From Lachnospiraceae bacterium UBA1818 (GTDB taxonomy: Bacteria > Bacillota > Clostridia > Lachnospirales > Lachnospiraceae): a DNA stretch of 59,316 bases. Positions 1 to 59,316 of this stretch are shown in pieces. The translations under genes were made by a program, and so were the position numbers. Where the stretch lies: NCBI GenBank assembly GCA_904419285.1, contig CAJFQZ010000012.1, forward strand, positions 1 to 59,316, given 5' to 3'. The number at the start of each line of letters is the position of its first letter. The stretch's first letter is position 1. The notes below the pieces were generated by a model that saw nothing but the letters and a program-made list of their open reading frames with translations, was not told the DNA's origin and did not search any database.

Positions 1-92
1 CGTATTGTTAAATGATAAGAGCCGTATGAAGGGAGACCTTCACGTACGGTTCCGTGAGAAGTTTGAGGTGAAAGTCCTCTTACTTACTCGAC
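1..92 (+). mobile_element. 3' end of a bacterial group II intron (domains V and VI)
   Basis: Positions 19-52 form a 34-nt domain V starting GAGCCGTATG and ending CGTACGGTTC, the hallmark catalytic hairpin of bacterial group II introns. A 3-nt linker (CGT) leads into domain VI at 56-89, where GAG-AAG pairs with CTT-A-CTC and leaves A86 as the bulged branch-point adenosine. The intron would end at GAC (position 92). The rest of the intron, including any reverse transcriptase gene, lies left of the window. Boundaries come from pairing and the usual branch-point distance, not from a known empty site. Confidence 0.85.
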
Positions 93-96
93 TGAG

Positions 97-166
97 AGGG
101 GAGAGAAAATCTCCCCTACTCGATTTTGCCCACAGAATCGGTCTTGACTCTGTGGGCATAGTTTTT
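97..166. other. Two consecutive stem-loops in the 3' exon of the intron
   Basis: An 8-bp perfect stem (97-104 with 110-117, loop GAAAA) is followed by a 9-bp perfect stem (128-136 with 149-157). The second is followed by ATAGTTTTT and could be a weak terminator on the plus strand. Some group II introns (class C) insert next to terminator-like hairpins, which fits this arrangement, although here the hairpins lie 3' of the intron end. Confidence 0.45.
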
Positions 167-491
167 ATGCAACAAGCCGACGGATATTCTTGACGATAGA
201 AGGATTTCCAGCTGCGATTCCTATGATGGAGAGACTGAGTACGCCGAAAATAACAATACCTTGCCATACTTCCTGATTATGACGGTCATAATTCTGATCC
301 AGGGCGTCAAGTTTTTCCTTTGTGGTCATATCATCTGCTTCTTCGATAAGCCTTGCCTTAAGATCATATTTCTCTTTGGAAGTATGATAGAGGCTATCAG
401 TTGCTTCCTTCATCCGATCTGTTACGATTCGGAAGCTGGATTCTGTAAGGTTGGCGGGTATCTGGTTTTCAATACAATCGATGTTTGTCAT
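165..491 (-). CDS. Small membrane protein of unknown function (108 aa)
   Basis: The product is not recognised as a named family. The N-terminal two thirds are charged and helical (ESSFRIVTDRMKEATDSLYH...). A single hydrophobic segment near residues 78-95 (GIVIFGVLSLSIIGIAAG) precedes a short basic tail, so a C-terminal membrane anchor is likely. The start ATG has an AAGAGG ribosome binding site nine bases upstream. It diverges from the HTH gene at 636 across a shared operator region, and base composition is AT-rich like the rest of this accessory stretch. It may be a cargo or maintenance gene of a mobile element, but nothing shows this directly. Confidence 0.6.
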   Translation of the reverse strand: MTNIDCIENQIPANLTESSFRIVTDRMKEATDSLYHTSKEKYDLKARLIEEADDMTTKEKLDALDQNYDRHNQEVWQGIVIFGVLSLSIIGIAAGNPSIVKNIRRLVA

Positions 492-574
492 GGATTAATA
501 CCTCTTCTTTCTGTAGGTTGTAGGTTTCAGCAGATAAAGGGGCTTGATATCTGCTGTTGTTTCTGTTATCATGC

Positions 575-624
575 TACCAGACAATAATGTCTGGTACAAC
601 TGACAATAATGCTCAATAATGTCC
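575..624. promoter_or_regulatory. Operator-like array between divergent genes
   Basis: A perfect 9-bp inverted repeat, TACCAGACA-N4-TGTCTGGTA, occupies 575-596. Its core ACAATAATG (581-589) recurs at 603-611, and CAATAATG recurs at 614-621, giving offsets of 22 and then 11 bases, so all copies sit on one face of the helix. The array is immediately upstream of the HTH regulator gene and is a natural autoregulatory site. The binding protein is inferred from position. Confidence 0.6.
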
Positions 625-635
625 GGAGCAAGAGG

Positions 636-1199
636 ATGGCGAACAAAAAAACAGAGAAGGTTCAAATAAGCAGGGATTGCTTTTTGAGAATAATAAGAGA
701 AAAAGGGTATACGGTTGAAAGCCTTGGAGAAGTGCCGGAAATAGATAGAAGCGGCAAAACGATACAGAGATGTCTGACGTCAGGAGAGATGCAGCCTGAT
801 CTCCTGGATCGTATTGGTCGTTTCCTTGATGTGGATCCAACTTATTTATCTGGAGAATATGACCGCAGATTTGAGGAAATGAAGGACTCGTTAAAGAGTC
901 CGGAATTGACTCATTATCTATGGACAAAGACCGACAGATTTCCATATTCTAAACATGAGACAGAGAATATCGATTATGCTGAGTATTTGTTGAACACGCT
1001 GCTAATCAATAATATCTCAAAGGAGCAGTTCCTGGCATTGGATCCAAGGAAGCGTAGGTCGTTGCAGTTTGATATTGGCATGGCGCTTCATACAGTAATA
1101 AAGCAGTATTTTGATGTTGATTCTCGTGGGTTGGAGACTGATATGGGTATGACAGCGGACGGTCTCACATTGCTGATGGGGGACTGGATCAAAGAATAA
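636..1199 (+). CDS. HTH-type transcriptional regulator, XRE-like
   Basis: A 187-residue protein with an N-terminal helix-turn-helix of the Cro/XRE kind: residues about 12-70 read as FLRIIREKGYTVESLG...SGKTIQRCLTSGEMQPDLLDRIGRFLDVDPTYLSGEY, where the final segment is the characteristic last helix of this fold. The C-terminal half is not recognised. The start at 636 is chosen because GGAG lies seven bases upstream; an in-frame ATG at 609 has no such site. It diverges from the small membrane protein gene and carries a palindromic operator in its leader, so it probably regulates itself and that neighbour. The downstream remnant at 1229 lies 29 bases away and may have been cotranscribed. Confidence 0.7.
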   Translation: MANKKTEKVQISRDCFLRIIREKGYTVESLGEVPEIDRSGKTIQRCLTSGEMQPDLLDRIGRFLDVDPTYLSGEYDRRFEEMKDSLKSPELTHYLWTKTDRFPYSKHETENIDYAEYLLNTLLINNISKEQFLALDPRKRRSLQFDIGMALHTVIKQYFDVDSRGLETDMGMTADGLTLLMGDWIKE

Positions 1200-1228
1200 C
1201 TGGACGTTAAAAAAGAGGATTGAGATAT

Positions 1229-1898
1229 ATGCCTAAAACTTCCAGTGCGGATACTGCGCAGATTTAAGCAAGAGCTGTATGAGTATACAATTACAAATAC
1301 TCCTACTGAGAATTTGCGTGTGGCATCAATTGATGACTCGAGAGTTGGGGATGAAGAATTAGTGCTTGCGATAGGTAAGGCATCAGAATTTGGTCTCAAA
1401 GGTCTAAGTGGTCTAGATGGGAATGAGTGGTATAGGAATATTATTTTAAATGATTTGAAATTTACAGCAGATGAATTGCTGAAATATGCCTTTCCCAAAT
1501 TGATAAGCCAAAATTCGGGTAAACTTCCCTTGAATAAGTATTTATCGGAAGCAAAAGGAACCTTTGAAGAGTGCAGAAAGATTGCAGAAAATCAGACATT
1601 TGACAATATAATATCAGCTACGATTAAAAATAATAGGAAATATTTGGGAGAATATCAATCTGTAAAAGAAATCTGGGAATTTGAAAAAGAGTCTATGGAA
1701 CGCGCAGTGAGATTGATTCCGTATTTAACAGAAGATCAATTTGATGTAGATGAGCTTGAACAGATATTAAAAGAGATATTTATGAATGATATTGATATTC
1801 TTAAAAATGTTAGTGCAAATGTACGATCAGATATACGACGGTTGATTCGCATTTATGATTATTTGAAATGGGGAAAAGTAAAAGAGCTTTCTGACTAA
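1229..1898 (+). pseudogene. Probable remnant resembling the C-terminal part of SIR2-like proteins
   Basis: The ATG at 1229 has a good AAGAGG site but meets a stop after 12 codons (MPKTSSADTAQI). The continuing open frame (from GTG 1245, 217 aa) is shifted relative to that start. The open part contains LSGLDGNEWYRNIIL, a stretch ending AFPKL, LPLNKYL and a C-terminal RRLIRIYDYLKWG. I associate these with the C-terminal region of SIR2-like (SIR2_2) proteins found in defence islands, from memory only. No NAD-binding SIR2 domain precedes it. I read it as a truncated, frameshifted remnant, but a small intact protein starting at GTG 1245 is possible. It is AT-rich compared with the DNA after 2.1 kb. 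Confidence 0.4.
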
Positions 1899-2093
1899 AG
1901 CGACTGTAAACAGACACCGTACAGAAAACCCCTTTTTAAAAATCTGTGTACCTTTCAATCGCAGCGCTTATATATAAACACCGGATCTGACAGCACATAA
2001 TTAACATATTCTGTTACAAAACGGATTATACATTATATTTCAATAAAAGTAAATAGCAAAAATTAGCATCATTTTTAACAAAGGAGGCTCCTC

Positions 2094-2795
2094 ATGAATA
2101 AACAATGGAAAAAATTTGATCACCTCACCGAAACCTGCTATTCCGACATAGCCCGCGGTGTCTCAGACATAAACAACTGGAACACCTGCTTCACACTCCT
2201 TCTCGAGATCATCTCCGACGGACGCGAGGCAAACCCGGACTTTGCGAAGGAACTCTATCTTCTGGACGACGAGACAGACTACTGCCATGACGTGCAGGGG
2301 TGGCTTGAAGACTATCTGGACGAACTGGACATGCGCGAGATGTATCCGGAGCTCGAGTCCGCCTGCCGAAAGCTGCTGACGCTGTTCGAGTGGAAGGAGG
2401 AATACCCGTCTGAGATTCGGTTCCTCCTGGCGTCAGCCTTGGGAAATCAGGGTAAACCGGAGGAGGCGCTGAAGTACTGTGAGAACTGGGAAGCAGATGA
2501 AACGGGCAATCCGCTGGCTGCGGCAGCGCTGATCTATGCGAAGATCAAGATGAAGGATCTTGAAGGCGCAGAAGAGGTCGTTAAGAGATACATAGCGGAG
2601 GATACTGTATGCACGGAAGAAAATGACGTGATTTTCACAGCGGCGCTCCGGCTGTATAAAGAGAACGGGAACAAAGAGATGGAAAAGAAAATGGATGACA
2701 TCCTGGAGGAGTATGATAAAAAGCTTGGCGAATATCTGACGGGATTGGGGGAGGAAGATCTCGAGTTCATAGATGACGAGATGCCCTTCAATTGA
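2094..2795 (+). CDS. TPR-like repeat protein, function unknown (233 aa)
   Basis: A soluble, acidic, all-helical protein. Residues about 100-200 contain tetratricopeptide-like helix pairs (FLLASALGNQGKPEEALKYC and a following AALIYAKIKMKDLEGAEEVVKRY), which usually mediate protein contacts. There is no signal peptide or membrane segment. A strong AAAGGAGG site precedes the ATG. It begins a rightward series with the small Cys protein at 2884, the ATPase at 3130 and the helicases, and may share their transcript. No specific partner can be named. Confidence 0.75.
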   Translation: MNKQWKKFDHLTETCYSDIARGVSDINNWNTCFTLLLEIISDGREANPDFAKELYLLDDETDYCHDVQGWLEDYLDELDMREMYPELESACRKLLTLFEWKEEYPSEIRFLLASALGNQGKPEEALKYCENWEADETGNPLAAAALIYAKIKMKDLEGAEEVVKRYIAEDTVCTEENDVIFTAALRLYKENGNKEMEKKMDDILEEYDKKLGEYLTGLGEEDLEFIDDEMPFN

Positions 2796-2883
2796 TGCGC
2801 TGAATCTGGGTACATATCCATAGTCATATAAAACCTGGCCATATTTAAGCTGGTTATATAAATGCTGGAAAGGAGGCCGCGCC

Positions 2884-3111
2884 ATGTTTTCTGGATTTTT
2901 GAAAAAGAAAAAAGCAGCATCAACACCTTATGACCCTGCGCTTAAACGTCCCGTGATCCGCTGCAGTATCTGCACCGGTGAACAGGTGGCGGGCTTTCAG
3001 CGGCTGGACGACGGAGGCTTTGAGGAGGTTATGCTGATACGGAACGAGGCGGATCTACGGTTGTTCCGAGAGCAGTATAACATTGTTGGAAGTATTGAGA
3101 AAATTTATTAG
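2884..3111 (+). CDS. Small conserved protein with a CxxC-type motif (75 aa)
   Basis: A short protein with a basic start (FLKKKK), then RPVIRCSICTGEQVAGFQ and FEEVMLIRNEADLRLFREQY. I recall similar short proteins in Lachnospiraceae genomes, sometimes mislabelled aspartate dehydrogenase; no such catalytic fold fits 75 residues. The Cys pair (CSIC) could bind a metal, but only one pair is present. GGAGG lies upstream of the ATG, and it sits 18 bases before the ATPase gene, so the two are probably cotranscribed. Confidence 0.7.
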   Translation: MFSGFLKKKKAASTPYDPALKRPVIRCSICTGEQVAGFQRLDDGGFEEVMLIRNEADLRLFREQYNIVGSIEKIY

Positions 3112-3129
3112 AAAACAAAGGAGTTTACC

Positions 3130-3879
3130 ATGAGCGGGCTATTCAACCTCTTTATCAGAAATATCCGAATCGACTGGCCGCGGATTGAACGGCACTCCTA
3201 TCTGCGGAATATTCCTGCGATTGCCGGTCTGGAGGAAATCGATTTTAAGCGGAATATTACTTTTCTTGTCGGAGAGAACGGCACAGGGAAGTCTACGCTC
3301 CTGGAAGCGATTGCCGTGGCGTATGGTTTCAATCCGGAGGGCGGCACGCTGAACTATCGGTTCAGTACATACGATGATGTATCGGAGTTGAGCAGTGCGA
3401 TACAGATGACGAAAGGATTTCTTCGGCCGGAGGGAAGTTATTTCTTCCGGGCGGAGAGCTTTTTTAATGTGGCGACTAAGTCGGAGGACTACAGTGAGTT
3501 CTCAACACCACTGACATATGGCGGCAAATGGCTGCATAAGCAGTCGCACGGCGAGAGCTTTCTGGCGTTCTTCCAGACATTTTCGGGGCGGGGACTCTAT
3601 ATCATGGATGAGCCGGAGGCGGCGCTGTCTCCTCAGCGGCAGCTGACGCTGTTTATCCAGATGGCGAGGATGGCGGAGCAGGGCGCGCAGTTTATCGCAG
3701 CAACTCACTCGCCGATCCTGCTTGGAATACCGGGGGCAGAGATTCTTTCTTTTGACGGCGGGGAGATGCATTCCTGCAGATATGAGGAGACAGAGAGCTA
3801 TCAGGTCATGGAAACGTTCATCAATAACAGGGAAGCGCTGATAGAGAGATTACTAAAGAGCGAAAATGATGAAGTTTAA
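3130..3879 (+). CDS. AAA family ATPase (ABC-type fold, predicted ATPase)
   Basis: A 249-residue ATPase with Walker A GENGTGKST near residue 49, a signature-like region KQSHGESFLAFF near 139-150, Walker B plus catalytic glutamate in LYIMDEPEAALSP near 156-168, and a switch histidine in AATHSPIL. This is the short RecF/SMC-like stand-alone ATPase type (COG3910-like), without a long coiled coil or membrane partner. Such proteins are often linked to DNA transactions or defence, but the substrate is unknown. It follows the small Cys protein closely and precedes an MrfA-type helicase, which suggests a DNA-related role by context only. Confidence 0.85.
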   Translation: MSGLFNLFIRNIRIDWPRIERHSYLRNIPAIAGLEEIDFKRNITFLVGENGTGKSTLLEAIAVAYGFNPEGGTLNYRFSTYDDVSELSSAIQMTKGFLRPEGSYFFRAESFFNVATKSEDYSEFSTPLTYGGKWLHKQSHGESFLAFFQTFSGRGLYIMDEPEAALSPQRQLTLFIQMARMAEQGAQFIAATHSPILLGIPGAEILSFDGGEMHSCRYEETESYQVMETFINNREALIERLLKSENDEV

Positions 3880-3943
3880 AAAGAAATAAAAATATTTATA
3901 AATATGCAAAAAAGATGACTGCAAGGAGAAGGGAGAAACTGCT

Positions 3944-6697
3944 ATGCAGGAGCATAATGTCAAAGCGATACGGGATCTGATCATTTATACGAAGACAATA
4001 CCGGCGCACCCTGCGTCTTTTGCAGAGTTTCCGACTGCACTCCATCCGGATATCTGTGATTATCTGACCAGCCATAATATTCCCCGGCTCTATACTCATC
4101 AGGCGGAGATGTTTGAGAAGGCACTGGCTGGGGAGAATGTCGTGATCACCACGTCCACTGCCAGCGGGAAGACACTGAGCTTTCTGCTTCCGGTGCTCCA
4201 GGCTGTTCTGGAGGATCCGCTCACCCGGGCGGTCTTTGTCTATCCGACAAAGGCGCTTGCCGCGGATCAGTACCGGGCACTGCAGCCGTTTCTTGAGTAT
4301 TTCGGAGAGGGACGGATCGCGGCGGGAGTCTATGACGGGGATACGATGCCGGCGGAGCGGAGCCGGATCCGAAAAAGCGCGAATCTCATCCTGACGAACC
4401 CGGAGATGCTGAATGCGGCGTTTCTGCCGAATCACAGCAAATACGGGTTTGATTTTATTTTTACAAATCTGAAATATATTGTCATTGATGAGCTGCACAG
4501 CTACAGAGGGGCTTTCGGCGCCCATCTGGCCAATATTTTCCGGAGGATGAAGAGAGTCTGCGGATATTATGGGGCAAAGCCGCAGTTTCTGTGCAGCTCT
4601 GCCACGATCGCGAACCCGGTGGAGCTCTCGGAAAAAATCTGCGGGGAGAAGTTCGCGCTGATTGATCGGGACGGAGCGCCAGCGCCGGAGAAGGAGTACA
4701 GGATCGTGCAGCCTCCGGAGATCAAAGGGAAGAATGACAAGATCTACGGAAGGCGGTCCGCTTCCTCAGTTGCAGCGGAGCTGATCCCTAAGCTGGTGGA
4801 GGAAGACCGGCATTTCATCGCATTCGGCAGGAGCCGGCGGAACGTGGAAGTGATCCTCAAAGAATCGCGGGATAAGCTGGATGCAGCAGGATTCCTGGGA
4901 CATGGAGACAGCGGGCGGATCGCCGGCTACCGGGGCGGCTACACGCCGCTGGAGCGCAGGGAGATCGAGCGGAAGATGACGGAAGGCGAGCTGTCAGGGC
5001 TTGTCTCCACCAATGCGCTGGAGCTGGGGATCGATATCGGGAAGCTGGATTCCACCGTGATCGTGGGATATCCGGGCACAAGAGCTTCCTTCTGGCAGCA
5101 GACAGGCCGCGCCGGCCGGAACGGAGGAAATCCGGAGAAGCCTGCGGGGAAAGACGCGAAGAAGTGCGAGAATTTCCTGATCCTTGAGAACCAGCCCTTT
5201 GACCAGTACATTGCCATTGATCCGGAATGGCTTTTCTCACAGACCAGTGAGAATGCGATCGTGGATCCGGACAATCTTCTGATCGAGCTGGCCCATATCC
5301 GGGCGGCAGCGGCGGAAATGCCGCTGTCTTTGGACGATATAGCCCTCTTCCCGGATCTGGGTGAGGTGATCCCGGTCCTCATGAACGCAGAAGAGGTGAA
5401 AAGTCTTGCCGGGCGGTTTGCCTGGGCGGGACCGGCATTCCCGGCAGGGGATTACAGCCTGCGGAATATGGATAAGACCCGGTTCAAGCTGATCGTGAAG
5501 GAGCAGACGGAGTTTGTGGATGGCAGAAGAGCAGCGAAGGGAGCTGGAAGAGAGGTTACGGAGATGGATGAGTCTCAGGCGTACCATGAGCTTCATCCGG
5601 GGGCGGTGTACATGCATGAGGGCGTGCTGTATGAGGTGCTGAAGCTGGACCTGGTCAGCAGGACCGCCGAGGCCGTGCCGTTTTCGGGAAATTATTATAC
5701 TGTCCCGGCTGGAACAGAAGAGACACGGATCCTGCAGACATTTCAGGAGCAGGAGCTGGGGCGGACGCGGATCCGATTCGGGGATATCAATGTGAATGAA
5801 GTGATCTCCATGTACAAGAAGCTCCAGTTCCATAACCATCAGAATTTAGGATACGTGGAGCTGACGCAGCCGCTGCAGAAGGATTACGACACAGAGAGTA
5901 CATGGATCGGAATACCGGAAAATGTGGTGCAGGTCTACCGCAGTCTTCTTGTGCCGAACCGGAACGGGGAGATGGTGCTGAACAATCATTTCGAGGGGCT
6001 CTGCTATGCGCTGAAGAATGCTTCTATGATGACGACCATGACAGAACGGGACGATATTGACGCAGTCATTTCCAACAATGCAGTGATCCCTGACGGAGCG
6101 GAGGATCCGGCGGTTTCCCTCTATATTTATGATAAATACGAGGGCGGGCTGGGATATGCCGAAAAAATCTATGAGGTGGTTCCTCAGATCATCGAAAATG
6201 CAGTCCGTATGGTGGAGGGCTGCCCTTGCGAGAGCGGCTGCCCTGCCTGTGTGGGGGATTATAACCTGGATAAGAAGATGGTGCTCTGGGGATTGAAGAA
6301 TCTTCTGGAGGAGAGCGCGCCGCCTGAGTTTGAAGGAAAGCAGATTGAGGAATCACGTCCGTTTATTCGGAAAGGATTTTCTTTCTATAAGCTGCCGGCA
6401 GAGTGGGATGCATTCTGTGACAGCGTGGTGAAAAACGGGGAGAGCGGCGGCGCTTTCCTGCGGACAGTGGAGCGGGTGGAGACGGCAGGGAGCTGTCTGA
6501 TCCTGACAGTGGGAAATTCGTTTTATGAGGAATGGCTGATGGATCCGGACAATCTGCGCGGGCTGGAAAACACACTTCGGTATCATGCGATATGCCCGTC
6601 GGATATGCGGATTGAGGTCCGGGTTGTGGAAAACCGGGAGAAAACGGACAAGATCCGTGGAAAACTCCGGCGGCAATATGATGATCTTCTTTCATAA
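3944..6697 (+). CDS. DEAD/DEAH-box helicase of the MrfA/YprA type with DUF1998 zinc-binding domain
   Basis: A 917-residue superfamily 2 helicase. The first RecA-like domain has Walker A STASGKT near residue 72, motif Ib LTNPEMLN, DELH box (IVIDELHSYRG) near 183-193 and motif III SSAT. The second domain has STNALELGIDIG and the arginine-finger motif QQTGRAGRNG. The C-terminal DUF1998/MZB region carries four clustered cysteines in CPCESGCPACVGD near residue 765. Length and order match Bacillus MrfA, which repairs mitomycin C damage together with the nuclease MrfB. No MrfB-like nuclease is next to it; the next gene is a UvrD-type helicase. The start has an AAGGAGAAGGGAG site. Confidence 0.9.
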   Translation: MQEHNVKAIRDLIIYTKTIPAHPASFAEFPTALHPDICDYLTSHNIPRLYTHQAEMFEKALAGENVVITTSTASGKTLSFLLPVLQAVLEDPLTRAVFVYPTKALAADQYRALQPFLEYFGEGRIAAGVYDGDTMPAERSRIRKSANLILTNPEMLNAAFLPNHSKYGFDFIFTNLKYIVIDELHSYRGAFGAHLANIFRRMKRVCGYYGAKPQFLCSSATIANPVELSEKICGEKFALIDRDGAPAPEKEYRIVQPPEIKGKNDKIYGRRSASSVAAELIPKLVEEDRHFIAFGRSRRNVEVILKESRDKLDAAGFLGHGDSGRIAGYRGGYTPLERREIERKMTEGELSGLVSTNALELGIDIGKLDSTVIVGYPGTRASFWQQTGRAGRNGGNPEKPAGKDAKKCENFLILENQPFDQYIAIDPEWLFSQTSENAIVDPDNLLIELAHIRAAAAEMPLSLDDIALFPDLGEVIPVLMNAEEVKSLAGRFAWAGPAFPAGDYSLRNMDKTRFKLIVKEQTEFVDGRRAAKGAGREVTEMDESQAYHELHPGAVYMHEGVLYEVLKLDLVSRTAEAVPFSGNYYTVPAGTEETRILQTFQEQELGRTRIRFGDINVNEVISMYKKLQFHNHQNLGYVELTQPLQKDYDTESTWIGIPENVVQVYRSLLVPNRNGEMVLNNHFEGLCYALKNASMMTTMTERDDIDAVISNNAVIPDGAEDPAVSLYIYDKYEGGLGYAEKIYEVVPQIIENAVRMVEGCPCESGCPACVGDYNLDKKMVLWGLKNLLEESAPPEFEGKQIEESRPFIRKGFSFYKLPAEWDAFCDSVVKNGESGGAFLRTVERVETAGSCLILTVGNSFYEEWLMDPDNLRGLENTLRYHAICPSDMRIEVRVVENREKTDKIRGKLRRQYDDLLS

Positions 6698-6721
6698 TGT
6701 TGCTGTGAACAGCAACATTAT
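6694..6721 (+). repeat. Perfect 12-bp inverted repeat overlapping the helicase stop codon
   Basis: ATAATGTTGCTG and CAGCAACATTAT flank a TGAA loop. The left arm includes the stop codon of the MrfA-like gene and the right arm ends 22 bases before the next start. There is no T run on either side, so it is not a typical intrinsic terminator. It may adjust message stability or coupling between the two helicase genes. Confidence 0.7.
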
Positions 6722-6743
6722 AGAAGAAAAAGCGGGGATGAAG

Positions 6744-9053
6744 ATGGCAGAAGATAGAGCGAGGCAGATCAGGTTAAATGAATATCAGAGAGCAGCAGTC
6801 TTGGATGAGAGTCCGGCCTGTGTGGTGAATGCCAATGTGGGGAGCGGGAAGACGACAGTCTTGATCGAGAAGATCCTGTATCTGCATCTGGAGAGGCAGG
6901 TGCCGCTGGAGCAGATGATCGTCCTCACATTCACCAACAAGGCGGCGGATGAGATCACGGAGCGGCTCCTGCGCCGGGAGCCCGATATCACGACAGAGCA
7001 GGTGGAAGGCTTCGGGACATTTCACAGTGTTGCGCTGAGGCTTCTGAAGAACAGGCTGCCTGTGGAAGCTGCGGGCTGGACAAAGGAGTTCATGGTCATG
7101 GATCCGGATGAAGAGGCGGACCTGGCGGCAGAGATCATCGCGGAGCAGGGACTGAAGGTGAAGTATAAGAACCGGCTGAAAAAGAGGCTTGAGCAGGAGT
7201 ATCCGTCTTATCTGTCCGGGAAGACAGAGAGCAGATATAAGGACGACCTGTTCTGCCTCTATCCGCTCCTGCAGGAAGAGAAGAAGAGACAGAATAAAAT
7301 GTCGTTCTCGGATCTCCTTCGGATAAGCACACAGCTGCTCGTCCGGAGGAAAATGGCAGCTGGAAGTGTTGAGGCGGGGAGGCAGGCGGAGAAAGGGGCC
7401 GCGGACAGAAAAGCGGGAGAGATTTGGCGTCCGGCATGGATCATCGTGGACGAGGTGCAGGACAGTGATATGCTGCAGCTTGATTTTCTGGCTGCGCTCC
7501 GGGACTGCGGGCGGGAGGAAGCTCCGGCGAAGATTTTCGCTGTGGGCGATCCGAACCAGGTGATCTACAGCTGGAGGGGCACCGGCGAGAATATGTTCTT
7601 CCTGCTCAAGCATCGGTTTGGGGCGAAGGAGCTGACGCTGCCGGTGAACTACCGATCCAATGCCTCTATTCTCGAAGCGGCCAACAGGTTTCTGCAGTTC
7701 GGCAGCGGCATCCAGGGAAGCAGGACGGAAGTGAGCAGGATCGCGGTAAAGAATCATTATGATCCATTCCAGGAAGCGGAGTATCTGGCAGAGCGGATCA
7801 GCGCGATCCACGAGGAAGGGATGCCTTACGGAGAGATCGCGGTGTTCTACCGCCTGCAGAGGCAGTCTGAGATCCTGACGAAGGTGTTTGAGCGGCAGGG
7901 AATACCATATGAGCTGTCTGTGAAGAAGACAATAAAGGATATTCCGGTTTTGAACTGGATTGTGAAAGTATTGCGTTTCTCTGTAAATACTTCAGATGCT
8001 CAGATGGCGGTACAGGTGCTGACGGACAGGCAATATGGGGAAAGCTGTACAAAGAAAAATGCGAAGCGCATTATTATGGAAGAAAGCGGCGGGAGCGGAT
8101 GCGCTGCCGGCGGAGCGGAAATGCTGTACAGGCGGATGAAAGGATTTGCAGAGAATATTGACAGTGCTTCGGCGGAAGAGCTCTTCCAATATTTTGGCCT
8201 GAGGGAGGCACTTCATCCGGCATCTTCCGGGTATGCAGAGGATGAGCGGCTGGCCATGGATTTCCTGGAGAAAATGTGCGCGGCGTGCAGCCGGAAGGGT
8301 ATATCAGCTCCTGAAAAAGGCAGCTTTGCGGAAGCAGTCAGGGAGTTTGTCAACAGCTCTGCGCTCTATGGCATGCAGGCGGACGCCGGAGAAAAGGCTG
8401 CCGGCGAAAATGGAGGGGAGCGCGCAGCGGCTGACAGCGTGAGGCTGATGACGCTCCACGCCTCCAAGGGGCTGGAGTTCGACACGGTGTTTATCATCGG
8501 GGTCAATCAGGGGCTTCTGCCTCTGCAGTGCCGGAGCTTTGAACAGGAGGAAGAGGAGCGGCGCCTGTTTTTTGTGGGCATCACAAGAGCCAGGAACTGC
8601 CTGGAGCTCTCCTGGTATACCAATCCGGGAGAGCCGGGCGTGAGCGGAGAGCCGAGCCGGTACCTGCGCATGCTCCCTGACCAGCTGTTAGAGCGAGGGG
8701 ACGTGAAAAGTGAGGAAGAGAGATGGAGCGGACTGCAGCAGATGAGGAGGCAGGTCCGGGAACAGATACGCAGCAAGAGAGCTCGCGGATATGAAGAGAC
8801 CCGGCCTGCCCTGCCAGAGCCGGAGGCAGAGGAGCAGGCGCAGGATGAGCCCGGCGAGCAGTCAGGGGACGGACATGGCAGCTCTGGAGAAAAGGCGGAG
8901 CCGATCCCGGTCAGGCACAGAAAGTATGGCGAGGGCATCCTCATAGTAGAGGATGAGATGACGGTGACTGCGGAGTTCCCAGGCTACGGACAGAAACAGT
9001 TCCTCAAAGCGTTCGGAGAATTACAGTTCCCATCTGGGCACGACAGCGCCTGA
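6744..9053 (+). CDS. UvrD/PcrA-like superfamily 1 DNA helicase
   Basis: A 769-residue SF1A helicase that would unwind DNA 3' to 5'. In order: Q motif LNEYQRAAV, Walker A NVGSGKTT near residue 37, motif Ia TFTNKAADEI, Walker B IIVDEVQD, motif III GDPNQVIYSWRG, motif IV NYRSN, motif V TLHASKGLEFDTVF, and motif VI FVGITRARN. An acidic, low-complexity linker precedes a C-terminal PCRA-like Tudor segment (VRHRKYGEGIL...). The start at ATG 6744 has GGGG six bases upstream; ATG 6738 is an alternative. It is shorter than the B. subtilis PcrA 1A/1B arrangement suggests in the middle, so I leave the symbol blank. It probably shares a transcript with the MrfA-like helicase. Confidence 0.88.
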   Translation: MAEDRARQIRLNEYQRAAVLDESPACVVNANVGSGKTTVLIEKILYLHLERQVPLEQMIVLTFTNKAADEITERLLRREPDITTEQVEGFGTFHSVALRLLKNRLPVEAAGWTKEFMVMDPDEEADLAAEIIAEQGLKVKYKNRLKKRLEQEYPSYLSGKTESRYKDDLFCLYPLLQEEKKRQNKMSFSDLLRISTQLLVRRKMAAGSVEAGRQAEKGAADRKAGEIWRPAWIIVDEVQDSDMLQLDFLAALRDCGREEAPAKIFAVGDPNQVIYSWRGTGENMFFLLKHRFGAKELTLPVNYRSNASILEAANRFLQFGSGIQGSRTEVSRIAVKNHYDPFQEAEYLAERISAIHEEGMPYGEIAVFYRLQRQSEILTKVFERQGIPYELSVKKTIKDIPVLNWIVKVLRFSVNTSDAQMAVQVLTDRQYGESCTKKNAKRIIMEESGGSGCAAGGAEMLYRRMKGFAENIDSASAEELFQYFGLREALHPASSGYAEDERLAMDFLEKMCAACSRKGISAPEKGSFAEAVREFVNSSALYGMQADAGEKAAGENGGERAAADSVRLMTLHASKGLEFDTVFIIGVNQGLLPLQCRSFEQEEEERRLFFVGITRARNCLELSWYTNPGEPGVSGEPSRYLRMLPDQLLERGDVKSEEERWSGLQQMRRQVREQIRSKRARGYEETRPALPEPEAEEQAQDEPGEQSGDGHGSSGEKAEPIPVRHRKYGEGILIVEDEMTVTAEFPGYGQKQFLKAFGELQFPSGHDSA

Positions 9054-9078
9054 TTTTCGAGGGGAAGGAGCATACAGT

Positions 9079-9106
9079 TAAGAAGCTGTAAAGAAACCGC
9101 TATAAT
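9079..9106 (+). promoter_or_regulatory. Probable sigma-A promoter for ktrBA
   Basis: TTAAGA (9079-9084) is followed after 16 bases by a perfect TATAAT (9101-9106). Transcription would start near 9113 and give a leader of about 120 nt before ktrB. Confidence 0.5.
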
Positions 9107-9158
9107 ATTTTTATCAAATTGAATATTCTATAGAGCTGTGCTAATATAGCAGTGCAAA

Positions 9159-9215
9159 GCGCAGGGATCCGGATTTCTGCTGGGTCCGGGTCCCGCGCGA
9201 AAACTCGGGAGCGAG
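9159..9215 (+). promoter_or_regulatory. Structured leader of ktrBA
   Basis: A 14-bp stem with one bulge and one mismatch pairs 9159-9172 (GCGC, GGGA, CCGGA) with 9184-9198 (TCCGG, TCCC, GCGC). It is followed by a 5-bp hairpin, ACTCG-GGAG-CGAGT, at 9203-9216, just before the GGGAGG ribosome binding site. No T run follows, so it is not a plain terminator. I do not see the conserved elements of the ydaO c-di-AMP riboswitch. A regulatory role is inferred. Confidence 0.4.
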
Positions 9216-9235
9216 TCTTGAATTGGGAGGATTCT

Positions 9236-10621
9236 ATGGATAGAAGAGAAAAAAGTCCCAGAAGGGTCAGACTGAGTACGATGCAGATCGTAGCGCTGGG
9301 CTTCTTCGGGGTGATTTTTTTAGGAGGAGTTATTCTCTGGCTTCCGGTGTGTAACCAGAAGCCGATTGAATTTATCGACGCACTGTTTACCTCGGTGACT
9401 TCGGTCTGCGTAACCGGACTTGTGACAGTGATCCCAGCGGAGCAGTATACACTGTTCGGACAGATTGTAGTGCTGATCCTGATCCAGATCGGAGGACTGG
9501 GCGTGATCGCGTGCCTGGCTTCTTTCTTTCTCCTTCTTGGAAAGCGGATCTCCATGAAAGGGAGGATCCTGATCCAGGAGGCGTACGGGCTGGATACACT
9601 CTCAGGGCTTGTCAAGTTTATTATCCGGATCGTGAGGGGAACCTTTATTGTGGAAGGGATCGGAGCGGTCCTTTTTTCCATCAAGTTCGTGCCCGAGTTT
9701 GGCGCGGCCCGGGGAATCTGGTATGGCGTCTTTCATTCGATCTCCGGCTTCTGTAATGCGGGGATCGATATAATAGGAAGCACCAGCTTCATGGAGTATG
9801 TTGATTCTCCGCTGGTCAGCCTGACAACGATGTTCTTGATCGTAATGGGTGGTCTCGGATTCCCCGTATGGCATGATATATATGTGACGGCGAAGAAGGG
9901 GGCCGGAGAGAAGCGAGCGCGCAGAAGGATATTCACAAGGCTGAGCCTGCAGAGCAAGATCGTTCTGTCTATGACTGTGTTTTTGATTCTTTGCGGCACT
10001 GCGGGGTATTTCCTTCTGGAATTCAATAATCCGGAGACGATGGGAGACCTTAGCGTGCCGGACAAGCTGCTGGCATCCGCATTCCAGTCGGTGACTACGC
10101 GTACAGCCGGATTTGCCTCTGTTTCCCAGGCGGGGCTTACGGAGAGCTCAAGACTGCTGGGATGTATCCTGATGTTTATAGGAGGATCGCCTGCCGGTAC
10201 TGCCGGAGGTATCAAGACCACGACGGCAGCAATGCTTTTTCTGACAGTACTGTGTGTGCTGAAGGGACAGAAGGATACAGAATGCTTCGGAAGGCGAGTC
10301 GATATGGATACTGTCCGTTCGGGGATCACGATCGCACTGATCACATTTACATGCTGGCTTGCGGCAGTGGCGGCGATGTCTGTCTTTGACCCGCAGACCG
10401 AGTTCCTCAATCTGATGTACGAGGCGTCCTCTGCGATCGGTACGGTAGGACTGTCAGCGGATCTCACCCCCCATCTGAGCCGTGCAAGCCACGTGGTTTT
10501 GATGATGCTGATGTACATCGGCAGGATCGGTCCGCTTACGATGGCACTTGTATTTGCGGGCAGATCGAATAAGAGCGACAAATTCCGGGAACTGCCCGAG
10601 AAGAAGATCATGCTCGGGTGA
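9236..10621 (+). CDS. ktrB: Potassium uptake channel subunit KtrB (TrkH/KtrB family)
   Basis: The membrane pore of a Ktr potassium uptake system. The 461-residue protein has the four pore-loop repeats typical of the superfamily, with filter segments SVTSVCVTGL, SISGFCNAGID, SVTTRTAGFA and ASSAIGTVGLS, separated by hydrophobic helices. The third intramembrane region includes the Gly-rich GGSPAGTAGGIKT. The ATG at 9236 is chosen because GGGAGG ends five bases before it; an earlier in-frame start would add a non-membrane extension running through the leader hairpin. The RCK subunit gene ktrA follows after 66 bases. Activity is expected to depend on KtrA and nucleotide binding. Confidence 0.93.
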   Translation: MDRREKSPRRVRLSTMQIVALGFFGVIFLGGVILWLPVCNQKPIEFIDALFTSVTSVCVTGLVTVIPAEQYTLFGQIVVLILIQIGGLGVIACLASFFLLLGKRISMKGRILIQEAYGLDTLSGLVKFIIRIVRGTFIVEGIGAVLFSIKFVPEFGAARGIWYGVFHSISGFCNAGIDIIGSTSFMEYVDSPLVSLTTMFLIVMGGLGFPVWHDIYVTAKKGAGEKRARRRIFTRLSLQSKIVLSMTVFLILCGTAGYFLLEFNNPETMGDLSVPDKLLASAFQSVTTRTAGFASVSQAGLTESSRLLGCILMFIGGSPAGTAGGIKTTTAAMLFLTVLCVLKGQKDTECFGRRVDMDTVRSGITIALITFTCWLAAVAAMSVFDPQTEFLNLMYEASSAIGTVGLSADLTPHLSRASHVVLMMLMYIGRIGPLTMALVFAGRSNKSDKFRELPEKKIMLG

Positions 10622-10687
10622 TATAGACAGAAGATTTGTGTGGAAAATGTATAAATTAAAAAATATCAATAACAGGAGAAGAAAACG

Positions 10688-11350
10688 ATGAGTAAACAAT
10701 TTGCTGTACTTGGACTGGGAAGTTTCGGATGGAGCGTGGCGCTGACTCTGGAGAAAATGGGAGCGGATGTGCTGGTAGTCGATGAGTCTTTCGAGAAGAT
10801 CCAGGAGATTTCGGAACAGGTATCCTATGCGGTGAAGGCGGATGTGTCAGATCCGGAAGCGCTTGAGGCGCTGGGGGGAAGAAATCTGGACGGGGCAGTG
10901 ATCGCTGTATCGGAAAATTTTGAGGCGAGCATTATGGCGACCATGCTGTGCAAGGAGATGGGCATCCCGATGGTCCTCGCTAAGGCTAAGGATAAGCTGC
11001 AGGGAACGATACTGAAAAAGGTCGGCGCTGATTCGGTCGTATACCCTGAGGTCGAGATGGGAAGCCGTGTGGCGAAAAACCTTGTGGCAAAGGAATTCAC
11101 AGACTGGATCGAGCTGTCCGAGGATTACAGCATGGTAGAGGCTGTCGTGCCGGAGAGGTGGCAGGGCAGATGCCTTGCAGACCTGAAGGTGCGCGAGCGT
11201 TTTGGGATCAATGTGGTGGGGATCATCATCAACAAGCAGGTGGACGTTACCTTTGATCCCCAGGAGCCGCTTCCGGCGAATGCGATCCTTATCATGATCG
11301 GGGCAAACGACGTTCTGCAGAAGTTCGACGCAAAGAAAGGGGACAGATAA
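10688..11350 (+). CDS. ktrA: Potassium uptake regulator KtrA (RCK/TrkA family)
   Basis: A 220-residue cytosolic gating subunit. An N-terminal RCK Rossmann domain (TrkA-N) shows the nucleotide-binding GLGSFGWS near residues 9-16 and acidic VVDES at the second strand end. The C-terminal TrkA-C domain, from about residue 140, ends with DVLQKFD; this domain binds c-di-AMP in characterised KtrA proteins. GGAG lies upstream of the start. The stop codon overlaps the start of the next gene (TAATG at 11348-11352), so the methyltransferase is translationally coupled. Confidence 0.93.
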   Translation: MSKQFAVLGLGSFGWSVALTLEKMGADVLVVDESFEKIQEISEQVSYAVKADVSDPEALEALGGRNLDGAVIAVSENFEASIMATMLCKEMGIPMVLAKAKDKLQGTILKKVGADSVVYPEVEMGSRVAKNLVAKEFTDWIELSEDYSMVEAVVPERWQGRCLADLKVRERFGINVVGIIINKQVDVTFDPQEPLPANAILIMIGANDVLQKFDAKKGDR

Positions 11351-12156
11351 TGATCACAAGTACGGCGAATGCCCAGGTGAAAGAACTGATCCGGCTGATG
11401 AAAAAAAGCCGTGCCAGAGACGAGGCAGGAGTATTTCTTGTGGAGGGGCCCCGCATGGCGGGAGAACTTATCGGGGATCCTGCCTGGGGACCGGGAATCG
11501 AGAAGATATATCTGTCAGAAACTTACGCGGAAAAACATAAGAAAGAACTGGCGGAGATCAAGAGCAGGGCAGAGGTGGAGATCCTTTCCGATACTGTATT
11601 CGCCCATGTCTCTGACACGAAGACTCCCCAGGGGATCCTGGCGGTCGTGAAGAGAAAAGAGTACGGGATGGAGGAGATCCTCGGCGGAGATCCGTCCGGA
11701 GCCCATATCCTTGTGCTTGATAATCTGCAGGATCCGGGTAATCTCGGCACGATCTTCCGGACGGCTGAGGCGGCGGGAGTGACCGGGATCATTCTGAGCC
11801 GAGACTGTGTTGATATTTACAATCCGAAGGTGATCCGCTCCACAATGGGCGCGGTGTTCCGCGTTCCCTTCCTCTATGCCGAGGACCTCCCCGGGACTAT
11901 CGGGGAACTGAAGAGAGCGGGGCTTGAGATATATGCGGCGCACCTGAAAGGAAAGAATGCATATGATCAGGAGGATTACAGAAAAGGCTGCGCCTTTCTG
12001 ATCGGCAATGAGGGGAACGGCCTGCGGGATGAGGTCGCGGAGTGCGCGGATCATCTCGTTATTATTCCCATGCAGGGCATGGCAGAATCGCTGAATGCTG
12101 CGGTGGCTGCGGCTGTGCTCATGTTTGAGGTGAGCAGGCAGAGAAGAAATTCATAG
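11350..12156 (+). CDS. SpoU/TrmH-family RNA 2'-O-methyltransferase
   Basis: A SPOUT-fold enzyme that methylates a ribose 2'-OH, probably in 23S rRNA. The N-terminal substrate-binding domain (NAQVKELIRLMKKSRARDEAG) is followed by the catalytic knot: motif 1 LDNLQDPGNLGTIFRTAEAAG near residues 123-143, motif 2 LIGNEGNGL near 217, and motif 3 IPMQGMAESLNAAVAAAVLMFE at the end. The length of 268 residues matches RlmB-like and YsgA-like members. The exact target cannot be told from sequence. It is the last gene of the ktrBA transcript, followed by a strong terminator. Confidence 0.9.
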   Translation: MITSTANAQVKELIRLMKKSRARDEAGVFLVEGPRMAGELIGDPAWGPGIEKIYLSETYAEKHKKELAEIKSRAEVEILSDTVFAHVSDTKTPQGILAVVKRKEYGMEEILGGDPSGAHILVLDNLQDPGNLGTIFRTAEAAGVTGIILSRDCVDIYNPKVIRSTMGAVFRVPFLYAEDLPGTIGELKRAGLEIYAAHLKGKNAYDQEDYRKGCAFLIGNEGNGLRDEVAECADHLVIIPMQGMAESLNAAVAAAVLMFEVSRQRRNS

Positions 12157-12157
12157 A

Positions 12158-12742
12158 TCAAGAGGAATCGGCGGGATCTAACCAAAAGGAGATCCCGCCT
12201 TTTTGTGCTGACGGCCGTCTCTTGTTTCGGGAGCCGTCTTTTGGCAATTCCGCCGGCCGGCGCGTTCCTGTCCGGGTGAGTGTATATCCTGCTGGCTGAT
12301 ACAGAAATAGTCCTCCTTCCCGTGAGATCTTCCGGGCTTCGGGGGTATATTTCATGTGGAGCAGGCTGGTTCTGTCCGGCATCTGTTCGTATTGCAGCTC
12401 AGTGAACCATAGGCGGCGGTCGACCTGCAGTCCGCTCAGCTGAAGCAGGATGAGGGTAAAGAAGTCCTCCTTGCTCTGCGCCCCGGGGAGTGGAGTATCA
12501 CAGGGGGCATGTCCGGTGTGGAGAACGCTACGTGAAAAGAGAGGCAGGTGCCGGTTCGCTTCCAGGACCTTCATCAGATAATCCCTGAGTCCGGGCGGGA
12601 AGAATTCATCCAGGAAGATCAGCGCTTCCGGGGATTCCCGGCAGAGCACCACGGCTTCTTTCAGCATACCCGGAGGGATGAGGAGCATGGCGTCCTGTCC
12701 GGAAAATGTGATATTACGGATCTTTTGATTCTGTCTGTTCAT
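12158..12742 (-). CDS. Unknown protein downstream of the BceAB-like genes
   Basis: A 194-residue protein of unrecognised family. It is soluble, with mixed composition: a plausible folded part (MLLIPPGMLKEAVVLCRE..., ALIFLDEFFPPGLRDYLMKVL) and a basic, low-complexity end that overlaps the opposing terminator. The ATG at 12742 is chosen because GAAGGG lies eight bases upstream; another in-frame ATG at 12769 also has AGGA. It lies about 100 bases after the ABC permease stop on the same strand, so it may be a third gene of that operon. The reading frame is long and uninterrupted, but I cannot exclude a fortuitous ORF. Confidence 0.5.
   Translation of the reverse strand: MNRQNQKIRNITFSGQDAMLLIPPGMLKEAVVLCRESPEALIFLDEFFPPGLRDYLMKVLEANRHLPLFSRSVLHTGHAPCDTPLPGAQSKEDFFTLILLQLSGLQVDRRLWFTELQYEQMPDRTSLLHMKYTPEARKISREGGLFLYQPAGYTLTRTGTRRPAELPKDGSRNKRRPSAQKGGISFWLDPADSS
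12170..12204 (+). terminator. Intrinsic terminator after the ktrBA-methyltransferase operon
   Basis: A perfect 10-bp stem, GGCGGGATCT with AGATCCCGCC, has a 10-nt loop and is followed by TTTTT on the plus strand. Confidence 0.92.
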
Positions 12743-12846
12743 GCCTTTTTCCCTTCTGTCTTCTGGCATCAGCGTTCCTGCGCGGCAGTCTGCCGGCAGC
12801 CCCGGTCTTTTCGCCGAAGGGCGCCGGCATTCTGTGAAATGCGGGT

Positions 12847-14958
12847 TTACAGTTTCAGGAGCTTCCCGGTCTTTCTGACGGATAATCTGTATATCGTGAA
12901 CTGATAGACAGCTGCCGCAGCGGCGATCAAAGCGATGATCAGCAGTGATCTGATCTCGCCGGCGCTGATCTGTCCGTCATTGTTCCAGAGTATAAGCACT
13001 TCATACAGCAGGCATACTCCGGTGCCGAGGATGGTCGGGAGCACGAAGATTTTGCGGAGCTGTCTGCGCATCAGTGTCCGTCTGTACTGCCGGTCTGCTC
13101 CGAGACGCCGAATGTCTTCGAATACCTGCCTGTTTGTAAGCCCCACGCTCTGGCTTCTCGTATAACCGATCACTCCAGCTGCGGCGATACAGATGATGAA
13201 GATGTATGAGAAGGTCAGGAGACGGGCGGCCAGCGCCATGAGCATCTGCTGGTCCAGAAGAGGGATCAGATGGGGAGCAAACTGCCAGTCTGCCGCTTTC
13301 AGCGGATTTTCCGGATCTACGGCAGCGCCTGCGAAGGTCTCTGTATATTCAGAGCCATTTCTCTCGGCAGAAGCGGCGTTGTAATAGGTCAGCACATCCA
13401 TATTTTCAGACATTCCTTCTGCCAGCGTACGGAACAGTTCATTGGAGAATGCGATCTCATCCAAAGAAGCTCCATCTGTGTCGAACAGGACCTGAGTCTC
13501 CAGGCTGTCATCGGAGAGGCCGGTTTTCAGACGGGCGAAATCCGCGTCGCTCACAACAAAGCGGGATGCGTCGCCCATGTTGTTATCCCCGCTGATGTTC
13601 AGGGACTCATAGGAAACGGTGTCCACATATGAGAGGGGCAGATAGGCGTCTTCACTCTCGATATAAAGCTGATCCATGTCTCCGAAATGATTCCAGATAT
13701 TCTCATAGGAAGTGCTGCCGATGATCTGATAATAGGCTCCGTCCGGAATGTCCAGGCTGATCCCGGTCAGTTCTTCGAATTCGGCCGCGCTTGTCACGTC
13801 ATACTGCGCGAATCTGTCGTAGTAGGTCTCGACGAGCTGATTATTCTCATCTGCGTCCCGTTCTGTGCCGCTTCCGAATACACGGAGGAAATCCCCTTCC
13901 CGGTAATTTTCCACAGTGAGACCGTATTTTCTGGCAAGATCTTTGACCATGCTCTCGGACGGCTCGTCCGCATCGTTCAGATAGCGGTAGGAATATTCTG
14001 CTTCATAGCCCTGCTCTGAGGAGGAGCCGGTCAGCATCGTCGGCAGATAGGAGGCGGCGTACAGCCCTCCGAACAGGAGGAGCGAGATGACCAGCATGTT
14101 TCGGACCACGGAGGCTCCCTGGAATTTCATCATGCCGTAATCGATCAGGTTGTTGTAATATTTCTGCGGATTCCTTCCCTTCTGGTGGCTGGACACGGCA
14201 GATACAAGCACACGGTATACGCCGAAGACTGCTGCCAGGTAAAATGCATTTGTCCATGAGCCGAGGAAGATCCCTGCCGTATAAGCGACGATCTGAGGAA
14301 GGATGAGCGCGCCGAAGATTCCTGCCAGTGTCAGCGCGATCCCGCTGATCAGATATGCTTTTGACACGGATTTCTTCATAGGCTCCTGCCTGCGCTGTTC
14401 ATTGATGACTTCTATGACGTTGGTCCGCTTCATCGCCCTGCCTGCCTGAAACTGTATGAAAAGAAACAGGATGAGCGCATAGCAGACGGAGAAGAGCAGA
14501 CCGGACACGGTAAATGAGAAGTCCCCGTCATACACGCCGGCGATGAGGACTTTTATTATATTGCCGGTAATAAAAGCGATCACGGCGCCGAGGAGGATTC
14601 CTGCGGCGGAGCAGACGGCGGTCATCCGGGCGAGTTCTCCGGCAAGGGAGCGCTTCAGGATGTGTTTCTCAGCGCCCAGTGCGAGAAAGATGCCGATCTC
14701 TCTGCTCTTATATCTGAGGAACAGCTTTGTCACATACAGTACGAACACGATACATCCTATGGCGGAGACGCCGAAGCTCATCCACACCTGTTTGCCTGAG
14801 TCTCCGCCCTCGGGAAGCGCTCCCTGGATCAGCGGACTGCACACCAGCATCAGGAAAGAAGAGATCAGCATGACTGCAAACGCAGTGCTGAACTGGAACT
14901 GGCGATAGTCCTCCTTGTTTCTTTTTCTTAATTTTCCCCATAAATTCCGCAGCGTCAT
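12847..14958 (-). CDS. ABC transporter permease, FtsX/BceB type
   Basis: The membrane subunit of a peptide-antibiotic type (BceAB-like) exporter or sensor. The N-terminus (MTLRNLWGKL) and first FtsX module (FFVMLISSFLMLV-like helix, then LFLRYKSREIGIFLALGA) are typical, as is a second helix block before residue 320. A large extracellular domain occupies roughly residues 320-590 and is rich in Asp, Glu and Tyr. Three further helices end the protein. The ATG at 14958 fits family starts and follows GGTGGTGAG; ATG 14973 is an in-frame alternative overlapping the ATPase stop. Bce-type systems detect or remove cell-wall antibiotics such as bacitracin or lantibiotics; the ligand here is unknown. Confidence 0.87.
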   Translation of the reverse strand: MTLRNLWGKLRKRNKEDYRQFQFSTAFAVMLISSFLMLVCSPLIQGALPEGGDSGKQVWMSFGVSAIGCIVFVLYVTKLFLRYKSREIGIFLALGAEKHILKRSLAGELARMTAVCSAAGILLGAVIAFITGNIIKVLIAGVYDGDFSFTVSGLLFSVCYALILFLFIQFQAGRAMKRTNVIEVINEQRRQEPMKKSVSKAYLISGIALTLAGIFGALILPQIVAYTAGIFLGSWTNAFYLAAVFGVYRVLVSAVSSHQKGRNPQKYYNNLIDYGMMKFQGASVVRNMLVISLLLFGGLYAASYLPTMLTGSSSEQGYEAEYSYRYLNDADEPSESMVKDLARKYGLTVENYREGDFLRVFGSGTERDADENNQLVETYYDRFAQYDVTSAAEFEELTGISLDIPDGAYYQIIGSTSYENIWNHFGDMDQLYIESEDAYLPLSYVDTVSYESLNISGDNNMGDASRFVVSDADFARLKTGLSDDSLETQVLFDTDGASLDEIAFSNELFRTLAEGMSENMDVLTYYNAASAERNGSEYTETFAGAAVDPENPLKAADWQFAPHLIPLLDQQMLMALAARLLTFSYIFIICIAAAGVIGYTRSQSVGLTNRQVFEDIRRLGADRQYRRTLMRRQLRKIFVLPTILGTGVCLLYEVLILWNNDGQISAGEIRSLLIIALIAAAAAVYQFTIYRLSVRKTGKLLKL

Positions 14959-14959
14959 T

Positions 14960-15703
14960 TTACTCACCACCATTCAAGTCTTTTAATACTGTCGGCAGCT
15001 CATCGAGAAATTCTCGCCGGCCGCCTTTTCTCACAAGTTCAGTAAATATTTTTCCGTCTTTCATCACGATGACTCTGTCGCAGTAACTTGCGGAGAAGCT
15101 GTCATGAGTCACCATGAATGTGGTCGCGTTCAGCTTCTTCTGCGCTTCCAGAAATGCCCCGATGACAGCTTCACTGGAACGGCTGTCCAGGTTGCCGGTA
15201 GGCTCGTCCGCCAGGATCAGGAGCGGATCGTTCATCAGCGCCCGTGCGACGGCGGTGCGCTGTTTCTGTCCGCCGGAGATCTCAGCGGGATATTTGTCCG
15301 CGATCTCTGAGATGCCGAACAGTTTCAGGAGTTTCTTCGCTTTTGCCTCCATCTGTTTGCAGGGCTCCCTGCGGATGACTTTCGGCACGCACACATTTTC
15401 CAGGATCGTGAGCCCGTCCAGGAGCATGAAGTCCTGGAATACAAAGCCCAGCTTTTCGTTTCTCACCTTTGCAATCTGCTTTTCATCCAGCTTGGAAAGG
15501 TTGGTGTTTTTCAGTGATATGGTTCCTTTGTCATAAGGGATAAAACAGGAAATACAGTTCAGAAGCGTTGTCTTGCCCGAGCCTGACGGTCCCATGACAG
15601 CGACAAATTCGCCTTCTTTTACTTCGAATGATACGCCTTTTAACACTTCATACTTTGTTCTGCCTGTCTGATAGCTTTTATAGAGATGATCTACCTTCAG
15701 CAT
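14960..15703 (-). CDS. ABC transporter ATP-binding protein, BceA type
   Basis: A MacB/BceA-class ATPase of 247 residues with Walker [10 protein letters not shown] near residue 39, Q-loop [16 protein letters not shown], signature [14 protein letters not shown], Walker [14 protein letters not shown] and switch histidine MVTHDSFSA. It powers the adjoining FtsX-type permease; the stop codon lies beside the permease start, so translation is coupled. The second ATG (15703) is chosen: GGAGG lies eight bases before it, but only two bases before the ATG at 15709. It is transcribed away from the two-component genes at 16115, with a palindrome in the shared upstream region. Confidence 0.92.
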
Positions 15704-15776
15704 TTTCATGTCCTCCTTGTTGTGCCTTTCTGGAATCTATTGTAGTAAAAAGAGGGCGCGGATTGAACGGAGCGTG

Positions 15777-15792
15777 ATGTCAAGTTTGACAT
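15777..15792. promoter_or_regulatory. Palindromic operator-like site upstream of the ABC genes
   Basis: ATGTCAA-GT-TTGACAT is a perfect 7-bp inverted repeat located 74 bases upstream of the ATPase start and 323 bases upstream of the response regulator start. It may be a regulator site for the transporter. The 380 bases between these divergent genes otherwise hold a promoter and a structured leader for the two-component genes, and no coding region I can support. Confidence 0.45.
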
Positions 15793-15941
15793 AGATTTTG
15801 TAATATTCGGCAGCAACAGCCAAAAGGGAGCGCCCATATATAAGCAAAGAAGCGGCGCAGCCGCAGGAGCACGTATGTGCGGCTTTGCGAATGGCGCGGG
15901 CTGAACGGTTATATTCGGGATACAGTTCCCGCAAGGGGTAC

Positions 15942-15971
15942 TTGTCTGCTCACTGTATGAAGTGGTATAAT
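15942..15971 (+). promoter_or_regulatory. Probable promoter of the two-component genes
   Basis: TTGTCT (15942-15947) and TATAAT (15966-15971) are separated by 18 bases, with a start expected near 15978. Confidence 0.55.
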
Positions 15972-16024
15972 TTTTTCGTGACTCGCCCGTGCGCCGCGGT
16001 GCGTGCGGACGAGAAAAACTGACA

Positions 16025-16077
16025 GCAGTCCGGACGTGCAGATCGGTTCCTTATATCCCGCTGCACGGACGGACTGC
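16025..16077 (+). promoter_or_regulatory. Stable leader stem-loop before the response regulator
   Basis: GCAGTCCG (16025-16032) pairs with CGGACTGC (16070-16077), and CGTGCAG (16035-16041) pairs with CTGCACG (16061-16067). Between the two helices the opposing bases are GA and GA, a tandem G-A internal loop. The structure lies 38 bases before the start codon. Function is unknown. Confidence 0.5.
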
Positions 16078-16114
16078 CGGGAAAATTCCGGGATGTGTGA
16101 GGGAGGAATACATC

Positions 16115-16564
16115 ATGCTGAAGCTTGCAGTCTGCGATGACGAGAAGGTCTTTCGCAGCGACCTTAAGAGAATCCTGGCCACGGAGCTGGAGCTGTGCGG
16201 GATCGACTATCATATCACTGAATTTGACAGCGGGGAGGCGCTGATCGCCGGACTGGAGAAGACAGACTGTCAGCTCCTTTTTCTGGATATTGAGATGAAA
16301 GGGATGGACGGCGTCGCAGCGGCGAGAAAGCTGCGGGAGATGAAGCGTCAGATGGAGATCATCTTTGTCACTTCGTATGCGGACTTTGTGTTTCAGGGGT
16401 ACGAAGTGCGGGCGTTGAACTATATACTGAAGCCTTATGAGCCGGAGCGGATCGCATCGGTCCTCCATACGGCTCTGGAAGCACTGGATATAGATGCGGA
16501 AAAGTATTATGTGATCGAACAGAAGGGAGTGAGCGGCGAGATTGTAATAATATGGGAAAGATGA
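16115..16564 (+). CDS. Response regulator receiver protein lacking its LytTR output domain
   Basis: A 149-residue CheY-like receiver domain. The acidic pocket is CDDEK near residues 7-11, the phosphoacceptor aspartate is in LLFLDIEMKGMDG near residue 57, the switch threonine position is in IIFVTSYAD, and the conserved lysine is in ILKPYEPER. The segment YYVIEQKGVSGEI looks like the first strand of a LytTR DNA-binding domain, but the frame ends seven residues later and the sensor gene starts at once, so about 90 residues are absent. It may be a deletion derivative or a DNA-free signalling protein. The start has GGGAGG eight bases upstream. Confidence 0.8.
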   Translation: MLKLAVCDDEKVFRSDLKRILATELELCGIDYHITEFDSGEALIAGLEKTDCQLLFLDIEMKGMDGVAAARKLREMKRQMEIIFVTSYADFVFQGYEVRALNYILKPYEPERIASVLHTALEALDIDAEKYYVIEQKGVSGEIVIIWER

Positions 16565-16574
16565 GTAGTGAAAA

Positions 16575-17849
16575 ATGAAAGTGATATTTTTTCTTGCAGA
16601 CTGGATTTCTCTGACTGCCTATTCCGTGCTTATTTTTCTTGTCCTGAAGGAGTTCGTTCCCCTCAGGTTCAGGAACCGTTTCTTTCATATACTGGAGATC
16701 GCATGCCTGATTGTGGGATGCAATGCGATCGTATACCCGGAGGAGGTGACCGGGACGGTGGGAAGCCTTTTTGTGCTCCTGCCGATCCTGATCATATTCC
16801 ACAAGAGTGAGTGGTATATGAAGATTACCGCCGCGCTCATCGTCTATCTGGCGATGATGTCTCTCGCCTTTCTGTTCCAGGATATCGGGCAGAAGATCTG
16901 GCAGTACGGATTTCATAAGAATATGGCGCCAGACTGGGAGACCGCGCTCTACCTGTTCACCCGCTTTCTCAAGGTGCCGGCGTGGTATCTGATCTACCGG
17001 TGCGTGAAGGTGTGGGTGCCGCAGGCGGTCCGGATGCTGACGGAGAGGATGTGGCTCGTCCTGTCCCTGATCTCACTGGCGTCGTTCATCGGAATCATCA
17101 TCATTATCTATAAGTGTACCTATGATGATTCTTATCTTGCATGGCCGGTGTGCATCGCCACGCTGATCACCAGCATGGGATGCTGCTGCCTGTGTACCTA
17201 TATGGCGAAGATCGTGCGGTCGGATATGGAGCTTGAGACCATGCGGTATCAGAAATCCTATTATCAGGAGGTCGAGAGCAGCCAGCAGACGGTGCGCCGG
17301 ATGCGCCATGATATGAAGAATCATCTGAGCGTGGTGGAGACTCTGTTGAGAGACGGCAGGTATGAGAAGGCGGAAGAATATCTGCACGGCCTGGACCAGG
17401 AGTTCGCATCCGGGACAAGGGTCTACTGTCCCGACCCTGTGGTGAACGCAGTCCTCAATGCCAAGATGGAGAAAGCAGAGGAAGAAGGGATCCCCTGTGA
17501 ATATCAGGTCGACCTGGAAGAGGCGCTTCCCATAGACGATATCGATCTCTGTTCCCTGTTTGCCAATACGCTGGACAACGCTGTGGAGGCGTGCGAGAAG
17601 ATCGCGGAAAGAGAAAAACGGAGAATTTCCCTGAAGGCGCGCTGCAGGAACGGACATTTCAGCTATGAGATCGTCAATTCGAAGGAAAACAGGGTGACAG
17701 AGAAGAACGGAAATTTTGAGACGGATAAGAGTGACCGGCTCTCCCATGGGATCGGCCTGCGCAGCGTGCGGCAGATCGTCCGGAAGTATGAGGGTGAGAT
17801 GGATGTCAGTTATACAGAAGATACCTTCAGCGTGACCATATTCGTATAA
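16575..17849 (+). CDS. Sensor histidine kinase with GHKL ATPase domain (AgrC/HPK10 type)
   Basis: A 424-residue membrane sensor. The first 210 residues contain about six hydrophobic helices, as in peptide-pheromone receptors of the AgrC/ComD kind. The dimerisation helix has the phospho-histidine in MRHDMKNHLS near residue 244. The ATPase domain shows the N box NTLDNAVEAC near 335 and the G box HGIGLRSVRQIV near 395. It starts 10 bases after the truncated response regulator and is cotranscribed with it. No AgrD-like peptide gene is evident nearby. Because the neighbouring ABC genes are antibiotic-type, sensing of a peptide is plausible but not shown. Confidence 0.88.
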   Translation: MKVIFFLADWISLTAYSVLIFLVLKEFVPLRFRNRFFHILEIACLIVGCNAIVYPEEVTGTVGSLFVLLPILIIFHKSEWYMKITAALIVYLAMMSLAFLFQDIGQKIWQYGFHKNMAPDWETALYLFTRFLKVPAWYLIYRCVKVWVPQAVRMLTERMWLVLSLISLASFIGIIIIIYKCTYDDSYLAWPVCIATLITSMGCCCLCTYMAKIVRSDMELETMRYQKSYYQEVESSQQTVRRMRHDMKNHLSVVETLLRDGRYEKAEEYLHGLDQEFASGTRVYCPDPVVNAVLNAKMEKAEEEGIPCEYQVDLEEALPIDDIDLCSLFANTLDNAVEACEKIAEREKRRISLKARCRNGHFSYEIVNSKENRVTEKNGNFETDKSDRLSHGIGLRSVRQIVRKYEGEMDVSYTEDTFSVTIFV

Positions 17850-17884
17850 TAATAGAAGAGACTGTTCACAGTAATAACCAGAAA

Positions 17885-17933
17885 TGCAATTTTATGCAAA
17901 TAACTTGCATTTTTATGCACAAACGTGTATACT
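17885..17933 (+). promoter_or_regulatory. Promoter with two ArgR-type ARG boxes
   Basis: Two boxes, TGCAA-TTTT-ATGCA (17885-17898) and TGCAT-TTTT-ATGCA (17906-17919), have start points 21 bases apart, two helical turns. They have the 5-4-5 palindromic architecture of ArgR/AhrC sites (TGAAT-N4-ATTCA). The promoter elements TTGCAT (17905-17910) and TATACT (17928-17933), 17 bases apart, overlap the second box, so ArgR binding should block initiation when arginine is plentiful. A GC-rich hairpin follows at about 17940-17962. Confidence 0.75.
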
Positions 17934-18025
17934 GGCTAGTGTGCCGGAGAAGAGCCGGCGCACAGGCTTCATGATCTTTGAGCGGAGGAGAAATTTTATT
18001 CGCTCTGAAAAATGGGGTGGAGCTT

Positions 18026-20134
18026 ATGAGACCATTGCTTGATCTGACAAAAGAATACGGGCTTGTCCTGGACGGCGGAGGCGCCAGGGGCGCTTACCAG
18101 ATCGGCGCGTGGAAGGCGCTGAAGGAAGCGGGGGTGAAGATCGCCGCTGTGGCGGGGACTTCCGTGGGCGCGCTGAACGGAGCGCTCATCTGCATGGACG
18201 ATCTGGAGCGGGCGGAGAAGATCTGGAGTGAGATGCAGTTCTCACACGTCATGTCAGTGGATGACGACTGGATGAAGCAGCTCTTCCAGGGAGAGCAGAA
18301 GCTTGCGGATATCTTCACAGAGCTGAGGAGGATCTTCCGGGACGGCGGCGTGGATGTGGGTCCTTTGCGGCAGCTGATCCATGAGAATGTGGACGAAGCG
18401 AAGATCAGGAACAGCGGCAGAGAGTTCTGTATCGTGACCTTTTCGCTGACAGATCTGAAGGAGCTGGAGCTGAGCATCGAGGAGATCCCGGAGGGAAGGC
18501 TGGAGGATTTTCTCCTGGCAAGCGCATATCTTCTGGGCTTCAAAAATGAGCCCATGGAGGACGGCAGACGCTATATCGACGGCGGAGTCGTCAACAATGT
18601 GCCGGCTGACGTCCTTGTAAAGCGGGGGTATACAGATCTGATCGAGATACGGATCTACGGTCCGGGCAGAGAGCCCAGGGTACGGCTTCCCGAGGATGGG
18701 GAGATGTACCGGATCGGCCCCAGGGTGAAGCTGGGGAGTATCATCGAGTTCGACCGGAACCGGAGCCGTCAGAATATGAAGATCGGATATTACGACGCGA
18801 AGCGGATGCTCTACGGTCTGGAAGGAATCATCTATTATATCGACCAGGAGCACACAGACGAGTGGTATGAGCGCAGGATGCGGGATCTCACGGAGATAGA
18901 GAAGGCAGAACTGGCATTTGTACTCAGGATCGCGCCCGGATATACGGACAAGGTGCTGTATATGGCGATGCTGGAAGCTGCGGCGAAGCTGATGCGAGTG
19001 CCAAAATACTGTATCTATACAGTGGACGGGCTGAGGCGGCTTGTCAGGGAGCGTTATGAGCGCGTGGCAGATTTTGAGGATATGGAAGATCTGCCGGGAT
19101 TTATGGATATATTTTATAAGATAGAGAGGGACAGAATGATGAACTTAAAAGGAAGGAATTTTTTGACACTGAAGGATTTCACACCGGAGGAGATCACTTA
19201 TCTGATCGACCTGTCGGCGGACGTGAAGGAGAAGAAGAAAAACGGCGTGCCGGTGGACCATTATAAGGGAAAGAATGTTGCGCTGATCTTCGAGAAGGAC
19301 AGCACAAGGACCCGCTGTGCATTCGAGGTGGCGGCTCACGACATGGGAATGGGCACGACTTATCTTGGACCGACAGGTTCCCAGATCGGCAAGAAGGAGA
19401 GCATCGAGGACACTGCAAGGGTGCTGGGCAGGATGTTTGACGGGATCGAGTACCGCGGATTCGGTCAGGAGATCGTGGAGGATCTGGCGAAATATGCAGG
19501 CGTTCCGGTCTGGAACGGCCTGACCAACGAGTATCATCCGACGCAGATGCTGGCGGATATGCTGACGATCCGGGAGAACTTCGGGAAGCTGAAAGGTCTG
19601 AAGCTGGTGTATATGGGCGACGCCCGCTACAATATGGGCAATTCCCTGATGGTCGCATGCTCCAAGCTGGGACTTGATTTTGTGGCGTGCACCACAGAGA
19701 AATATTTCCCCAATGCAGAGCTTGTGGCGCAGTGTCAGGAATATGCGAAGGAATCCGGCGCCACGATCACCCTGACTGACGATGTGAAGGCGGGGACAAA
19801 GAATGCGGACGTCATCTACACAGACGTGTGGGTGTCCATGGGCGAACCGGACGAAGTCTGGGAGGAGCGGATCCGCGAGCTGACTCCGTACAAGGTGACC
19901 AAGGAAGTCATGGCAAATGCGAAGAAGGATGCGATCTTCCTTCACTGTCTGCCGGCATTCCACGATCTGAAGACCAAGATCGGAAAAGAGATGGGAGAGC
20001 GTTTCGGTATTCAGGATATGGAAGTGACGGACGAGGTGTTCGAATCGGAGCAGTCCAAGGTATTTGACGAGGCGGAGAATAGGATGCACACGATCAAGGC
20101 AGTCATGATGGCAACACTTGGAGTGGAAGAATAG
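18026..20134 (+). CDS. argF: Patatin-like phospholipase read in frame into ornithine carbamoyltransferase
   Basis: One uninterrupted frame of 702 codons encodes two enzymes. Residues 1 to about 370 form a patatin-like acyl hydrolase: oxyanion loop DGGGARG (16-22), nucleophile Ser46 in GTSVG, and catalytic Asp in YIDGGVVNN near 184. From Met371/372 a complete 331-residue ornithine carbamoyltransferase follows: carbamoyl-phosphate loop STRTRC, HPTQ, an ornithine-binding region with DVWVSMGE, and HCLP. OTC makes citrulline in arginine synthesis, which fits the ARG-box promoter. No stop separates the parts, but an internal ATG has its own GAGAGGG site, so both a fusion and free OTC could be made. 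The first ATG is used; a TTG at 17978 would add 16 residues. Confidence 0.85.
19125..19141 (+). promoter_or_regulatory. Internal ribosome binding site and start codons for the OTC part
   Basis: GAGAGGG lies 5 bases before ATG 19136 and 8 bases before ATG 19139. Starting at 19139 yields 331 residues ([14 protein letters not shown]...), the usual OTC length and N-terminus. This supports independent translation of OTC from the same message. Confidence 0.65.
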
Positions 20135-20139
20135 GGCAT

Positions 20140-20685
20140 ATGAAGGAAGATATGAAGACGCTGATCGCTGACACTTTTGTAAAACTGCTGGATAAAGAGG
20201 AAATTGATAAGATCACGGTGACGAAGCTGATCGGGGAATGCCATATCTCGAGACAGACATTTTACTATCATTTTAAGGATATCATGGATGTCCTGGAGTG
20301 GACGTTCAGACGCTCGACCCAGGAGCTGGCGCAGAGAAGCCTTGAGGCGGAGGACCGCATCGGAGCGCTGAGTGCGTACGTTTCTTTTGTGAGACAGAAC
20401 AAGGATAAACTGGAGAAACTGATCTATTCCCGGAGATGGGTGCAGATCGAGGGCATGCTGGTAGAGGCCGTGACCACCTACCTTGCGGAGATCGCGCGCA
20501 GCAAGGTGCAGGATATTGATATAAGCGTTGACGATATGGAGGTTATGCTGAAGTTTTATGCAAGCGGCATGGTCGGCGTCCTTCTCCAGTATGTGGGAAA
20601 GCCGAACCTGAACGAAGAGAAGCTTGTGATCCAGATGGAGAAGATCATCACGGGAAGGATGTTCCCGGGAAGAGAGAAAGTATAA
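20140..20685 (+). CDS. TetR/AcrR family transcriptional regulator
   Basis: A 181-residue regulator. The N-terminal DNA-binding domain has the TetR signature ITVTKLIGECHISRQTFYYHF at about residues 26-46, with the recognition helix SRQTFYYHF. The helical C-terminal domain (ligand-binding and dimerisation) resembles the DhaS-like/TetR_C group, ending in LKFYASGMVGVLLQYV. It starts only five bases after the OTC stop, so it is probably cotranscribed from the arginine-regulated promoter. Its effector and targets cannot be told. Confidence 0.88.
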   Translation: MKEDMKTLIADTFVKLLDKEEIDKITVTKLIGECHISRQTFYYHFKDIMDVLEWTFRRSTQELAQRSLEAEDRIGALSAYVSFVRQNKDKLEKLIYSRRWVQIEGMLVEAVTTYLAEIARSKVQDIDISVDDMEVMLKFYASGMVGVLLQYVGKPNLNEEKLVIQMEKIITGRMFPGREKV

Positions 20686-20686
20686 G

Positions 20687-20737
20687 ACACAGAGAAACGG
20701 GAGTGGATTTTCAATATCCGCTCCCGTTTCTCTGTGT
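20687..20737. terminator. Long stem-loop between convergent genes
   Basis: A 22-bp stem (20687-20708 with 20716-20737) has a single G-T wobble and a 7-nt loop. It separates the TetR gene from the convergent glycosyltransferase, whose stop codon (20711-20713) lies in the loop. A U run is lacking, so it may act as a bidirectional terminator or a 3'-end stabiliser. Confidence 0.6.
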
Positions 20738-21577
20738 GATTCTTTCGTAATGTTTATAGAGGATCCCGAATCTGTGCATATATCCCTTCTGCCATGGCTT
20801 GGAACGCCCGCAGAAATGCAGGACCGCCGTGTTCTGCATCACCCAGTCCATGTCGCAGATACCGGCGCTTCTCAGCAGGTAGTTGTTGTAATTTCGGGCG
20901 TCATAATTCCAGATCGAATCGTCGATCTCAAGGGTGCGGTACCCATACATGGCGTTTAGGATATCCTGGTCCGGCAGGAGCAGTTCCCTGCTGTGTTCCT
21001 CTACAAAGCGGAAGATCTCCCCCGCTTTGATCTCTTTTCGCGCTCTGTCCAGATCGATCAGAAGGACTCCGGAGTTATAATAATTGTGATCTGTGCCGAG
21101 CCGGAACTGATTGATGTTGTTTGCCAGCTCGGTTTTCCCCGTATGGGCGGCCGCCGCAAAGAGATGTCTCTTAAGATCTGTTTCCCAGAGCGGGCGGAGC
21201 GGATTGATGATCAGAATATCCGGATCCAGATACAGGATGCGGCGCATGCTCTCCGGCAGAAATTCTGCCGCAAGGAGCCGGTAATACATCTCCCGGGGAT
21301 ACTGGCTGCTCACAGGCGCGCCGAGAAAGGCGCCGCTGCTGATCTCCACCGGGTGGAAGCCGAAGCCGTAAGAACGGCACTGACGGCTGACAGGCTCCAG
21401 GGCATTCTGGGGAATGCCGCTGTGCATGAGCCAGATGTCGGCCGGATCCTCCGGCTGATTGACGCCCAGTGAGGTGATGAGCACCTGCAGGCGGGGAAGA
21501 TAGCTCTCGTTGAGCGTCGTGAGGATCTGTATCCTGTCCGCTGTTTTTTTCGGCCTTTGTTCGATATCCATTTCCAT
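20711..21577 (-). CDS. Glycosyltransferase family 8 protein
   Basis: A 288-residue GT8 enzyme (LgtC/GspA-like retaining sugar transferase). The N-terminal Rossmann part begins IQILTTLNESYLPRLQVLITSL. The metal and nucleotide-sugar DxD motif is in RILYLDPDILII near residues 112-123, followed by the acceptor-side YNSGVLLIDLDRAR and a C-terminal VLHFCGRSKPWQKG, where the His-Phe-x-Gly and Pro-Trp residues are family features. The sugar and acceptor are unknown; wall or surface glycan synthesis is a fair guess. It stands alone on the minus strand with an AAAGGA site and ends inside the long stem-loop. Confidence 0.88.
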   Translation of the reverse strand: MEMDIEQRPKKTADRIQILTTLNESYLPRLQVLITSLGVNQPEDPADIWLMHSGIPQNALEPVSRQCRSYGFGFHPVEISSGAFLGAPVSSQYPREMYYRLLAAEFLPESMRRILYLDPDILIINPLRPLWETDLKRHLFAAAAHTGKTELANNINQFRLGTDHNYYNSGVLLIDLDRARKEIKAGEIFRFVEEHSRELLLPDQDILNAMYGYRTLEIDDSIWNYDARNYNNYLLRSAGICDMDWVMQNTAVLHFCGRSKPWQKGYMHRFGILYKHYERITQRNGSGY

Positions 21578-21650
21578 TCTGTCTGCATTCCTTTCTGCCG
21601 CCGCGCGGGCTGTGGGATCCGGAGCCGGCTGCTGACGGCGGTTCCGCGGT

Positions 21651-22241
21651 TTATCTTTCTATTTTATGCATTCCGATCGCTTCCACCAGAAGTGCGGCTC
21701 CTGTAAGCAGCAGATAGGCTGCCAGGATATAGTTCAGCGCCAGTGCGGATACGAACGGGAGCAGCAGGAAAATGACTGCAAGTATGATATTGAGTATCCC
21801 GCTGAAGGTCAGAGAACCGGTGTGCGGGATGCGGAAATATCTGAGCCGCGATGCCATTGACAGCTTTTCTGCTCCGCTGAAGATCAGCAGGAACGCAAGC
21901 ATGAATGTGATCACCTGTACGGTCAGCGTGACTGGCATGACGAACAGCATGACTCCGATCAGCACACTCAGGATGCCGGACAGGAGCAGCATGTAGTCCT
22001 TAAAGTAGTACGTCATGGATGCAAAAGCCGCAAAGTGGCAGATGCCGATGATGATCACTGCCAGTGCGGCGAAATACTGGATCACGGCGAAAATGCCCAC
22101 GGGGAATACAGCGGTCAGCACGCCGGCGATGAGGAGCACCGCCGCCATGATAAAGTATGCGGTGCGCATTTTCTTCCTTCTTCTGTTCCAGGTATCGATC
22201 AGTTCCTGTACATAATCAAAGTCTGAATCAAACCATCTCAT
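21651..22241 (-). CDS. DUF308/HdeD-like membrane protein
   Basis: A 196-residue protein with a short charged N-terminus (WNRRRKK) followed by six closely spaced hydrophobic helices in three pairs, the pattern of the HdeD/DUF308 family. Helix pairs start near AYFIMAAVLLIAGVL, MLLLSGILSVLIGVMLF and FSGILNIILAVIFLLLPF. In E. coli, HdeD is linked to acid resistance, but the function in Firmicutes is not established. It is transcribed divergently from the coiled-coil/ftsH pair; the glycosyltransferase follows on the same strand after about 70 bases. Confidence 0.82.
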   Translation of the reverse strand: MRWFDSDFDYVQELIDTWNRRRKKMRTAYFIMAAVLLIAGVLTAVFPVGIFAVIQYFAALAVIIIGICHFAAFASMTYYFKDYMLLLSGILSVLIGVMLFVMPVTLTVQVITFMLAFLLIFSGAEKLSMASRLRYFRIPHTGSLTFSGILNIILAVIFLLLPFVSALALNYILAAYLLLTGAALLVEAIGMHKIER

Positions 22242-22400
22242 AGATCATCTCTCCTTTAGTTATCAGTTTACTGTCAACCATTCTTTTTTATACCGGATCA
22301 GGCGCGCAGCAGGCGAAACCCGAGGATGCTTGAGAGATCCCTTCCGGTAATTTCAATATAGCCGATACCCCGTGGAACTGCCACTTATAATTTTCGGACC

Positions 22401-22463
22401 CTGTCTTTACAGAATTGAAAATCTGTCAGTCATCCTGACAAATTTCAAAAAATGTAAAGACAG
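22401..22463. repeat. 63-bp imperfect palindrome in the 312-bp region before the ftsH operon
   Basis: The outer arms CTGTCTTTACA (22401-22411) and TGTAAAGACAG (22453-22463) match perfectly over 11 bp. Inside them TTGAAA pairs with TTTCAA, and TGTCAG pairs with CTGACA around a 5-nt centre. It could be a miniature mobile element, a terminator-like structure or a multi-site operator. Nothing else coding is visible in 22242-22553. Confidence 0.65.
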
Positions 22464-22553
22464 ATCAAAAAAATTGAGAGTCGAAATCTGAAACTGCATC
22501 TGCTATATAAAAAATGTAAGGTCAATCACTGGAAGAAAGGAGGACGTCTTTTC

Positions 22554-23012
22554 ATGGATATCAATGAAAGCGTATTTGCTTTTAAGTTATATGAATTGGA
22601 AGAGCAGTACGGAAAACTGCAGTGCAGAGTCCGTGTCTGCGAAGAGGGAGGCAGAGACAAGATTCATTCAGAGCTTCAGAAGGCAGAGGATGAGTTTGAA
22701 GAAAATACACTCCTTCTGAAAGAAAAGGTAAAGTCCTGCCGGTCCGGAGCGGTGGCGAAACTGTCACAGGCTCAGCTTGACTACCGGCAGAAGATCGAGG
22801 AGATGAAAAAACAGCTTGTAAAGGATGTTCATTCAGATGACAGCAGTCCGGAAGAGGATGAGAAGGAGGCGGGTATGCTGTATGCGGAATTTGCCATGGA
22901 CTTTGCCACGCTGTCCGTGCAGCAGGCGCTCATCTCTGCGCTGAGAGCTCTGGACAGCAGAAAAAGCGCAGTGGATGAGAAGAAAGGAGAGACAGAAGAA
23001 TGCAGGAAGTAA
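22554..23012 (+). CDS. Coiled-coil protein of unknown function
   Basis: A 152-residue, strongly charged, mostly helical protein. Residues 10-100 have long heptad-like stretches (LYELEEQYGKLQCRV, KAEDEFEENTLLLKEKVK, QAQLDYRQKIEEMKKQL) predicting a coiled coil. The C-terminal part ends in a helix ALISALRALDSRKSAVDEKK. No signal peptide or catalytic motif is seen. AAAGGAGG precedes the start. Its stop overlaps the ftsH start by 13 bases, so the two are translationally coupled, and a role as FtsH partner, adaptor or substrate can be considered but is only contextual. Confidence 0.75.
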   Translation: MDINESVFAFKLYELEEQYGKLQCRVRVCEEGGRDKIHSELQKAEDEFEENTLLLKEKVKSCRSGAVAKLSQAQLDYRQKIEEMKKQLVKDVHSDDSSPEEDEKEAGMLYAEFAMDFATLSVQQALISALRALDSRKSAVDEKKGETEECRK

Positions 23013-24820
23013 AGAAACCGAGAAAACCGCTGATCTATTATTATGTGATCGTTCTTATCGTACTGCTTGTGTTCAATTTCCTGCTCATGCCGTGGGCAGC
23101 GGAAAGGCAGGTGCGGGAGGTCAGCTATGATACATTTATGCAGATGACGGAGGAGAAGGATATCGGACGGGTCGATATCAACCAGGAGGACAATGAGATC
23201 GTCTTTACGAATAAGGAGGAAGACCAGATCTATAAGACCGGTATGGTAAGCGATCCGGATCTGACCCAGAGGCTGTATGATTCCGGAGCAGTGTTTTCCG
23301 GTCAGATCATCGAACAGGCTTCTCCAATCCTTACGTTCCTGCTGTCGTGGATCCTTCCCATCCTGATCTTTGTGGGGATCGGACAGTATATGTCCAGAAA
23401 GCTTATGAACAAAGCGAGCGGCGGCCCCGACTCCATGATCTTCGGAATGGGGAAGAGCAGTGCCAAAGTTTATGTGAAGTCATCGGAAGGAATCAAGTTT
23501 TCCGATGTGGCGGGCGAGGATGAGGCGAAAGAGAATCTTGCGGAGATCGTGGACTATCTTCACAATCCGTCAAAATACCGGGAGATCGGAGCCTCCATGC
23601 CGAAGGGAATCCTTCTTGTAGGTCCTCCCGGAACCGGTAAGACCATGCTGGCCAAAGCGGTCGCCGGCGAGTCCAATGTACCGTTCTTCTCCATGTCAGG
23701 TTCTGAATTCGTGGAGATGTTCGTCGGCATGGGCGCATCCAAGGTGAGAGATCTGTTCAGGCAGGCAAAGGAAAAGGCTCCGTGTATCGTGTTCATCGAT
23801 GAGATCGATGCCATCGGCCAGAAGAGGGACGGGCGGGTCGGAGGAAACGACGAGCGCGAGCAGACGCTGAACCAGCTGCTCACGGAGATGGACGGATTCG
23901 AGACGAACAATGGCGTCATCATCCTGGCGGCGACCAACCGGCCTGAATCACTGGATCCGGCGCTTACGAGACCGGGACGGTTTGACCGGAGAGTTCCTGT
24001 GGAGCTGCCGGATCTGAAAGGCCGCGAGGAGATACTGAAGGTCCACGCGAAGAAAGTAAAGCTTGCCGAGAACGTGGACTTCTCGGTGATCGCCAGGATG
24101 GCGTCCGGCGCATCCGGCGCAGAGCTTGCCAACATCGTCAATGAGGCGGCGCTGCGGGCGGTAAGGGAAAACCGGAGCTACGTGACACAGGCAGATCTTG
24201 AGGAAAGCATCGAGGTCGTGATCGCCGGCTATCAGAAAAAGAATGCGATCCTTACGGACCAGGAGAAGAAGGTTGTTGCCTATCACGAGATCGGACATGC
24301 GCTCGTGGCGGCGAAGCAGTCCAATTCTGCGCCGGTGCAGAAGATCACTATCGTGCCCCGTACATCGGGAGCGCTGGGATATACTATGCAGGTGGATGAG
24401 GGGAATCACTACCTGATGAGCAGGGAAGAGCTGGAGAACAAGATTGCCACGCTGACCGGAGGAAGAGCGGCGGAGGAACTGGTATTCCATTCCGCGTCCA
24501 CAGGAGCTTCCAACGATATCGAGCAGGCGACCAAGCTTGCCAGGGCGATGATCACCCGGTACGGAATGAGCGAGGACTTCGACATGGTCGCCATGGAGAC
24601 AGTGACGAACCAGTATCTGGGCGGAGATACCTCTCTGAGCTGTTCGGCTGAGACTCAGGCGGAGATCGACCGGCAGGTTGTAGAACTGGTGAAACGGCAG
24701 CACAAAAAGGCGGATAAGATCCTGGAGGAAAACCGGGACAAGCTGGACGAGCTGGCAGACTATCTTTATCAGAGAGAAACCATCACCGGCGAAGAATTTA
24801 TGAAGATTCTAAATGCATGA
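23000..24820 (+). CDS. ftsH: ATP-dependent zinc metalloprotease FtsH
   Basis: A membrane-anchored AAA+ protease that degrades membrane and regulatory proteins. Two transmembrane helices (about 12-31 and 108-128) flank an extracytoplasmic domain of about 75 residues. The AAA module has Walker A GPPGTGKT near 208-215, Walker [13 protein letters not shown] and the second region of homology [20 protein letters not shown]. The zinc site is HEIGH at about 429-433; the usual HEAGH has Ala replaced by Ile, leaving both His and the Glu intact. The 606-residue length is normal. It is coupled to the upstream coiled-coil gene. Confidence 0.95.
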
Positions 24821-24838
24821 TGTATTTTGAAAGTGATC

Positions 24839-24867
24839 CCGGGCAGAAGCAGGGGCGCCCTGCCCGG
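24839..24867 (+). terminator. Stem-loop after ftsH
   Basis: CCGGGCAG pairs with CTGCCCGG around a 13-nt GC-rich loop, 18 bases after the ftsH stop. There is no U run, so termination efficiency is uncertain. Confidence 0.45.
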
Positions 24868-24932
24868 TGATAAATGATGTAGATCAGAAATAAGATTTCA
24901 CAGAAGACAAAAAAAGAAAGGCGGAATTACAA

Positions 24933-26270
24933 ATGGGAAAATCGATTAAAGAAACAATGCAGGAATTTACAGTCAATCAGGCTTTGAAATATTTGGAGGG
25001 GAATCCGGAAGAGAATATTCCGAAATTGATGAATTTCGTAGACCGTTTTATGCCGGCGGACTGGTATGCAAGCCAGAGGAATGCAATCCGGAAGGCGATT
25101 GCGGATAAGAATAACTGGTATCAGCTGATCCTGCGCCTGTATGAGCTCGATCCGGGAGTGCGCCGGACATTCTTTCAAAACTTTATCACGAATGCCAGCC
25201 TGAAAGGAAGTGCCGTTCAGGAAGACAAGGCAAAGGAAAACAACTGCAATATCCCCTGGGCGATCCTCCTCGATCCCACAACGGCGTGCAACTTGAACTG
25301 CACCGGATGCTGGGCGGCAGAGTACGGCCATCAGTATAACCTGAGTCTGGAGGACATTGACTCTATCGTTCGTCAGGGCAAAGAGCTGGGTACATACATG
25401 TACATCTACACCGGCGGAGAGCCCACGGTGCGCAGGAAAGATATCTTCAAGATCTGTGAGATGCATCCGGACTGTGAGTTCCTTGCATTTACAAACGGAA
25501 CGATGATCGATGAAGAGTTCTGTCAGGAAATGCTCCGGGTGAAAAATTTTGTCCCGGCGATCAGCCTGGAGGGATTTGAGCAGGCCAACGACGGACGGCG
25601 CGGAAACGGCGTATATCACAAAGTGCGCCATGCGATGGAACTGATGAAAGAGAATAAGCTCCCGTTTGGTATCTCTGTATGCTATACGAGCCAGAATTTT
25701 GAAGATGTGAGCAGCGAGGCATTCTACGATATGATGATCGAGAGCGGAGCCCTGTTTGTGTGGTACTTCCACTATATGCCGGTGGGACACGGCGCGGTGA
25801 CAGACCTGCTCCCGACTCCGGAGCAGAGAGAGGAGATGTATCACCGCATCCGTCATTTCCGCGAGACGAAGCCGATCTTCGGCATGGACTTCCAGAACGA
25901 CGGCGAGTATGTGGGAGGCTGCATCGCAGGCGGAAGGAGGTATCTGCACATCAACGCAAAAGGCGATGTGGAACCGTGTGTGTTCATCCATTATTCCAAT
26001 GTGAACATCCACGACGTGTCGCTGCTGGATGCGCTGAAGAGCCCGATTTTCCAGGCTTATCACGACAACCAGCCGTTCAATGACAATCATCTTCGTCCCT
26101 GTCCGATGCTGGAGAACCCGGAGAAGCTCAGAGAGCTCGTCAAGGAGACGGGCGCGGTGAACACAGATTATCAGGATCCGGAGAGTGTGGACGATCTCTG
26201 CGACCGGTGCAAGCCTTATGCGGAGCAGTGGAAACCGACGGCGGATAAGCTGTGGGAGAAGAAGGATTGA
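24933..26270 (+). CDS. Radical SAM protein with SPASM-like C-terminal cysteines
   Basis: A 445-residue radical SAM enzyme. The iron-sulfur motif CNLNCTGC (CxxxCxxC) lies near residues 117-124, followed by the SAM-binding GGEPTVR near 157-163. A C-terminal set of cysteines (GGCIAGGRRY, VEPCVF, LRPCPML, DDLCDRCKPY) suggests at least one auxiliary cluster, as in SPASM/twitch proteins. An unusual helical region of about 100 residues precedes the catalytic barrel. Peptide or cofactor modification is typical for this architecture, but there is no precursor peptide gene next to it and I cannot name the substrate. It forms its own unit after ftsH, ending at an intrinsic terminator. Confidence 0.85.
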   Translation: MGKSIKETMQEFTVNQALKYLEGNPEENIPKLMNFVDRFMPADWYASQRNAIRKAIADKNNWYQLILRLYELDPGVRRTFFQNFITNASLKGSAVQEDKAKENNCNIPWAILLDPTTACNLNCTGCWAAEYGHQYNLSLEDIDSIVRQGKELGTYMYIYTGGEPTVRRKDIFKICEMHPDCEFLAFTNGTMIDEEFCQEMLRVKNFVPAISLEGFEQANDGRRGNGVYHKVRHAMELMKENKLPFGISVCYTSQNFEDVSSEAFYDMMIESGALFVWYFHYMPVGHGAVTDLLPTPEQREEMYHRIRHFRETKPIFGMDFQNDGEYVGGCIAGGRRYLHINAKGDVEPCVFIHYSNVNIHDVSLLDALKSPIFQAYHDNQPFNDNHLRPCPMLENPEKLRELVKETGAVNTDYQDPESVDDLCDRCKPYAEQWKPTADKLWEKKD

Positions 26271-26325
26271 CAGAACTCCGGATTTGAAAAATGACAGTGA
26301 GCTGTGTTCTGGCTGGAACCTATTC

Positions 26326-26344
26326 AGCCGGGACGCGGCTTTTT
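26326..26344 (+). terminator. Intrinsic terminator after the radical SAM gene
   Basis: AGCCG pairs with CGGCT around a GGACG loop and is followed by TTTT. The stem is short but GC-rich. Confidence 0.6.
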
Positions 26345-26508
26345 CGTGTTTTTATTGTGAAGCAGCAGAAATATTGTTTTGTTTGTTCCGAATTTAACCA
26401 ATATAATGAGATTATAAGCAGAAAAGTGGTAGAAATTTCTTTGGTAAAAATATATAATGAGAGACAAAGGCATGAGGAAAAAATGTACAAAATGAAAGCG
26501 GATTTAAA

Positions 26509-27267
26509 ATGAAAATAAGGGAAAACGTAAAGAAAAAGTATCTTCTGGCTGTTTTTGCCGGTGCTGTCATTCTTGCGGCGGGAGGAACGGCGACGTGGCT
26601 GCTATGGAAGGGAAGTTCGGATTTTTATCTGAGCATCAACGGGAGCGAAGTCAGCCAAGAGGAATATCTGGCAGCTGTAGACGCGGTAGAGTATGATACG
26701 AAGATGGAGATACAGGAGGAGTATGATACGCCTTATGGTGAAGACTTCTGGGAGAAGGAATATCCGGACGGTTACGGGTACGAGATCCTTGCGGAAAATG
26801 CAGAAGGGTGGCTGAAATATACCCATGCGGTCTACAGCCTGGCGGAAAAGTACGGAGATATTGATGACGGAAGCTATGAAGCGGCTGTAAAGCGCTGGGA
26901 AGCGGATCAGGAAAGCCGGGCTGAAAAGACGGCGAAGGGAGAAGTGGTATATGGATTGAGAGAGTATCCTCTTGATGTATACATCAGCTATGAGATCAGC
27001 ATGCTGAAGGAGACTTACTGCAACGACTATGACAGAGAAGGCATGGATCTTACGGAGGAAGAGATTCAGGAGCATTATGAGAGCCGGGAATGGATTTTCG
27101 ATGAGAGTGAAGAAAATGCCGATCTGGAAACGGCTCGAATTGCTGTAGAGAGGGAGCTGCGCGAGCAAAAGTATGATGAGATCATCGCGCAGAAAGAACA
27201 AGATTCTCAAGTGGACGGAGAAAGAGATGCCGTGCTCCGGTTCACTTTGAAGAATATATCAAAATAA
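26509..27267 (+). CDS. Membrane-anchored extracytoplasmic protein with SurA_N-like segment
   Basis: A 252-residue protein. A basic start and one hydrophobic helix (residues about 12-33) anchor it with the rest outside. The segment FYLSINGSEVSQEEYLAAVDAV resembles the start of SurA/PrsA-type chaperone domains, in which a short strand plus helix opens the fold. The remaining sequence is highly acidic and helical, and no peptidyl-prolyl isomerase core is visible. It precedes a very large wall protein by 15 bases, so it may help that protein's export or folding. The start has only a weak purine-rich site. Confidence 0.65.
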   Translation: MKIRENVKKKYLLAVFAGAVILAAGGTATWLLWKGSSDFYLSINGSEVSQEEYLAAVDAVEYDTKMEIQEEYDTPYGEDFWEKEYPDGYGYEILAENAEGWLKYTHAVYSLAEKYGDIDDGSYEAAVKRWEADQESRAEKTAKGEVVYGLREYPLDVYISYEISMLKETYCNDYDREGMDLTEEEIQEHYESREWIFDESEENADLETARIAVERELREQKYDEIIAQKEQDSQVDGERDAVLRFTLKNISK

Positions 27268-27282
27268 GAAAGGAGAAAGAGT

Positions 27283-30200
27283 ATGAAAAAGAAAGTGTTA
27301 AGCGGGCTGCTTGCGCTTGCGCTTGTTGTTACATCAGGCGCATCGATGATTCCGGCTTACACGGCGGAAGCAGAAGAGCTGGGGACGACCTATTATGTCA
27401 GCTCCATCGACGGAGACGACAGCAACGACGGTCTCTCTGAGGACAAGGCTTTTGCGACGCTGGACAAGATCAATGAGATCACGCTTCAGCCGGGAGACGA
27501 GGTACTTCTTGAAAAAGGATCTGTATTTGAAGACCAGGCGCTTCATATCAAGGGCAGCGGAAGCGAAGAGGCACCTATTATCGTGTCTACTTATGGAGAG
27601 GGGGACAGACCGCAGATTAATACCAACGGACATGGTCAGTGGTATCAGAATTACGGAGGCCACCTGGACAATACGAACCATAAGTGGAAAGGCACCGTCT
27701 CCTCCTCTATCCTGCTTATGGATGTAGAGTACATCGAGATCAGCGGACTTGAGATCACGAATGACCGTGCTTCTGCGACAGATACGGAAAAGGATAAGGA
27801 ATACAATGATGCGTTTGCAATGGACAGGACCGGAGTCGCAGGCGTGGCAAAGGACAAGGGTACGGTAGACCACATCGTTCTGGATGACCTGTATATCCAT
27901 GATGTGACGGGAAATGTTTACAACAAGCATATGGCGAACGGAGGAATCTATTTTATCGTAGAAACTCCGGAAAATGAAAGTGAGACAGGAGTTGCGAGAT
28001 ATAATGATGTACAGATTCGCAACTGCTATCTTGATACGGTAAACCGCTGGGGCATCGCAGTCGGTTATACGTATCAGTGGGGACAGTTCAAGACAGCGGC
28101 GCTCAGCGATGATACTATGGAAAAATACGGATCATCCAACGTTGTGATCGAGAACAATTATGTGGCAAATTCAGGCGGAGATGCTATTACAACCATGTAT
28201 TTGGACAGACCGGTCGTGCAGTACAATGTGTCCCAGAATGCTGCAAAACAGATCAACACGACAGATTATTCCAAGCAGCAGCCGCAGCTCGATCCGACGA
28301 CTGGCGAATGGACAGGAAATTTCCTGGCTGTTGGAAATCAGCGTGTGGCAGCGGGAATCTGGCCGTGGAAATGTAAAGATGCTGTGTTCCAGTATAACGA
28401 GTGCTTCAACACGATGAACGCATCAAAAGGAAACGGCGACGGACAGCCATGGGATGCGGATTACGGCGATGGCACAAACTATCAGTACAATTACAGCCAT
28501 GGCAATACGGCAAGCACGGTTATGTTCTGCGGCGTTGAATCGATCAACAATACTTTCCGTTACAACATCAGCCAGAATGAAGATATGGGACCTCTTGATC
28601 CGGCGGGCAACACCGGGAACTGCCATGTATATAACAACACGTTCTATATTAAGGAAGGTCTTACTTCAATCTGGAGCACCATGCATTCCAACAATGGGCC
28701 GATGACGATTGAGAACAACATCTTCTATTTCGCGGGAGACACTCCTGTTGCAGCGACAAACTGGAATCCGAGCGGAAACAAGGTTTATGACAACAATCTG
28801 TACTACAATGTAAGCACCTATCCGAATGATGAAAATGCGGTTAAGGTGGATGCCGGAACTCCTGTTCTTGTTGATGCGGGATCCGGTCCGGTACAGGCGG
28901 CTGAGGATGGTAAAGCAAGGCTTCATGACGATCCGAACGAAGAGACTGTATTTGACGGATATAAGCTGGCAGAAAATTCTCCGGCACTTAATGCAGGAAA
29001 GGTGATCACAGACCAGAATGGTTTTGAGCTTGAGCATGATTTCTTCGGACACGAGCTTACGGCAGTTCCGGAGATCGGTGCGGCAGAAAGTGATTTGGTA
29101 TCTCTGGCAGTGCGCTCAAATGTATACAGAGTCAATGCATCTGCATTGGAGATTTCCGCGCTTCCGAAGAACACGACGGCAGCCGAACTGAAAGAAAATC
29201 TGATCTATGATTCTGCAGTTACCCTTATCGTCACAGACAGCGAAGGAAACGAGCTTGATGATGCAGATATCGTGGCGGGCGGAATGAAGGTTGTGCTTAC
29301 GTACGGCGAAGACAGCCTGACATACACGATCGTTGAGAACACAGACAACGAGCTGAAATCTTCCGTATTTATGGTATCCGATAAGACGATCTATGTACCG
29401 TCTACAGAGAATAATCCGGCAACGGTAGAAGAACTGAAGGACGGTGTCGAGGTTCATGAGACAGCTTCTGTATCCGTATGGAACGGTGAGGAAGAAGTTG
29501 CAGACGGTGCAGTGGCAGAGGGAATGACTCTTAGGATCACAGCTGAGAACGGAACAGCCAATGACTATACGATCGCAGTGAAGAACGACTATCAGTGGGC
29601 AAAGGATTATGTTCACGGACAGCAGGGCAATGTGTGGTTCGCACAGGCAAAGATCGACGGTGAGTGGCAGAATATGACAGAAGTAGACTCAAGCGGATGG
29701 CCGAACTGGCAGCTTGACACCTACTATGGTCCTGGTGTCGATGCTCCGCAGGGAACAACTTCAGGATATGGAGACGATGTACACGGACTGATTTCTACAC
29801 CGATCAAGACAACTACCGCAGAGGCGACGGCGATGGCTTTCCGTGCTCCGAAGACGGGTATGGTAAACTTCAGCATCAAGGATGATGAGCCATATTTGAG
29901 ACAGGCTGGAAATTCCGGCGGAAGTGTTATCATTACACTGCTTGTCAACGGAGAAGAAGTGCAGAGCTGTAAACTGACAGACAGCAATGTAAAGGGTGAC
30001 TTCCCGGATGTGAATAATATCTGGGTTGAGAAGGGAGACTGGATCCTTGTACAGGCTTCTAATGAAGGGCAGCCGAGCAAGGGAAGCGTACATATTACTC
30101 CGGAGATTACTTATGTAGATGCAGAATTTTCAGAGGAAAACCCGCTTGTATTCCCGAGCACCACAGATGAGACGGTATCCTTCGAGGCAGAGTACGCGAC

Positions 30201-31932
30201 AGAGCTGATCAACAGCAATGACGGTGAATCCGACCCGAACTGGCCTATGGCAATCGCCAGCGCCAACTGGGCAAGCGGAGGCAGGTTCGTGAACTGTCTC
30301 GCAAAAAATGATTATATCAAGTATGCATACAGAGCAGACGTGGCCGGCACTTATGAAGTGACGATGACCTACAGAAGCGGTTCTCCTATAAATAAGGTTC
30401 AGCTTATGTCCGAACCGGAAGGCGTTATCGTTTCTGATATTCAGACAGTGAAGAACGCAAACCAGCAGACAGATACTCTGACCTTCAATATTACAGTAAC
30501 ACAGACAGGAGCGGGAACACTTGTTGTCACAGCTCCGGATAGTGGAAAGGGTCCGCAGATCGATAAGTTTGAGATCAGACTGGTTGAGACAGCGCCGGAG
30601 GTTGATAAGAGCGGGCTTCAGGCGGCTTATGATGAAGCGGCTGAGATGGATCTGAGCATCTATACAGATGAGAGCAAAGCGGCGATGGAGGCTGCGATCG
30701 CAGCGGCAGAGGAAGTCCTTGCTGATGCGGATGCAGACCAGGATGCGGTTGACGAAGCTCTGGCAGCGCTGAACAGTGCGAAGGATCAGCTTGTTGTAAA
30801 ATCTGCTGACAAGAGCGCGCTTGAAGAGGTGCTTGCGGCAGCTGAAGAGTATGCGGCAAAGATCAGCAATTATACTCCTGAGACAGCAGAAGTATTCCAG
30901 ACAGCATATGACGCGGCAAAAGAAGTGTTCGCGGATGCTGCGGCATCACAGGAAGAAGTGGACAACGCGGCAGCAGCACTTCAGTCAGCGATCGACGGAC
31001 TGAAACTGGCAGGAGAGATTTCTACAGCGGTTCTTGAGTATGCGTTAGAGCTTTCCGAGACAGTAGATACAGAAGGCGTTATTGAGTCTGTTGTAAATAT
31101 CTTCAATGAAAGAAAAGCAGCGGCCCAGGATATTCTCGAAAGAGTACAGGCGGGAGACCAGTCTGTGACACAGGCGATGGTAGACCAGAGCTGGGCGGAT
31201 CTCATCGAGATCATGCAGTATATGTCGTTCAAATCCGGAGATATGACAGACCTCCAGAAGGTTGTCGATTATGCGAAGACTCTGGATCTGAGCAAGTATC
31301 TGGATGACGGACAGCAGGCGTTCAAGGATGCTCTGGCAGCGGGTGAAGCTGTTCTGGAGGAAGAGCTCGCAGAGCAGGATGAGATCGATCAGGCATGGAA
31401 AGCACTGCTGAAGGCGATGGGTGAACTTCGCCTGAAGCCGAGCAAGGATGCTCTTGAGGCTCTGATCGCTGATGCGAATGAACTGAATACAGAGGGCGCT
31501 TCTGAAGAAGCGGTCGCAGCGTTCAACAGTGCTCTGACAATGGCGCTGAGTGTACTTGAAGACGATCAGGCAACGGAGGAGGAAGTGAGCGCGGCTGAGA
31601 CAGGGCTTAAGGCGGCTATAGATCAGCTTACTGCTTCCACAGGCAGTGCGGATGAGACACCTTCCGAACCGTCAGCTCCGGACAGCAGCGCAGGCGGAAA
31701 CACCGGAAGCTCTGACAATGGAAGCGCAGACAGCGGCAGCGGACAGCAGATCGCAGCAGCGGACAAGACCAGCAGCCAGAACAGTGGAAACAGCGGAAAT
31801 AAGACGACAGCAGCTGCATCAGGAAGCAAAGCAGTAAAGACCGGCGACAGCGTACTGCCGATCGCAGGATCTGCAGCAGCTATGATGCTGGCAGCAGCAG
31901 CCGCGGTTCTCGCTAAGAGAAAAAGAAGCTGA
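27283..31932 (+). CDS. Large wall-anchored parallel beta-helix protein with CBM and FIVAR repeats
   Basis: A 1549-residue surface protein. A signal peptide (to about residue 28) is followed by a right-handed beta-helix region to about 600 (GTTYYVSSIDGDD opening, many Asn-rich turns such as IENNYVANSGGDA), a pectate-lyase-like fold often found in polysaccharide lyases. Next come immunoglobulin-like segments (about 610-770), a globular part, and a CBM6-like module about 960-1095 (FEAEYATELINS, YEVTMTYRSG). FIVAR repeats (about 1100-1450) and a Ser/Gly/Asn-rich linker lead to AVKTGDSVLPIAG, a hydrophobic helix and KRKRS, a non-LPXTG sorting signal. The substrate is likely a complex glycan. It follows the SurA_N-like gene in an operon. 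Confidence 0.85.
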   Translation: MKKKVLSGLLALALVVTSGASMIPAYTAEAEELGTTYYVSSIDGDDSNDGLSEDKAFATLDKINEITLQPGDEVLLEKGSVFEDQALHIKGSGSEEAPIIVSTYGEGDRPQINTNGHGQWYQNYGGHLDNTNHKWKGTVSSSILLMDVEYIEISGLEITNDRASATDTEKDKEYNDAFAMDRTGVAGVAKDKGTVDHIVLDDLYIHDVTGNVYNKHMANGGIYFIVETPENESETGVARYNDVQIRNCYLDTVNRWGIAVGYTYQWGQFKTAALSDDTMEKYGSSNVVIENNYVANSGGDAITTMYLDRPVVQYNVSQNAAKQINTTDYSKQQPQLDPTTGEWTGNFLAVGNQRVAAGIWPWKCKDAVFQYNECFNTMNASKGNGDGQPWDADYGDGTNYQYNYSHGNTASTVMFCGVESINNTFRYNISQNEDMGPLDPAGNTGNCHVYNNTFYIKEGLTSIWSTMHSNNGPMTIENNIFYFAGDTPVAATNWNPSGNKVYDNNLYYNVSTYPNDENAVKVDAGTPVLVDAGSGPVQAAEDGKARLHDDPNEETVFDGYKLAENSPALNAGKVITDQNGFELEHDFFGHELTAVPEIGAAESDLVSLAVRSNVYRVNASALEISALPKNTTAAELKENLIYDSAVTLIVTDSEGNELDDADIVAGGMKVVLTYGEDSLTYTIVENTDNELKSSVFMVSDKTIYVPSTENNPATVEELKDGVEVHETASVSVWNGEEEVADGAVAEGMTLRITAENGTANDYTIAVKNDYQWAKDYVHGQQGNVWFAQAKIDGEWQNMTEVDSSGWPNWQLDTYYGPGVDAPQGTTSGYGDDVHGLISTPIKTTTAEATAMAFRAPKTGMVNFSIKDDEPYLRQAGNSGGSVIITLLVNGEEVQSCKLTDSNVKGDFPDVNNIWVEKGDWILVQASNEGQPSKGSVHITPEITYVDAEFSEENPLVFPSTTDETVSFEAEYATELINSNDGESDPNWPMAIASANWASGGRFVNCLAKNDYIKYAYRADVAGTYEVTMTYRSGSPINKVQLMSEPEGVIVSDIQTVKNANQQTDTLTFNITVTQTGAGTLVVTAPDSGKGPQIDKFEIRLVETAPEVDKSGLQAAYDEAAEMDLSIYTDESKAAMEAAIAAAEEVLADADADQDAVDEALAALNSAKDQLVVKSADKSALEEVLAAAEEYAAKISNYTPETAEVFQTAYDAAKEVFADAAASQEEVDNAAAALQSAIDGLKLAGEISTAVLEYALELSETVDTEGVIESVVNIFNERKAAAQDILERVQAGDQSVTQAMVDQSWADLIEIMQYMSFKSGDMTDLQKVVDYAKTLDLSKYLDDGQQAFKDALAAGEAVLEEELAEQDEIDQAWKALLKAMGELRLKPSKDALEALIADANELNTEGASEEAVAAFNSALTMALSVLEDDQATEEEVSAAETGLKAAIDQLTASTGSADETPSEPSAPDSSAGGNTGSSDNGSADSGSGQQIAAADKTSSQNSGNSGNKTTAAASGSKAVKTGDSVLPIAGSAAAMMLAAAAAVLAKRKRS

Positions 31933-31991
31933 CATAAAGATAAAAAAGCAGGATGCAGTGTCTGTTTGAGGAAAACAGACAGCGTGCAGAA

Positions 31992-32034
31992 AAGATGGAC
32001 TCATACTCCGTATGGAGTATGGTCCATCTTTTTT
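31992..32034 (+). terminator. Intrinsic terminator after the beta-helix wall protein
   Basis: A 15-bp stem with one bulged T (GATGGAC and CATACTCC with GGAGTATG and GTCCATC), a GTAT loop and TTTTTT form a strong terminator on the plus strand. Confidence 0.88.
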
Positions 32035-32051
32035 GCTTGCAATGCGGAAGA

Positions 32052-32912
32052 TTATTTTAAAAGCCGTTTTCGATATTGAGAAGGCGGTTCATTGATAATG
32101 TTTATGAATGTTTTAGAATAGTGCTGGGCGTTAGAAAACCCGACGGCCAGGGCAATTTCGGTAAGCGTAAGGTCTGTTTTCTGCATAAGCTCGATCGAAC
32201 GGTTGATCCGATAGATATTAATATAGGAAGAGAGCGGGATGCCCATATAATCTTTGAACAGCCGGCTGAGATAACGGACGGAGATCTGAAGCTGCGAGGC
32301 GATGTCCGTCTGCCTGATCTTAGTCATATACTTCTTTTCAATATAATTCAGGGTGTAGGCGACATAGCTGTTTTGGTGGGAAGAAAAAGTCAGCTGATCC
32401 GCGGAGTTCTGGTTCAGAAGATGCAGCATCATACTGATTAAAAGTATATTGATCTCCGCATTGGCAAAGTGTTCGGAATGTGCCGACTGCAGCTCGAGGA
32501 GCTTGTTCAGTGTGCGGTCCAGTACGGAATCAGCGGGGATGCGGTAATAAAAGCGGGAAGAAAACAGCAGGGCATGAATAAGCGAAGTAGGACATACGCC
32601 GTTGTCTTCGAGTATAATATGGGAGAACATCGCGGGGTCAAAGTGAATATGGATAAAGGTACAGTCAGAGTCGCTGTTTAAATAAAAGGAGTGCAGTACA
32701 TTCGGGAGGATCAAAATGAAATCCCCGCGTCTGCACTGAATGGTCACGGAGCCCACGGTCATACAGCACTCGCCGGACAGGATGCGGTAGATCTCGATGG
32801 ACGAGTGGAGATGATGAGCGAAAGAATACCCTGCAGTGCGGGTCTCGGTCACTGCGCCGGATAAAATGGAATCGGCGAGAATAAAATCAGCAGATTGTTC
32901 TGTCTTCATCAT
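32052..32912 (-). CDS. AraC family transcriptional regulator
   Basis: A 286-residue regulator. The N-terminal cupin sensing domain (HHLHSSIEIYRILSGE..., GDFILILPNVLHSF) has the histidine pattern of sugar-responsive AraC proteins. The C-terminal domain contains two helix-turn-helix units: TDIASQLQISVRYLSRLFKDYMG and LTEIALAVGFSNAQHYSKTF, ending PSQYRKRL. AraC proteins of this type usually activate carbohydrate genes, and its convergent neighbour is the beta-helix wall protein. Its start overlaps the LysR stop, and its ribosome binding site (GGAGG) lies inside the LysR gene, so the pair is coupled. Confidence 0.92.
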   Translation of the reverse strand: MMKTEQSADFILADSILSGAVTETRTAGYSFAHHLHSSIEIYRILSGECCMTVGSVTIQCRRGDFILILPNVLHSFYLNSDSDCTFIHIHFDPAMFSHIILEDNGVCPTSLIHALLFSSRFYYRIPADSVLDRTLNKLLELQSAHSEHFANAEINILLISMMLHLLNQNSADQLTFSSHQNSYVAYTLNYIEKKYMTKIRQTDIASQLQISVRYLSRLFKDYMGIPLSSYINIYRINRSIELMQKTDLTLTEIALAVGFSNAQHYSKTFINIINEPPSQYRKRLLK

Positions 32913-33814
32913 GAGCTCCTCCTTTCCTGACGGATCAAAGAATCAGCGGCGAAGTCACTTTGCCGGCAAAGTGTGAGAAAACGTTTTAGTATAGGGTGGG
33001 TATCGTTATACCGGTAATACACGCCGAACGGAAGCCGCGGCATATCTGTGACGGGAATATAGCACAGATCCGGATCTCTTGCCGGGACGATATCCGGATA
33101 TAAGGTATATCCAAGCTGTGCTTTTACTATGGTCAGAGCGCTCTCCAGACTCTCGGTAAAGTAGCGCTGTGCCGGGGATAGGTTCACCAGGAGCATATTC
33201 TGCAGTCTGAAGATTGAATCGGAGATCTGACGCGGTGAACAGGCGATAATGCTGCCGGACAGCTGCTGCGTTGTGAGCGTCTTATACTGTGCGAGCGGAT
33301 GAGACGGCGAGCAGATGCATGCGATGGATGCGGAACAGAGTTCCCTGAAGCAGAGCGCAGTATTCTTCTGATCTTCCTTCGTGCCGAAGGCGGCATGGAT
33401 CTGTTTGTTTTCCACTTGGCCGAACAGAGAGGGGAAGGGGACAAGGTGAATGGAAGGGCGCATCAGGGGAAAGTCCTCAGACAGCTGCCGGAGTATCGGC
33501 GGAAGCAGGTTCAGTTCTGCCTGATTATGGCATCCGATCTCAAAAGATACAAAATGTTCATGCCTTCCAAGCCTTTCTTTTGCGGATAGGGCTGTCTTGA
33601 GGATCAGCTGTGCGTCTGCCAGGAACAGGATACCCTCCTGGGTCAGAGCCACGCTTTTGCTTGTGCGGTTAAAAAGCTTTACTTCCAGCTCGTCTTCCAG
33701 GGAGCGGATCTGATGGCTGACCGCGGGCTGCGTCATCTTCAGATCTTCGGATGCGCGTGAGAAATTGAGGTGCTCTGCAACAGCGATAAAGCATTGAAGT
33801 TGGATCGTGTTCAT
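32909..33814 (-). CDS. LysR family transcriptional regulator
   Basis: A 301-residue LysR-type regulator. The winged helix at the N-terminus (MNTIQLQCFIAVAEHLNFSR, then AVSHQIRSLEDELEVKLFNR) is classic. The effector-binding domain spans about residues 90-295. The ATG at 33814 is chosen over the longer frame start at 33952: AAGGAG lies seven bases upstream and the product then begins exactly like the family. It diverges from birA, and an AT-rich region of about 110 bases probably holds its promoter. The target genes and effector are unknown; the coupled AraC gene suggests a two-regulator switch. Confidence 0.92.
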   Translation of the reverse strand: MNTIQLQCFIAVAEHLNFSRASEDLKMTQPAVSHQIRSLEDELEVKLFNRTSKSVALTQEGILFLADAQLILKTALSAKERLGRHEHFVSFEIGCHNQAELNLLPPILRQLSEDFPLMRPSIHLVPFPSLFGQVENKQIHAAFGTKEDQKNTALCFRELCSASIACICSPSHPLAQYKTLTTQQLSGSIIACSPRQISDSIFRLQNMLLVNLSPAQRYFTESLESALTIVKAQLGYTLYPDIVPARDPDLCYIPVTDMPRLPFGVYYRYNDTHPILKRFLTLCRQSDFAADSLIRQERRSS

Positions 33815-33931
33815 ATGTATGCTCCTTTTATCATATAAAATAAGAATGAAAAATAATAAATATGATTTATAGATTATAACATTTCGGAATCTTGTCTTCA
33901 AGGAAATGAACGGAATTTTGGAAAAGACAAG

Positions 33932-33959
33932 TTGAGAATCCGAGATTTTCATGTATAAT
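33932..33959 (+). promoter_or_regulatory. Promoter of birA
   Basis: TTGAGA (33932-33937) and TATAAT (33954-33959) are separated by 16 bases, 33 bases before the birA start. Confidence 0.65.
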
Positions 33960-33992
33960 GAATTGTGTGTATCAATGGTAAGGAGATCATAG

Positions 33993-34994
33993 ATGAAGAC
34001 AGAGATATTGAAGCTGCTCCGCGGGACGGACGGTTATGTCTCCGGACAGCAGATCAGCGAGATGACCGGAGTATCCAGGACCGCCGTGTGGAAGACCGTC
34101 CGCCGGCTCCAGGAGGAAGGATACCAAGTGGAGGCTGTGCGGAACAGGGGATACCGTATTGTGGACGGCCCGGATGTGATGACGAAGGAAGAGCTGGAAA
34201 GTCTCATGAGCACCCGCTGGGCGGGGAAAAATATTGTCTATTATGACGTGACGGACTCGACCAATCTGCGGGCCAGACAGCTCGGCGATGAGGGCGCGCC
34301 CCACGGCACGCTGGCTGTGGCGGACAGACAGACCGCGGGGAGAGGCCGGCGCGGCAGATCCTGGGAGTCGCCGGCGGGCAGCAGTATCTATATGTCTGTC
34401 CTCCTCCGTCCGGAGATTCCCCCTGATAAGGCGGCTATGCTTACGCTTGTCATGGCGTGCAGTGCAGCAGAAGGGATCAGGGGCTGTCTGGAACAAGAGG
34501 TGTCCGGAGAGATTCCTCAGGTGCAGATCAAGTGGCCGAATGATATTATCATAAACGGGAAAAAGCTTGTCGGGATCCTCACGGAGATGAGCTCCCAGAT
34601 CGATTATATCAACCATGTCACTGTGGGAGTCGGTATCAATGTGAATATGACGGAGTTCCCGGAGGCGATCAGTCAGACCGCCACGTCTCTCCGGCTGGAG
34701 TGCGGACATGCGGTGAAGCGGTCGCCGGTCATTGCGGCTGTGATGGAACGGTTAGAAGCGAACTACGATATTTTCATGAAGACGCAGGACCTTTCAGGCC
34801 TGATGGAAAAGTACAGTTCAATGCTTGTAAACAGAGACAGAGAGGTGCGGGTCATCGGTGTGCGGGAATCCTATCAGGCGCATGCGGAAGGAATCACGAA
34901 AACAGGGGAGCTGATCGTGCGCCGGGAGGACGGAACAGTAGAGAATATCTGTGCAGGAGAGGTATCTGTGCGCGGAGTGTACGGATATGTCTGA
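33993..34994 (+). CDS. birA: Biotin protein ligase / biotin operon repressor BirA
   Basis: A 333-residue bifunctional protein. An N-terminal helix-turn-helix (LLRGTDGYVSGQQISEMTGVSRTAVWKTVRRL) makes it a group II ligase able to bind DNA. The catalytic domain has TDSTNLRAR near residue 88, the biotinyl-adenylate loop GRGRRGRSWESP near 118-129, and KWPNDI near 180-185. The C-terminal SH3-like domain closes the protein. It attaches biotin to acetyl-CoA and oxaloacetate or pyruvate carboxylase subunits. No BirA operator is evident here. The next gene starts 11 bases later. Confidence 0.94.
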   Translation: MKTEILKLLRGTDGYVSGQQISEMTGVSRTAVWKTVRRLQEEGYQVEAVRNRGYRIVDGPDVMTKEELESLMSTRWAGKNIVYYDVTDSTNLRARQLGDEGAPHGTLAVADRQTAGRGRRGRSWESPAGSSIYMSVLLRPEIPPDKAAMLTLVMACSAAEGIRGCLEQEVSGEIPQVQIKWPNDIIINGKKLVGILTEMSSQIDYINHVTVGVGINVNMTEFPEAISQTATSLRLECGHAVKRSPVIAAVMERLEANYDIFMKTQDLSGLMEKYSSMLVNRDREVRVIGVRESYQAHAEGITKTGELIVRREDGTVENICAGEVSVRGVYGYV

Positions 34995-35004
34995 AAGGAG
35001 TTAT

Positions 35005-35349
35005 ATGAACGAAGAAATCGTATTATGTGCGGCGAATGCCTATGAACAGAAATTTTATCTCAACCCGGAGTTCGATGCGCTTCCGGAGAATGTCAAAGAG
35101 GAGCTTAAGATCATGTGCGTACTGTATACAGAGGATGTGGGCGGTATCCTGATGCTCGTGTTTGACGAGGAAGGCAATCTCGAATTAAAGGTTGACCATG
35201 AAGAAAATGACTTCTTCTTTGATGAGATTGGGAGTGTTCTGAAGATCAGAGAACTGCAGAAGACCAAGCGGGAGCTGTTTGAGTCTCTGGAGATGTTCTT
35301 CCGGGTATTCTATCTTGGAGAAGATGTGGAGCAGGATACAGAGAACTGA
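35005..35349 (+). CDS. DUF6145-like small conserved protein
   Basis: A 114-residue acidic protein with conserved phrases that I associate with the DUF6145 family of Lachnospiraceae: IVLCAANAYEQKFYLNPEF, LKIMCVLYTEDVGGIL and FDEIGSVLKIRELQ. The function is unknown. The start at 35005 has AAAGGAG seven bases upstream, overlapping the end of birA; the longer open frame from 34951 lies within birA and is not used. It ends at a strong terminator, so it is the last gene of the birA transcript. Confidence 0.78.
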   Translation: MNEEIVLCAANAYEQKFYLNPEFDALPENVKEELKIMCVLYTEDVGGILMLVFDEEGNLELKVDHEENDFFFDEIGSVLKIRELQKTKRELFESLEMFFRVFYLGEDVEQDTEN

Positions 35350-35354
35350 AGAAA

Positions 35355-35405
35355 GGGAAGGCGCCGGGACAGATATTTTCTGCCGTGGGTGCCTTCCCCT
35401 TTTCT
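35355..35405 (+). terminator. Intrinsic terminator after birA operon
   Basis: GGGAAGGCGCC pairs with GGTGCCTTCCC (one G-T wobble) across a 22-nt loop, followed by CCTTTTCTTT. Confidence 0.8.
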
Positions 35406-35437
35406 TTGAAGAACTAAAATCTTTGAAGACAGAAGGT

Positions 35438-37702
35438 CTATTTTAAAAGCTTCCCAAGCACGTCGGTGACTTTCTTGACGGGGATGATCTCCAGCCTGCT
35501 TTTTACTTCGTCTGCGACGTCGTCCAGATCATCCATGTTCGCGGCGGGGATGAAGACTTTCGTGATCCCTGCCCGCTGCGCGGCCATCAGCTTCTCCGGG
35601 AGTCCGCCGATCGGCAGGATGCCGCCTCGGAGAGAGACTTCCCCTGTCATGGCGCAGTCCGTATCGACTGCTTTTCCCGTGATGAGAGAAGCCAGAGCCG
35701 TGGTGAGCGTGATCCCCGCCGAAGGTCCGTCCTTCGGAACGGCGCCTGCCGGAACATGAATGTGAAGATCGTGGTCCTCAAATACTCTGCTCTCTTTCGG
35801 GTAGAGCGATTTTACGAGGCTCAGTGCGATCTGGACGGATTCTTTCATCACATCGCCCAGCTGCCCTGTGATCAGCAGGTTCCCTTTTCCGGCGGTGAGA
35901 CGGCTTTCGATAAAGAGGATCTCGCCGCCTGCCCGTGTCCAGGCAAGGCCGGTAACCACGCCGGGAATCTTCTCTGTCAGCTTTCGCTCATGGTGCATCT
36001 GTTTTTTCCCGAGATAGTCGGGCAGGCTGCTCTTTGTGACAGTGATGGAACTGCCCTCGTTTTTTACGAGCCTTACCGCGGCTGTCCGGCAGAGCGTATC
36101 GATCAGCTTCTTGAGATCGCGGACGCCGGATTCCATTGTATACTCGTCGATCATGCGCCGGATGGCGCCGTCCGTCAGCTTCAGCATCTTCGGCGTGATG
36201 CCCATCGCTTTCTGAGCCTTGGGGAGCAGATGCTTCCGGGCGATATGAAACTTCTCTACAGCGGTGTAGCCGGGGAAAGAGATGACTTCCATCCGGTTCA
36301 GGAGAGGTTCCGGGATCGTGTCCGCAGTGTTTGCGGTGCAGACGAAGAGCACGTTGGACAGATCATAGGGAACGTTCATATAGTGGTCTGTAAATGTATT
36401 GTTCTGCTCCGGATCCAGTACTTCCAGGAGTGCGCTTGCCGGATCTCCGCCATAGTCCTTGGCCAGCTTGTCCACCTCATCCAGCACCATGACCGGGTTG
36501 GAGGCGCCGCTGCGCTTCATTCCCTCCATGATCCGCCCCGGCATGGCGCCGATATAGGTCCTGCGGTGGCCGCGGATCTCCGCTTCGTCGCGGATGCCTC
36601 CCAGACTGATGCGGACATATTCACGGCCCAGCGCGCGGGCAATGCTCTGTCCGATACTTGTCTTGCCCGTGCCGGGCGCGCCCACAAAGAGCAGGATGGA
36701 GCCGTACTGCTTCTTGTTCAGAGCCATGACAGCGAGCTGCTGGATGATGCGCTCCTTGACTTTCCTGAGCCCGTAGTGGTCTTCATCCAGAACTGCTTCC
36801 GCCTTGTCCAGATCGATGGGTTTTACTTCGGGAGCCTTCCATGAAAGACTGGTCACAAAGTCAAGGTAATCATAGAGAAGCCCGTACTCATGGCTCTCTT
36901 TCCCCTCCTGGCGCATCCGGTTGAGCACCTTTTCGGCTTCGCGTCTTGCCTCCGGGTTCATTCCGGATGATTCGATTTTCTTTTCGAATTTCCTGATGTC
37001 CGATACATTTTCCGGGTGCATGTCGTCCAGCTCTTTCTGCAGATAGTCGATCTGCTTCTTGATGGCTGCCTCCCGGTAAAGCTGTTCCTGATCCCCCTTC
37101 TGGGCATTCTGTGCTTCTTCTGAAACCTTGGCGACTTCAATGAACTCGCTGACAGCGCCGATGATCAGGCTGTATCTCGTGCGGATGGAATCGGCTGCCA
37201 GGATCCCGTACTTTTCTTCTGCGGTCAGATTCAGATAATCCGCCAGCGCGCATGCAAGATCATTGATGTTCTTCCGCTGAAGGATGAAGCTCCTCGCCCA
37301 GAGTCCCCACTGGTAACCCTGGACGAACCGGAGAAGTGCTGTGCGGAGTTCTGCAAACTGCTGTCCGGCCTCTGCGTCGGACATGTCTTCCGTGTCCGGG
37401 CGGATGGAGGCGGACAGTGTGATCTGGTCATCCGAGATCTGCAGATCAGACAGATCGACCCGGTTCAGCGTGCGCACTGAGACCGCGTCTTCGTCTCCGA
37501 ATCCTTCTGCCCGCGCGGAAAGCCCGATCGGATAGAAGTCCTCCGGCGTAAATCCACTTTCCTTCTCGTTTTTCAGGAAAATGAAAAGGATATCAGAACC
37601 TGCCTCGATGGACTCACCGCCGAAGCCGGAGAAAAACTCTTTCTTAAAATAGTAGGAAACATCCGGCAGGAGAAGGATGTTGTAAACTGGTCTTATTACC
37701 AT
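35438..37702 (-). CDS. lon: ATP-dependent protease Lon (endopeptidase La)
   Basis: A 754-residue AAA+ serine protease that degrades misfolded and regulatory proteins. It has an N-terminal LON substrate domain, a coiled segment around residues 190-260, Walker A GAPGTGKTS near 345, Walker B (VMVLDEVDKLAKDYGG) near 410, sensor region NRMEVISFPGYT, and a protease domain with the Ser/Lys dyad: Ser in KDGPSAGITLTT and Lys in GGLPEKLMAAQRAGI. A CIRCE operator lies 20 bases upstream of the start, placing the gene under HrcA heat-shock control. AAGGGGG lies seven bases before the ATG. Confidence 0.95.
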   Translation of the reverse strand: MVIRPVYNILLLPDVSYYFKKEFFSGFGGESIEAGSDILFIFLKNEKESGFTPEDFYPIGLSARAEGFGDEDAVSVRTLNRVDLSDLQISDDQITLSASIRPDTEDMSDAEAGQQFAELRTALLRFVQGYQWGLWARSFILQRKNINDLACALADYLNLTAEEKYGILAADSIRTRYSLIIGAVSEFIEVAKVSEEAQNAQKGDQEQLYREAAIKKQIDYLQKELDDMHPENVSDIRKFEKKIESSGMNPEARREAEKVLNRMRQEGKESHEYGLLYDYLDFVTSLSWKAPEVKPIDLDKAEAVLDEDHYGLRKVKERIIQQLAVMALNKKQYGSILLFVGAPGTGKTSIGQSIARALGREYVRISLGGIRDEAEIRGHRRTYIGAMPGRIMEGMKRSGASNPVMVLDEVDKLAKDYGGDPASALLEVLDPEQNNTFTDHYMNVPYDLSNVLFVCTANTADTIPEPLLNRMEVISFPGYTAVEKFHIARKHLLPKAQKAMGITPKMLKLTDGAIRRMIDEYTMESGVRDLKKLIDTLCRTAAVRLVKNEGSSITVTKSSLPDYLGKKQMHHERKLTEKIPGVVTGLAWTRAGGEILFIESRLTAGKGNLLITGQLGDVMKESVQIALSLVKSLYPKESRVFEDHDLHIHVPAGAVPKDGPSAGITLTTALASLITGKAVDTDCAMTGEVSLRGGILPIGGLPEKLMAAQRAGITKVFIPAANMDDLDDVADEVKSRLEIIPVKKVTDVLGKLLK

Positions 37703-37722
37703 AAATAAGCCCCCTTATCTTA

Positions 37723-37749
37723 TCAGCACTCAAATGTATTGAGTGCTAA
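37723..37749 (-). promoter_or_regulatory. CIRCE element (HrcA operator) upstream of lon
   Basis: TCAGCACTC-N9-GAGTGCTAA matches the CIRCE consensus TTAGCACTC-N9-GAGTGCTAA with one mismatch. It lies between the lon start codon and its promoter region, the usual place for HrcA repression of groE and dnaK operons. Confidence 0.9.
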
Positions 37750-37767
37750 AATGTTGGTAAAAACATA

Positions 37768-37790
37768 GCGAATAAATCTCATTTATTCGC
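37768..37790 (-). terminator. Stem-loop after the TetR gene
   Basis: GCGAATAAAT and ATTTATTCGC form a perfect 10-bp inverted repeat with a CTC loop. On the minus strand it is followed by TATG and then TTTTT, so it may end tetR transcripts. It is AT-rich and could be weak. Confidence 0.5.
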
Positions 37791-37905
37791 CATATAAAAC
37801 TGCATTGTTGAATTACATTTCAGATCATCCTGCCGGGAAAAGACAGGACTTCTCATTTATAGTAGAAACCTAGCACAAAAAAAGTTTTCTGTCAATAGAG
37901 CTTCT

Positions 37906-38514
37906 CTAACTCATAAGAAAATTCAATGATCCCGGCGGGTTCTCCGTACCTTTTTCAAGCAGTGAGATCAGTGCTCGGATAGTGCGTTCGCTCTGCTCAC
38001 GGGTGGAAGGCACCAGGGTATCGTCCGTCTTCACGGTAAGCACGATCAGTACGATCTCCGCGAGAGCTTCGGGGTCGTCGAAGCGGATATCTCCGGCGGC
38101 GATGCCCTGCCGTATGATCTCAGCGAGCACCGGTTTGAGCTCTGTGATAATGTGGTTGATATATTTCTGGTGGATGAAAGCCTTCTCCTGTGCGCCGGTG
38201 CCTTCGCTGTCCCCTGATCTTACGAACTCGGCGGAAGAATTGCGGCATGCCTGAAAGATCATAGCCATCCTCGTAAAAGGTGAGATCTCAGTCTGGGAAG
38301 AAAGTGCTTTGGCTGTCCGGAGCGGTTTCTCATAGCTTCGCTCTACCAGCGCTTCGAAGATCGCATCTTTGGACGGAAAGTAATAATAGATGCTTCCTTT
38401 TCCTATCCCTGCGGTATGAGCGATCTCGCTGACAGAGATGGTCTGAAGCTTCTGGTTTTCCAGCAGTTCCTGCAGGGCGTCCAGGATGCGGTCGTATTTT
38501 AATTGATTTGCCAT
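37906..38514 (-). CDS. TetR family regulator of the condensation-enzyme operon
   Basis: A 202-residue TetR protein. The DNA-binding domain reads ISVSEIAHTAGIGKGSIYYYFPSKDAIFEALV near residues 22-53. The C-terminal helical domain resembles fatty-acid or xenobiotic-responsive TetR proteins. The ATG at 38514 is chosen because AAAGGA lies nine bases upstream and the product then starts in family fashion (MANQLKYDRILDAL). It diverges from the SCP2-like gene at 38788; two identical-type palindromes in the shared promoter region are natural binding sites, so it likely represses that operon and perhaps itself. The ligand may be the operon product or its acyl precursor. Confidence 0.9.
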   Translation of the reverse strand: MANQLKYDRILDALQELLENQKLQTISVSEIAHTAGIGKGSIYYYFPSKDAIFEALVERSYEKPLRTAKALSSQTEISPFTRMAMIFQACRNSSAEFVRSGDSEGTGAQEKAFIHQKYINHIITELKPVLAEIIRQGIAAGDIRFDDPEALAEIVLIVLTVKTDDTLVPSTREQSERTIRALISLLEKGTENPPGSLNFLMS

Positions 38515-38695
38515 TGTATGTCGTCCTTTCCCAAATGCTGCCGGCGGAAGAACCGGAGCCTGATCAGACGCGGGAGCATCTGATAGTAACAATAAGAATC
38601 AGTTCAAAGTATAGCACATCAAAGCCGGAACAGCCAGCTAGAATACTACACAAAAAAGAAAAAGATTTTTCATCTTATTTTGACGTGAACGCCGG

Positions 38696-38752
38696 TTGAC
38701 CAGCGGTCGGAAAGATGGTAATCTAACAAGAGAAAAGAAATGACCAACGGTC
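38696..38752 (+). promoter_or_regulatory. Promoter and paired TetR operators of the condensation-enzyme operon
   Basis: TTGACC (38696-38701) and TAATCT (38719-38724) are separated by 17 bases. Two short palindromes, GACC-AGC-GGTC (38698-38708) and GACC-AAC-GGTC (38742-38752), lie over the -35 element and downstream of the -10. A third half-like site, GATCGGTC, occurs at 38765-38772. Binding at the first two would block initiation and escape. Confidence 0.65.
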
Positions 38753-38787
38753 GAAAATGGCTGTGATCGGTCGAAAAGGAGGATATT

Positions 38788-39138
38788 ATGACATACGCGG
38801 ACATGTTTTCGAAGGTAAAGGGAATGCTGATGGATGCCGATGTGAGCGATATTCACGAGCATCTTGCCTATCAGTTCAATATCACGGGCGAGGCAGAAGG
38901 AATCTTCTACGCAGAGGTGAAGGACGGACAGCTCTATGTCGAGCCGTATGAGTACTTTGACCGCGACGCCATGTTCACCTGCTCTGCAGAGACACTGTTC
39001 AAGATCGCGGAAGGCAGGACAGACCCGATCCTCGCAGTGACGTTCGGGAGACTGAAGGTGGAAGGAAATATCGACAAGGCATTAAAGCTGAAGGACCTGA
39101 TTAACAGCAAGAAGAAAAAAGGGAAGAAAAGCAAATAG
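38788..39138 (+). CDS. SCP2-like sterol/lipid-binding protein
   Basis: A 116-residue single-domain protein of the SCP2 sterol-transfer superfamily: a central beta-sheet phrase EGIFYAEVKDGQLYVEP, the alternating DAMFTCSAETLFKIAEGRTDP and the end VTFGRLKVEGNIDKALKLKDLI are characteristic. Such proteins bind acyl chains or other lipids in a hydrophobic pocket. A lysine-rich tail (KKKKGKKSK) could contact membrane. It is the first gene of the operon with hydrolase, condensation-type enzyme, carrier protein and ligase, so it may present or shuttle a lipid substrate or product. Confidence 0.88.
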   Translation: MTYADMFSKVKGMLMDADVSDIHEHLAYQFNITGEAEGIFYAEVKDGQLYVEPYEYFDRDAMFTCSAETLFKIAEGRTDPILAVTFGRLKVEGNIDKALKLKDLINSKKKKGKKSK

Positions 39139-39166
39139 GACATTCAAGAAAAGCAGGTGAAGAAAA

Positions 39167-40111
39167 ATGGGCAGATTACTGAAAGGAGCAGCGGCGCTTC
39201 TGGGCGTGCTCACGGCGGCGGAAGCCGGCGGGACCGCATATTTCTACAGAAGGACCATGATGCGGTATAACGCGAAGACAGAACGGACGATGAAGATGTC
39301 CGGCGTGGACTGGGAAAGCTATTTCCCGATCATGCATGAACGGCATGACTGGATGATGGAGCAGCCCCACGAGGATGTGTGGATCACCTCCCATGACGGA
39401 CTGAAGCTCCATGGTACATATTTCGAGGGAGACGGCGGAGATAAGGCGGTCATCTGTTTCCACGGCTATACAAGCCAGGGGATCAATGATTACGGAAGTC
39501 TTTCCTATTATTATCTGAACCATGGGTTCCGTATGCTCCTGATTGATGAGCGGGCACACGGAGAGAGCGAGGGAACCTATATCGGTTTCGGCACCATGGA
39601 CCGTCTGGATGGTATGGAGTGGATAAAATGGCTGGTCGGAAAGATGGGAGACGATGCCCAGATCCTCCTTCACGGCAATTCCATGGGGGGAGCTACGGTA
39701 TGTATGATGAGCGGCTTGAAGCTGCCGCCTCAGGTGAAAGGAATCGTTTCCGACTGCGCCTTTACATCAGCCAAGGATGTGTTTACTCATGTGCTCCACA
39801 GTATGTATCATCTGCCGGCATTCCCGATGATCCAGATCGCGGATAAGCTGAATAAGAGAAATGCAGGCTATGGCCTCGATGAATGCAATGCTGCGAGAGA
39901 AGTGAGAAAGGCCAGGGTGCCGATCCTTTTCATCCACGGGGCGAAGGATGTATTCGTTCCCTGCTGGATGTGCGAGGAGATCTATAAGAACTGCGCTTCG
40001 CCAAAGACGAAGCTGATCGTAAAAGAGGCGGGCCACGGTGAGAGCTACTACAAAGACACCGAAGCATACGAAAAGGCCCTGGATTCATTTATCGGAGGAA
40101 TAATGAAATGA
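39167..40111 (+). CDS. Alpha/beta hydrolase with N-terminal membrane segment
   Basis: A 314-residue serine hydrolase. A hydrophobic stretch (residues about 5-22) followed by Tyr/Arg residues suggests membrane attachment. The hydrolase core has the oxyanion FHGYTSQG near 103-110, nucleophile Ser in LHGNSMGGAT near 171, catalytic Asp in IHGAKDVFVP near 260-269 and His in AGHGESYY near 290. It resembles the YqkD/S9-like group. It ends overlapping the next start (ATGA at 40108-40111), so it is coupled to the condensation enzyme and may release or trim the product as a thioesterase or deacylase. Confidence 0.88.
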   Translation: MGRLLKGAAALLGVLTAAEAGGTAYFYRRTMMRYNAKTERTMKMSGVDWESYFPIMHERHDWMMEQPHEDVWITSHDGLKLHGTYFEGDGGDKAVICFHGYTSQGINDYGSLSYYYLNHGFRMLLIDERAHGESEGTYIGFGTMDRLDGMEWIKWLVGKMGDDAQILLHGNSMGGATVCMMSGLKLPPQVKGIVSDCAFTSAKDVFTHVLHSMYHLPAFPMIQIADKLNKRNAGYGLDECNAAREVRKARVPILFIHGAKDVFVPCWMCEEIYKNCASPKTKLIVKEAGHGESYYKDTEAYEKALDSFIGGIMK

Positions 40112-41514
40112 TGAGGACAAGAAAAGGACACAAAGTGTATCCGCTGACAGTAGCACAGAAGTTTCACCTTTACTACGCACCCCACTGCCCGAATATGGCG
40201 GTGCTGAACATCGGGACAAGCCTGACCATCGAGGTAGAGCTCGACTGGGATCAGCTGAAGAAATCCATCAACGAGGCATATGCGAGAAGCGAGGGGATGC
40301 GTGTCCGTTTCGCAAAAGACAAGGAAGGAACCTGGTATCAGTATGTGATGGATCCGGAAGAGAAGGACATAGAGTTCGTCGATTTCTCGAACGGGACGAT
40401 CGAAGAGGCAGAGGCCGAGATGCAGAAATGGACGGCGGTGCCCTTCAAGATGTTTGATGCGCCTCTGACAAGGATCGTCATGATCAAGATGCCCGACGGA
40501 TTCAACGGAGTGTACTTCCTCGGAAACCATATGATCGTGGACGCACAGTCACTGATCTGTTTCCTGAAGGATATCATCGAGCTGTACTGTAACGCGAAAT
40601 ATGAAGGCGTTCCGTACCCCAAGGATATGGCGTCCTACGTCGAGCAGATCCAGCGTGATTTTGCCTATGAGGCGGGAAGCAAGGCGCAGTTGAGAGATAT
40701 CGAGTACTTCCAGAAAGAGATCGAGAAGAGCGAACCGATCTACAACGACCTTCACGGAACAGCGAAGCTGGAGTCTATGCGTGAGATGTTCAAGAATCCT
40801 GATCTGAGATCTGCGTTCTGCGTTACAGACGACACGAAGTCCGCGCTTGATATTTTCCATCTCGAGGCGGAGCCGACGAAGCGCCTGATGGACTTCTGCG
40901 AGAAATATCATGTATCGCTGGCATGCCTGCTCCTCATGGGACTGCGCACCTATTATCAGAAAATGAACGGATTTGACGACGTATCGCTGACGACAACGAT
41001 CGCACGACGCGCGACGCTGAAGGAGAAGAAATCCGGCGGCACAAGGATCCATTCCTTCCCGTTCCGCACGATCTTTCCACAGGATATGAAGTTCATCGAC
41101 GGAGTCTATGCGATCCGCGACAAACAGAACGAGTACTTCCGTCACGCGAACTATGATCCGACCGCCTATTTTGCATACCGCGCAAAGACATATCCGCAGC
41201 CGAACCCGGGACTCGGATATGAGCCCATCTCGCTGACATACCAGCCGCTCACATTGAAGGAAAAGGGTCTGGATCAGCTGGGCGATATCCGTTACAAGAC
41301 AAAATGGTATCCTAACGGCATCTGCCCGCAGGGAATGTATCTGACTGTGATGCACCGCCCGGAGGACAACGGACTGGACTTCAACTTCGAACACCAGATC
41401 AAGGCGGTATCCAAAGAAGAGCTTGAGTACCTGTACTATTATCTCTGCAAGATCATGTTCAAAGGCGCGGAGAATCCGGACCTGACGATCGGCGAGATCA
41501 TTAAGCTGGTTTAA
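40108..41514 (+). CDS. Stand-alone condensation-domain-like acyltransferase
   Basis: A 468-residue protein of the NRPS condensation/acyltransferase superfamily. The opening YPLTVAQKFHLYY corresponds to core motif C1. The active-site motif HHxxxDG appears as GNHMIVDAQS near residues 136-145: the first His is Asn, but the second (catalytic) His and the Asp are kept. A later VSLTTTIARRATLKEKKSGG and HSFPFRTIFP correspond to the second half of the fold. There are no fused adenylation or carrier domains; these are the following genes. It probably joins an acyl or aminoacyl group, held on the carrier protein, to an amine or alcohol. Confidence 0.78.
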   Translation: MMRTRKGHKVYPLTVAQKFHLYYAPHCPNMAVLNIGTSLTIEVELDWDQLKKSINEAYARSEGMRVRFAKDKEGTWYQYVMDPEEKDIEFVDFSNGTIEEAEAEMQKWTAVPFKMFDAPLTRIVMIKMPDGFNGVYFLGNHMIVDAQSLICFLKDIIELYCNAKYEGVPYPKDMASYVEQIQRDFAYEAGSKAQLRDIEYFQKEIEKSEPIYNDLHGTAKLESMREMFKNPDLRSAFCVTDDTKSALDIFHLEAEPTKRLMDFCEKYHVSLACLLLMGLRTYYQKMNGFDDVSLTTTIARRATLKEKKSGGTRIHSFPFRTIFPQDMKFIDGVYAIRDKQNEYFRHANYDPTAYFAYRAKTYPQPNPGLGYEPISLTYQPLTLKEKGLDQLGDIRYKTKWYPNGICPQGMYLTVMHRPEDNGLDFNFEHQIKAVSKEELEYLYYYLCKIMFKGAENPDLTIGEIIKLV

Positions 41515-41596
41515 GGATGAGATCCCGGACCGCGGAGGAAAACAGTACAAGCAGGAAATTCAGATAGAGAAATAAGGAGCAAAAAGGAGAACGATC

Positions 41597-41830
41597 ATGT
41601 TTGAAAAATTAGTTGACATTATCTGTAACTATGTGGAGGTTGAGCCGGAGGACATCCGTCCGGAGTCCCGCTTTATGGAAGATCTTGGATTTACATCCTT
41701 TGACTTCATGAGCATGCTCGGAGAGATCGAGGATGAGTTCGACGTGGAGGTCGAGCAGACAGAGGCGGCAAATATCCGTACAGTCCAGGAAGCTGTCGAT
41801 TATCTTGAGAAACTGACGGCTGAGTCATAG
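41597..41830 (+). CDS. Acyl/peptidyl carrier protein
   Basis: A 77-residue four-helix carrier protein. The 4'-phosphopantetheine attachment Ser34 lies in EDLGFTSFDFMSML, where the usual DSL is TSF; the Ser and following hydrophobic residues are kept. It is strongly acidic, as carrier proteins are. AAGGAG precedes the start. Lying between the condensation-type enzyme and the AMP-dependent ligase, it is most likely the dedicated carrier of this pathway and not the fatty-acid synthase ACP. Confidence 0.92.
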   Translation: MFEKLVDIICNYVEVEPEDIRPESRFMEDLGFTSFDFMSMLGEIEDEFDVEVEQTEAANIRTVQEAVDYLEKLTAES

Positions 41831-41854
41831 GAAACAGAAACAGGAACAGAAGGC

Positions 41855-41901
41855 AGAGACAGGCTGGAGCGGTCTGTCTCTTTATGTCCGCGCTGACGCG
41901 G
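41855..41901 (+). promoter_or_regulatory. Two stem-loops between carrier and ligase genes
   Basis: AGAGACAG pairs with CTGTCTCT (41855-41862, 41874-41881; TTT follows) and CCGCG pairs with CGCGG (41888-41892, 41897-41901; CTGA loop). They may partly terminate or stabilise the message, setting a lower dose of ligase than carrier. Confidence 0.4.
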
Positions 41902-41921
41902 AGAAAGGATATAGAAAAGAG

Positions 41922-43430
41922 ATGCTTTGCAGTACCGTACGTGAGATCCTGACGGGTACAGAGAAGAAATACGGCCCGGAGGATGCGATCCGTTATAAAA
42001 TAAGTAAGAATGAAGTTGAATCAAAGACTTATACGCAGCTAAGAGAGGACAGCGAAAGCTTTTCCAGCGTGCTCAGAGACATGGGGGAGCAGGGAAAGCA
42101 TATCGCCGTTATCGGGATGACCTCCTACGCGTGGCTTGTGACCTACTTTGGAACAGTCGACAGCGGGAGCGTCATCGTGCCTCTGGATGTGAACCTCCCG
42201 GCGGAAGACGTGTGCGATCTGATCGCCCGTTCTGATTCCACGGTGCTCGTCTATGACGAGGTGAGAAAGGATGTGGCGGAGATCGCGAAGGAACGCTGCC
42301 CGCAGCTGAAGATCATGATCTCCATGCAGCAGGAGTCGCATGACGACCATGCCTATTCTTTCTGGAAACTCCTGGAAGAGCACAGGGGAAGCTTTGACTA
42401 TGCGCCGGAGCCGGACCAGCTCTGTACGATCATGTTTACATCAGGAACTACCGGAAAGAGCAAGGGCGTCATGCTGACGCACAGAAATGTGGCGGAGAAT
42501 GCGACCTGCCTGGATATGAAGATCCCGGAGCGCATTGTGATCATGACAGTGCTCCCGATCCATCACGCATACTGCCTGAGCATGGATGTTTTAAAAGGCG
42601 TGTCCCTGGGCGCTGTGATCTGTATCAATGATTCTCTGATGCGTGTGGCGAAGAATATCAAGCTTTTCAAGCCGGAGATGATCCTGATGGTCCCGCTGAT
42701 GATCGAGACCATGGCGAAGAAGCTGGAGGAGGCTTCCCTTCTACCTGCGAAGATCGTGAAGAACCAGGTGTTTGGAAAACAGTTCCATACGATCTGCAGC
42801 GGCGGCGCTTACCTGGATCCGTCCTATATCGATCTGTTCAAGAAATATGACATCACGATCCAGCAGGGATACGGCATGACTGAGTGCGCGCCTGTCATCA
42901 GCGTCTCCCAGGCATGGAATATCCGGAAGGATGCAGTGGGCCAGCTTCTGCCAAACTGTGAGGCAAAGACAGTGGACGGTGAGCTGTGGGTAAAGGGCAG
43001 CAGCGTCATGCAGGGATACTATAAGATGCCGGAAGAGACGGCGGAGACCCTGGAGGACGGCTGGCTTAAGACCGGAGATCTGGGTTATGTGGACGAAGAC
43101 GGCTTTGTCTATCTTACCGGGCGCAAGAAGAATCTGATCATCACGAAGAACGGCGAGAATGTCTCCCCCGAGGAACTGGAGAATGCCCTGAGCACGAACC
43201 GACTTGTAGGAGAGGTGCTCGTCCGTGAGAATAACGGTGTGATCGAGGCGGAGATCTATCCGGATCAGGATTACGTGAAGAAGAAAAGGATCAAGGATGT
43301 GCGGGCAAAGCTGCAGGAGGTCATCGATGAGTACAACCGCACTGCGGCTCCCCAGAAGAAGATCTACAGCCTGATCGTCCGGGATACGGAGTTTGAGAAG
43401 ACGACGACAAGGAAGATCAAGAGATTCTGA
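41922..43430 (+). CDS. AMP-dependent acyl/amino acid ligase (ANL superfamily)
   Basis: A 502-residue adenylate-forming enzyme. The P-loop-like MFTSGTTGKSKGVMLTHRN lies near residues 171-189, A5 core GYGMTECAPVIS near 323, and WLKTGDLGYVDEDGFVYLTGRKKNLI near 383 contains the A7-A8 hinge. The catalytic lysine is probably in TTTRKIKRF at the end. A Glu in GENVSPEELE follows. The substrate pocket cannot be decoded by eye; fatty acid, aryl acid or amino acid are all possible. It would activate the substrate as adenylate and load the neighbouring carrier protein. It is the last gene of the operon. Confidence 0.9.
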   Translation: MLCSTVREILTGTEKKYGPEDAIRYKISKNEVESKTYTQLREDSESFSSVLRDMGEQGKHIAVIGMTSYAWLVTYFGTVDSGSVIVPLDVNLPAEDVCDLIARSDSTVLVYDEVRKDVAEIAKERCPQLKIMISMQQESHDDHAYSFWKLLEEHRGSFDYAPEPDQLCTIMFTSGTTGKSKGVMLTHRNVAENATCLDMKIPERIVIMTVLPIHHAYCLSMDVLKGVSLGAVICINDSLMRVAKNIKLFKPEMILMVPLMIETMAKKLEEASLLPAKIVKNQVFGKQFHTICSGGAYLDPSYIDLFKKYDITIQQGYGMTECAPVISVSQAWNIRKDAVGQLLPNCEAKTVDGELWVKGSSVMQGYYKMPEETAETLEDGWLKTGDLGYVDEDGFVYLTGRKKNLIITKNGENVSPEELENALSTNRLVGEVLVRENNGVIEAEIYPDQDYVKKKRIKDVRAKLQEVIDEYNRTAAPQKKIYSLIVRDTEFEKTTTRKIKRF

Positions 43431-43501
43431 TGAGCGGTCAGCCCGTCAGCAGAAGATAAAAAACTGCAGGATCAGAAGATACAGTATAATACAGAGAGCA
43501 T

Positions 43502-43544
43502 GAAACGCCCCTTTGCGAAGAAAATCTTTGCGGAGGGGCGTTTC
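43502..43544 (+). terminator. Stem-loop ending the condensation-enzyme operon
   Basis: GAAACGCCCC pairs perfectly with GGGGCGTTTC, extended by a partly wobble-paired inner stem. No U run follows, but the helix is very stable and the position, 72 bases after the stop, fits an operon end. Between 43545 and 43747 only a promoter for the next gene is seen. Confidence 0.6.
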
Positions 43545-43647
43545 TGAATTCTGAGAATGAGAGAGGGAGTTTTGTCCGCTGTCCCCTTCCTGAATTTAAT
43601 CCGTGCTGCCCATGAACACTTTTAAATGTGAAAATATTGCATAAAAA

Positions 43648-43676
43648 TTGAAGAATAGCATTGAAAATTCTATACA
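43648..43676 (+). promoter_or_regulatory. Likely promoter of the GH2-type pseudogene
   Basis: TTGAAG (43648-43653) and TATACA (43671-43676) are 17 bases apart in an AT-rich region, 71 bases before the ATG. Confidence 0.45.
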
Positions 43677-43746
43677 ATATTCCTGTGGAAGGAGTACAAT
43701 ACAGAGGTATAACTGTACATGTTGAATAAACTCAGGAGGAAAAGGC

Positions 43747-46700
43747 ATGAAAAAAAGAAGATCATTGCAGCTATGATGAGCGCGGCGATGCTGTTTTCTG
43801 TGGTGACCCCTTATCTGCCCGCGCAGGCGGAAGAAAGGAATGCCGTACTGCAGGAGACAGACGCGGAAGCAGAGCGGGAAACGATCAATTTTAACACGGA
43901 CTGGCATTATTACAAAGTGGATGCCGCCGGAGCAGATCAGGCCGCGTTTTCGGATGCCGGATGGGTCTATGTGAACCTGCCCCATTCGACGGATTTTTAT
44001 GATGCGGATAACAAGGATGCATATCTCGGCATCAGCTGGTACCGCAAGGACTTTACGCCGGATCCGTCGCTGGAGGGCAAAGAGCTCCTTCTTACGTTCG
44101 AAGCGGCGATGCAGAAGGCAGAAGTTTATTTAAACGGAGAAAAGATCATGACCCACGAGGGCGGATATTCTCCGTTCGTTATCGATCTGACAGGACTCGT
44201 CAATTATGGAGAGACGAACGTCATCGCGGTCAAGATTGACAGCAGCCCGAACACGAATTTTGCTCCGGGAAAGACGAATCCTGACTTTCAGTACTGGGGC
44301 GGGATCTACGGGGAAGCTTACCTGACTGTGAAGGACCCGGTCCATATCACGGATGCAGTGGAGGCTGACACAACGGCCGGGGGCGGCGTCTTTATCACAG
44401 CGCCGGAGGTCGGCACGGAGAGTGCGGTCGTAAAAGTAAAGACCCAGGTGGAGAACTTAAGCGGAGAGGAGCAGAACGTCACACTCAGGACCGAGATCCT
44501 CAACGAGGACGGGACAGAGGCAGCTTCTCAGGAGAGTACGGAAGAGATCGGAAGCGCTGAGGCATCAGATTTCACCCATGTGCTTACGGTCGATGACCCG
44601 AGGCTCTGGTCCACATACACGCCGGAACTGTATACGGTGCGCACAACCGTCTATGTGGACGGGGTAAAGAAAGACAGCGTGGACACCACATACGGCATCC
44701 GCAAGGTGGAATGGAAGCGGGACGGCCTTTATGTGAATGATGTCCTGACAAAGGTCAACGGAGCAAACCTGCATTCGGAGACGTACATGGTCGGGAACGC
44801 CATGACTGAGAGTGCGATTTATGCTGAAGTGAAACAGTTCAAAGAGAACGGGTTTGATTTTGTGAGAATGTCTCACTATCCTCATGTTCAGGCGTTTTAT
44901 GATGCATGTGATAAATATGGAGTGATGGTCCTGGAATGTGCGTCCGGGTGGCAGTATTTCAATAATACGGATGCGTTCAAGAACAGTACATATGAAGAGC
45001 TCAGGACCACGATCCGCTCCCACAGGAACCATCCGAGTATTATGGCGTGGGAGACGAGCCTGAATGAAAGCAATTACAATGCCGCATTGGCAAAGGAGAT
45101 GAACCGCATCGCAAAAGAGGAGTATCCGACGGACGGCGTGTCCTATGCGTGGACGGCGGGCTGCATCCAGTGGGATGCCTGGGATATCGGCCTTGGCATT
45201 CTGCTTATTTCTTCCGCAGCCAGCGGGATCCCGAGGTCGATATGAGTGAGTACGGTGTAGAGACAGGACCGATGGTCTATATCGCGAATCTCTGGGACAG
45301 CGCCGCGGACAACTCTGAGGTGCGGGTGTTCAGCAACTGTGATGAAGTGGCCCTGTACTATAATGACGAACTTGTAGCGGTCCAGGGACACGATGAGACA
45401 ATGTGGGGCCCCACGGAGATACGAGCGAATCCGGTTCTCCGGGAAGCGGAGCCGGGAAAGAGATCAGTACGGAAAATCTGGAGTACCCGCCGGTCACATT
45501 TGATCTGAGCGCATATACCGCAGGAGAAGGAACTCTCAGGGCGGTCGGCCTGATCGACGGAGAAGAGGCTGCGGAGTATGTAAGGAAAGCGCCGGGCGAG
45601 GCTGCTTCAGTTCAGCTGCGTCCGCAGGACGATTCGGCGCTGAAACTGGACGGAAGTGATGCAAGGCTGGTGTGGATCGACATCGCGGACGCGGACGGCA
45701 CGGTGGTGACGGATGCTTATACGGATGTTGACCTGAGCATTACGGGCCCGGGGCTTATCGTAGGCCCGAAGACAGTACAGACCAGAGGCGGACAGCTGGC
45801 CGTCTGGGTAAAGAGCAAGAGAGGGGAAGGCGAGATCACGCTGACCGCACAGGCAGAAGGCCTTGCTCCGGCATCTGTCACTTTTGCCACAGAGGCGGTA
45901 CAGGGGCTCCCGGAAGTTCCTGAGGGAGGCGATGCCGACGAATACGAATTCGAGCCGGAAGAGGTACAGAACATTTTCTTGGGAAAAGCGACCAGCGCGA
46001 GCACGGAAAATATTAAATCCGATGATTCAAAGAGTGAATATGCAAGATATGCGGTAGATGGAAACAACAATACAAAATGGTGCGCCAGCAGCGGAAGCTA
46101 TCCGCAGTGGTGGATGGCAGACCTGGGAGCTTCGACAAGGATCGAAACACTTCTTCTCTCACTGGAGACATCCGGCGCAGAGTATTACTATACGATCGCA
46201 GTTTCAGATGAAGAGATCACAGACGAAAATGTAAAGGACTGCATCGTTGTCGACAACAGTGCGGGAAGTACGGAGACAGCCTTCGAATTTGAGAATGTCA
46301 GCGGGCGCTATGTGAGGATCGATTTTACGAAATCCTCCAATAAAGAATGGGCAGTGTTAAGAGAAGTGTCCGGTACGGGAGAGAGCACCAACATTGCCCT
46401 GAACAAGCCGGTTGAGGCAAGCTCAGTCAATGTGGCAGGATCCGGCAAAGTGGAAAAAGCAGAGTATGCAAACGACGGAAATCCCGATACACAGTGGTGC
46501 GCAAAAGGTGGACAGGGAACGAGCGGACACTGGTGGCAGGTGAACCTGGGCGATACATACCAGCTGTCTATGGTAAAGATCCAGTTCGAGTTCGAGAACG
46601 CCGGATACAAGTTCGTGCTTCAGGGATCTGTCGACGGTGAGCACTACAGAGATCTTGCAGATTACCGCAGCGGAGACGGATGCGGGAAGAATGTGGAGAT

Positions 46701-48259
46701 CGAATCCGATGATATCGTGCAGTATCTGAGAGTGTACGATATCACGACTAATAATATGGGATCCCGCTGGCCGGTGATCCAGGAATTTGAAGCATATGGA
46801 GAAAAGACAGAGTACAGACCGCTCAGCGTGTCCAGGGAAAAGACAACATATGCGTCTTCCAGCCGTGAAGACAGCATGCCGGAATACGGAAGCAACGGTG
46901 TACCGAACTATTACTGGTACCCGGCAACGCTCGGAGAAGAGTGGTGGCTCGTGGATACGGAAGGGATCTACGAACTTGACAATATCCAGATGACGTGGAA
47001 TGCCGGCGAGGAGCACAGATATCTCATCGAAGGCTCGCTTGACGGAGAATCCTGGTTCACACTGGCGGACCGTACAGAGAACGGTACAGATGACGTGAGA
47101 CCGTATGAGCTGGCGGAAGGGGCAGTGAGGTTTATCCGTGTTACGCTGCCGGAGGGACGCACTTCAGATCAGGGATTCGGTCTGTTTGACGCATATGGTG
47201 TTGAAGCGGCCTCGAGGAGTGTGCTGGAGCTGACCGCACCGGAACCGGTGAAAGTGGAAGCAGGGACGGCGCCGGAGGATATGGAGCTTCCGGAGAACGT
47301 TCTTGTCACCCTGGAGGACGGCGCACAGGCAGCTGTGCCGGTGGAATGGGATCTGACCAGTTTGTCCGTGGAAGGAAATACGGGTACGATAACCGGAACA
47401 GCCAGAGCGATCCCGGGAATCGTTATGGAAGATACTGAGCTTGCCCTTACGATCCAGTACACGGAGAGCGCACAGCCTGTCAGGATCCAGCTTCTCCGGG
47501 CAGCCTATGATCTGGTAAAGGATGCGGATCTTACGGATGTGGTGGAATCGATCGTGGAGCTCTACAATGAGAGGATCAGCGCCGCAGAGGATCTGCTTGC
47601 AAGAGCAGAAGCGGGTGATCCTGCTCTGACCCAGGAAGAGGTGGATCAGAGTGTAGAGGATCTGATCGAGATCGTTCAGTATCTAAGCTTTACAGGAAAC
47701 AAGGACGAGCTTGAGAAAGTCATCACTGCAGCGCAGGAGATGGAAGCGGAGCTGGATAAGTATCTTGAAAAGGGACAGGCGGAATTCCTTGCCGCGCTGG
47801 AGACAGCGGAAAATGTCATGGCAGACGGCGATGCTCTTCAGGAAGAAATCAACGATGTGATGCTTCAGCTTGTCAAAGGAATGGCAGATCTGAGACTCCG
47901 TCCGGATAAATCACTGCTGGAAGAGCTGTTAAAAGAAGCGAACGGAAAGAATAAAGAATCCTACACAGAGGAGTCTTATCAGAATCTTCTGAGTGCGATC
48001 TCCGTGGCAGATGCAGCATACAGCAATTTGGAAGCAGACCAGGAAGAAGTAGACGGCGCGGCAGAGCAGCAGCCTGGACGGAAAGAAGACAGCGTCTGCG
48101 TCAGGCAATGCGTCCGATGCGGGGAACGGAAACGCACAGAGCGCTGCAAAAGCGGTCAGGACGGGAGATAACGCTCATCCTGCGATATACGCGGCAGTGC
48201 TGCTTGCCCTTGCGGCAGGAGCCGGATATACTGTCTGTGGAAGAAGAAAGAAAAAATAA
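43747..48259 (+). pseudogene. Decayed wall-anchored GH2 glycosidase with CBM32 and FIVAR modules
   Basis: One ancestral gene of about 1500 codons now in pieces. A signal peptide and GH2 sugar-binding, Ig-like and barrel parts lie in 43747-45197 (YGIRKVEWKRDGLYVND; acid/base Glu in SLNESNY). The frame is broken four times: at the A7 run just after the AGGAGG-preceded ATG (8 A would restore it); at 45197, where GLG joins HSAYFFRSQRDP and the region with the GH2 nucleophile appears deleted; at GGGGCCCC (45405-45412); and near 48062-48085. Three F5/8-type (CBM32-like) modules, an Ig-like domain, FIVAR repeats and an out-of-frame KAVRTGDNAHPAIYAA tail follow. Similar tails occur in the intact neighbours. 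Confidence 0.82.
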
Positions 48260-48320
48260 CAGCAGAAGCGGATGAATGCCAATGCTGTTAAGTGTATAAT
48301 GAATACGTAAAGCGGTAATG

Positions 48321-48354
48321 AATTGCTGTCCGGGGCTGCCGGGCAGCAATTTTC
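48321..48354 (+). terminator. Terminator after the GH2-type pseudogene
   Basis: AATTGCTGTCCGG pairs with CCGGGCAGCAATT over 13 bp (one wobble), followed by TTT. The rest of 48355-48538 holds an AT-rich leader with a T9 run and TATAAT at 48490-48495. Confidence 0.7.
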
Positions 48355-48538
48355 TGCTTCATGGGGGAGTGACTGCAGAGACGCCGGGGGAGAAGGAATC
48401 CTGCCGTACAGGAGTGATTTTTGCAGAATTATATGAAAAAAGTACAAAAACGGGAGAAATAATTGCATTCTTTTTTTTTCAAAAATCTATATAATTCTGT
48501 TTTAATAGGAAATTTACAGATTAAAGGAGGAAAGAGAG

Positions 48539-51334
48539 ATGAAAAAGATTTTGAGCGGTCTGCTCAGCGCGGCAATGGTAGTGTCCATGACTTCTGTACC
48601 GGCTCTGGCGGCGGATGGCGGACAGGTGACAGGGACACAGAAAGCTTATATTGTCGGTGACGACTGGGGACCGGCAGTTACGAAGACGGTGATAACACTG
48701 GATCAGGCAGTCGATGCGGATTCCCTGGACAAGGATGATTTCATCGTAATGGAGACGAAAGAGGGCATGTTCGGCGTCGGCGAGCCATCGGAGCGGTCAG
48801 TTCTGGATGTCTATCCGTCTGACAGCGAAGGCAGCAGAGTGGAAGGAGATTCATCGGTGATCACCATAGAGATGGCTGTGGATCCTAATACGGGCTCACC
48901 TTTCGTTTACAAGTTTACTTCCGGTTTTAACTACTGGTGCAGTACATATGAGCTTGAAGTGACTCTGAATGAAGGGAGTGAGGTTCGTCTGGCAGACGGC
49001 GCGGCAGTGGAGTCGTTCAGTGTGGATCCGGTCATTGACCTGAAAGGGAACGGAAAGATCGTGCCGCAGGTCGACGGCGTGTTTGACATCGATCAGAAGT
49101 ATACGGCAGCCGACGGAACAGTTTACAATTACGCAGACTATGCACCGTCAGCAGATGACAAAGAGAATGCGCTTGTGATCTGGCTGCATGGAGCCGGAGA
49201 GGGTACGGACAACGGAGTAAATGATTCTTATATTGACCTTCTCGGCAATGAGGTGACAGCGCTGGTAAGTGATGAGTTCCAGGATCTGTTCGGCGGCGCG
49301 TACGTCCTCGCTCCGCAGGCGGCTACCATGTGGATGGACGGCGGCGACGGAGAATATCAGAACGGAGACAAAGGATCCCGCTATGCAGAGAGCCTGTTTG
49401 AGCTCATTGAGTCATACGTTGAGGCAAATCCGGATATCGATACAGACAGGATCCTGATCGGCGGCTGCTCGAACGGCGGCTATATGACGATGGAAATGAT
49501 CATCAAACACCCGGATTACTTCGCGGCGGCATTCCCGATCTGTGAAGCATTTTATGATGAGTACATCACAGATGAGCAGATCCAGAGCCTGGCGGATATG
49601 CCGATCTGGTTTACCTACGCGAAGAACGATACGACTGTTGATCCGACAAAATGTGCGGAGCCGACGATCGAGAGACTTCTGGCGGCAGGAGCAGAGAATG
49701 TTCATGTATCGGCATTTGACGACGTACACGATACAACCGGACGCTTCTTTAATGCGGATGGAACGCCGTATTCATATCAGGGACACTGGTCATGGACCTA
49801 TTTTGACAACAATGAGTGCTATGATGAGAATGGTGTGAACGCATGGGAGTGGCTTTCTGAACAGACAAATGCGGTAGTGGCTTCAGGAACGCAGAAAGCA
49901 TATATTATCGGAGATGACTGGGGACCGGCAGTTACAAAGACAGTGATCACTCTGGACAGAGCGGTTGACACAGAGTCTCTCCGCAAGGAAGACTTCAGCG
50001 TAATGGAAGCGAAAGAGAGCATGTTCGGCGGTATCGGTGATCCCGTGGCCAGAGAAGTGCTCGACGTTTATCCGTCTGACGCAGAAGGAAACAGAATTGA
50101 GGGTGACTCTCAGACGATCGCGGTCGAGATGTATGTAGATCCGAACACAGGATCACCGTTCATCTACAAATTTATGCAGGGATTCAATTATTGGTGTGAG
50201 ACGTATGAACTTCAGGTATCTCTGAACGCAGACAGCACACTGAAGTTTGCAGACGGAACAGAGGTGGACATGCTGGCGGTAGATCCGTCCATCGATCTGA
50301 AGGGAAGCGGCAAGATCGTGCCCCAGGTGGACGGCGTGTTTGACATCGATCAGAAGTACACGGCAGCAGACGGGACAGTTTACAACTATGCAGACTATAC
50401 ACCGGCAGAGGATGACAAAGAGAACGCACTGGTTATCTGGCTGCATGGAGCAGGTGAAGGTACAGACAACGGAGTAAATGATTCTTATATCGATCTTCTC
50501 GGAAATGAAGTGACAGCGCTGGTAAGTGATGAGTTCCAGGATCTGTTCGGCGGCGCGTACGTCCTCGTCCCGCAGGCGGCGACCATGTGGATGGACGGCG
50601 GCGACGGCGAATATCAGAATGGAGACAAAGGATCCCGCTATGCGGAGAGCCTGTTTGAGTTCATCGAGTCTTATGTAGAAGAAAATCCGGACATTGATGC
50701 AGACCGTATTCTTATCGGCGGATGCTCCAACGGCGGTTATATGACAATGGAAATGATCATCAAACACCCGGACTACTTTGCAGCGGCATTCCCGATCTGT
50801 GAAGCATTCTATGACGAGTACATCACAGATGAGCAGATTGAGAGCCTTGTGGATATGCCGATCTGGTTTACCTACGCGAAGAATGACACGACGGTCGATC
50901 CGACCAAGTGTACGGAACCGACAGTCGAGAGACTTCTGGCAGCGGGAGCGGAGAATGTCCATGTATCGGCATTTGACGATGTACATGACACAACAGGACG
51001 TTTCTTCAATGAGGATGGAACGCCGTATTCATACCAGGGACACTGGTCATGGACCTATTTTGACAACAATGAGTGCTACGACGAGAATGGTGTGAACGCA
51101 TGGCAGTGGCTTGCAAAGCAGACAAAAGCGGTAAGCACAGAACAGCCGGGAGCAGATGAGAATCCGGACGACGGAACAGATCCGTCTCAGAAGCCGGGAA
51201 CTTCCACACCGGGCAAAGGATCCGACGCTCCTAAGACGGGAGATGAGTTCAGCGCTATGGCGGCAGTCCTGGTACTGATGCTTTCTGCAGGCGTGATCGT
51301 TGTAGTGAGAAAGAGACAGTCGCAGCAGCTGTAA
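48539..51334 (+). CDS. Wall-anchored tandem-duplicated esterase (CE1/PHB-depolymerase-like)
   Basis: A 931-residue surface enzyme with a signal peptide (residues 1-25) and two copies of a 418-residue unit. Each unit has an N-terminal beta domain (GTQKAYI-GDDWGPAVTKTVI) and an alpha/beta hydrolase core: oxyanion WLHGAGEG, nucleophile Ser311 and Ser729 in GGCSNGGYM, Asp in NDTTVDP and His in DDVHDTTG. Both triads are complete. The end reads APKTGDEFSAMAAV, a hydrophobic helix and RKRQ, a non-LPXTG sorting signal. Feruloyl/acetyl-xylan or glycan esterase activity is plausible. A strong AAAGGAGG site precedes the start; it is a single-gene unit with its own terminator. Confidence 0.87.
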   Translation: MKKILSGLLSAAMVVSMTSVPALAADGGQVTGTQKAYIVGDDWGPAVTKTVITLDQAVDADSLDKDDFIVMETKEGMFGVGEPSERSVLDVYPSDSEGSRVEGDSSVITIEMAVDPNTGSPFVYKFTSGFNYWCSTYELEVTLNEGSEVRLADGAAVESFSVDPVIDLKGNGKIVPQVDGVFDIDQKYTAADGTVYNYADYAPSADDKENALVIWLHGAGEGTDNGVNDSYIDLLGNEVTALVSDEFQDLFGGAYVLAPQAATMWMDGGDGEYQNGDKGSRYAESLFELIESYVEANPDIDTDRILIGGCSNGGYMTMEMIIKHPDYFAAAFPICEAFYDEYITDEQIQSLADMPIWFTYAKNDTTVDPTKCAEPTIERLLAAGAENVHVSAFDDVHDTTGRFFNADGTPYSYQGHWSWTYFDNNECYDENGVNAWEWLSEQTNAVVASGTQKAYIIGDDWGPAVTKTVITLDRAVDTESLRKEDFSVMEAKESMFGGIGDPVAREVLDVYPSDAEGNRIEGDSQTIAVEMYVDPNTGSPFIYKFMQGFNYWCETYELQVSLNADSTLKFADGTEVDMLAVDPSIDLKGSGKIVPQVDGVFDIDQKYTAADGTVYNYADYTPAEDDKENALVIWLHGAGEGTDNGVNDSYIDLLGNEVTALVSDEFQDLFGGAYVLVPQAATMWMDGGDGEYQNGDKGSRYAESLFEFIESYVEENPDIDADRILIGGCSNGGYMTMEMIIKHPDYFAAAFPICEAFYDEYITDEQIESLVDMPIWFTYAKNDTTVDPTKCTEPTVERLLAAGAENVHVSAFDDVHDTTGRFFNEDGTPYSYQGHWSWTYFDNNECYDENGVNAWQWLAKQTKAVSTEQPGADENPDDGTDPSQKPGTSTPGKGSDAPKTGDEFSAMAAVLVLMLSAGVIVVVRKRQSQQL
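48632..51136 (+). repeat. In-gene tandem duplication, 1254-bp unit
   Basis: Unit 1 (48632-49885) and unit 2 (49886 to about 51136) encode nearly the same 418 residues. The catalytic halves are almost identical in protein, while the DNA differs at scattered third positions and the N-terminal beta domains have drifted further. Both units keep their Ser-Asp-His residues. Confidence 0.9.
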
Positions 51335-51363
51335 AAACTGAAAAACAGATATTGAATGAATCA

Positions 51364-51414
51364 AAGGAGCGGGTGACTCTGCCTGGTATGGCAGGAGTTT
51401 CCCGCTCCTTTTTT
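51364..51414 (+). terminator. Intrinsic terminator after the tandem esterase
   Basis: AAGGAGCGGG pairs with CCCGCTCCTT, with a smaller inner helix, followed by TTTT. Confidence 0.88.
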
Positions 51415-51487
51415 GATGCGGCGGCTGACGGATGCCGCTGCTCCGGCCTCTGGCTAAAGACAGGGGCAGAAAACTTCGCAAAAGCAT

Positions 51488-51517
51488 TGACGATGTCCTT
51501 TTTTGACTGTTATGATA
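51488..51517 (+). promoter_or_regulatory. Promoter of coaX-dusB
   Basis: TTGACG (51488-51493) and TATGAT (51512-51517) are separated by 18 bases, 82 bases before the coaX start. Confidence 0.6.
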
Positions 51518-51599
51518 TATCAATATGAAAATATGCCGCTGCACTGTGCATCTGAGAGTGTGCCGGAAAATATTTAGAAATTACAGAGGAGGGACAGAT

Positions 51600-52373
51600 G
51601 TGCTGCTGACAATAGATATCGGAAATACAAACATCACAATGGGAGTGTTTGAGGAGGAAAAACTGCTCGGCATGTTCCGCATGACGACGAAACGGCAGAG
51701 AACATCCGATGAATATGGCTTTACGATCTGCGGGATACTGGAACATCGGGGGATCGACCCGGAGAAGATCGATGCGGTCATCATCGCGTCGGTGGTGCCC
51801 GACATTATGCACTCGTTTACAAGCGGTATCATAAAGTATCTGGACACAACACCGGTCATTGTGTCAGCGGAGACAGATACGGGCGTAAAAGTCCTCTCTG
51901 ACAATCCTTCCCGGACCGGTCCGGACCGGATCGTCAATGCGGTGGCAGGATATGCGATCGCACAGGGGCCGGCGATCGTGATCGACTTTGGGACGGCGAC
52001 CACCTATGACCTGGTAGGTCCGGAAAGTACGCTGGAAGCCTGCATCATCGCGCCGGGCATCGAGACAGCGGGACGCTCTCTGTGGGGCGGCGCGGCCATG
52101 CTCCCTGCGATCCAGATCAGGAAGCCGGACTCGATCCTGGCGCGCGACACAGTTACCGGTATGCAGGGAGGGCTTGTGTTCGGCGCGGTCGGCCAGACGG
52201 AGTACATTGTAAAGCGGATCAAGGAAGAGTCAGGCTATACAGATGCCTATGTCATTGCCACAGGCGGTCTGGGCAAGATTATTGCAAAGGAGACGGACTG
52301 CATCGACCGGTACGATCCGCAGCTCACCCTGAACGGGCTGAGGCTGATCTATGAGAGAATGAAGGAGAGTTGA
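51600..52373 (+). CDS. coaX: Type III pantothenate kinase
   Basis: The first enzyme of coenzyme A synthesis, phosphorylating pantothenate. The 257-residue protein has the ASKHA-fold phosphate loop TIDIGNTNITMG near residues 4-15, the adenosine/metal region IVIDFGTATTYDLV, and GRTGPDR-like binding segment SRTGPDRIVNA. Length is standard for CoaX. The start is GTG at 51600: GGAGGG lies six bases upstream and the product then begins at the phosphate loop as in the family; the longer frame from 51525 is rejected. It is followed after 13 bases by dusB. Confidence 0.93.
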   Translation: MLLTIDIGNTNITMGVFEEEKLLGMFRMTTKRQRTSDEYGFTICGILEHRGIDPEKIDAVIIASVVPDIMHSFTSGIIKYLDTTPVIVSAETDTGVKVLSDNPSRTGPDRIVNAVAGYAIAQGPAIVIDFGTATTYDLVGPESTLEACIIAPGIETAGRSLWGGAAMLPAIQIRKPDSILARDTVTGMQGGLVFGAVGQTEYIVKRIKEESGYTDAYVIATGGLGKIIAKETDCIDRYDPQLTLNGLRLIYERMKES

Positions 52374-52386
52374 CAGAGATAAGATC

Positions 52387-53352
52387 ATGAAGCGATTGAA
52401 GATAGGAAATGTAGAACTTGAAAATATTTATATCCTGGGACCCATGGCAGGCGTGACTGACCTGCCATTTCGTCTGCTGTGCAGAGAGCAGGGGGCAGGC
52501 CTTCTCTGTATGGAAATGGTAAGCGCCAAGGCGATCCTCTACAATAACAGGAACACGGAACAGCTCCTTACGATCCATCCCGACGAGAAGCCGGTCTCTC
52601 TCCAGCTCTTTGGCTCTGATCCGAAGATCATGAGTGAGATGGCAAAGCGGATCGAGGAGCGTCCCTTTGCGATCCTTGACATCAACATGGGCTGCCCGGT
52701 GCCGAAGGTGGTGAAAAACGGCGAGGGCTCTGCGCTGATGAAGGATCCGAAGCTGGTTTATGAGATTGTCAGCGCGGTCGTGAAAGCGATCGAGAAGCCG
52801 GTGACCGTCAAGATCAGAAAAGGGTTCGACGATGAGCATGTGAATGCAGTTGAGATCGCAAAGATCATCGAAGAGGCCGGCGCAGCCGCGGTGGCTGTGC
52901 ACGGCAGGACGCGGGAACAGTATTACAGCGGAACAGCGGACTGGGATATCATCCGTCAGGTCAAGGAGGCGGTCTCCATCCCTGTCATTGGAAACGGAGA
53001 CGTGACGTCCCCGCAGAAAGCGGAGGCGCTGCTTCGGCAGACCGGCTGCGACGGGGTGATGATCGCAAGAGGTGCGGAGGGTAATCCGTGGATTTTTTCG
53101 GAGATGATCGCCTATGAACAGACCGGGGAGATCCCGCCCAGGCCGGATGTGGAAGAGCTGCGTGAAATGATGCTCCGGCATGCACGGCTGCAGCTGGAAT
53201 ATAAAGGGGATTATCTCGGGATACGGGAGATGAGAAAGCATGTTGCCTGGTACACAAAAGGGGTTCCGGGCGCGGCAAAACTGAGAGGCGAGATCAACCA
53301 GGTGGAGACATATGAAGAGCTGGAGCAGCTTTTGTATCAGAAACTGATCTGA
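52387..53352 (+). CDS. dusB: tRNA-dihydrouridine synthase (DusB type)
   Basis: An FMN-dependent enzyme that reduces uridine in the tRNA D-loop. The 321-residue TIM barrel opens GPMAGVTDLPFRLLCREQGA, holds the catalytic Cys in DINMGCPVPKVVKNGEGSAL near residue 102, FMN-binding VKIRKGFDDEH, HGRTREQYYSG and IGNGDVTSP, and MIARGAEGNPW. The C-terminal helical domain binds tRNA. It is cotranscribed with coaX. Confidence 0.93.
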   Translation: MKRLKIGNVELENIYILGPMAGVTDLPFRLLCREQGAGLLCMEMVSAKAILYNNRNTEQLLTIHPDEKPVSLQLFGSDPKIMSEMAKRIEERPFAILDINMGCPVPKVVKNGEGSALMKDPKLVYEIVSAVVKAIEKPVTVKIRKGFDDEHVNAVEIAKIIEEAGAAAVAVHGRTREQYYSGTADWDIIRQVKEAVSIPVIGNGDVTSPQKAEALLRQTGCDGVMIARGAEGNPWIFSEMIAYEQTGEIPPRPDVEELREMMLRHARLQLEYKGDYLGIREMRKHVAWYTKGVPGAAKLRGEINQVETYEELEQLLYQKLI

Positions 53353-53358
53353 AGGATT

Positions 53359-53401
53359 GTAACAGTTCAGCCCGCCCCTTACCCTATGGCTGAACTGTTA
53401 C
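53359..53401 (+). terminator. Perfect 14-bp inverted repeat after dusB
   Basis: GTAACAGTTCAGCC (53359-53372) and GGCTGAACTGTTAC (53388-53401) are exact complements. A T8 run starts ten bases later, so termination is possible. It is six bases after the dusB stop. Confidence 0.65.
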
Positions 53402-53575
53402 GAAAGATTGTATTTTTTTTCGTACAAAGCTTTTGGGGCTGGCGAAGGACGGCGCGGCAGATGCGGCTGCAGTGCCGGAATAAAATAAAAAAATGTAGAA
53501 AAACTACGGCCGGCTGACCGGAGAAAGGCCGGAGTGCGGGAAACGCATAGAGACAGAAAAGAAAAAATTCAGAAG

Positions 53576-53613
53576 GAGAAATTCTGTAGAAAATCTACAG
53601 AGTTTCTCTTTTT
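53576..53613 (+). terminator. Strong intrinsic terminator in the dusB-phosphodiesterase gap
   Basis: GAGAAA-T-TCTGTAGA pairs with TCTACAGA-G-TTTCTC (15 bp with one wobble), loop AAA, followed by TTTTT. It lies 175 bases after the previous stem-loop and 140 bases before the next gene. In the 400-base gap from 53353 to 53752 no coding frame is convincing; the two terminators could bracket a short RNA. Confidence 0.85.
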
Positions 53614-53752
53614 GCTTTACTCTCCCTTTACTTAGAGTTCACGGCGAATTGATTGAATGGAAGAACAGAATAAATCTATAATCTTGCTCGAAACAGAGAA
53701 AAACGAAGCCGCTAACAGACGGCCGGCAGAGTGAAGGGAAAGGACAGTGCAT

Positions 53753-56725
53753 ATGAAAAAGAAAAAGGTTGCTTTATTAATGGCTGCGGCTCTGCTTCTG
53801 GGACAGAATACTGTTTCTGTGAATGCAGAAGTTCCTGAGACAGATAAAGCTGCAGTACAGCAGACAGAAAATACGCGCCAGGATACGCAGGAGATCCCGG
53901 ATGCGGATATCTTTGACGTAGATTTTATAAACGGAACAGACGACCAGTCGCCGCTTGCCAATACCCTTGGGACAACAATAGGAAACCCGGTGATCGAGAT
54001 GAGCAGTGAGCTTCATAAAAATATCGCGAGATTCGATGGAAGCTCTGCATATCTCTATCCGTTTTCGCAGGAAAAATATGACCGTTTTGACGAGAATCTG
54101 ACAATGGAGTGTATGGTAAAGTTCAATTCGATTCCCTCTTCCGGGGAATATGAGATCTTTTCAAACCAGCAGTCCGGCGGAATCGGGATTGCACTGGAAA
54201 ATGGTGAACTCACATTTTTTGCCCATGTGGGCGGGGGATACCGGACTCCGAAGGCGTCCGTGAAAGCAGGACAGTGGTATCATGTTGCAGGAGTGGTAGA
54301 CGGGAACAGCGTCAGACTCTATGTCAACGGAGAACTGAAGGATGAGGTGACAGCGCCCTCTGCCGGGGTTCATTTTCCATTCGGAAGCGGAGCCTGGAAT
54401 ATGGTTCTCGGAGGCGACAGCGACAGCAGCGGCGGAGCCCAGTTCCTGATCAACGCAGATCTGAGTTTTGCGAGGATCTACAGCAGTGCGCTGGAGGACG
54501 GACAGATCGCCGCTCTCTCAGAGCAGACGTTTGAGGGGACTGATATAGAGGAACCTGTTCCGCAGAATGTCAGCCTTGGCCTGATCTCATCGGACGGAAC
54601 TGCGGAAGACGGCGAGTGGAACCTGAACCTTCATGCAAAGGGCAGCCAGTTCGGCAGCGTTGACAGAATCGAATATGACGTTGTGTATGATCCGTCTCTG
54701 CTTTCCTATGAGGGAATCCAGCATACAATGTCCGGAGTGACAGTAACAGAAGCGGAAGCGGGACGCCTTCATATTGTGTCTTCTGCTTCGCTCTCAACGG
54801 ATGACTTCAGAGATTACGGCACGACCCGCCTTGGCAAGCTGAATTTCAGGACCGCCGATGTTGACGGAGATCAGACGGCTGTGATCAGAACAGAGAACTT
54901 CAGAGCCTATTCCGGAGAAGAGGATGTTACAGGACAGATGAAAGAGCAGCCATCTGCAGAAAAAGAGCTGAAGATTTATGCGAAAGACAGTCTTGATGTA
55001 AACGGCGACGGAGTTATCGGAGCGGGAGATGTCGCGCTTGCCGAGGGAGAATTAAAAGAAGCGGCGGCACAGCAGTCTGCGATTTATCCGTACAAGCATG
55101 TTGTGATCCTGACGCTTGACGGCGCAGGCCAGGCGTGGAATCCGGATGCAGTCTATTATGCGGAGAACAACAGCGTGATCCCGACAAAGCATACAGACGA
55201 AGCCACCATGGCAAAGCGGACGAACACCTATGCGATGGAGCTGCTGAATGAGGAGTTCGCCACAAGCTATACCGCACAGAGCGTCTCCCCATCCATCTCG
55301 GCACAGAACTATTCCTCCATTCTTCACGGAGTGCCGTGGCTCGATGTCCCGTCAGAATATCAGGTGACGAACGACAGCGCCGGCTCAGAGTATTATGCGG
55401 ATTTCGGAAAGGAGACAGCGCTTTACCCGTCTGTTTTCAAGGCGGTGCAGAAAGCATTCCCGCAGAGGCAGAATGCGGCCTTCGCGGAGTGGACGCAGAT
55501 ACTGAACGGAATCATCGAACCGGATGCGCAGGTAATCGGCAAAGGTTCGGAATCGAAAGAAAGCTTTTATGACGTCGCAGATTATATAAGAAGCGATGCA
55601 TTTAAAAATACTGCCGTCGTATATATGCAGAGTGACTGGCTGGATCATGTGGGCCACAGCACAGGGTATTACAATGACATTTTCTGGAGCGAGGCGGCTC
55701 AGTATGATGACTTCTACAAAGCGGTCGTGGATGCCCTGAAGGAGACGGGAGAGTATGATGAGACACTGATCATCACTAATGCGGATCACGGCGGAAGCGG
55801 AACGTCCCATGGATCGTCAGATCCTTCCAATATGGATATCTTTATCGGGATCGGCGGACAGACCGTGGACTCGGGAAAACGTCTGGAGGGCGGTACGAAT
55901 GCGGATATCTCACCGATCGCCCTGGCAGGACTGAGGATAGATCAGCCGGAATCCATGACAGGCGGGGTTTTTGACGAGTCTGCGTTCCTTACTCAGGAAG
56001 AGATGAGCAGCAAGAACAGAGATGTGGAAGAAATTACGATGACCCGCGACGGCAGCAGAGCTTTGATCGAGCTTGGCAATGCCGCAAACCAGGTGCGCGC
56101 GGCGGATATGGTGATCGCCCTGAACGGCGCAGAGGTCGGAAGCATAGATGCGAAAGGCGGAGAGATCCTCCGCCAGGAGGTGAAAGACGGGGAATTGTAC
56201 CTCACTATATCTTATGACAGCCAGCCGGACGAGATCGCGGAAATTGAATTCGCATCGCTGGGAGATGATCAGGCAGAAATCAGAGAGATTATGCTTGGAA
56301 CAGAGAACGGTGATGAGATCTATTCGGATCTGCTCAATACGCAGGGAGACCTCGGAGAGGATCCCGCGGCGCCGGGAGATGAGGAGAACCCGGGCGGAGG
56401 CGGCCAGGACGATGAGGAAAATCCGGGCGGAGGCAGCCAGGGCGATGAGGAAAATCCGGGCGGAGGCAGCCAGGATGACGGAGAAGATCCGAACGGAGGA
56501 AAACCGGATGACGGAGCGGGTTCGGACGACCAGACGGACAAGGTGCTGCCGGGTGCGGCCGGAGCGGGACAGGCTCCTTCCGGGAATGCCGGAAAGACGC
56601 CCCAGACTTCCGGAAAAGCTGCGAAGACAGGCGACGCATCCAGACCTGCCGGCGCAGCAGCATGCATGGTATTGGCAGGCGCAACAGCGGCATATGCATT
56701 GAAAAAAAGAAACAGAGCCATTTAA
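53753..56725 (+). CDS. Wall-anchored alkaline-phosphatase-superfamily enzyme with LamG, cohesin-like and dockerin-like modules
   Basis: A 990-residue surface protein. A signal peptide (to about 25) is followed by a LamG/concanavalin-type domain (about 50-265; QWYHVAGVVDGNSVRLYVNG), a cohesin-like beta domain (about 270-410; IEYDVVYDPSLLSYEGI), and one dockerin-like EF loop, DVNGDGVIGAGDVALAE, near 420. The catalytic domain (about 435-745) has VVILTLDGAG, a probable Ser/Thr nucleophile segment SPSISAQNYSSILHG, DWLDHVGHSTG and NADHGGSGTSHG, as in nucleotide pyrophosphatase/phosphodiesterases. A Gly/Asp/Glu repeat linker leads to AAKTGDASRPAG, a helix and KKRNRAI. ATG 53753 is chosen for AAAGGA eight bases upstream. 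Confidence 0.82.
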   Translation: MKKKKVALLMAAALLLGQNTVSVNAEVPETDKAAVQQTENTRQDTQEIPDADIFDVDFINGTDDQSPLANTLGTTIGNPVIEMSSELHKNIARFDGSSAYLYPFSQEKYDRFDENLTMECMVKFNSIPSSGEYEIFSNQQSGGIGIALENGELTFFAHVGGGYRTPKASVKAGQWYHVAGVVDGNSVRLYVNGELKDEVTAPSAGVHFPFGSGAWNMVLGGDSDSSGGAQFLINADLSFARIYSSALEDGQIAALSEQTFEGTDIEEPVPQNVSLGLISSDGTAEDGEWNLNLHAKGSQFGSVDRIEYDVVYDPSLLSYEGIQHTMSGVTVTEAEAGRLHIVSSASLSTDDFRDYGTTRLGKLNFRTADVDGDQTAVIRTENFRAYSGEEDVTGQMKEQPSAEKELKIYAKDSLDVNGDGVIGAGDVALAEGELKEAAAQQSAIYPYKHVVILTLDGAGQAWNPDAVYYAENNSVIPTKHTDEATMAKRTNTYAMELLNEEFATSYTAQSVSPSISAQNYSSILHGVPWLDVPSEYQVTNDSAGSEYYADFGKETALYPSVFKAVQKAFPQRQNAAFAEWTQILNGIIEPDAQVIGKGSESKESFYDVADYIRSDAFKNTAVVYMQSDWLDHVGHSTGYYNDIFWSEAAQYDDFYKAVVDALKETGEYDETLIITNADHGGSGTSHGSSDPSNMDIFIGIGGQTVDSGKRLEGGTNADISPIALAGLRIDQPESMTGGVFDESAFLTQEEMSSKNRDVEEITMTRDGSRALIELGNAANQVRAADMVIALNGAEVGSIDAKGGEILRQEVKDGELYLTISYDSQPDEIAEIEFASLGDDQAEIREIMLGTENGDEIYSDLLNTQGDLGEDPAAPGDEENPGGGGQDDEENPGGGSQGDEENPGGGSQDDGEDPNGGKPDDGAGSDDQTDKVLPGAAGAGQAPSGNAGKTPQTSGKAAKTGDASRPAGAAACMVLAGATAAYALKKRNRAI
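56378..56509 (+). repeat. Four 33-bp tandem repeats in the wall linker
   Basis: Four units of 11 codons encode DEENPGGGGQD, DEENPGGGSQG, DEENPGGGSQD and a diverged DGEDPNGGKPD. The two middle units are almost identical in DNA, so the number may vary between strains. The repeat lengthens the linker between the enzyme and the wall anchor. Confidence 0.85.
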
Positions 56726-56748
56726 AAGAACTGGCAGGATAAGAGGGT

Positions 56749-56781
56749 CCGGCAGGCATCAGAAAGCGTGATGCCTGCCGG
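56749..56781 (+). terminator. Stem-loop after the phosphodiesterase gene
   Basis: CCGGCAGGCATCA pairs perfectly with TGATGCCTGCCGG (13 bp) around GAAAGCG. No U run follows, but position and stability fit a transcript end. Confidence 0.65.
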
Positions 56782-56812
56782 AATACTATGTCTCTGAAGC
56801 ACTGGAAATCTC

Positions 56813-56841
56813 TTGACATCAACAGGGCTTTTGGTTATAAT
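56813..56841 (+). promoter_or_regulatory. Consensus sigma-A promoter of greA-lysS
   Basis: TTGACA (56813-56818), 17 bases, TATAAT (56836-56841): a perfect match to the consensus, giving a leader of about 95 nt. Confidence 0.9.
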
Positions 56842-56939
56842 ATTGAAATTGCGAAATAGACTTAAGACAACAGGCACAAGACGGATGATCTTGTGGATTT
56901 ATAGAAAGAAATACTGAAAAAAGAAAGGGAGCGTTACCA

Positions 56940-57425
56940 ATGGCAGAGGCAAAGAAAAGACTACTTACTTATGCTGGATTAAAGGCACTTGAAGATGAGC
57001 TTGAGAATCTGAAAGTGGTTAAGAGAAAGGAAGTCGCAGCCAAGATCAAGGAAGCGAGAGAGCAGGGAGACCTTTCCGAGAATGCAGAGTATGATGCAGC
57101 GAAGGACGAGCAGCGCGATATCGAGGCGCGGATCGAGGAGCTGGAAGGCATTCTGAAAAACGCGGAAGTCGTGGTTGAGGACGAAGTAGATTTTGATAAG
57201 ATCAATGTCGGATGTTCTGTAAAAGTATACGATATTACGTTTGACGAGGAGATGGAGTTCAGGATCGTCGGCTCTACTGAGGCGAACAGTCTGGAAGGAA
57301 AGATCTCCAACGAGTCTCCGGTAGGCCAGGCGTTGATGGGAAAGAAAGTCGGAGAGACGGTAGACGTAGAGACACAGGCCGGCGTGATCCAGTATAAGGT
57401 GCTTGAGATCAGCCGTTCAAAGTAA
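56940..57425 (+). CDS. greA: Transcription elongation factor GreA
   Basis: A 161-residue factor that enters the RNA polymerase secondary channel and stimulates cleavage of backtracked RNA. The N-terminal coiled coil has the loop acidic residues in GDLSENAEYDAAKDEQ near residues 40-55; the two acidic tip residues (Asp41, Glu44 by family) are present. The C-terminal FKBP-like domain ends GKKVGETVDVETQAGVIQYKVLEI. An AAAGGGAG site and a perfect promoter precede it. It probably forms an operon with lysS. Confidence 0.95.
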   Translation: MAEAKKRLLTYAGLKALEDELENLKVVKRKEVAAKIKEAREQGDLSENAEYDAAKDEQRDIEARIEELEGILKNAEVVVEDEVDFDKINVGCSVKVYDITFDEEMEFRIVGSTEANSLEGKISNESPVGQALMGKKVGETVDVETQAGVIQYKVLEISRSK

Positions 57426-57440
57426 ACACAGGAACTAAGG

Positions 57441-57465
57441 CAGACCTCTTATCTTAAGAGGTCTG
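57441..57465 (+). repeat. 11-bp stem-loop between greA and lysS
   Basis: CAGACCTCTTA and TAAGAGGTCTG are exact complements with a TCT loop. No U run follows. It lies 15 bases after greA and 30 bases before the lysS start, so it could be a processing or stability element. Confidence 0.6.
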
Positions 57466-57495
57466 AATTCGCTTATAAAGGAAGGAGAAAGAGAA

Positions 57496-59316
57496 GTGGC
57501 TCAGCAGCAGAAAAACGGACAGGAACCAGATTTGAATCAGTTAAGGAAGGTGCGCCGCGAAAAACTTGCGGAACTTCAGCAGAACGGGAAAGACCCGTTT
57601 GTGATCACAAAATATGATCAGACACACCACAGCCAGGAAATCAAGGACAACTATGATGAACTGGAAGGAAAACAGGTGTCCATCGCAGGACGTATGATGT
57701 CCAAGCGTGTCATGGGAAAGGCATCCTTCTGCAACGTGCAGGATCTGAAAGGAAATATCCAGTCCTATGTGGCAAGGGACAGTGTCGGAGAAGAGAATTA
57801 TAAGGAATTCAAGAAGCTGGATGTGGGCGATGTGATCGGCATCGTCGGCGAAGTGTTCAGGACAAAGACCGGAGAGATCTCGATCCATGCATCCCATGTG
57901 ACGCTGCTTTCCAAGAGCCTCCAGATCCTTCCGGAGAAGTTCCACGGCCTGACGAACACGGATATCCGCTATCGCCAGAGATATGTGGACCTGATCATGA
58001 ACCCGGAGGTAAAAGATACCTTTATCAAGCGTTCTAAGATTCTCAGCGCGATCAGGAGATATCTGGACGGACAGGGCTTTATGGAAGTGGAGACGCCGAT
58101 CCTCGTGAGCAACGCCGGAGGAGCTGCGGCAAGACCGTTTGAGACGCACTTCAACGCACTGGACGAGGATTTCAAGCTCCGTATCTCCCTTGAGCTTTAT
58201 CTCAAGAGACTGATCGTAGGAGGACTGGAGAGAGTTTACGAGATCGGCCGTGTGTTCAGAAACGAGGGACTTGACACGAGACATAATCCGGAGTTTACCC
58301 TCATGGAACTGTATCAGGCTTATACTGACTATAATGGGATGATGGACCTGACGGAGAATCTGTACCGCAATGTGGCGCAGGAAGTTCTGGGGACCACCAA
58401 GATCGTATACAATGGGATCGAGATGGATCTCGGATCGCCGTTTGAGCGCATCACAATGGTCGACGCGGTGAAGAAGTATGCCGGAATCGACTGGAATGAG
58501 GTGGAGACTCTGGGGCAGGCAAGAGAGCTCGCGAAGGAACACCATATTGAATTTGAAGAGAGACATAAGAAGGGTGATATCCTGAACCTGTTCTTCGAGG
58601 AGTATGTTGAGGAGCATCTGGTCCAGCCGACTTTCGTGATGGATCACCCGATCGAGATCTCTCCGCTGACCAAGAAGAAACCGGAGAATCCGGATTATGT
58701 AGAGCGTTTCGAGTTCTTCATGAACGGCTGGGAGATGGCGAATGCATACTCCGAGCTGAACGACCCGATCGATCAGAGAGAGCGTTTCAAGGCCCAGGAA
58801 GAGCAGCTTGCTCAGGGCGATGAGGAAGCGAACACGACAGATGAAGATTTCCTGAATGCTCTGGAGATCGGTATGCCTCCGACAGGCGGTATTGGATTCG
58901 GAATCGACAGGATGTGCATGCTGCTCACAGACAGCGCGGCGATCAGGGATGTGCTCCTGTTTCCTACAATGAAACCCTTGAATGGTGTAAAGGACGAAAA
59001 TGGTGTAAACAAAACCGAGTCCGAAGCGCCAAAAACCGAGCCGGAAAAGATAGATTTCTCCAAAGTAGAGATTGAGCCTTTGTTCAAGGATTTCGTAGAT
59101 TTTGAGACTTTCTCTAAGTCCGATTTCCGGGCGGTCAAGGTGCTTGCCTGCGAAGCCGTACCGAAGTCCAAGAAGCTTTTGAAGTTCACCTTAGACGATG
59201 GTACAGGCGAAAACAGGACGATTTTAAGCGGTATTCACGCCTATTACGAGCCGGAGGAGCTTGTCGGCAAGACCTGTATCGCTATTACCAATCTTCCGCC
59301 AAGACCGATGATGGGC
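57496..59316 (+). CDS. lysS: Lysyl-tRNA synthetase with C-terminal tRNA-binding domain (3' end outside window)
   Basis: Class II LysRS, 607 codons visible with no stop. The start is GTG at 57496, with GGAG nine bases upstream. The N-terminal OB-fold ([23 protein letters not shown]) is followed by motif 1 ([16 protein letters not shown]), motif 2 ([24 protein letters not shown]) and motif 3 ([14 protein letters not shown]). The synthetase core ends near residue 495 (LLFPTMKPL). A Lys/Glu/Thr-rich linker precedes an extra domain from about 518 ([35 protein letters not shown]), the EMAPII/Trbp111 fold seen at the end of MetRS. This extra domain should raise tRNA affinity. An 11-bp direct repeat lies in the linker at 58981 and 58999. 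Confidence 0.93.

Follow-up and report, generated by a model that had tools for sequence, protein, structure and literature searches.

What would a bacterium make with a condensation enzyme, a carrier protein and an AMP-forming ligase that each stand alone, encoded next to a lipid-binding protein, a hydrolase and a TetR-family regulator? The question is raised by a locus of Lachnospiraceae bacterium UBA1818, located in a contig of 59,316 nucleotides that was analysed whole (the window). The earlier note on this DNA knew of no named pathway with this gene set and proposed a small lipidated amide or ester, or a modified membrane lipid, as the product. A named pathway does exist for the core of condensation (C) protein, acyl carrier protein (ACP) and ligase, namely fatty acid amide synthesis by OaaA, OaaACP and OaaC (PMC13142362, cited throughout in excerpt), and the UBA1818 operon is probably a pathway of this kind, leading to a fatty acid amide (N-acyl amine). 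A small lipid amide is retained as the likely product, and the ester or membrane lipid only as a rival.

Layout and conservation of the operon

Five genes on the plus strand of the UBA1818 locus form one operon. They encode an SCP2-like lipid-binding protein (38788..39138; 116 aa; PF02036 (SCP2), 49.0 bits), an alpha/beta hydrolase (39167..40111; 314 aa; PF12146 (Hydrolase_4), 49.5 bits; also PF00561), a free-standing C protein with the motif GNHMIVDA (40108..41514; 468 aa; PF00668 (Condensation), 109.1 bits), an ACP with the attachment site DLGFTSFDF (41597..41830; 77 aa; PF00550 (PP-binding), 48.9 bits) and an AMP-forming acyl ligase (41922..43430; 502 aa; PF00501 (AMP-binding), 210.7 bits). 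The gene for a 202-aa TetR-family regulator (TetR_N, 46.1 bits) is divergent, on the minus strand at 37906..38514 with its ATG at 38514; the mechanically called frame begins at a TTG at 38592 and spans 228 aa. All six frames are open and all six proteins score above the Pfam gathering cut-offs, which together with the order and strands of the genes confirms the earlier description of five packed genes facing a TetR regulator. The start of the C gene and the stop of the hydrolase gene share 4 bases, which is also the median overlap over 119 loci. The earlier reading as one dissociated NRPS-like module is likewise supported. C protein, ACP and ligase are separate polypeptides, whereas a canonical modular NRPS carries C, A and carrier on one. 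A gene of the PPTase superfamily is present in the UBA1818 genome and sits within the operon in two relatives; in a third, judged by eye, the PPTase is fused to the ligase frame.

C genes of the clade that includes UBA1818 (clade A, see below) were found in 39 of 397 sampled genomes of the family. All five operon genes occur together at 35 of these loci, and the ACP gene follows the C gene at 38, as does the ligase gene if the shortened ligase of locus L041 is counted; ligase and ACP are therefore encoded beside the C protein, as in fatty acid amide (FAA) systems. Co-occurrence of the C protein with the carrier and SCP2-like genes, on which the earlier note had let its proposal stand or fall, is borne out by these counts. 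The gene order is found again in other genera, and named carriers among the best 80 of 531 relatives (all at least 70% identical) are Mediterraneibacter catenae, M. glycyrrhizinilyticus, Claveliimonas bilis and Merdimonas faecis.

Within 7 kb of the C gene, as far as sequence is available at the 39 loci, no extra partner gene was found; the commonest neighbour families, which by eye are MATE-like and ABC-like, reach 6 of 39 loci each, antisense shadow frames having been set aside by eye. Within its own genus (G308), the UBA1818 Dus protein (named by eye) reaches 85% identity, and in genera g29 and g202 70-72%, while the C protein stays at 82-85% in all three; these identities suggest horizontal transfer of the operon. 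For a Lon-like protein, identity lies at 76-79% in each of six genomes that come from several genera and include G308 and g29, which does not point to such transfer.

The condensation protein and the proposed pathway

A single Condensation domain spans residues 9-463 of the C protein, whose length of 468 aa falls within the 300-520 aa of free-standing C proteins in FAA systems (PMC13142362). In a PDB search, residues 8-467 aligned with entry 12kh at E 1.1e-108, with 39% identity end to end; 12KH is OaaC of Coprococcus eutactus, according to the data statement of PMC13142362. The remaining seven PDB sequences listed match at E 7.6e-9 or weaker and are nearly all named as NRPS proteins, and VibH is not among the eight found at E 0.001. 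VibH takes a free amine, the donors of VibH and of starter C domains of NRPS differ, and both have the condensation fold in common with the UBA1818 C protein. The same fold is shared by OaaC, as a figure legend describes for its overlay with VibH (PMC13142362).

The FAA motif is given as (D/H)HxxxD(S/A/G), with a nearly invariant second His and Asp, followed by S (42%), A (36%) or G (17%) (PMC13142362). UBA1818 has NHMIVDA and retains the catalytic His and Asp, as claimed earlier and as in OaaC; both residues are invariant in clade A (38/38), in A2 (3/3) and in OaaC-type group B (25/25). The earlier note was right that the first His is replaced by Asn, but this is no anomaly: the position holds Asp in 27, Asn in 6 and His in 5 of the 38 clade A proteins, and Asn there reads as normal for the family and not as a defect. 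The residue after the Asp is Ala in all 38 members of clade A and Ser in 23 of 25 in group B.

The same division appears in the tree, where the UBA1818 protein falls in clade A (99*) and 12kh with group B (98*), so UBA1818 does not nest with 12kh in the OaaC clade proper. The 67 rows that include OaaC split from seven distant outgroup rows with an SH-aLRT of 94, on long branches and with no starter C domains included. Locus L041 was left out owing to its truncated C gene, and of 11 loci additionally fetched for group B, eight were used for the tree and the counts, with L181, L184 and L186 omitted. Clade A and the clade of OaaC differ consistently at 17 alignment columns, including one gap column.

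In vitro, OaaC and its partner ligase and ACP convert acyl-ACP and a free amine into fatty acid amides (PMC13142362). By homology, the UBA1818 ligase would adenylate a free fatty acid with ATP, the probable acyl donor, and charge the stand-alone ACP with the acyl group on its phosphopantetheine arm; the C protein would then pass the chain to a freely diffusing small amine, and formation of the amide would free the product. In the cytoplasm, SCP2 may hold either the acyl chain or the finished amide, the hydrolase may supply fatty acid from esters or turn the product over, and TetR, acting through GACCN3GGTC, would keep the operon repressed unless it senses a lipid ligand. The carrier and ligase are consistent with this scheme. 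The attachment Ser of the ACP is kept in all forms listed for relatives, and the P-loop and C-terminal Lys motif of the ligase are conserved in most rows. All 25 models listed for the ligase score under their cut-offs, the best being the long-chain fatty-acid ligase subfamily NF004837 (254.1 bits, cut-off 476), with 141.5 of 317.4 bits for an amino-acid adenylation model. Given the 39% identity to OaaC, the separate clade and the 17 differing columns, the acceptor, and even the type of bond, could have changed.

Operators, TetR and SCP2

Two palindromes were read in the sequence between the TetR and SCP2 genes as predicted operators, GACCAGCGGTC (38698..38708) and GACCAACGGTC (38742..38752), bearing out the earlier mention of paired operators; a possible half-site, GATCGGTC, lies on the plus strand at 38765..38772. 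The motif GACCN3GGTC, picked from the UBA1818 locus and then counted, is found in 85 of 88 usable TetR-SCP2 gaps (the UBA1818 gap being one of them) from 119 loci (39 + 80), with two copies in 33 of the 85; the two locus sets overlap, with at least nine contigs of equal length in both, so their counts are not additive and some of the 88 gaps are not independent of one another. In 50 shuffled sets the motif occurred in a mean of 0.12 gaps and a maximum of 2. A chance cluster is rejected by this conservation and by the synteny at 35 of 39 loci.

An intact divergent TetR homologue (at least 70% coverage) is present at 31 of the 39 clade A loci and absent from 8. Across both sets, 15 loci without intact TetR were listed and nine of them inspected for the palindrome; two cassettes retain it without a TetR gene in the stretch examined. 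At locus L165, TetR is present and SCP2 absent. At the level of sequence, conservation and co-occurrence link TetR to the operator. The stricter pattern GACCNNYGGTCGAA has a single match in the 94% complete UBA1818 assembly, which is palindrome 2, and the reversed control pattern has two; a regulon beyond the operon is rejected on these counts, although further sites could be missed because operator 1 of the operon itself does not fit the stricter pattern.

SCP2 homologues (E <= 1e-5) are present in 90 of the 397 genomes, compared with 39 for the clade A C gene, so SCP2 is not a cassette-only gene. Among 20 SCP2 places without an adjacent clade A C gene, TetR and SCP2 persist without the remaining cassette genes in five genomes, and the operator palindrome is kept in four of these five, which suggests that SCP2 under TetR is useful alone. 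One of the five genomes retains broken pieces of a ligase gene. This persistence would suit a fatty-acid handling module, in which buffering or detoxifying free fatty acids comes first: TetR would sense fatty acids, SCP2 would sequester them, and ligase, ACP and C protein would cap them with an amine, the amide being a disposal product and not a signal. The modelled SCP2 (pLDDT 80.5) has SCP2 proteins such as 3bn8 and 1pz4 as its best PDB folds, and 1pz4 was, by its entry title, solved with a C16 fatty acid; some profile matches of TetR are fatty-acid regulators, but all score far under the model cut-offs. Against it, 15 of the 20 cassette-free places have no TetR and 15 have no palindrome (scant upstream sequence is available at L191, L204 and L207), and at L041, where the cassette has decayed, the beginnings of the TetR and SCP2 genes are both gone. 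We consider such a module possible but somewhat unlikely as the primary function, and it is compatible with an amide pathway rather than opposed to it.

A further reading joins production with tolerance: TetR and SCP2 might be an independent pair for sensing and binding lipid, one that shields the cell against the amide or its fatty acids and is kept by non-producers much like an immunity gene. We hold this to be unlikely, and give an equally low chance to its corollary that non-producing relatives lost hydrolase, C protein, ACP and ligase.

Other substrates and relation to known systems

The hydrolase has a triad assigned by motif (S172, D261, H290), whose Ser, Asp and His motifs are conserved in the forms listed for relatives. 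Its best PDB relative is esterase 5g59 (7e-15), and Foldseek returned the Pf2001 esterase as best match and MGLL among others. The earlier note called it membrane-associated; the alpha/beta hydrolase stands, but the membrane part is weak, with a 19-residue Kyte-Doolittle maximum of only 1.28 in an N-terminal stretch modelled as a helix at pLDDT below 50. Nor need it be the release enzyme proposed there, since condensation itself frees the product in the published scheme; that scheme, as excerpted from PMC13142362, includes neither SCP2 nor hydrolase.

These esterase relatives and the possible helix, together with the consistent clade differences from OaaC, leave some room for an ester or membrane-lipid acyltransferase, in which the acceptor of the C protein is an alcohol or lipid head group and SCP2 and the hydrolase handle a membrane lipid. 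A match of the C protein to the AATase model (E 0.012) would fit, but at 14.6 bits it falls below the cut-off of 22, and OaaC, the sole characterised relative found, makes amides; we judge this acyltransferase distinctly unlikely. Conjugation of a sterol or bile acid, with the ligase activating the carboxyl, SCP2 carrying it and the C protein adding an amine, draws on the SCP2 family name and on the occurrence of the operon in a species called Claveliimonas bilis. SCP2 domains accept a broad range of lipids and the best ligase model is a fatty-acid subfamily, which makes conjugation highly improbable; OaaC, moreover, uses fatty acids (PMC13142362). That ordinary fatty-acid-synthesis or Dlt parts lie together fortuitously has virtually no chance of being right and was rejected on synteny and gene content: the ACP, the only carrier of that kind in the cassette, scores 65-69 bits with type II FAS ACP models (one at 67.4, just above its cut-off of 66), but the six genes, in conserved order as above, include no FAS or Dlt enzyme (neither DltB nor DltD), and no other family exceeds 6 of 39 neighbourhoods.

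For the favoured fatty acid amide pathway, the closest described system is that of Coprococcus eutactus, where the fatty-acid ligase OaaA, the carrier OaaACP and the free-standing C protein OaaC of the oleoyl aminovaleric acid pathway are likewise separate proteins (PMC13142362; PDB 12KH). Unlike OaaC-type loci, the UBA1818 cassette has SCP2 and hydrolase genes ahead of the C gene and a divergent TetR gene upstream. Among the 25 group B loci (the Oaa locus itself lies outside this comparison) SCP2 was not found; a TetR-like gene occurs in 12, convergent and downstream, with no BLAST match to the UBA1818 TetR; and in six a hydrolase homologue (E < 1e-10) is encoded on the same strand no more than 260 bases upstream, a seventh being 801 bases off. 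Chang et al. 2021 reportedly described gene clusters for fatty acid amides in gut Clostridia, with the same enzyme kinds in the same class of bacteria. In the literature searched, no primary work on these enzymes other than PMC13142362 was recognised, and nothing relevant joined SCP2, C protein, ACP and gut.

The core enzymes look like members of a family, described recently, whose products are host-active lipids, and SCP2, hydrolase and a dedicated TetR switch look like a new elaboration of it. Judged against the excerpts of PMC13142362, the known core, the separate clade and the recurrence of five genes with TetR and operators mark a new six-gene variant, in which the three-enzyme pathway is joined by a lipid binder, a hydrolase and a regulator whose operator is readable. 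Fatty acid amides from gut bacteria act on host GPCRs (PMC13142362), and the readable operator makes the inducer directly testable. The leftover TetR-SCP2 pairs offer a natural experiment on SCP2 acting alone, and if production is indeed coupled to tolerance, gut Lachnospiraceae would share a lipid-signal economy of producers and protected non-producers.

Gene content and the probable fatty acid amide core

The TetR gene (37906-38514, minus strand) faces five genes at 38788-43430, which encode an SCP2-like protein, an alpha/beta hydrolase, a condensation (C) protein, an ACP and an AMP-ligase; all six products pass their Pfam gathering cut-offs. Between hydrolase stop and C start there is a 4-base overlap, equal to the median across 119 related loci. 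The genome that contains the window is a draft assembly of 2.77 Mb divided over 51 contigs, and its nearest named relatives, among the best 80 of 531, are Mediterraneibacter and neighbouring Lachnospiraceae, many from chicken gut going by record names.

In a phmmer search, the C protein has a single outstanding PDB match, the 465-aa 12kh, with which it aligns along its whole length at E 1.1e-108; the remaining seven PDB sequences among the matches listed have NRPS names or are of NRPS type, and none is stronger than E 7.6e-9. The source paper (PMC13142362) identifies 12KH as OaaC, an enzyme that couples the acyl chain of a free ACP, charged by a free ligase, to a small amine, e.g. aminovaleric acid. 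The motif of OaaC-like domains given there is (D/H)HxxxDS, with the last place occupied by S, A or G in 42%, 36% and 17% of 127 proteins (PMC13142362). Given the OaaC match and the motif NHMIVDA in the window's protein, which compares with the published one, the core is by homology of the OaaC fatty acid amide kind. The earlier note knew of no named pathway with this exact gene set; for the C-ACP-ligase core, this is superseded by the homologous OaaC pathway (PMC13142362), the core being already of a known kind. The 36% share of Ala also suggests that proteins of clade A, the window's C clade, are already among the published 127. For the six-gene class with operator and remnants, a literature search whose reach did not extend to the founding 2021 paper met no description.

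The ligase would use ATP to load a fatty acid onto the ACP, and the C protein would transfer the acyl group to a small free amine to give an amide, a route that the homology makes rather likely. Judging from fold and company, SCP2 might serve as a carrier, and the hydrolase might supply fatty acid or hydrolyse the product. The predicted SCP2 structure (pLDDT 80.5) resembles known SCP2 folds, including one whose structure was determined with a C16 fatty acid. In the listed forms, the hydrolase retains the motifs for Ser, Asp and His; its closest match is an archaeal esterase, and a monoacylglycerol lipase is among the matches listed. Its residues 1-44 are modelled at pLDDT < 50, so that membrane attachment is no more than possible. 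A PPTase-superfamily protein encoded elsewhere in the genome could activate the ACP.

The sole other Condensation-family match in this genome (L002, G000:C8:51081-51989, within a 1204-aa open frame) is far from the window's C protein. Just 3' of the operon, a large glycoside-hydrolase-like gene identified by eye (43719-48171) is broken across overlapping frames (43719-45245, 45149-45508 and 45403-48171), and is either a pseudogene or an assembly error. A Lon-like gene (754 aa) lies at 35438-37702; among 15 relatives searched, its product is 76-79% identical in 6 (one divided between two contigs), merely 42-46% in 7 and absent from one.

Clades of the C protein and gene order

C homologues at E <= 1e-20 occur in 58 of 397 genomes sampled from the family: clade A in 39 (51-100% identity, one a partial match), group B, the OaaC-type loci, in 17 (17 loci, 28-37%), with G149 alone carrying both, and remote matches alone in 3 further genomes (23-26%), two of these within long open frames. 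A third set, A2, comprises 3 genomes of another family of the order (44-49%). Of 392 genomes drawn from the order, 36 have C matches, and the window's own family accounts for 30 of these; a phylum draw of 398 genomes, few from the family, yielded nothing at E <= 1e-40 besides the window's own genome. A 74-row tree nests the window's protein among the 38 clade A rows (SH-aLRT 99) and groups OaaC with group B (SH-aLRT 98); it does not resolve L057 and L058, labelled group B, or the deep branch order. Ala follows Asp in 38/38 clade A rows and Ser in 23/25 group B rows. The OaaC-like C genes of L053, L055 and L056 form their own branch (100) beside the OaaC clade, and no adjoining ACP or ligase was detected.

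Across the 39 clade A loci, SCP2 lies 5' of C in 37 and the hydrolase in all 39, the ACP lies 3' of C in 38 and the ligase likewise in 38 (counting a shortened one in L041, with a contig end accounting for the missing one), and a divergent TetR is present in 31. All six genes are found in 30, and all five, TetR left aside, in 35. In an overlapping set, the best 80 of 531 relatives, 67 loci carry all six; several incomplete ones are contig ends, and L165 and L170 have no SCP2 although their upstream flanks are long.

In 25 group B loci, no SCP2 was found near C, and a TetR-like gene converges 3' in 12. A hydrolase homologue lies on the same strand within 260 bases upstream in 6 of the 25, and weaker matches occupy that position in L054 and L056; L042 has one 801 bases away, and L048 has one elsewhere. 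Since hydrolases of such fold are common, little weight can be put on this link. In the A2 loci (L172, L173, L174), TetR, hydrolase, C, ACP and ligase are present and SCP2 is absent. Two of the three have a PPTase gene that separates ACP from ligase; in L174, a PPTase-like stretch shares one frame with the ligase by eye. On these patterns SCP2 is a marker of clade A, and the hydrolase may be the older partner, a putative order of gains.

Putative operator and TetR-SCP2 pairs

The palindrome GACCN3GGTC is present in 85 of 88 TetR-SCP2 gaps and double in 33, compared with a mean of 0.12 gaps and a maximum of 2 in 50 dinucleotide-shuffled sets. Among the 9 loci checked of 15 without an intact TetR, it is absent in 7 (L034, L038, L062, L077, L079, L086, L123) and kept in L158 and L159, where no TetR was found in the available stretch. 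Palindrome and TetR thus mostly co-occur, on which basis TetR is taken to bind GACCN3GGTC as its putative operator. A stricter form of the site occurs once in the assembly and its backward-pattern control twice, so the count by itself indicates no more than the absence of a large regulon for the strict site. In L062 (G308, the window's genus), all five operon genes are present, TetR is reduced to a remnant of only 34 residues, and the palindrome is missing.

SCP2 homologues are also found apart from any clade A C gene. Of 20 such places retrieved, 5 preserve the divergent TetR-SCP2 pair, with hydrolase, C and ACP lost: L193, L194, L197 and L201 have no part of the cassette 3' of SCP2 (within only ~550 bases in L201), and L198 has broken ligase pieces 3' of the pair. 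All five genomes fall outside the 58 that carry a C homologue, and the palindrome is retained in four, L201 being the exception. In an SCP2 tree with no outgroup and 21 open forks, the pairs fall at at least three places, judged by starred branches; L201 adjoins L035 (99/85) and L198 adjoins L086 (92/84, not starred).

Three observations stand against repeated loss of the synthetic genes from around a retained pair. The deletion in L041 truncated C and ligase and took out the ACP, but the starts of TetR and SCP2 were lost too; at the other 15 of the 20 places SCP2 has no accompanying TetR, and only L200 has the palindrome (three have scant upstream sequence); and the cassettes of L040 and L077 contain no SCP2. 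The simplest reading is that the synthetic genes were repeatedly lost while SCP2 and its switch were retained, and SCP2 would therefore be useful by itself.
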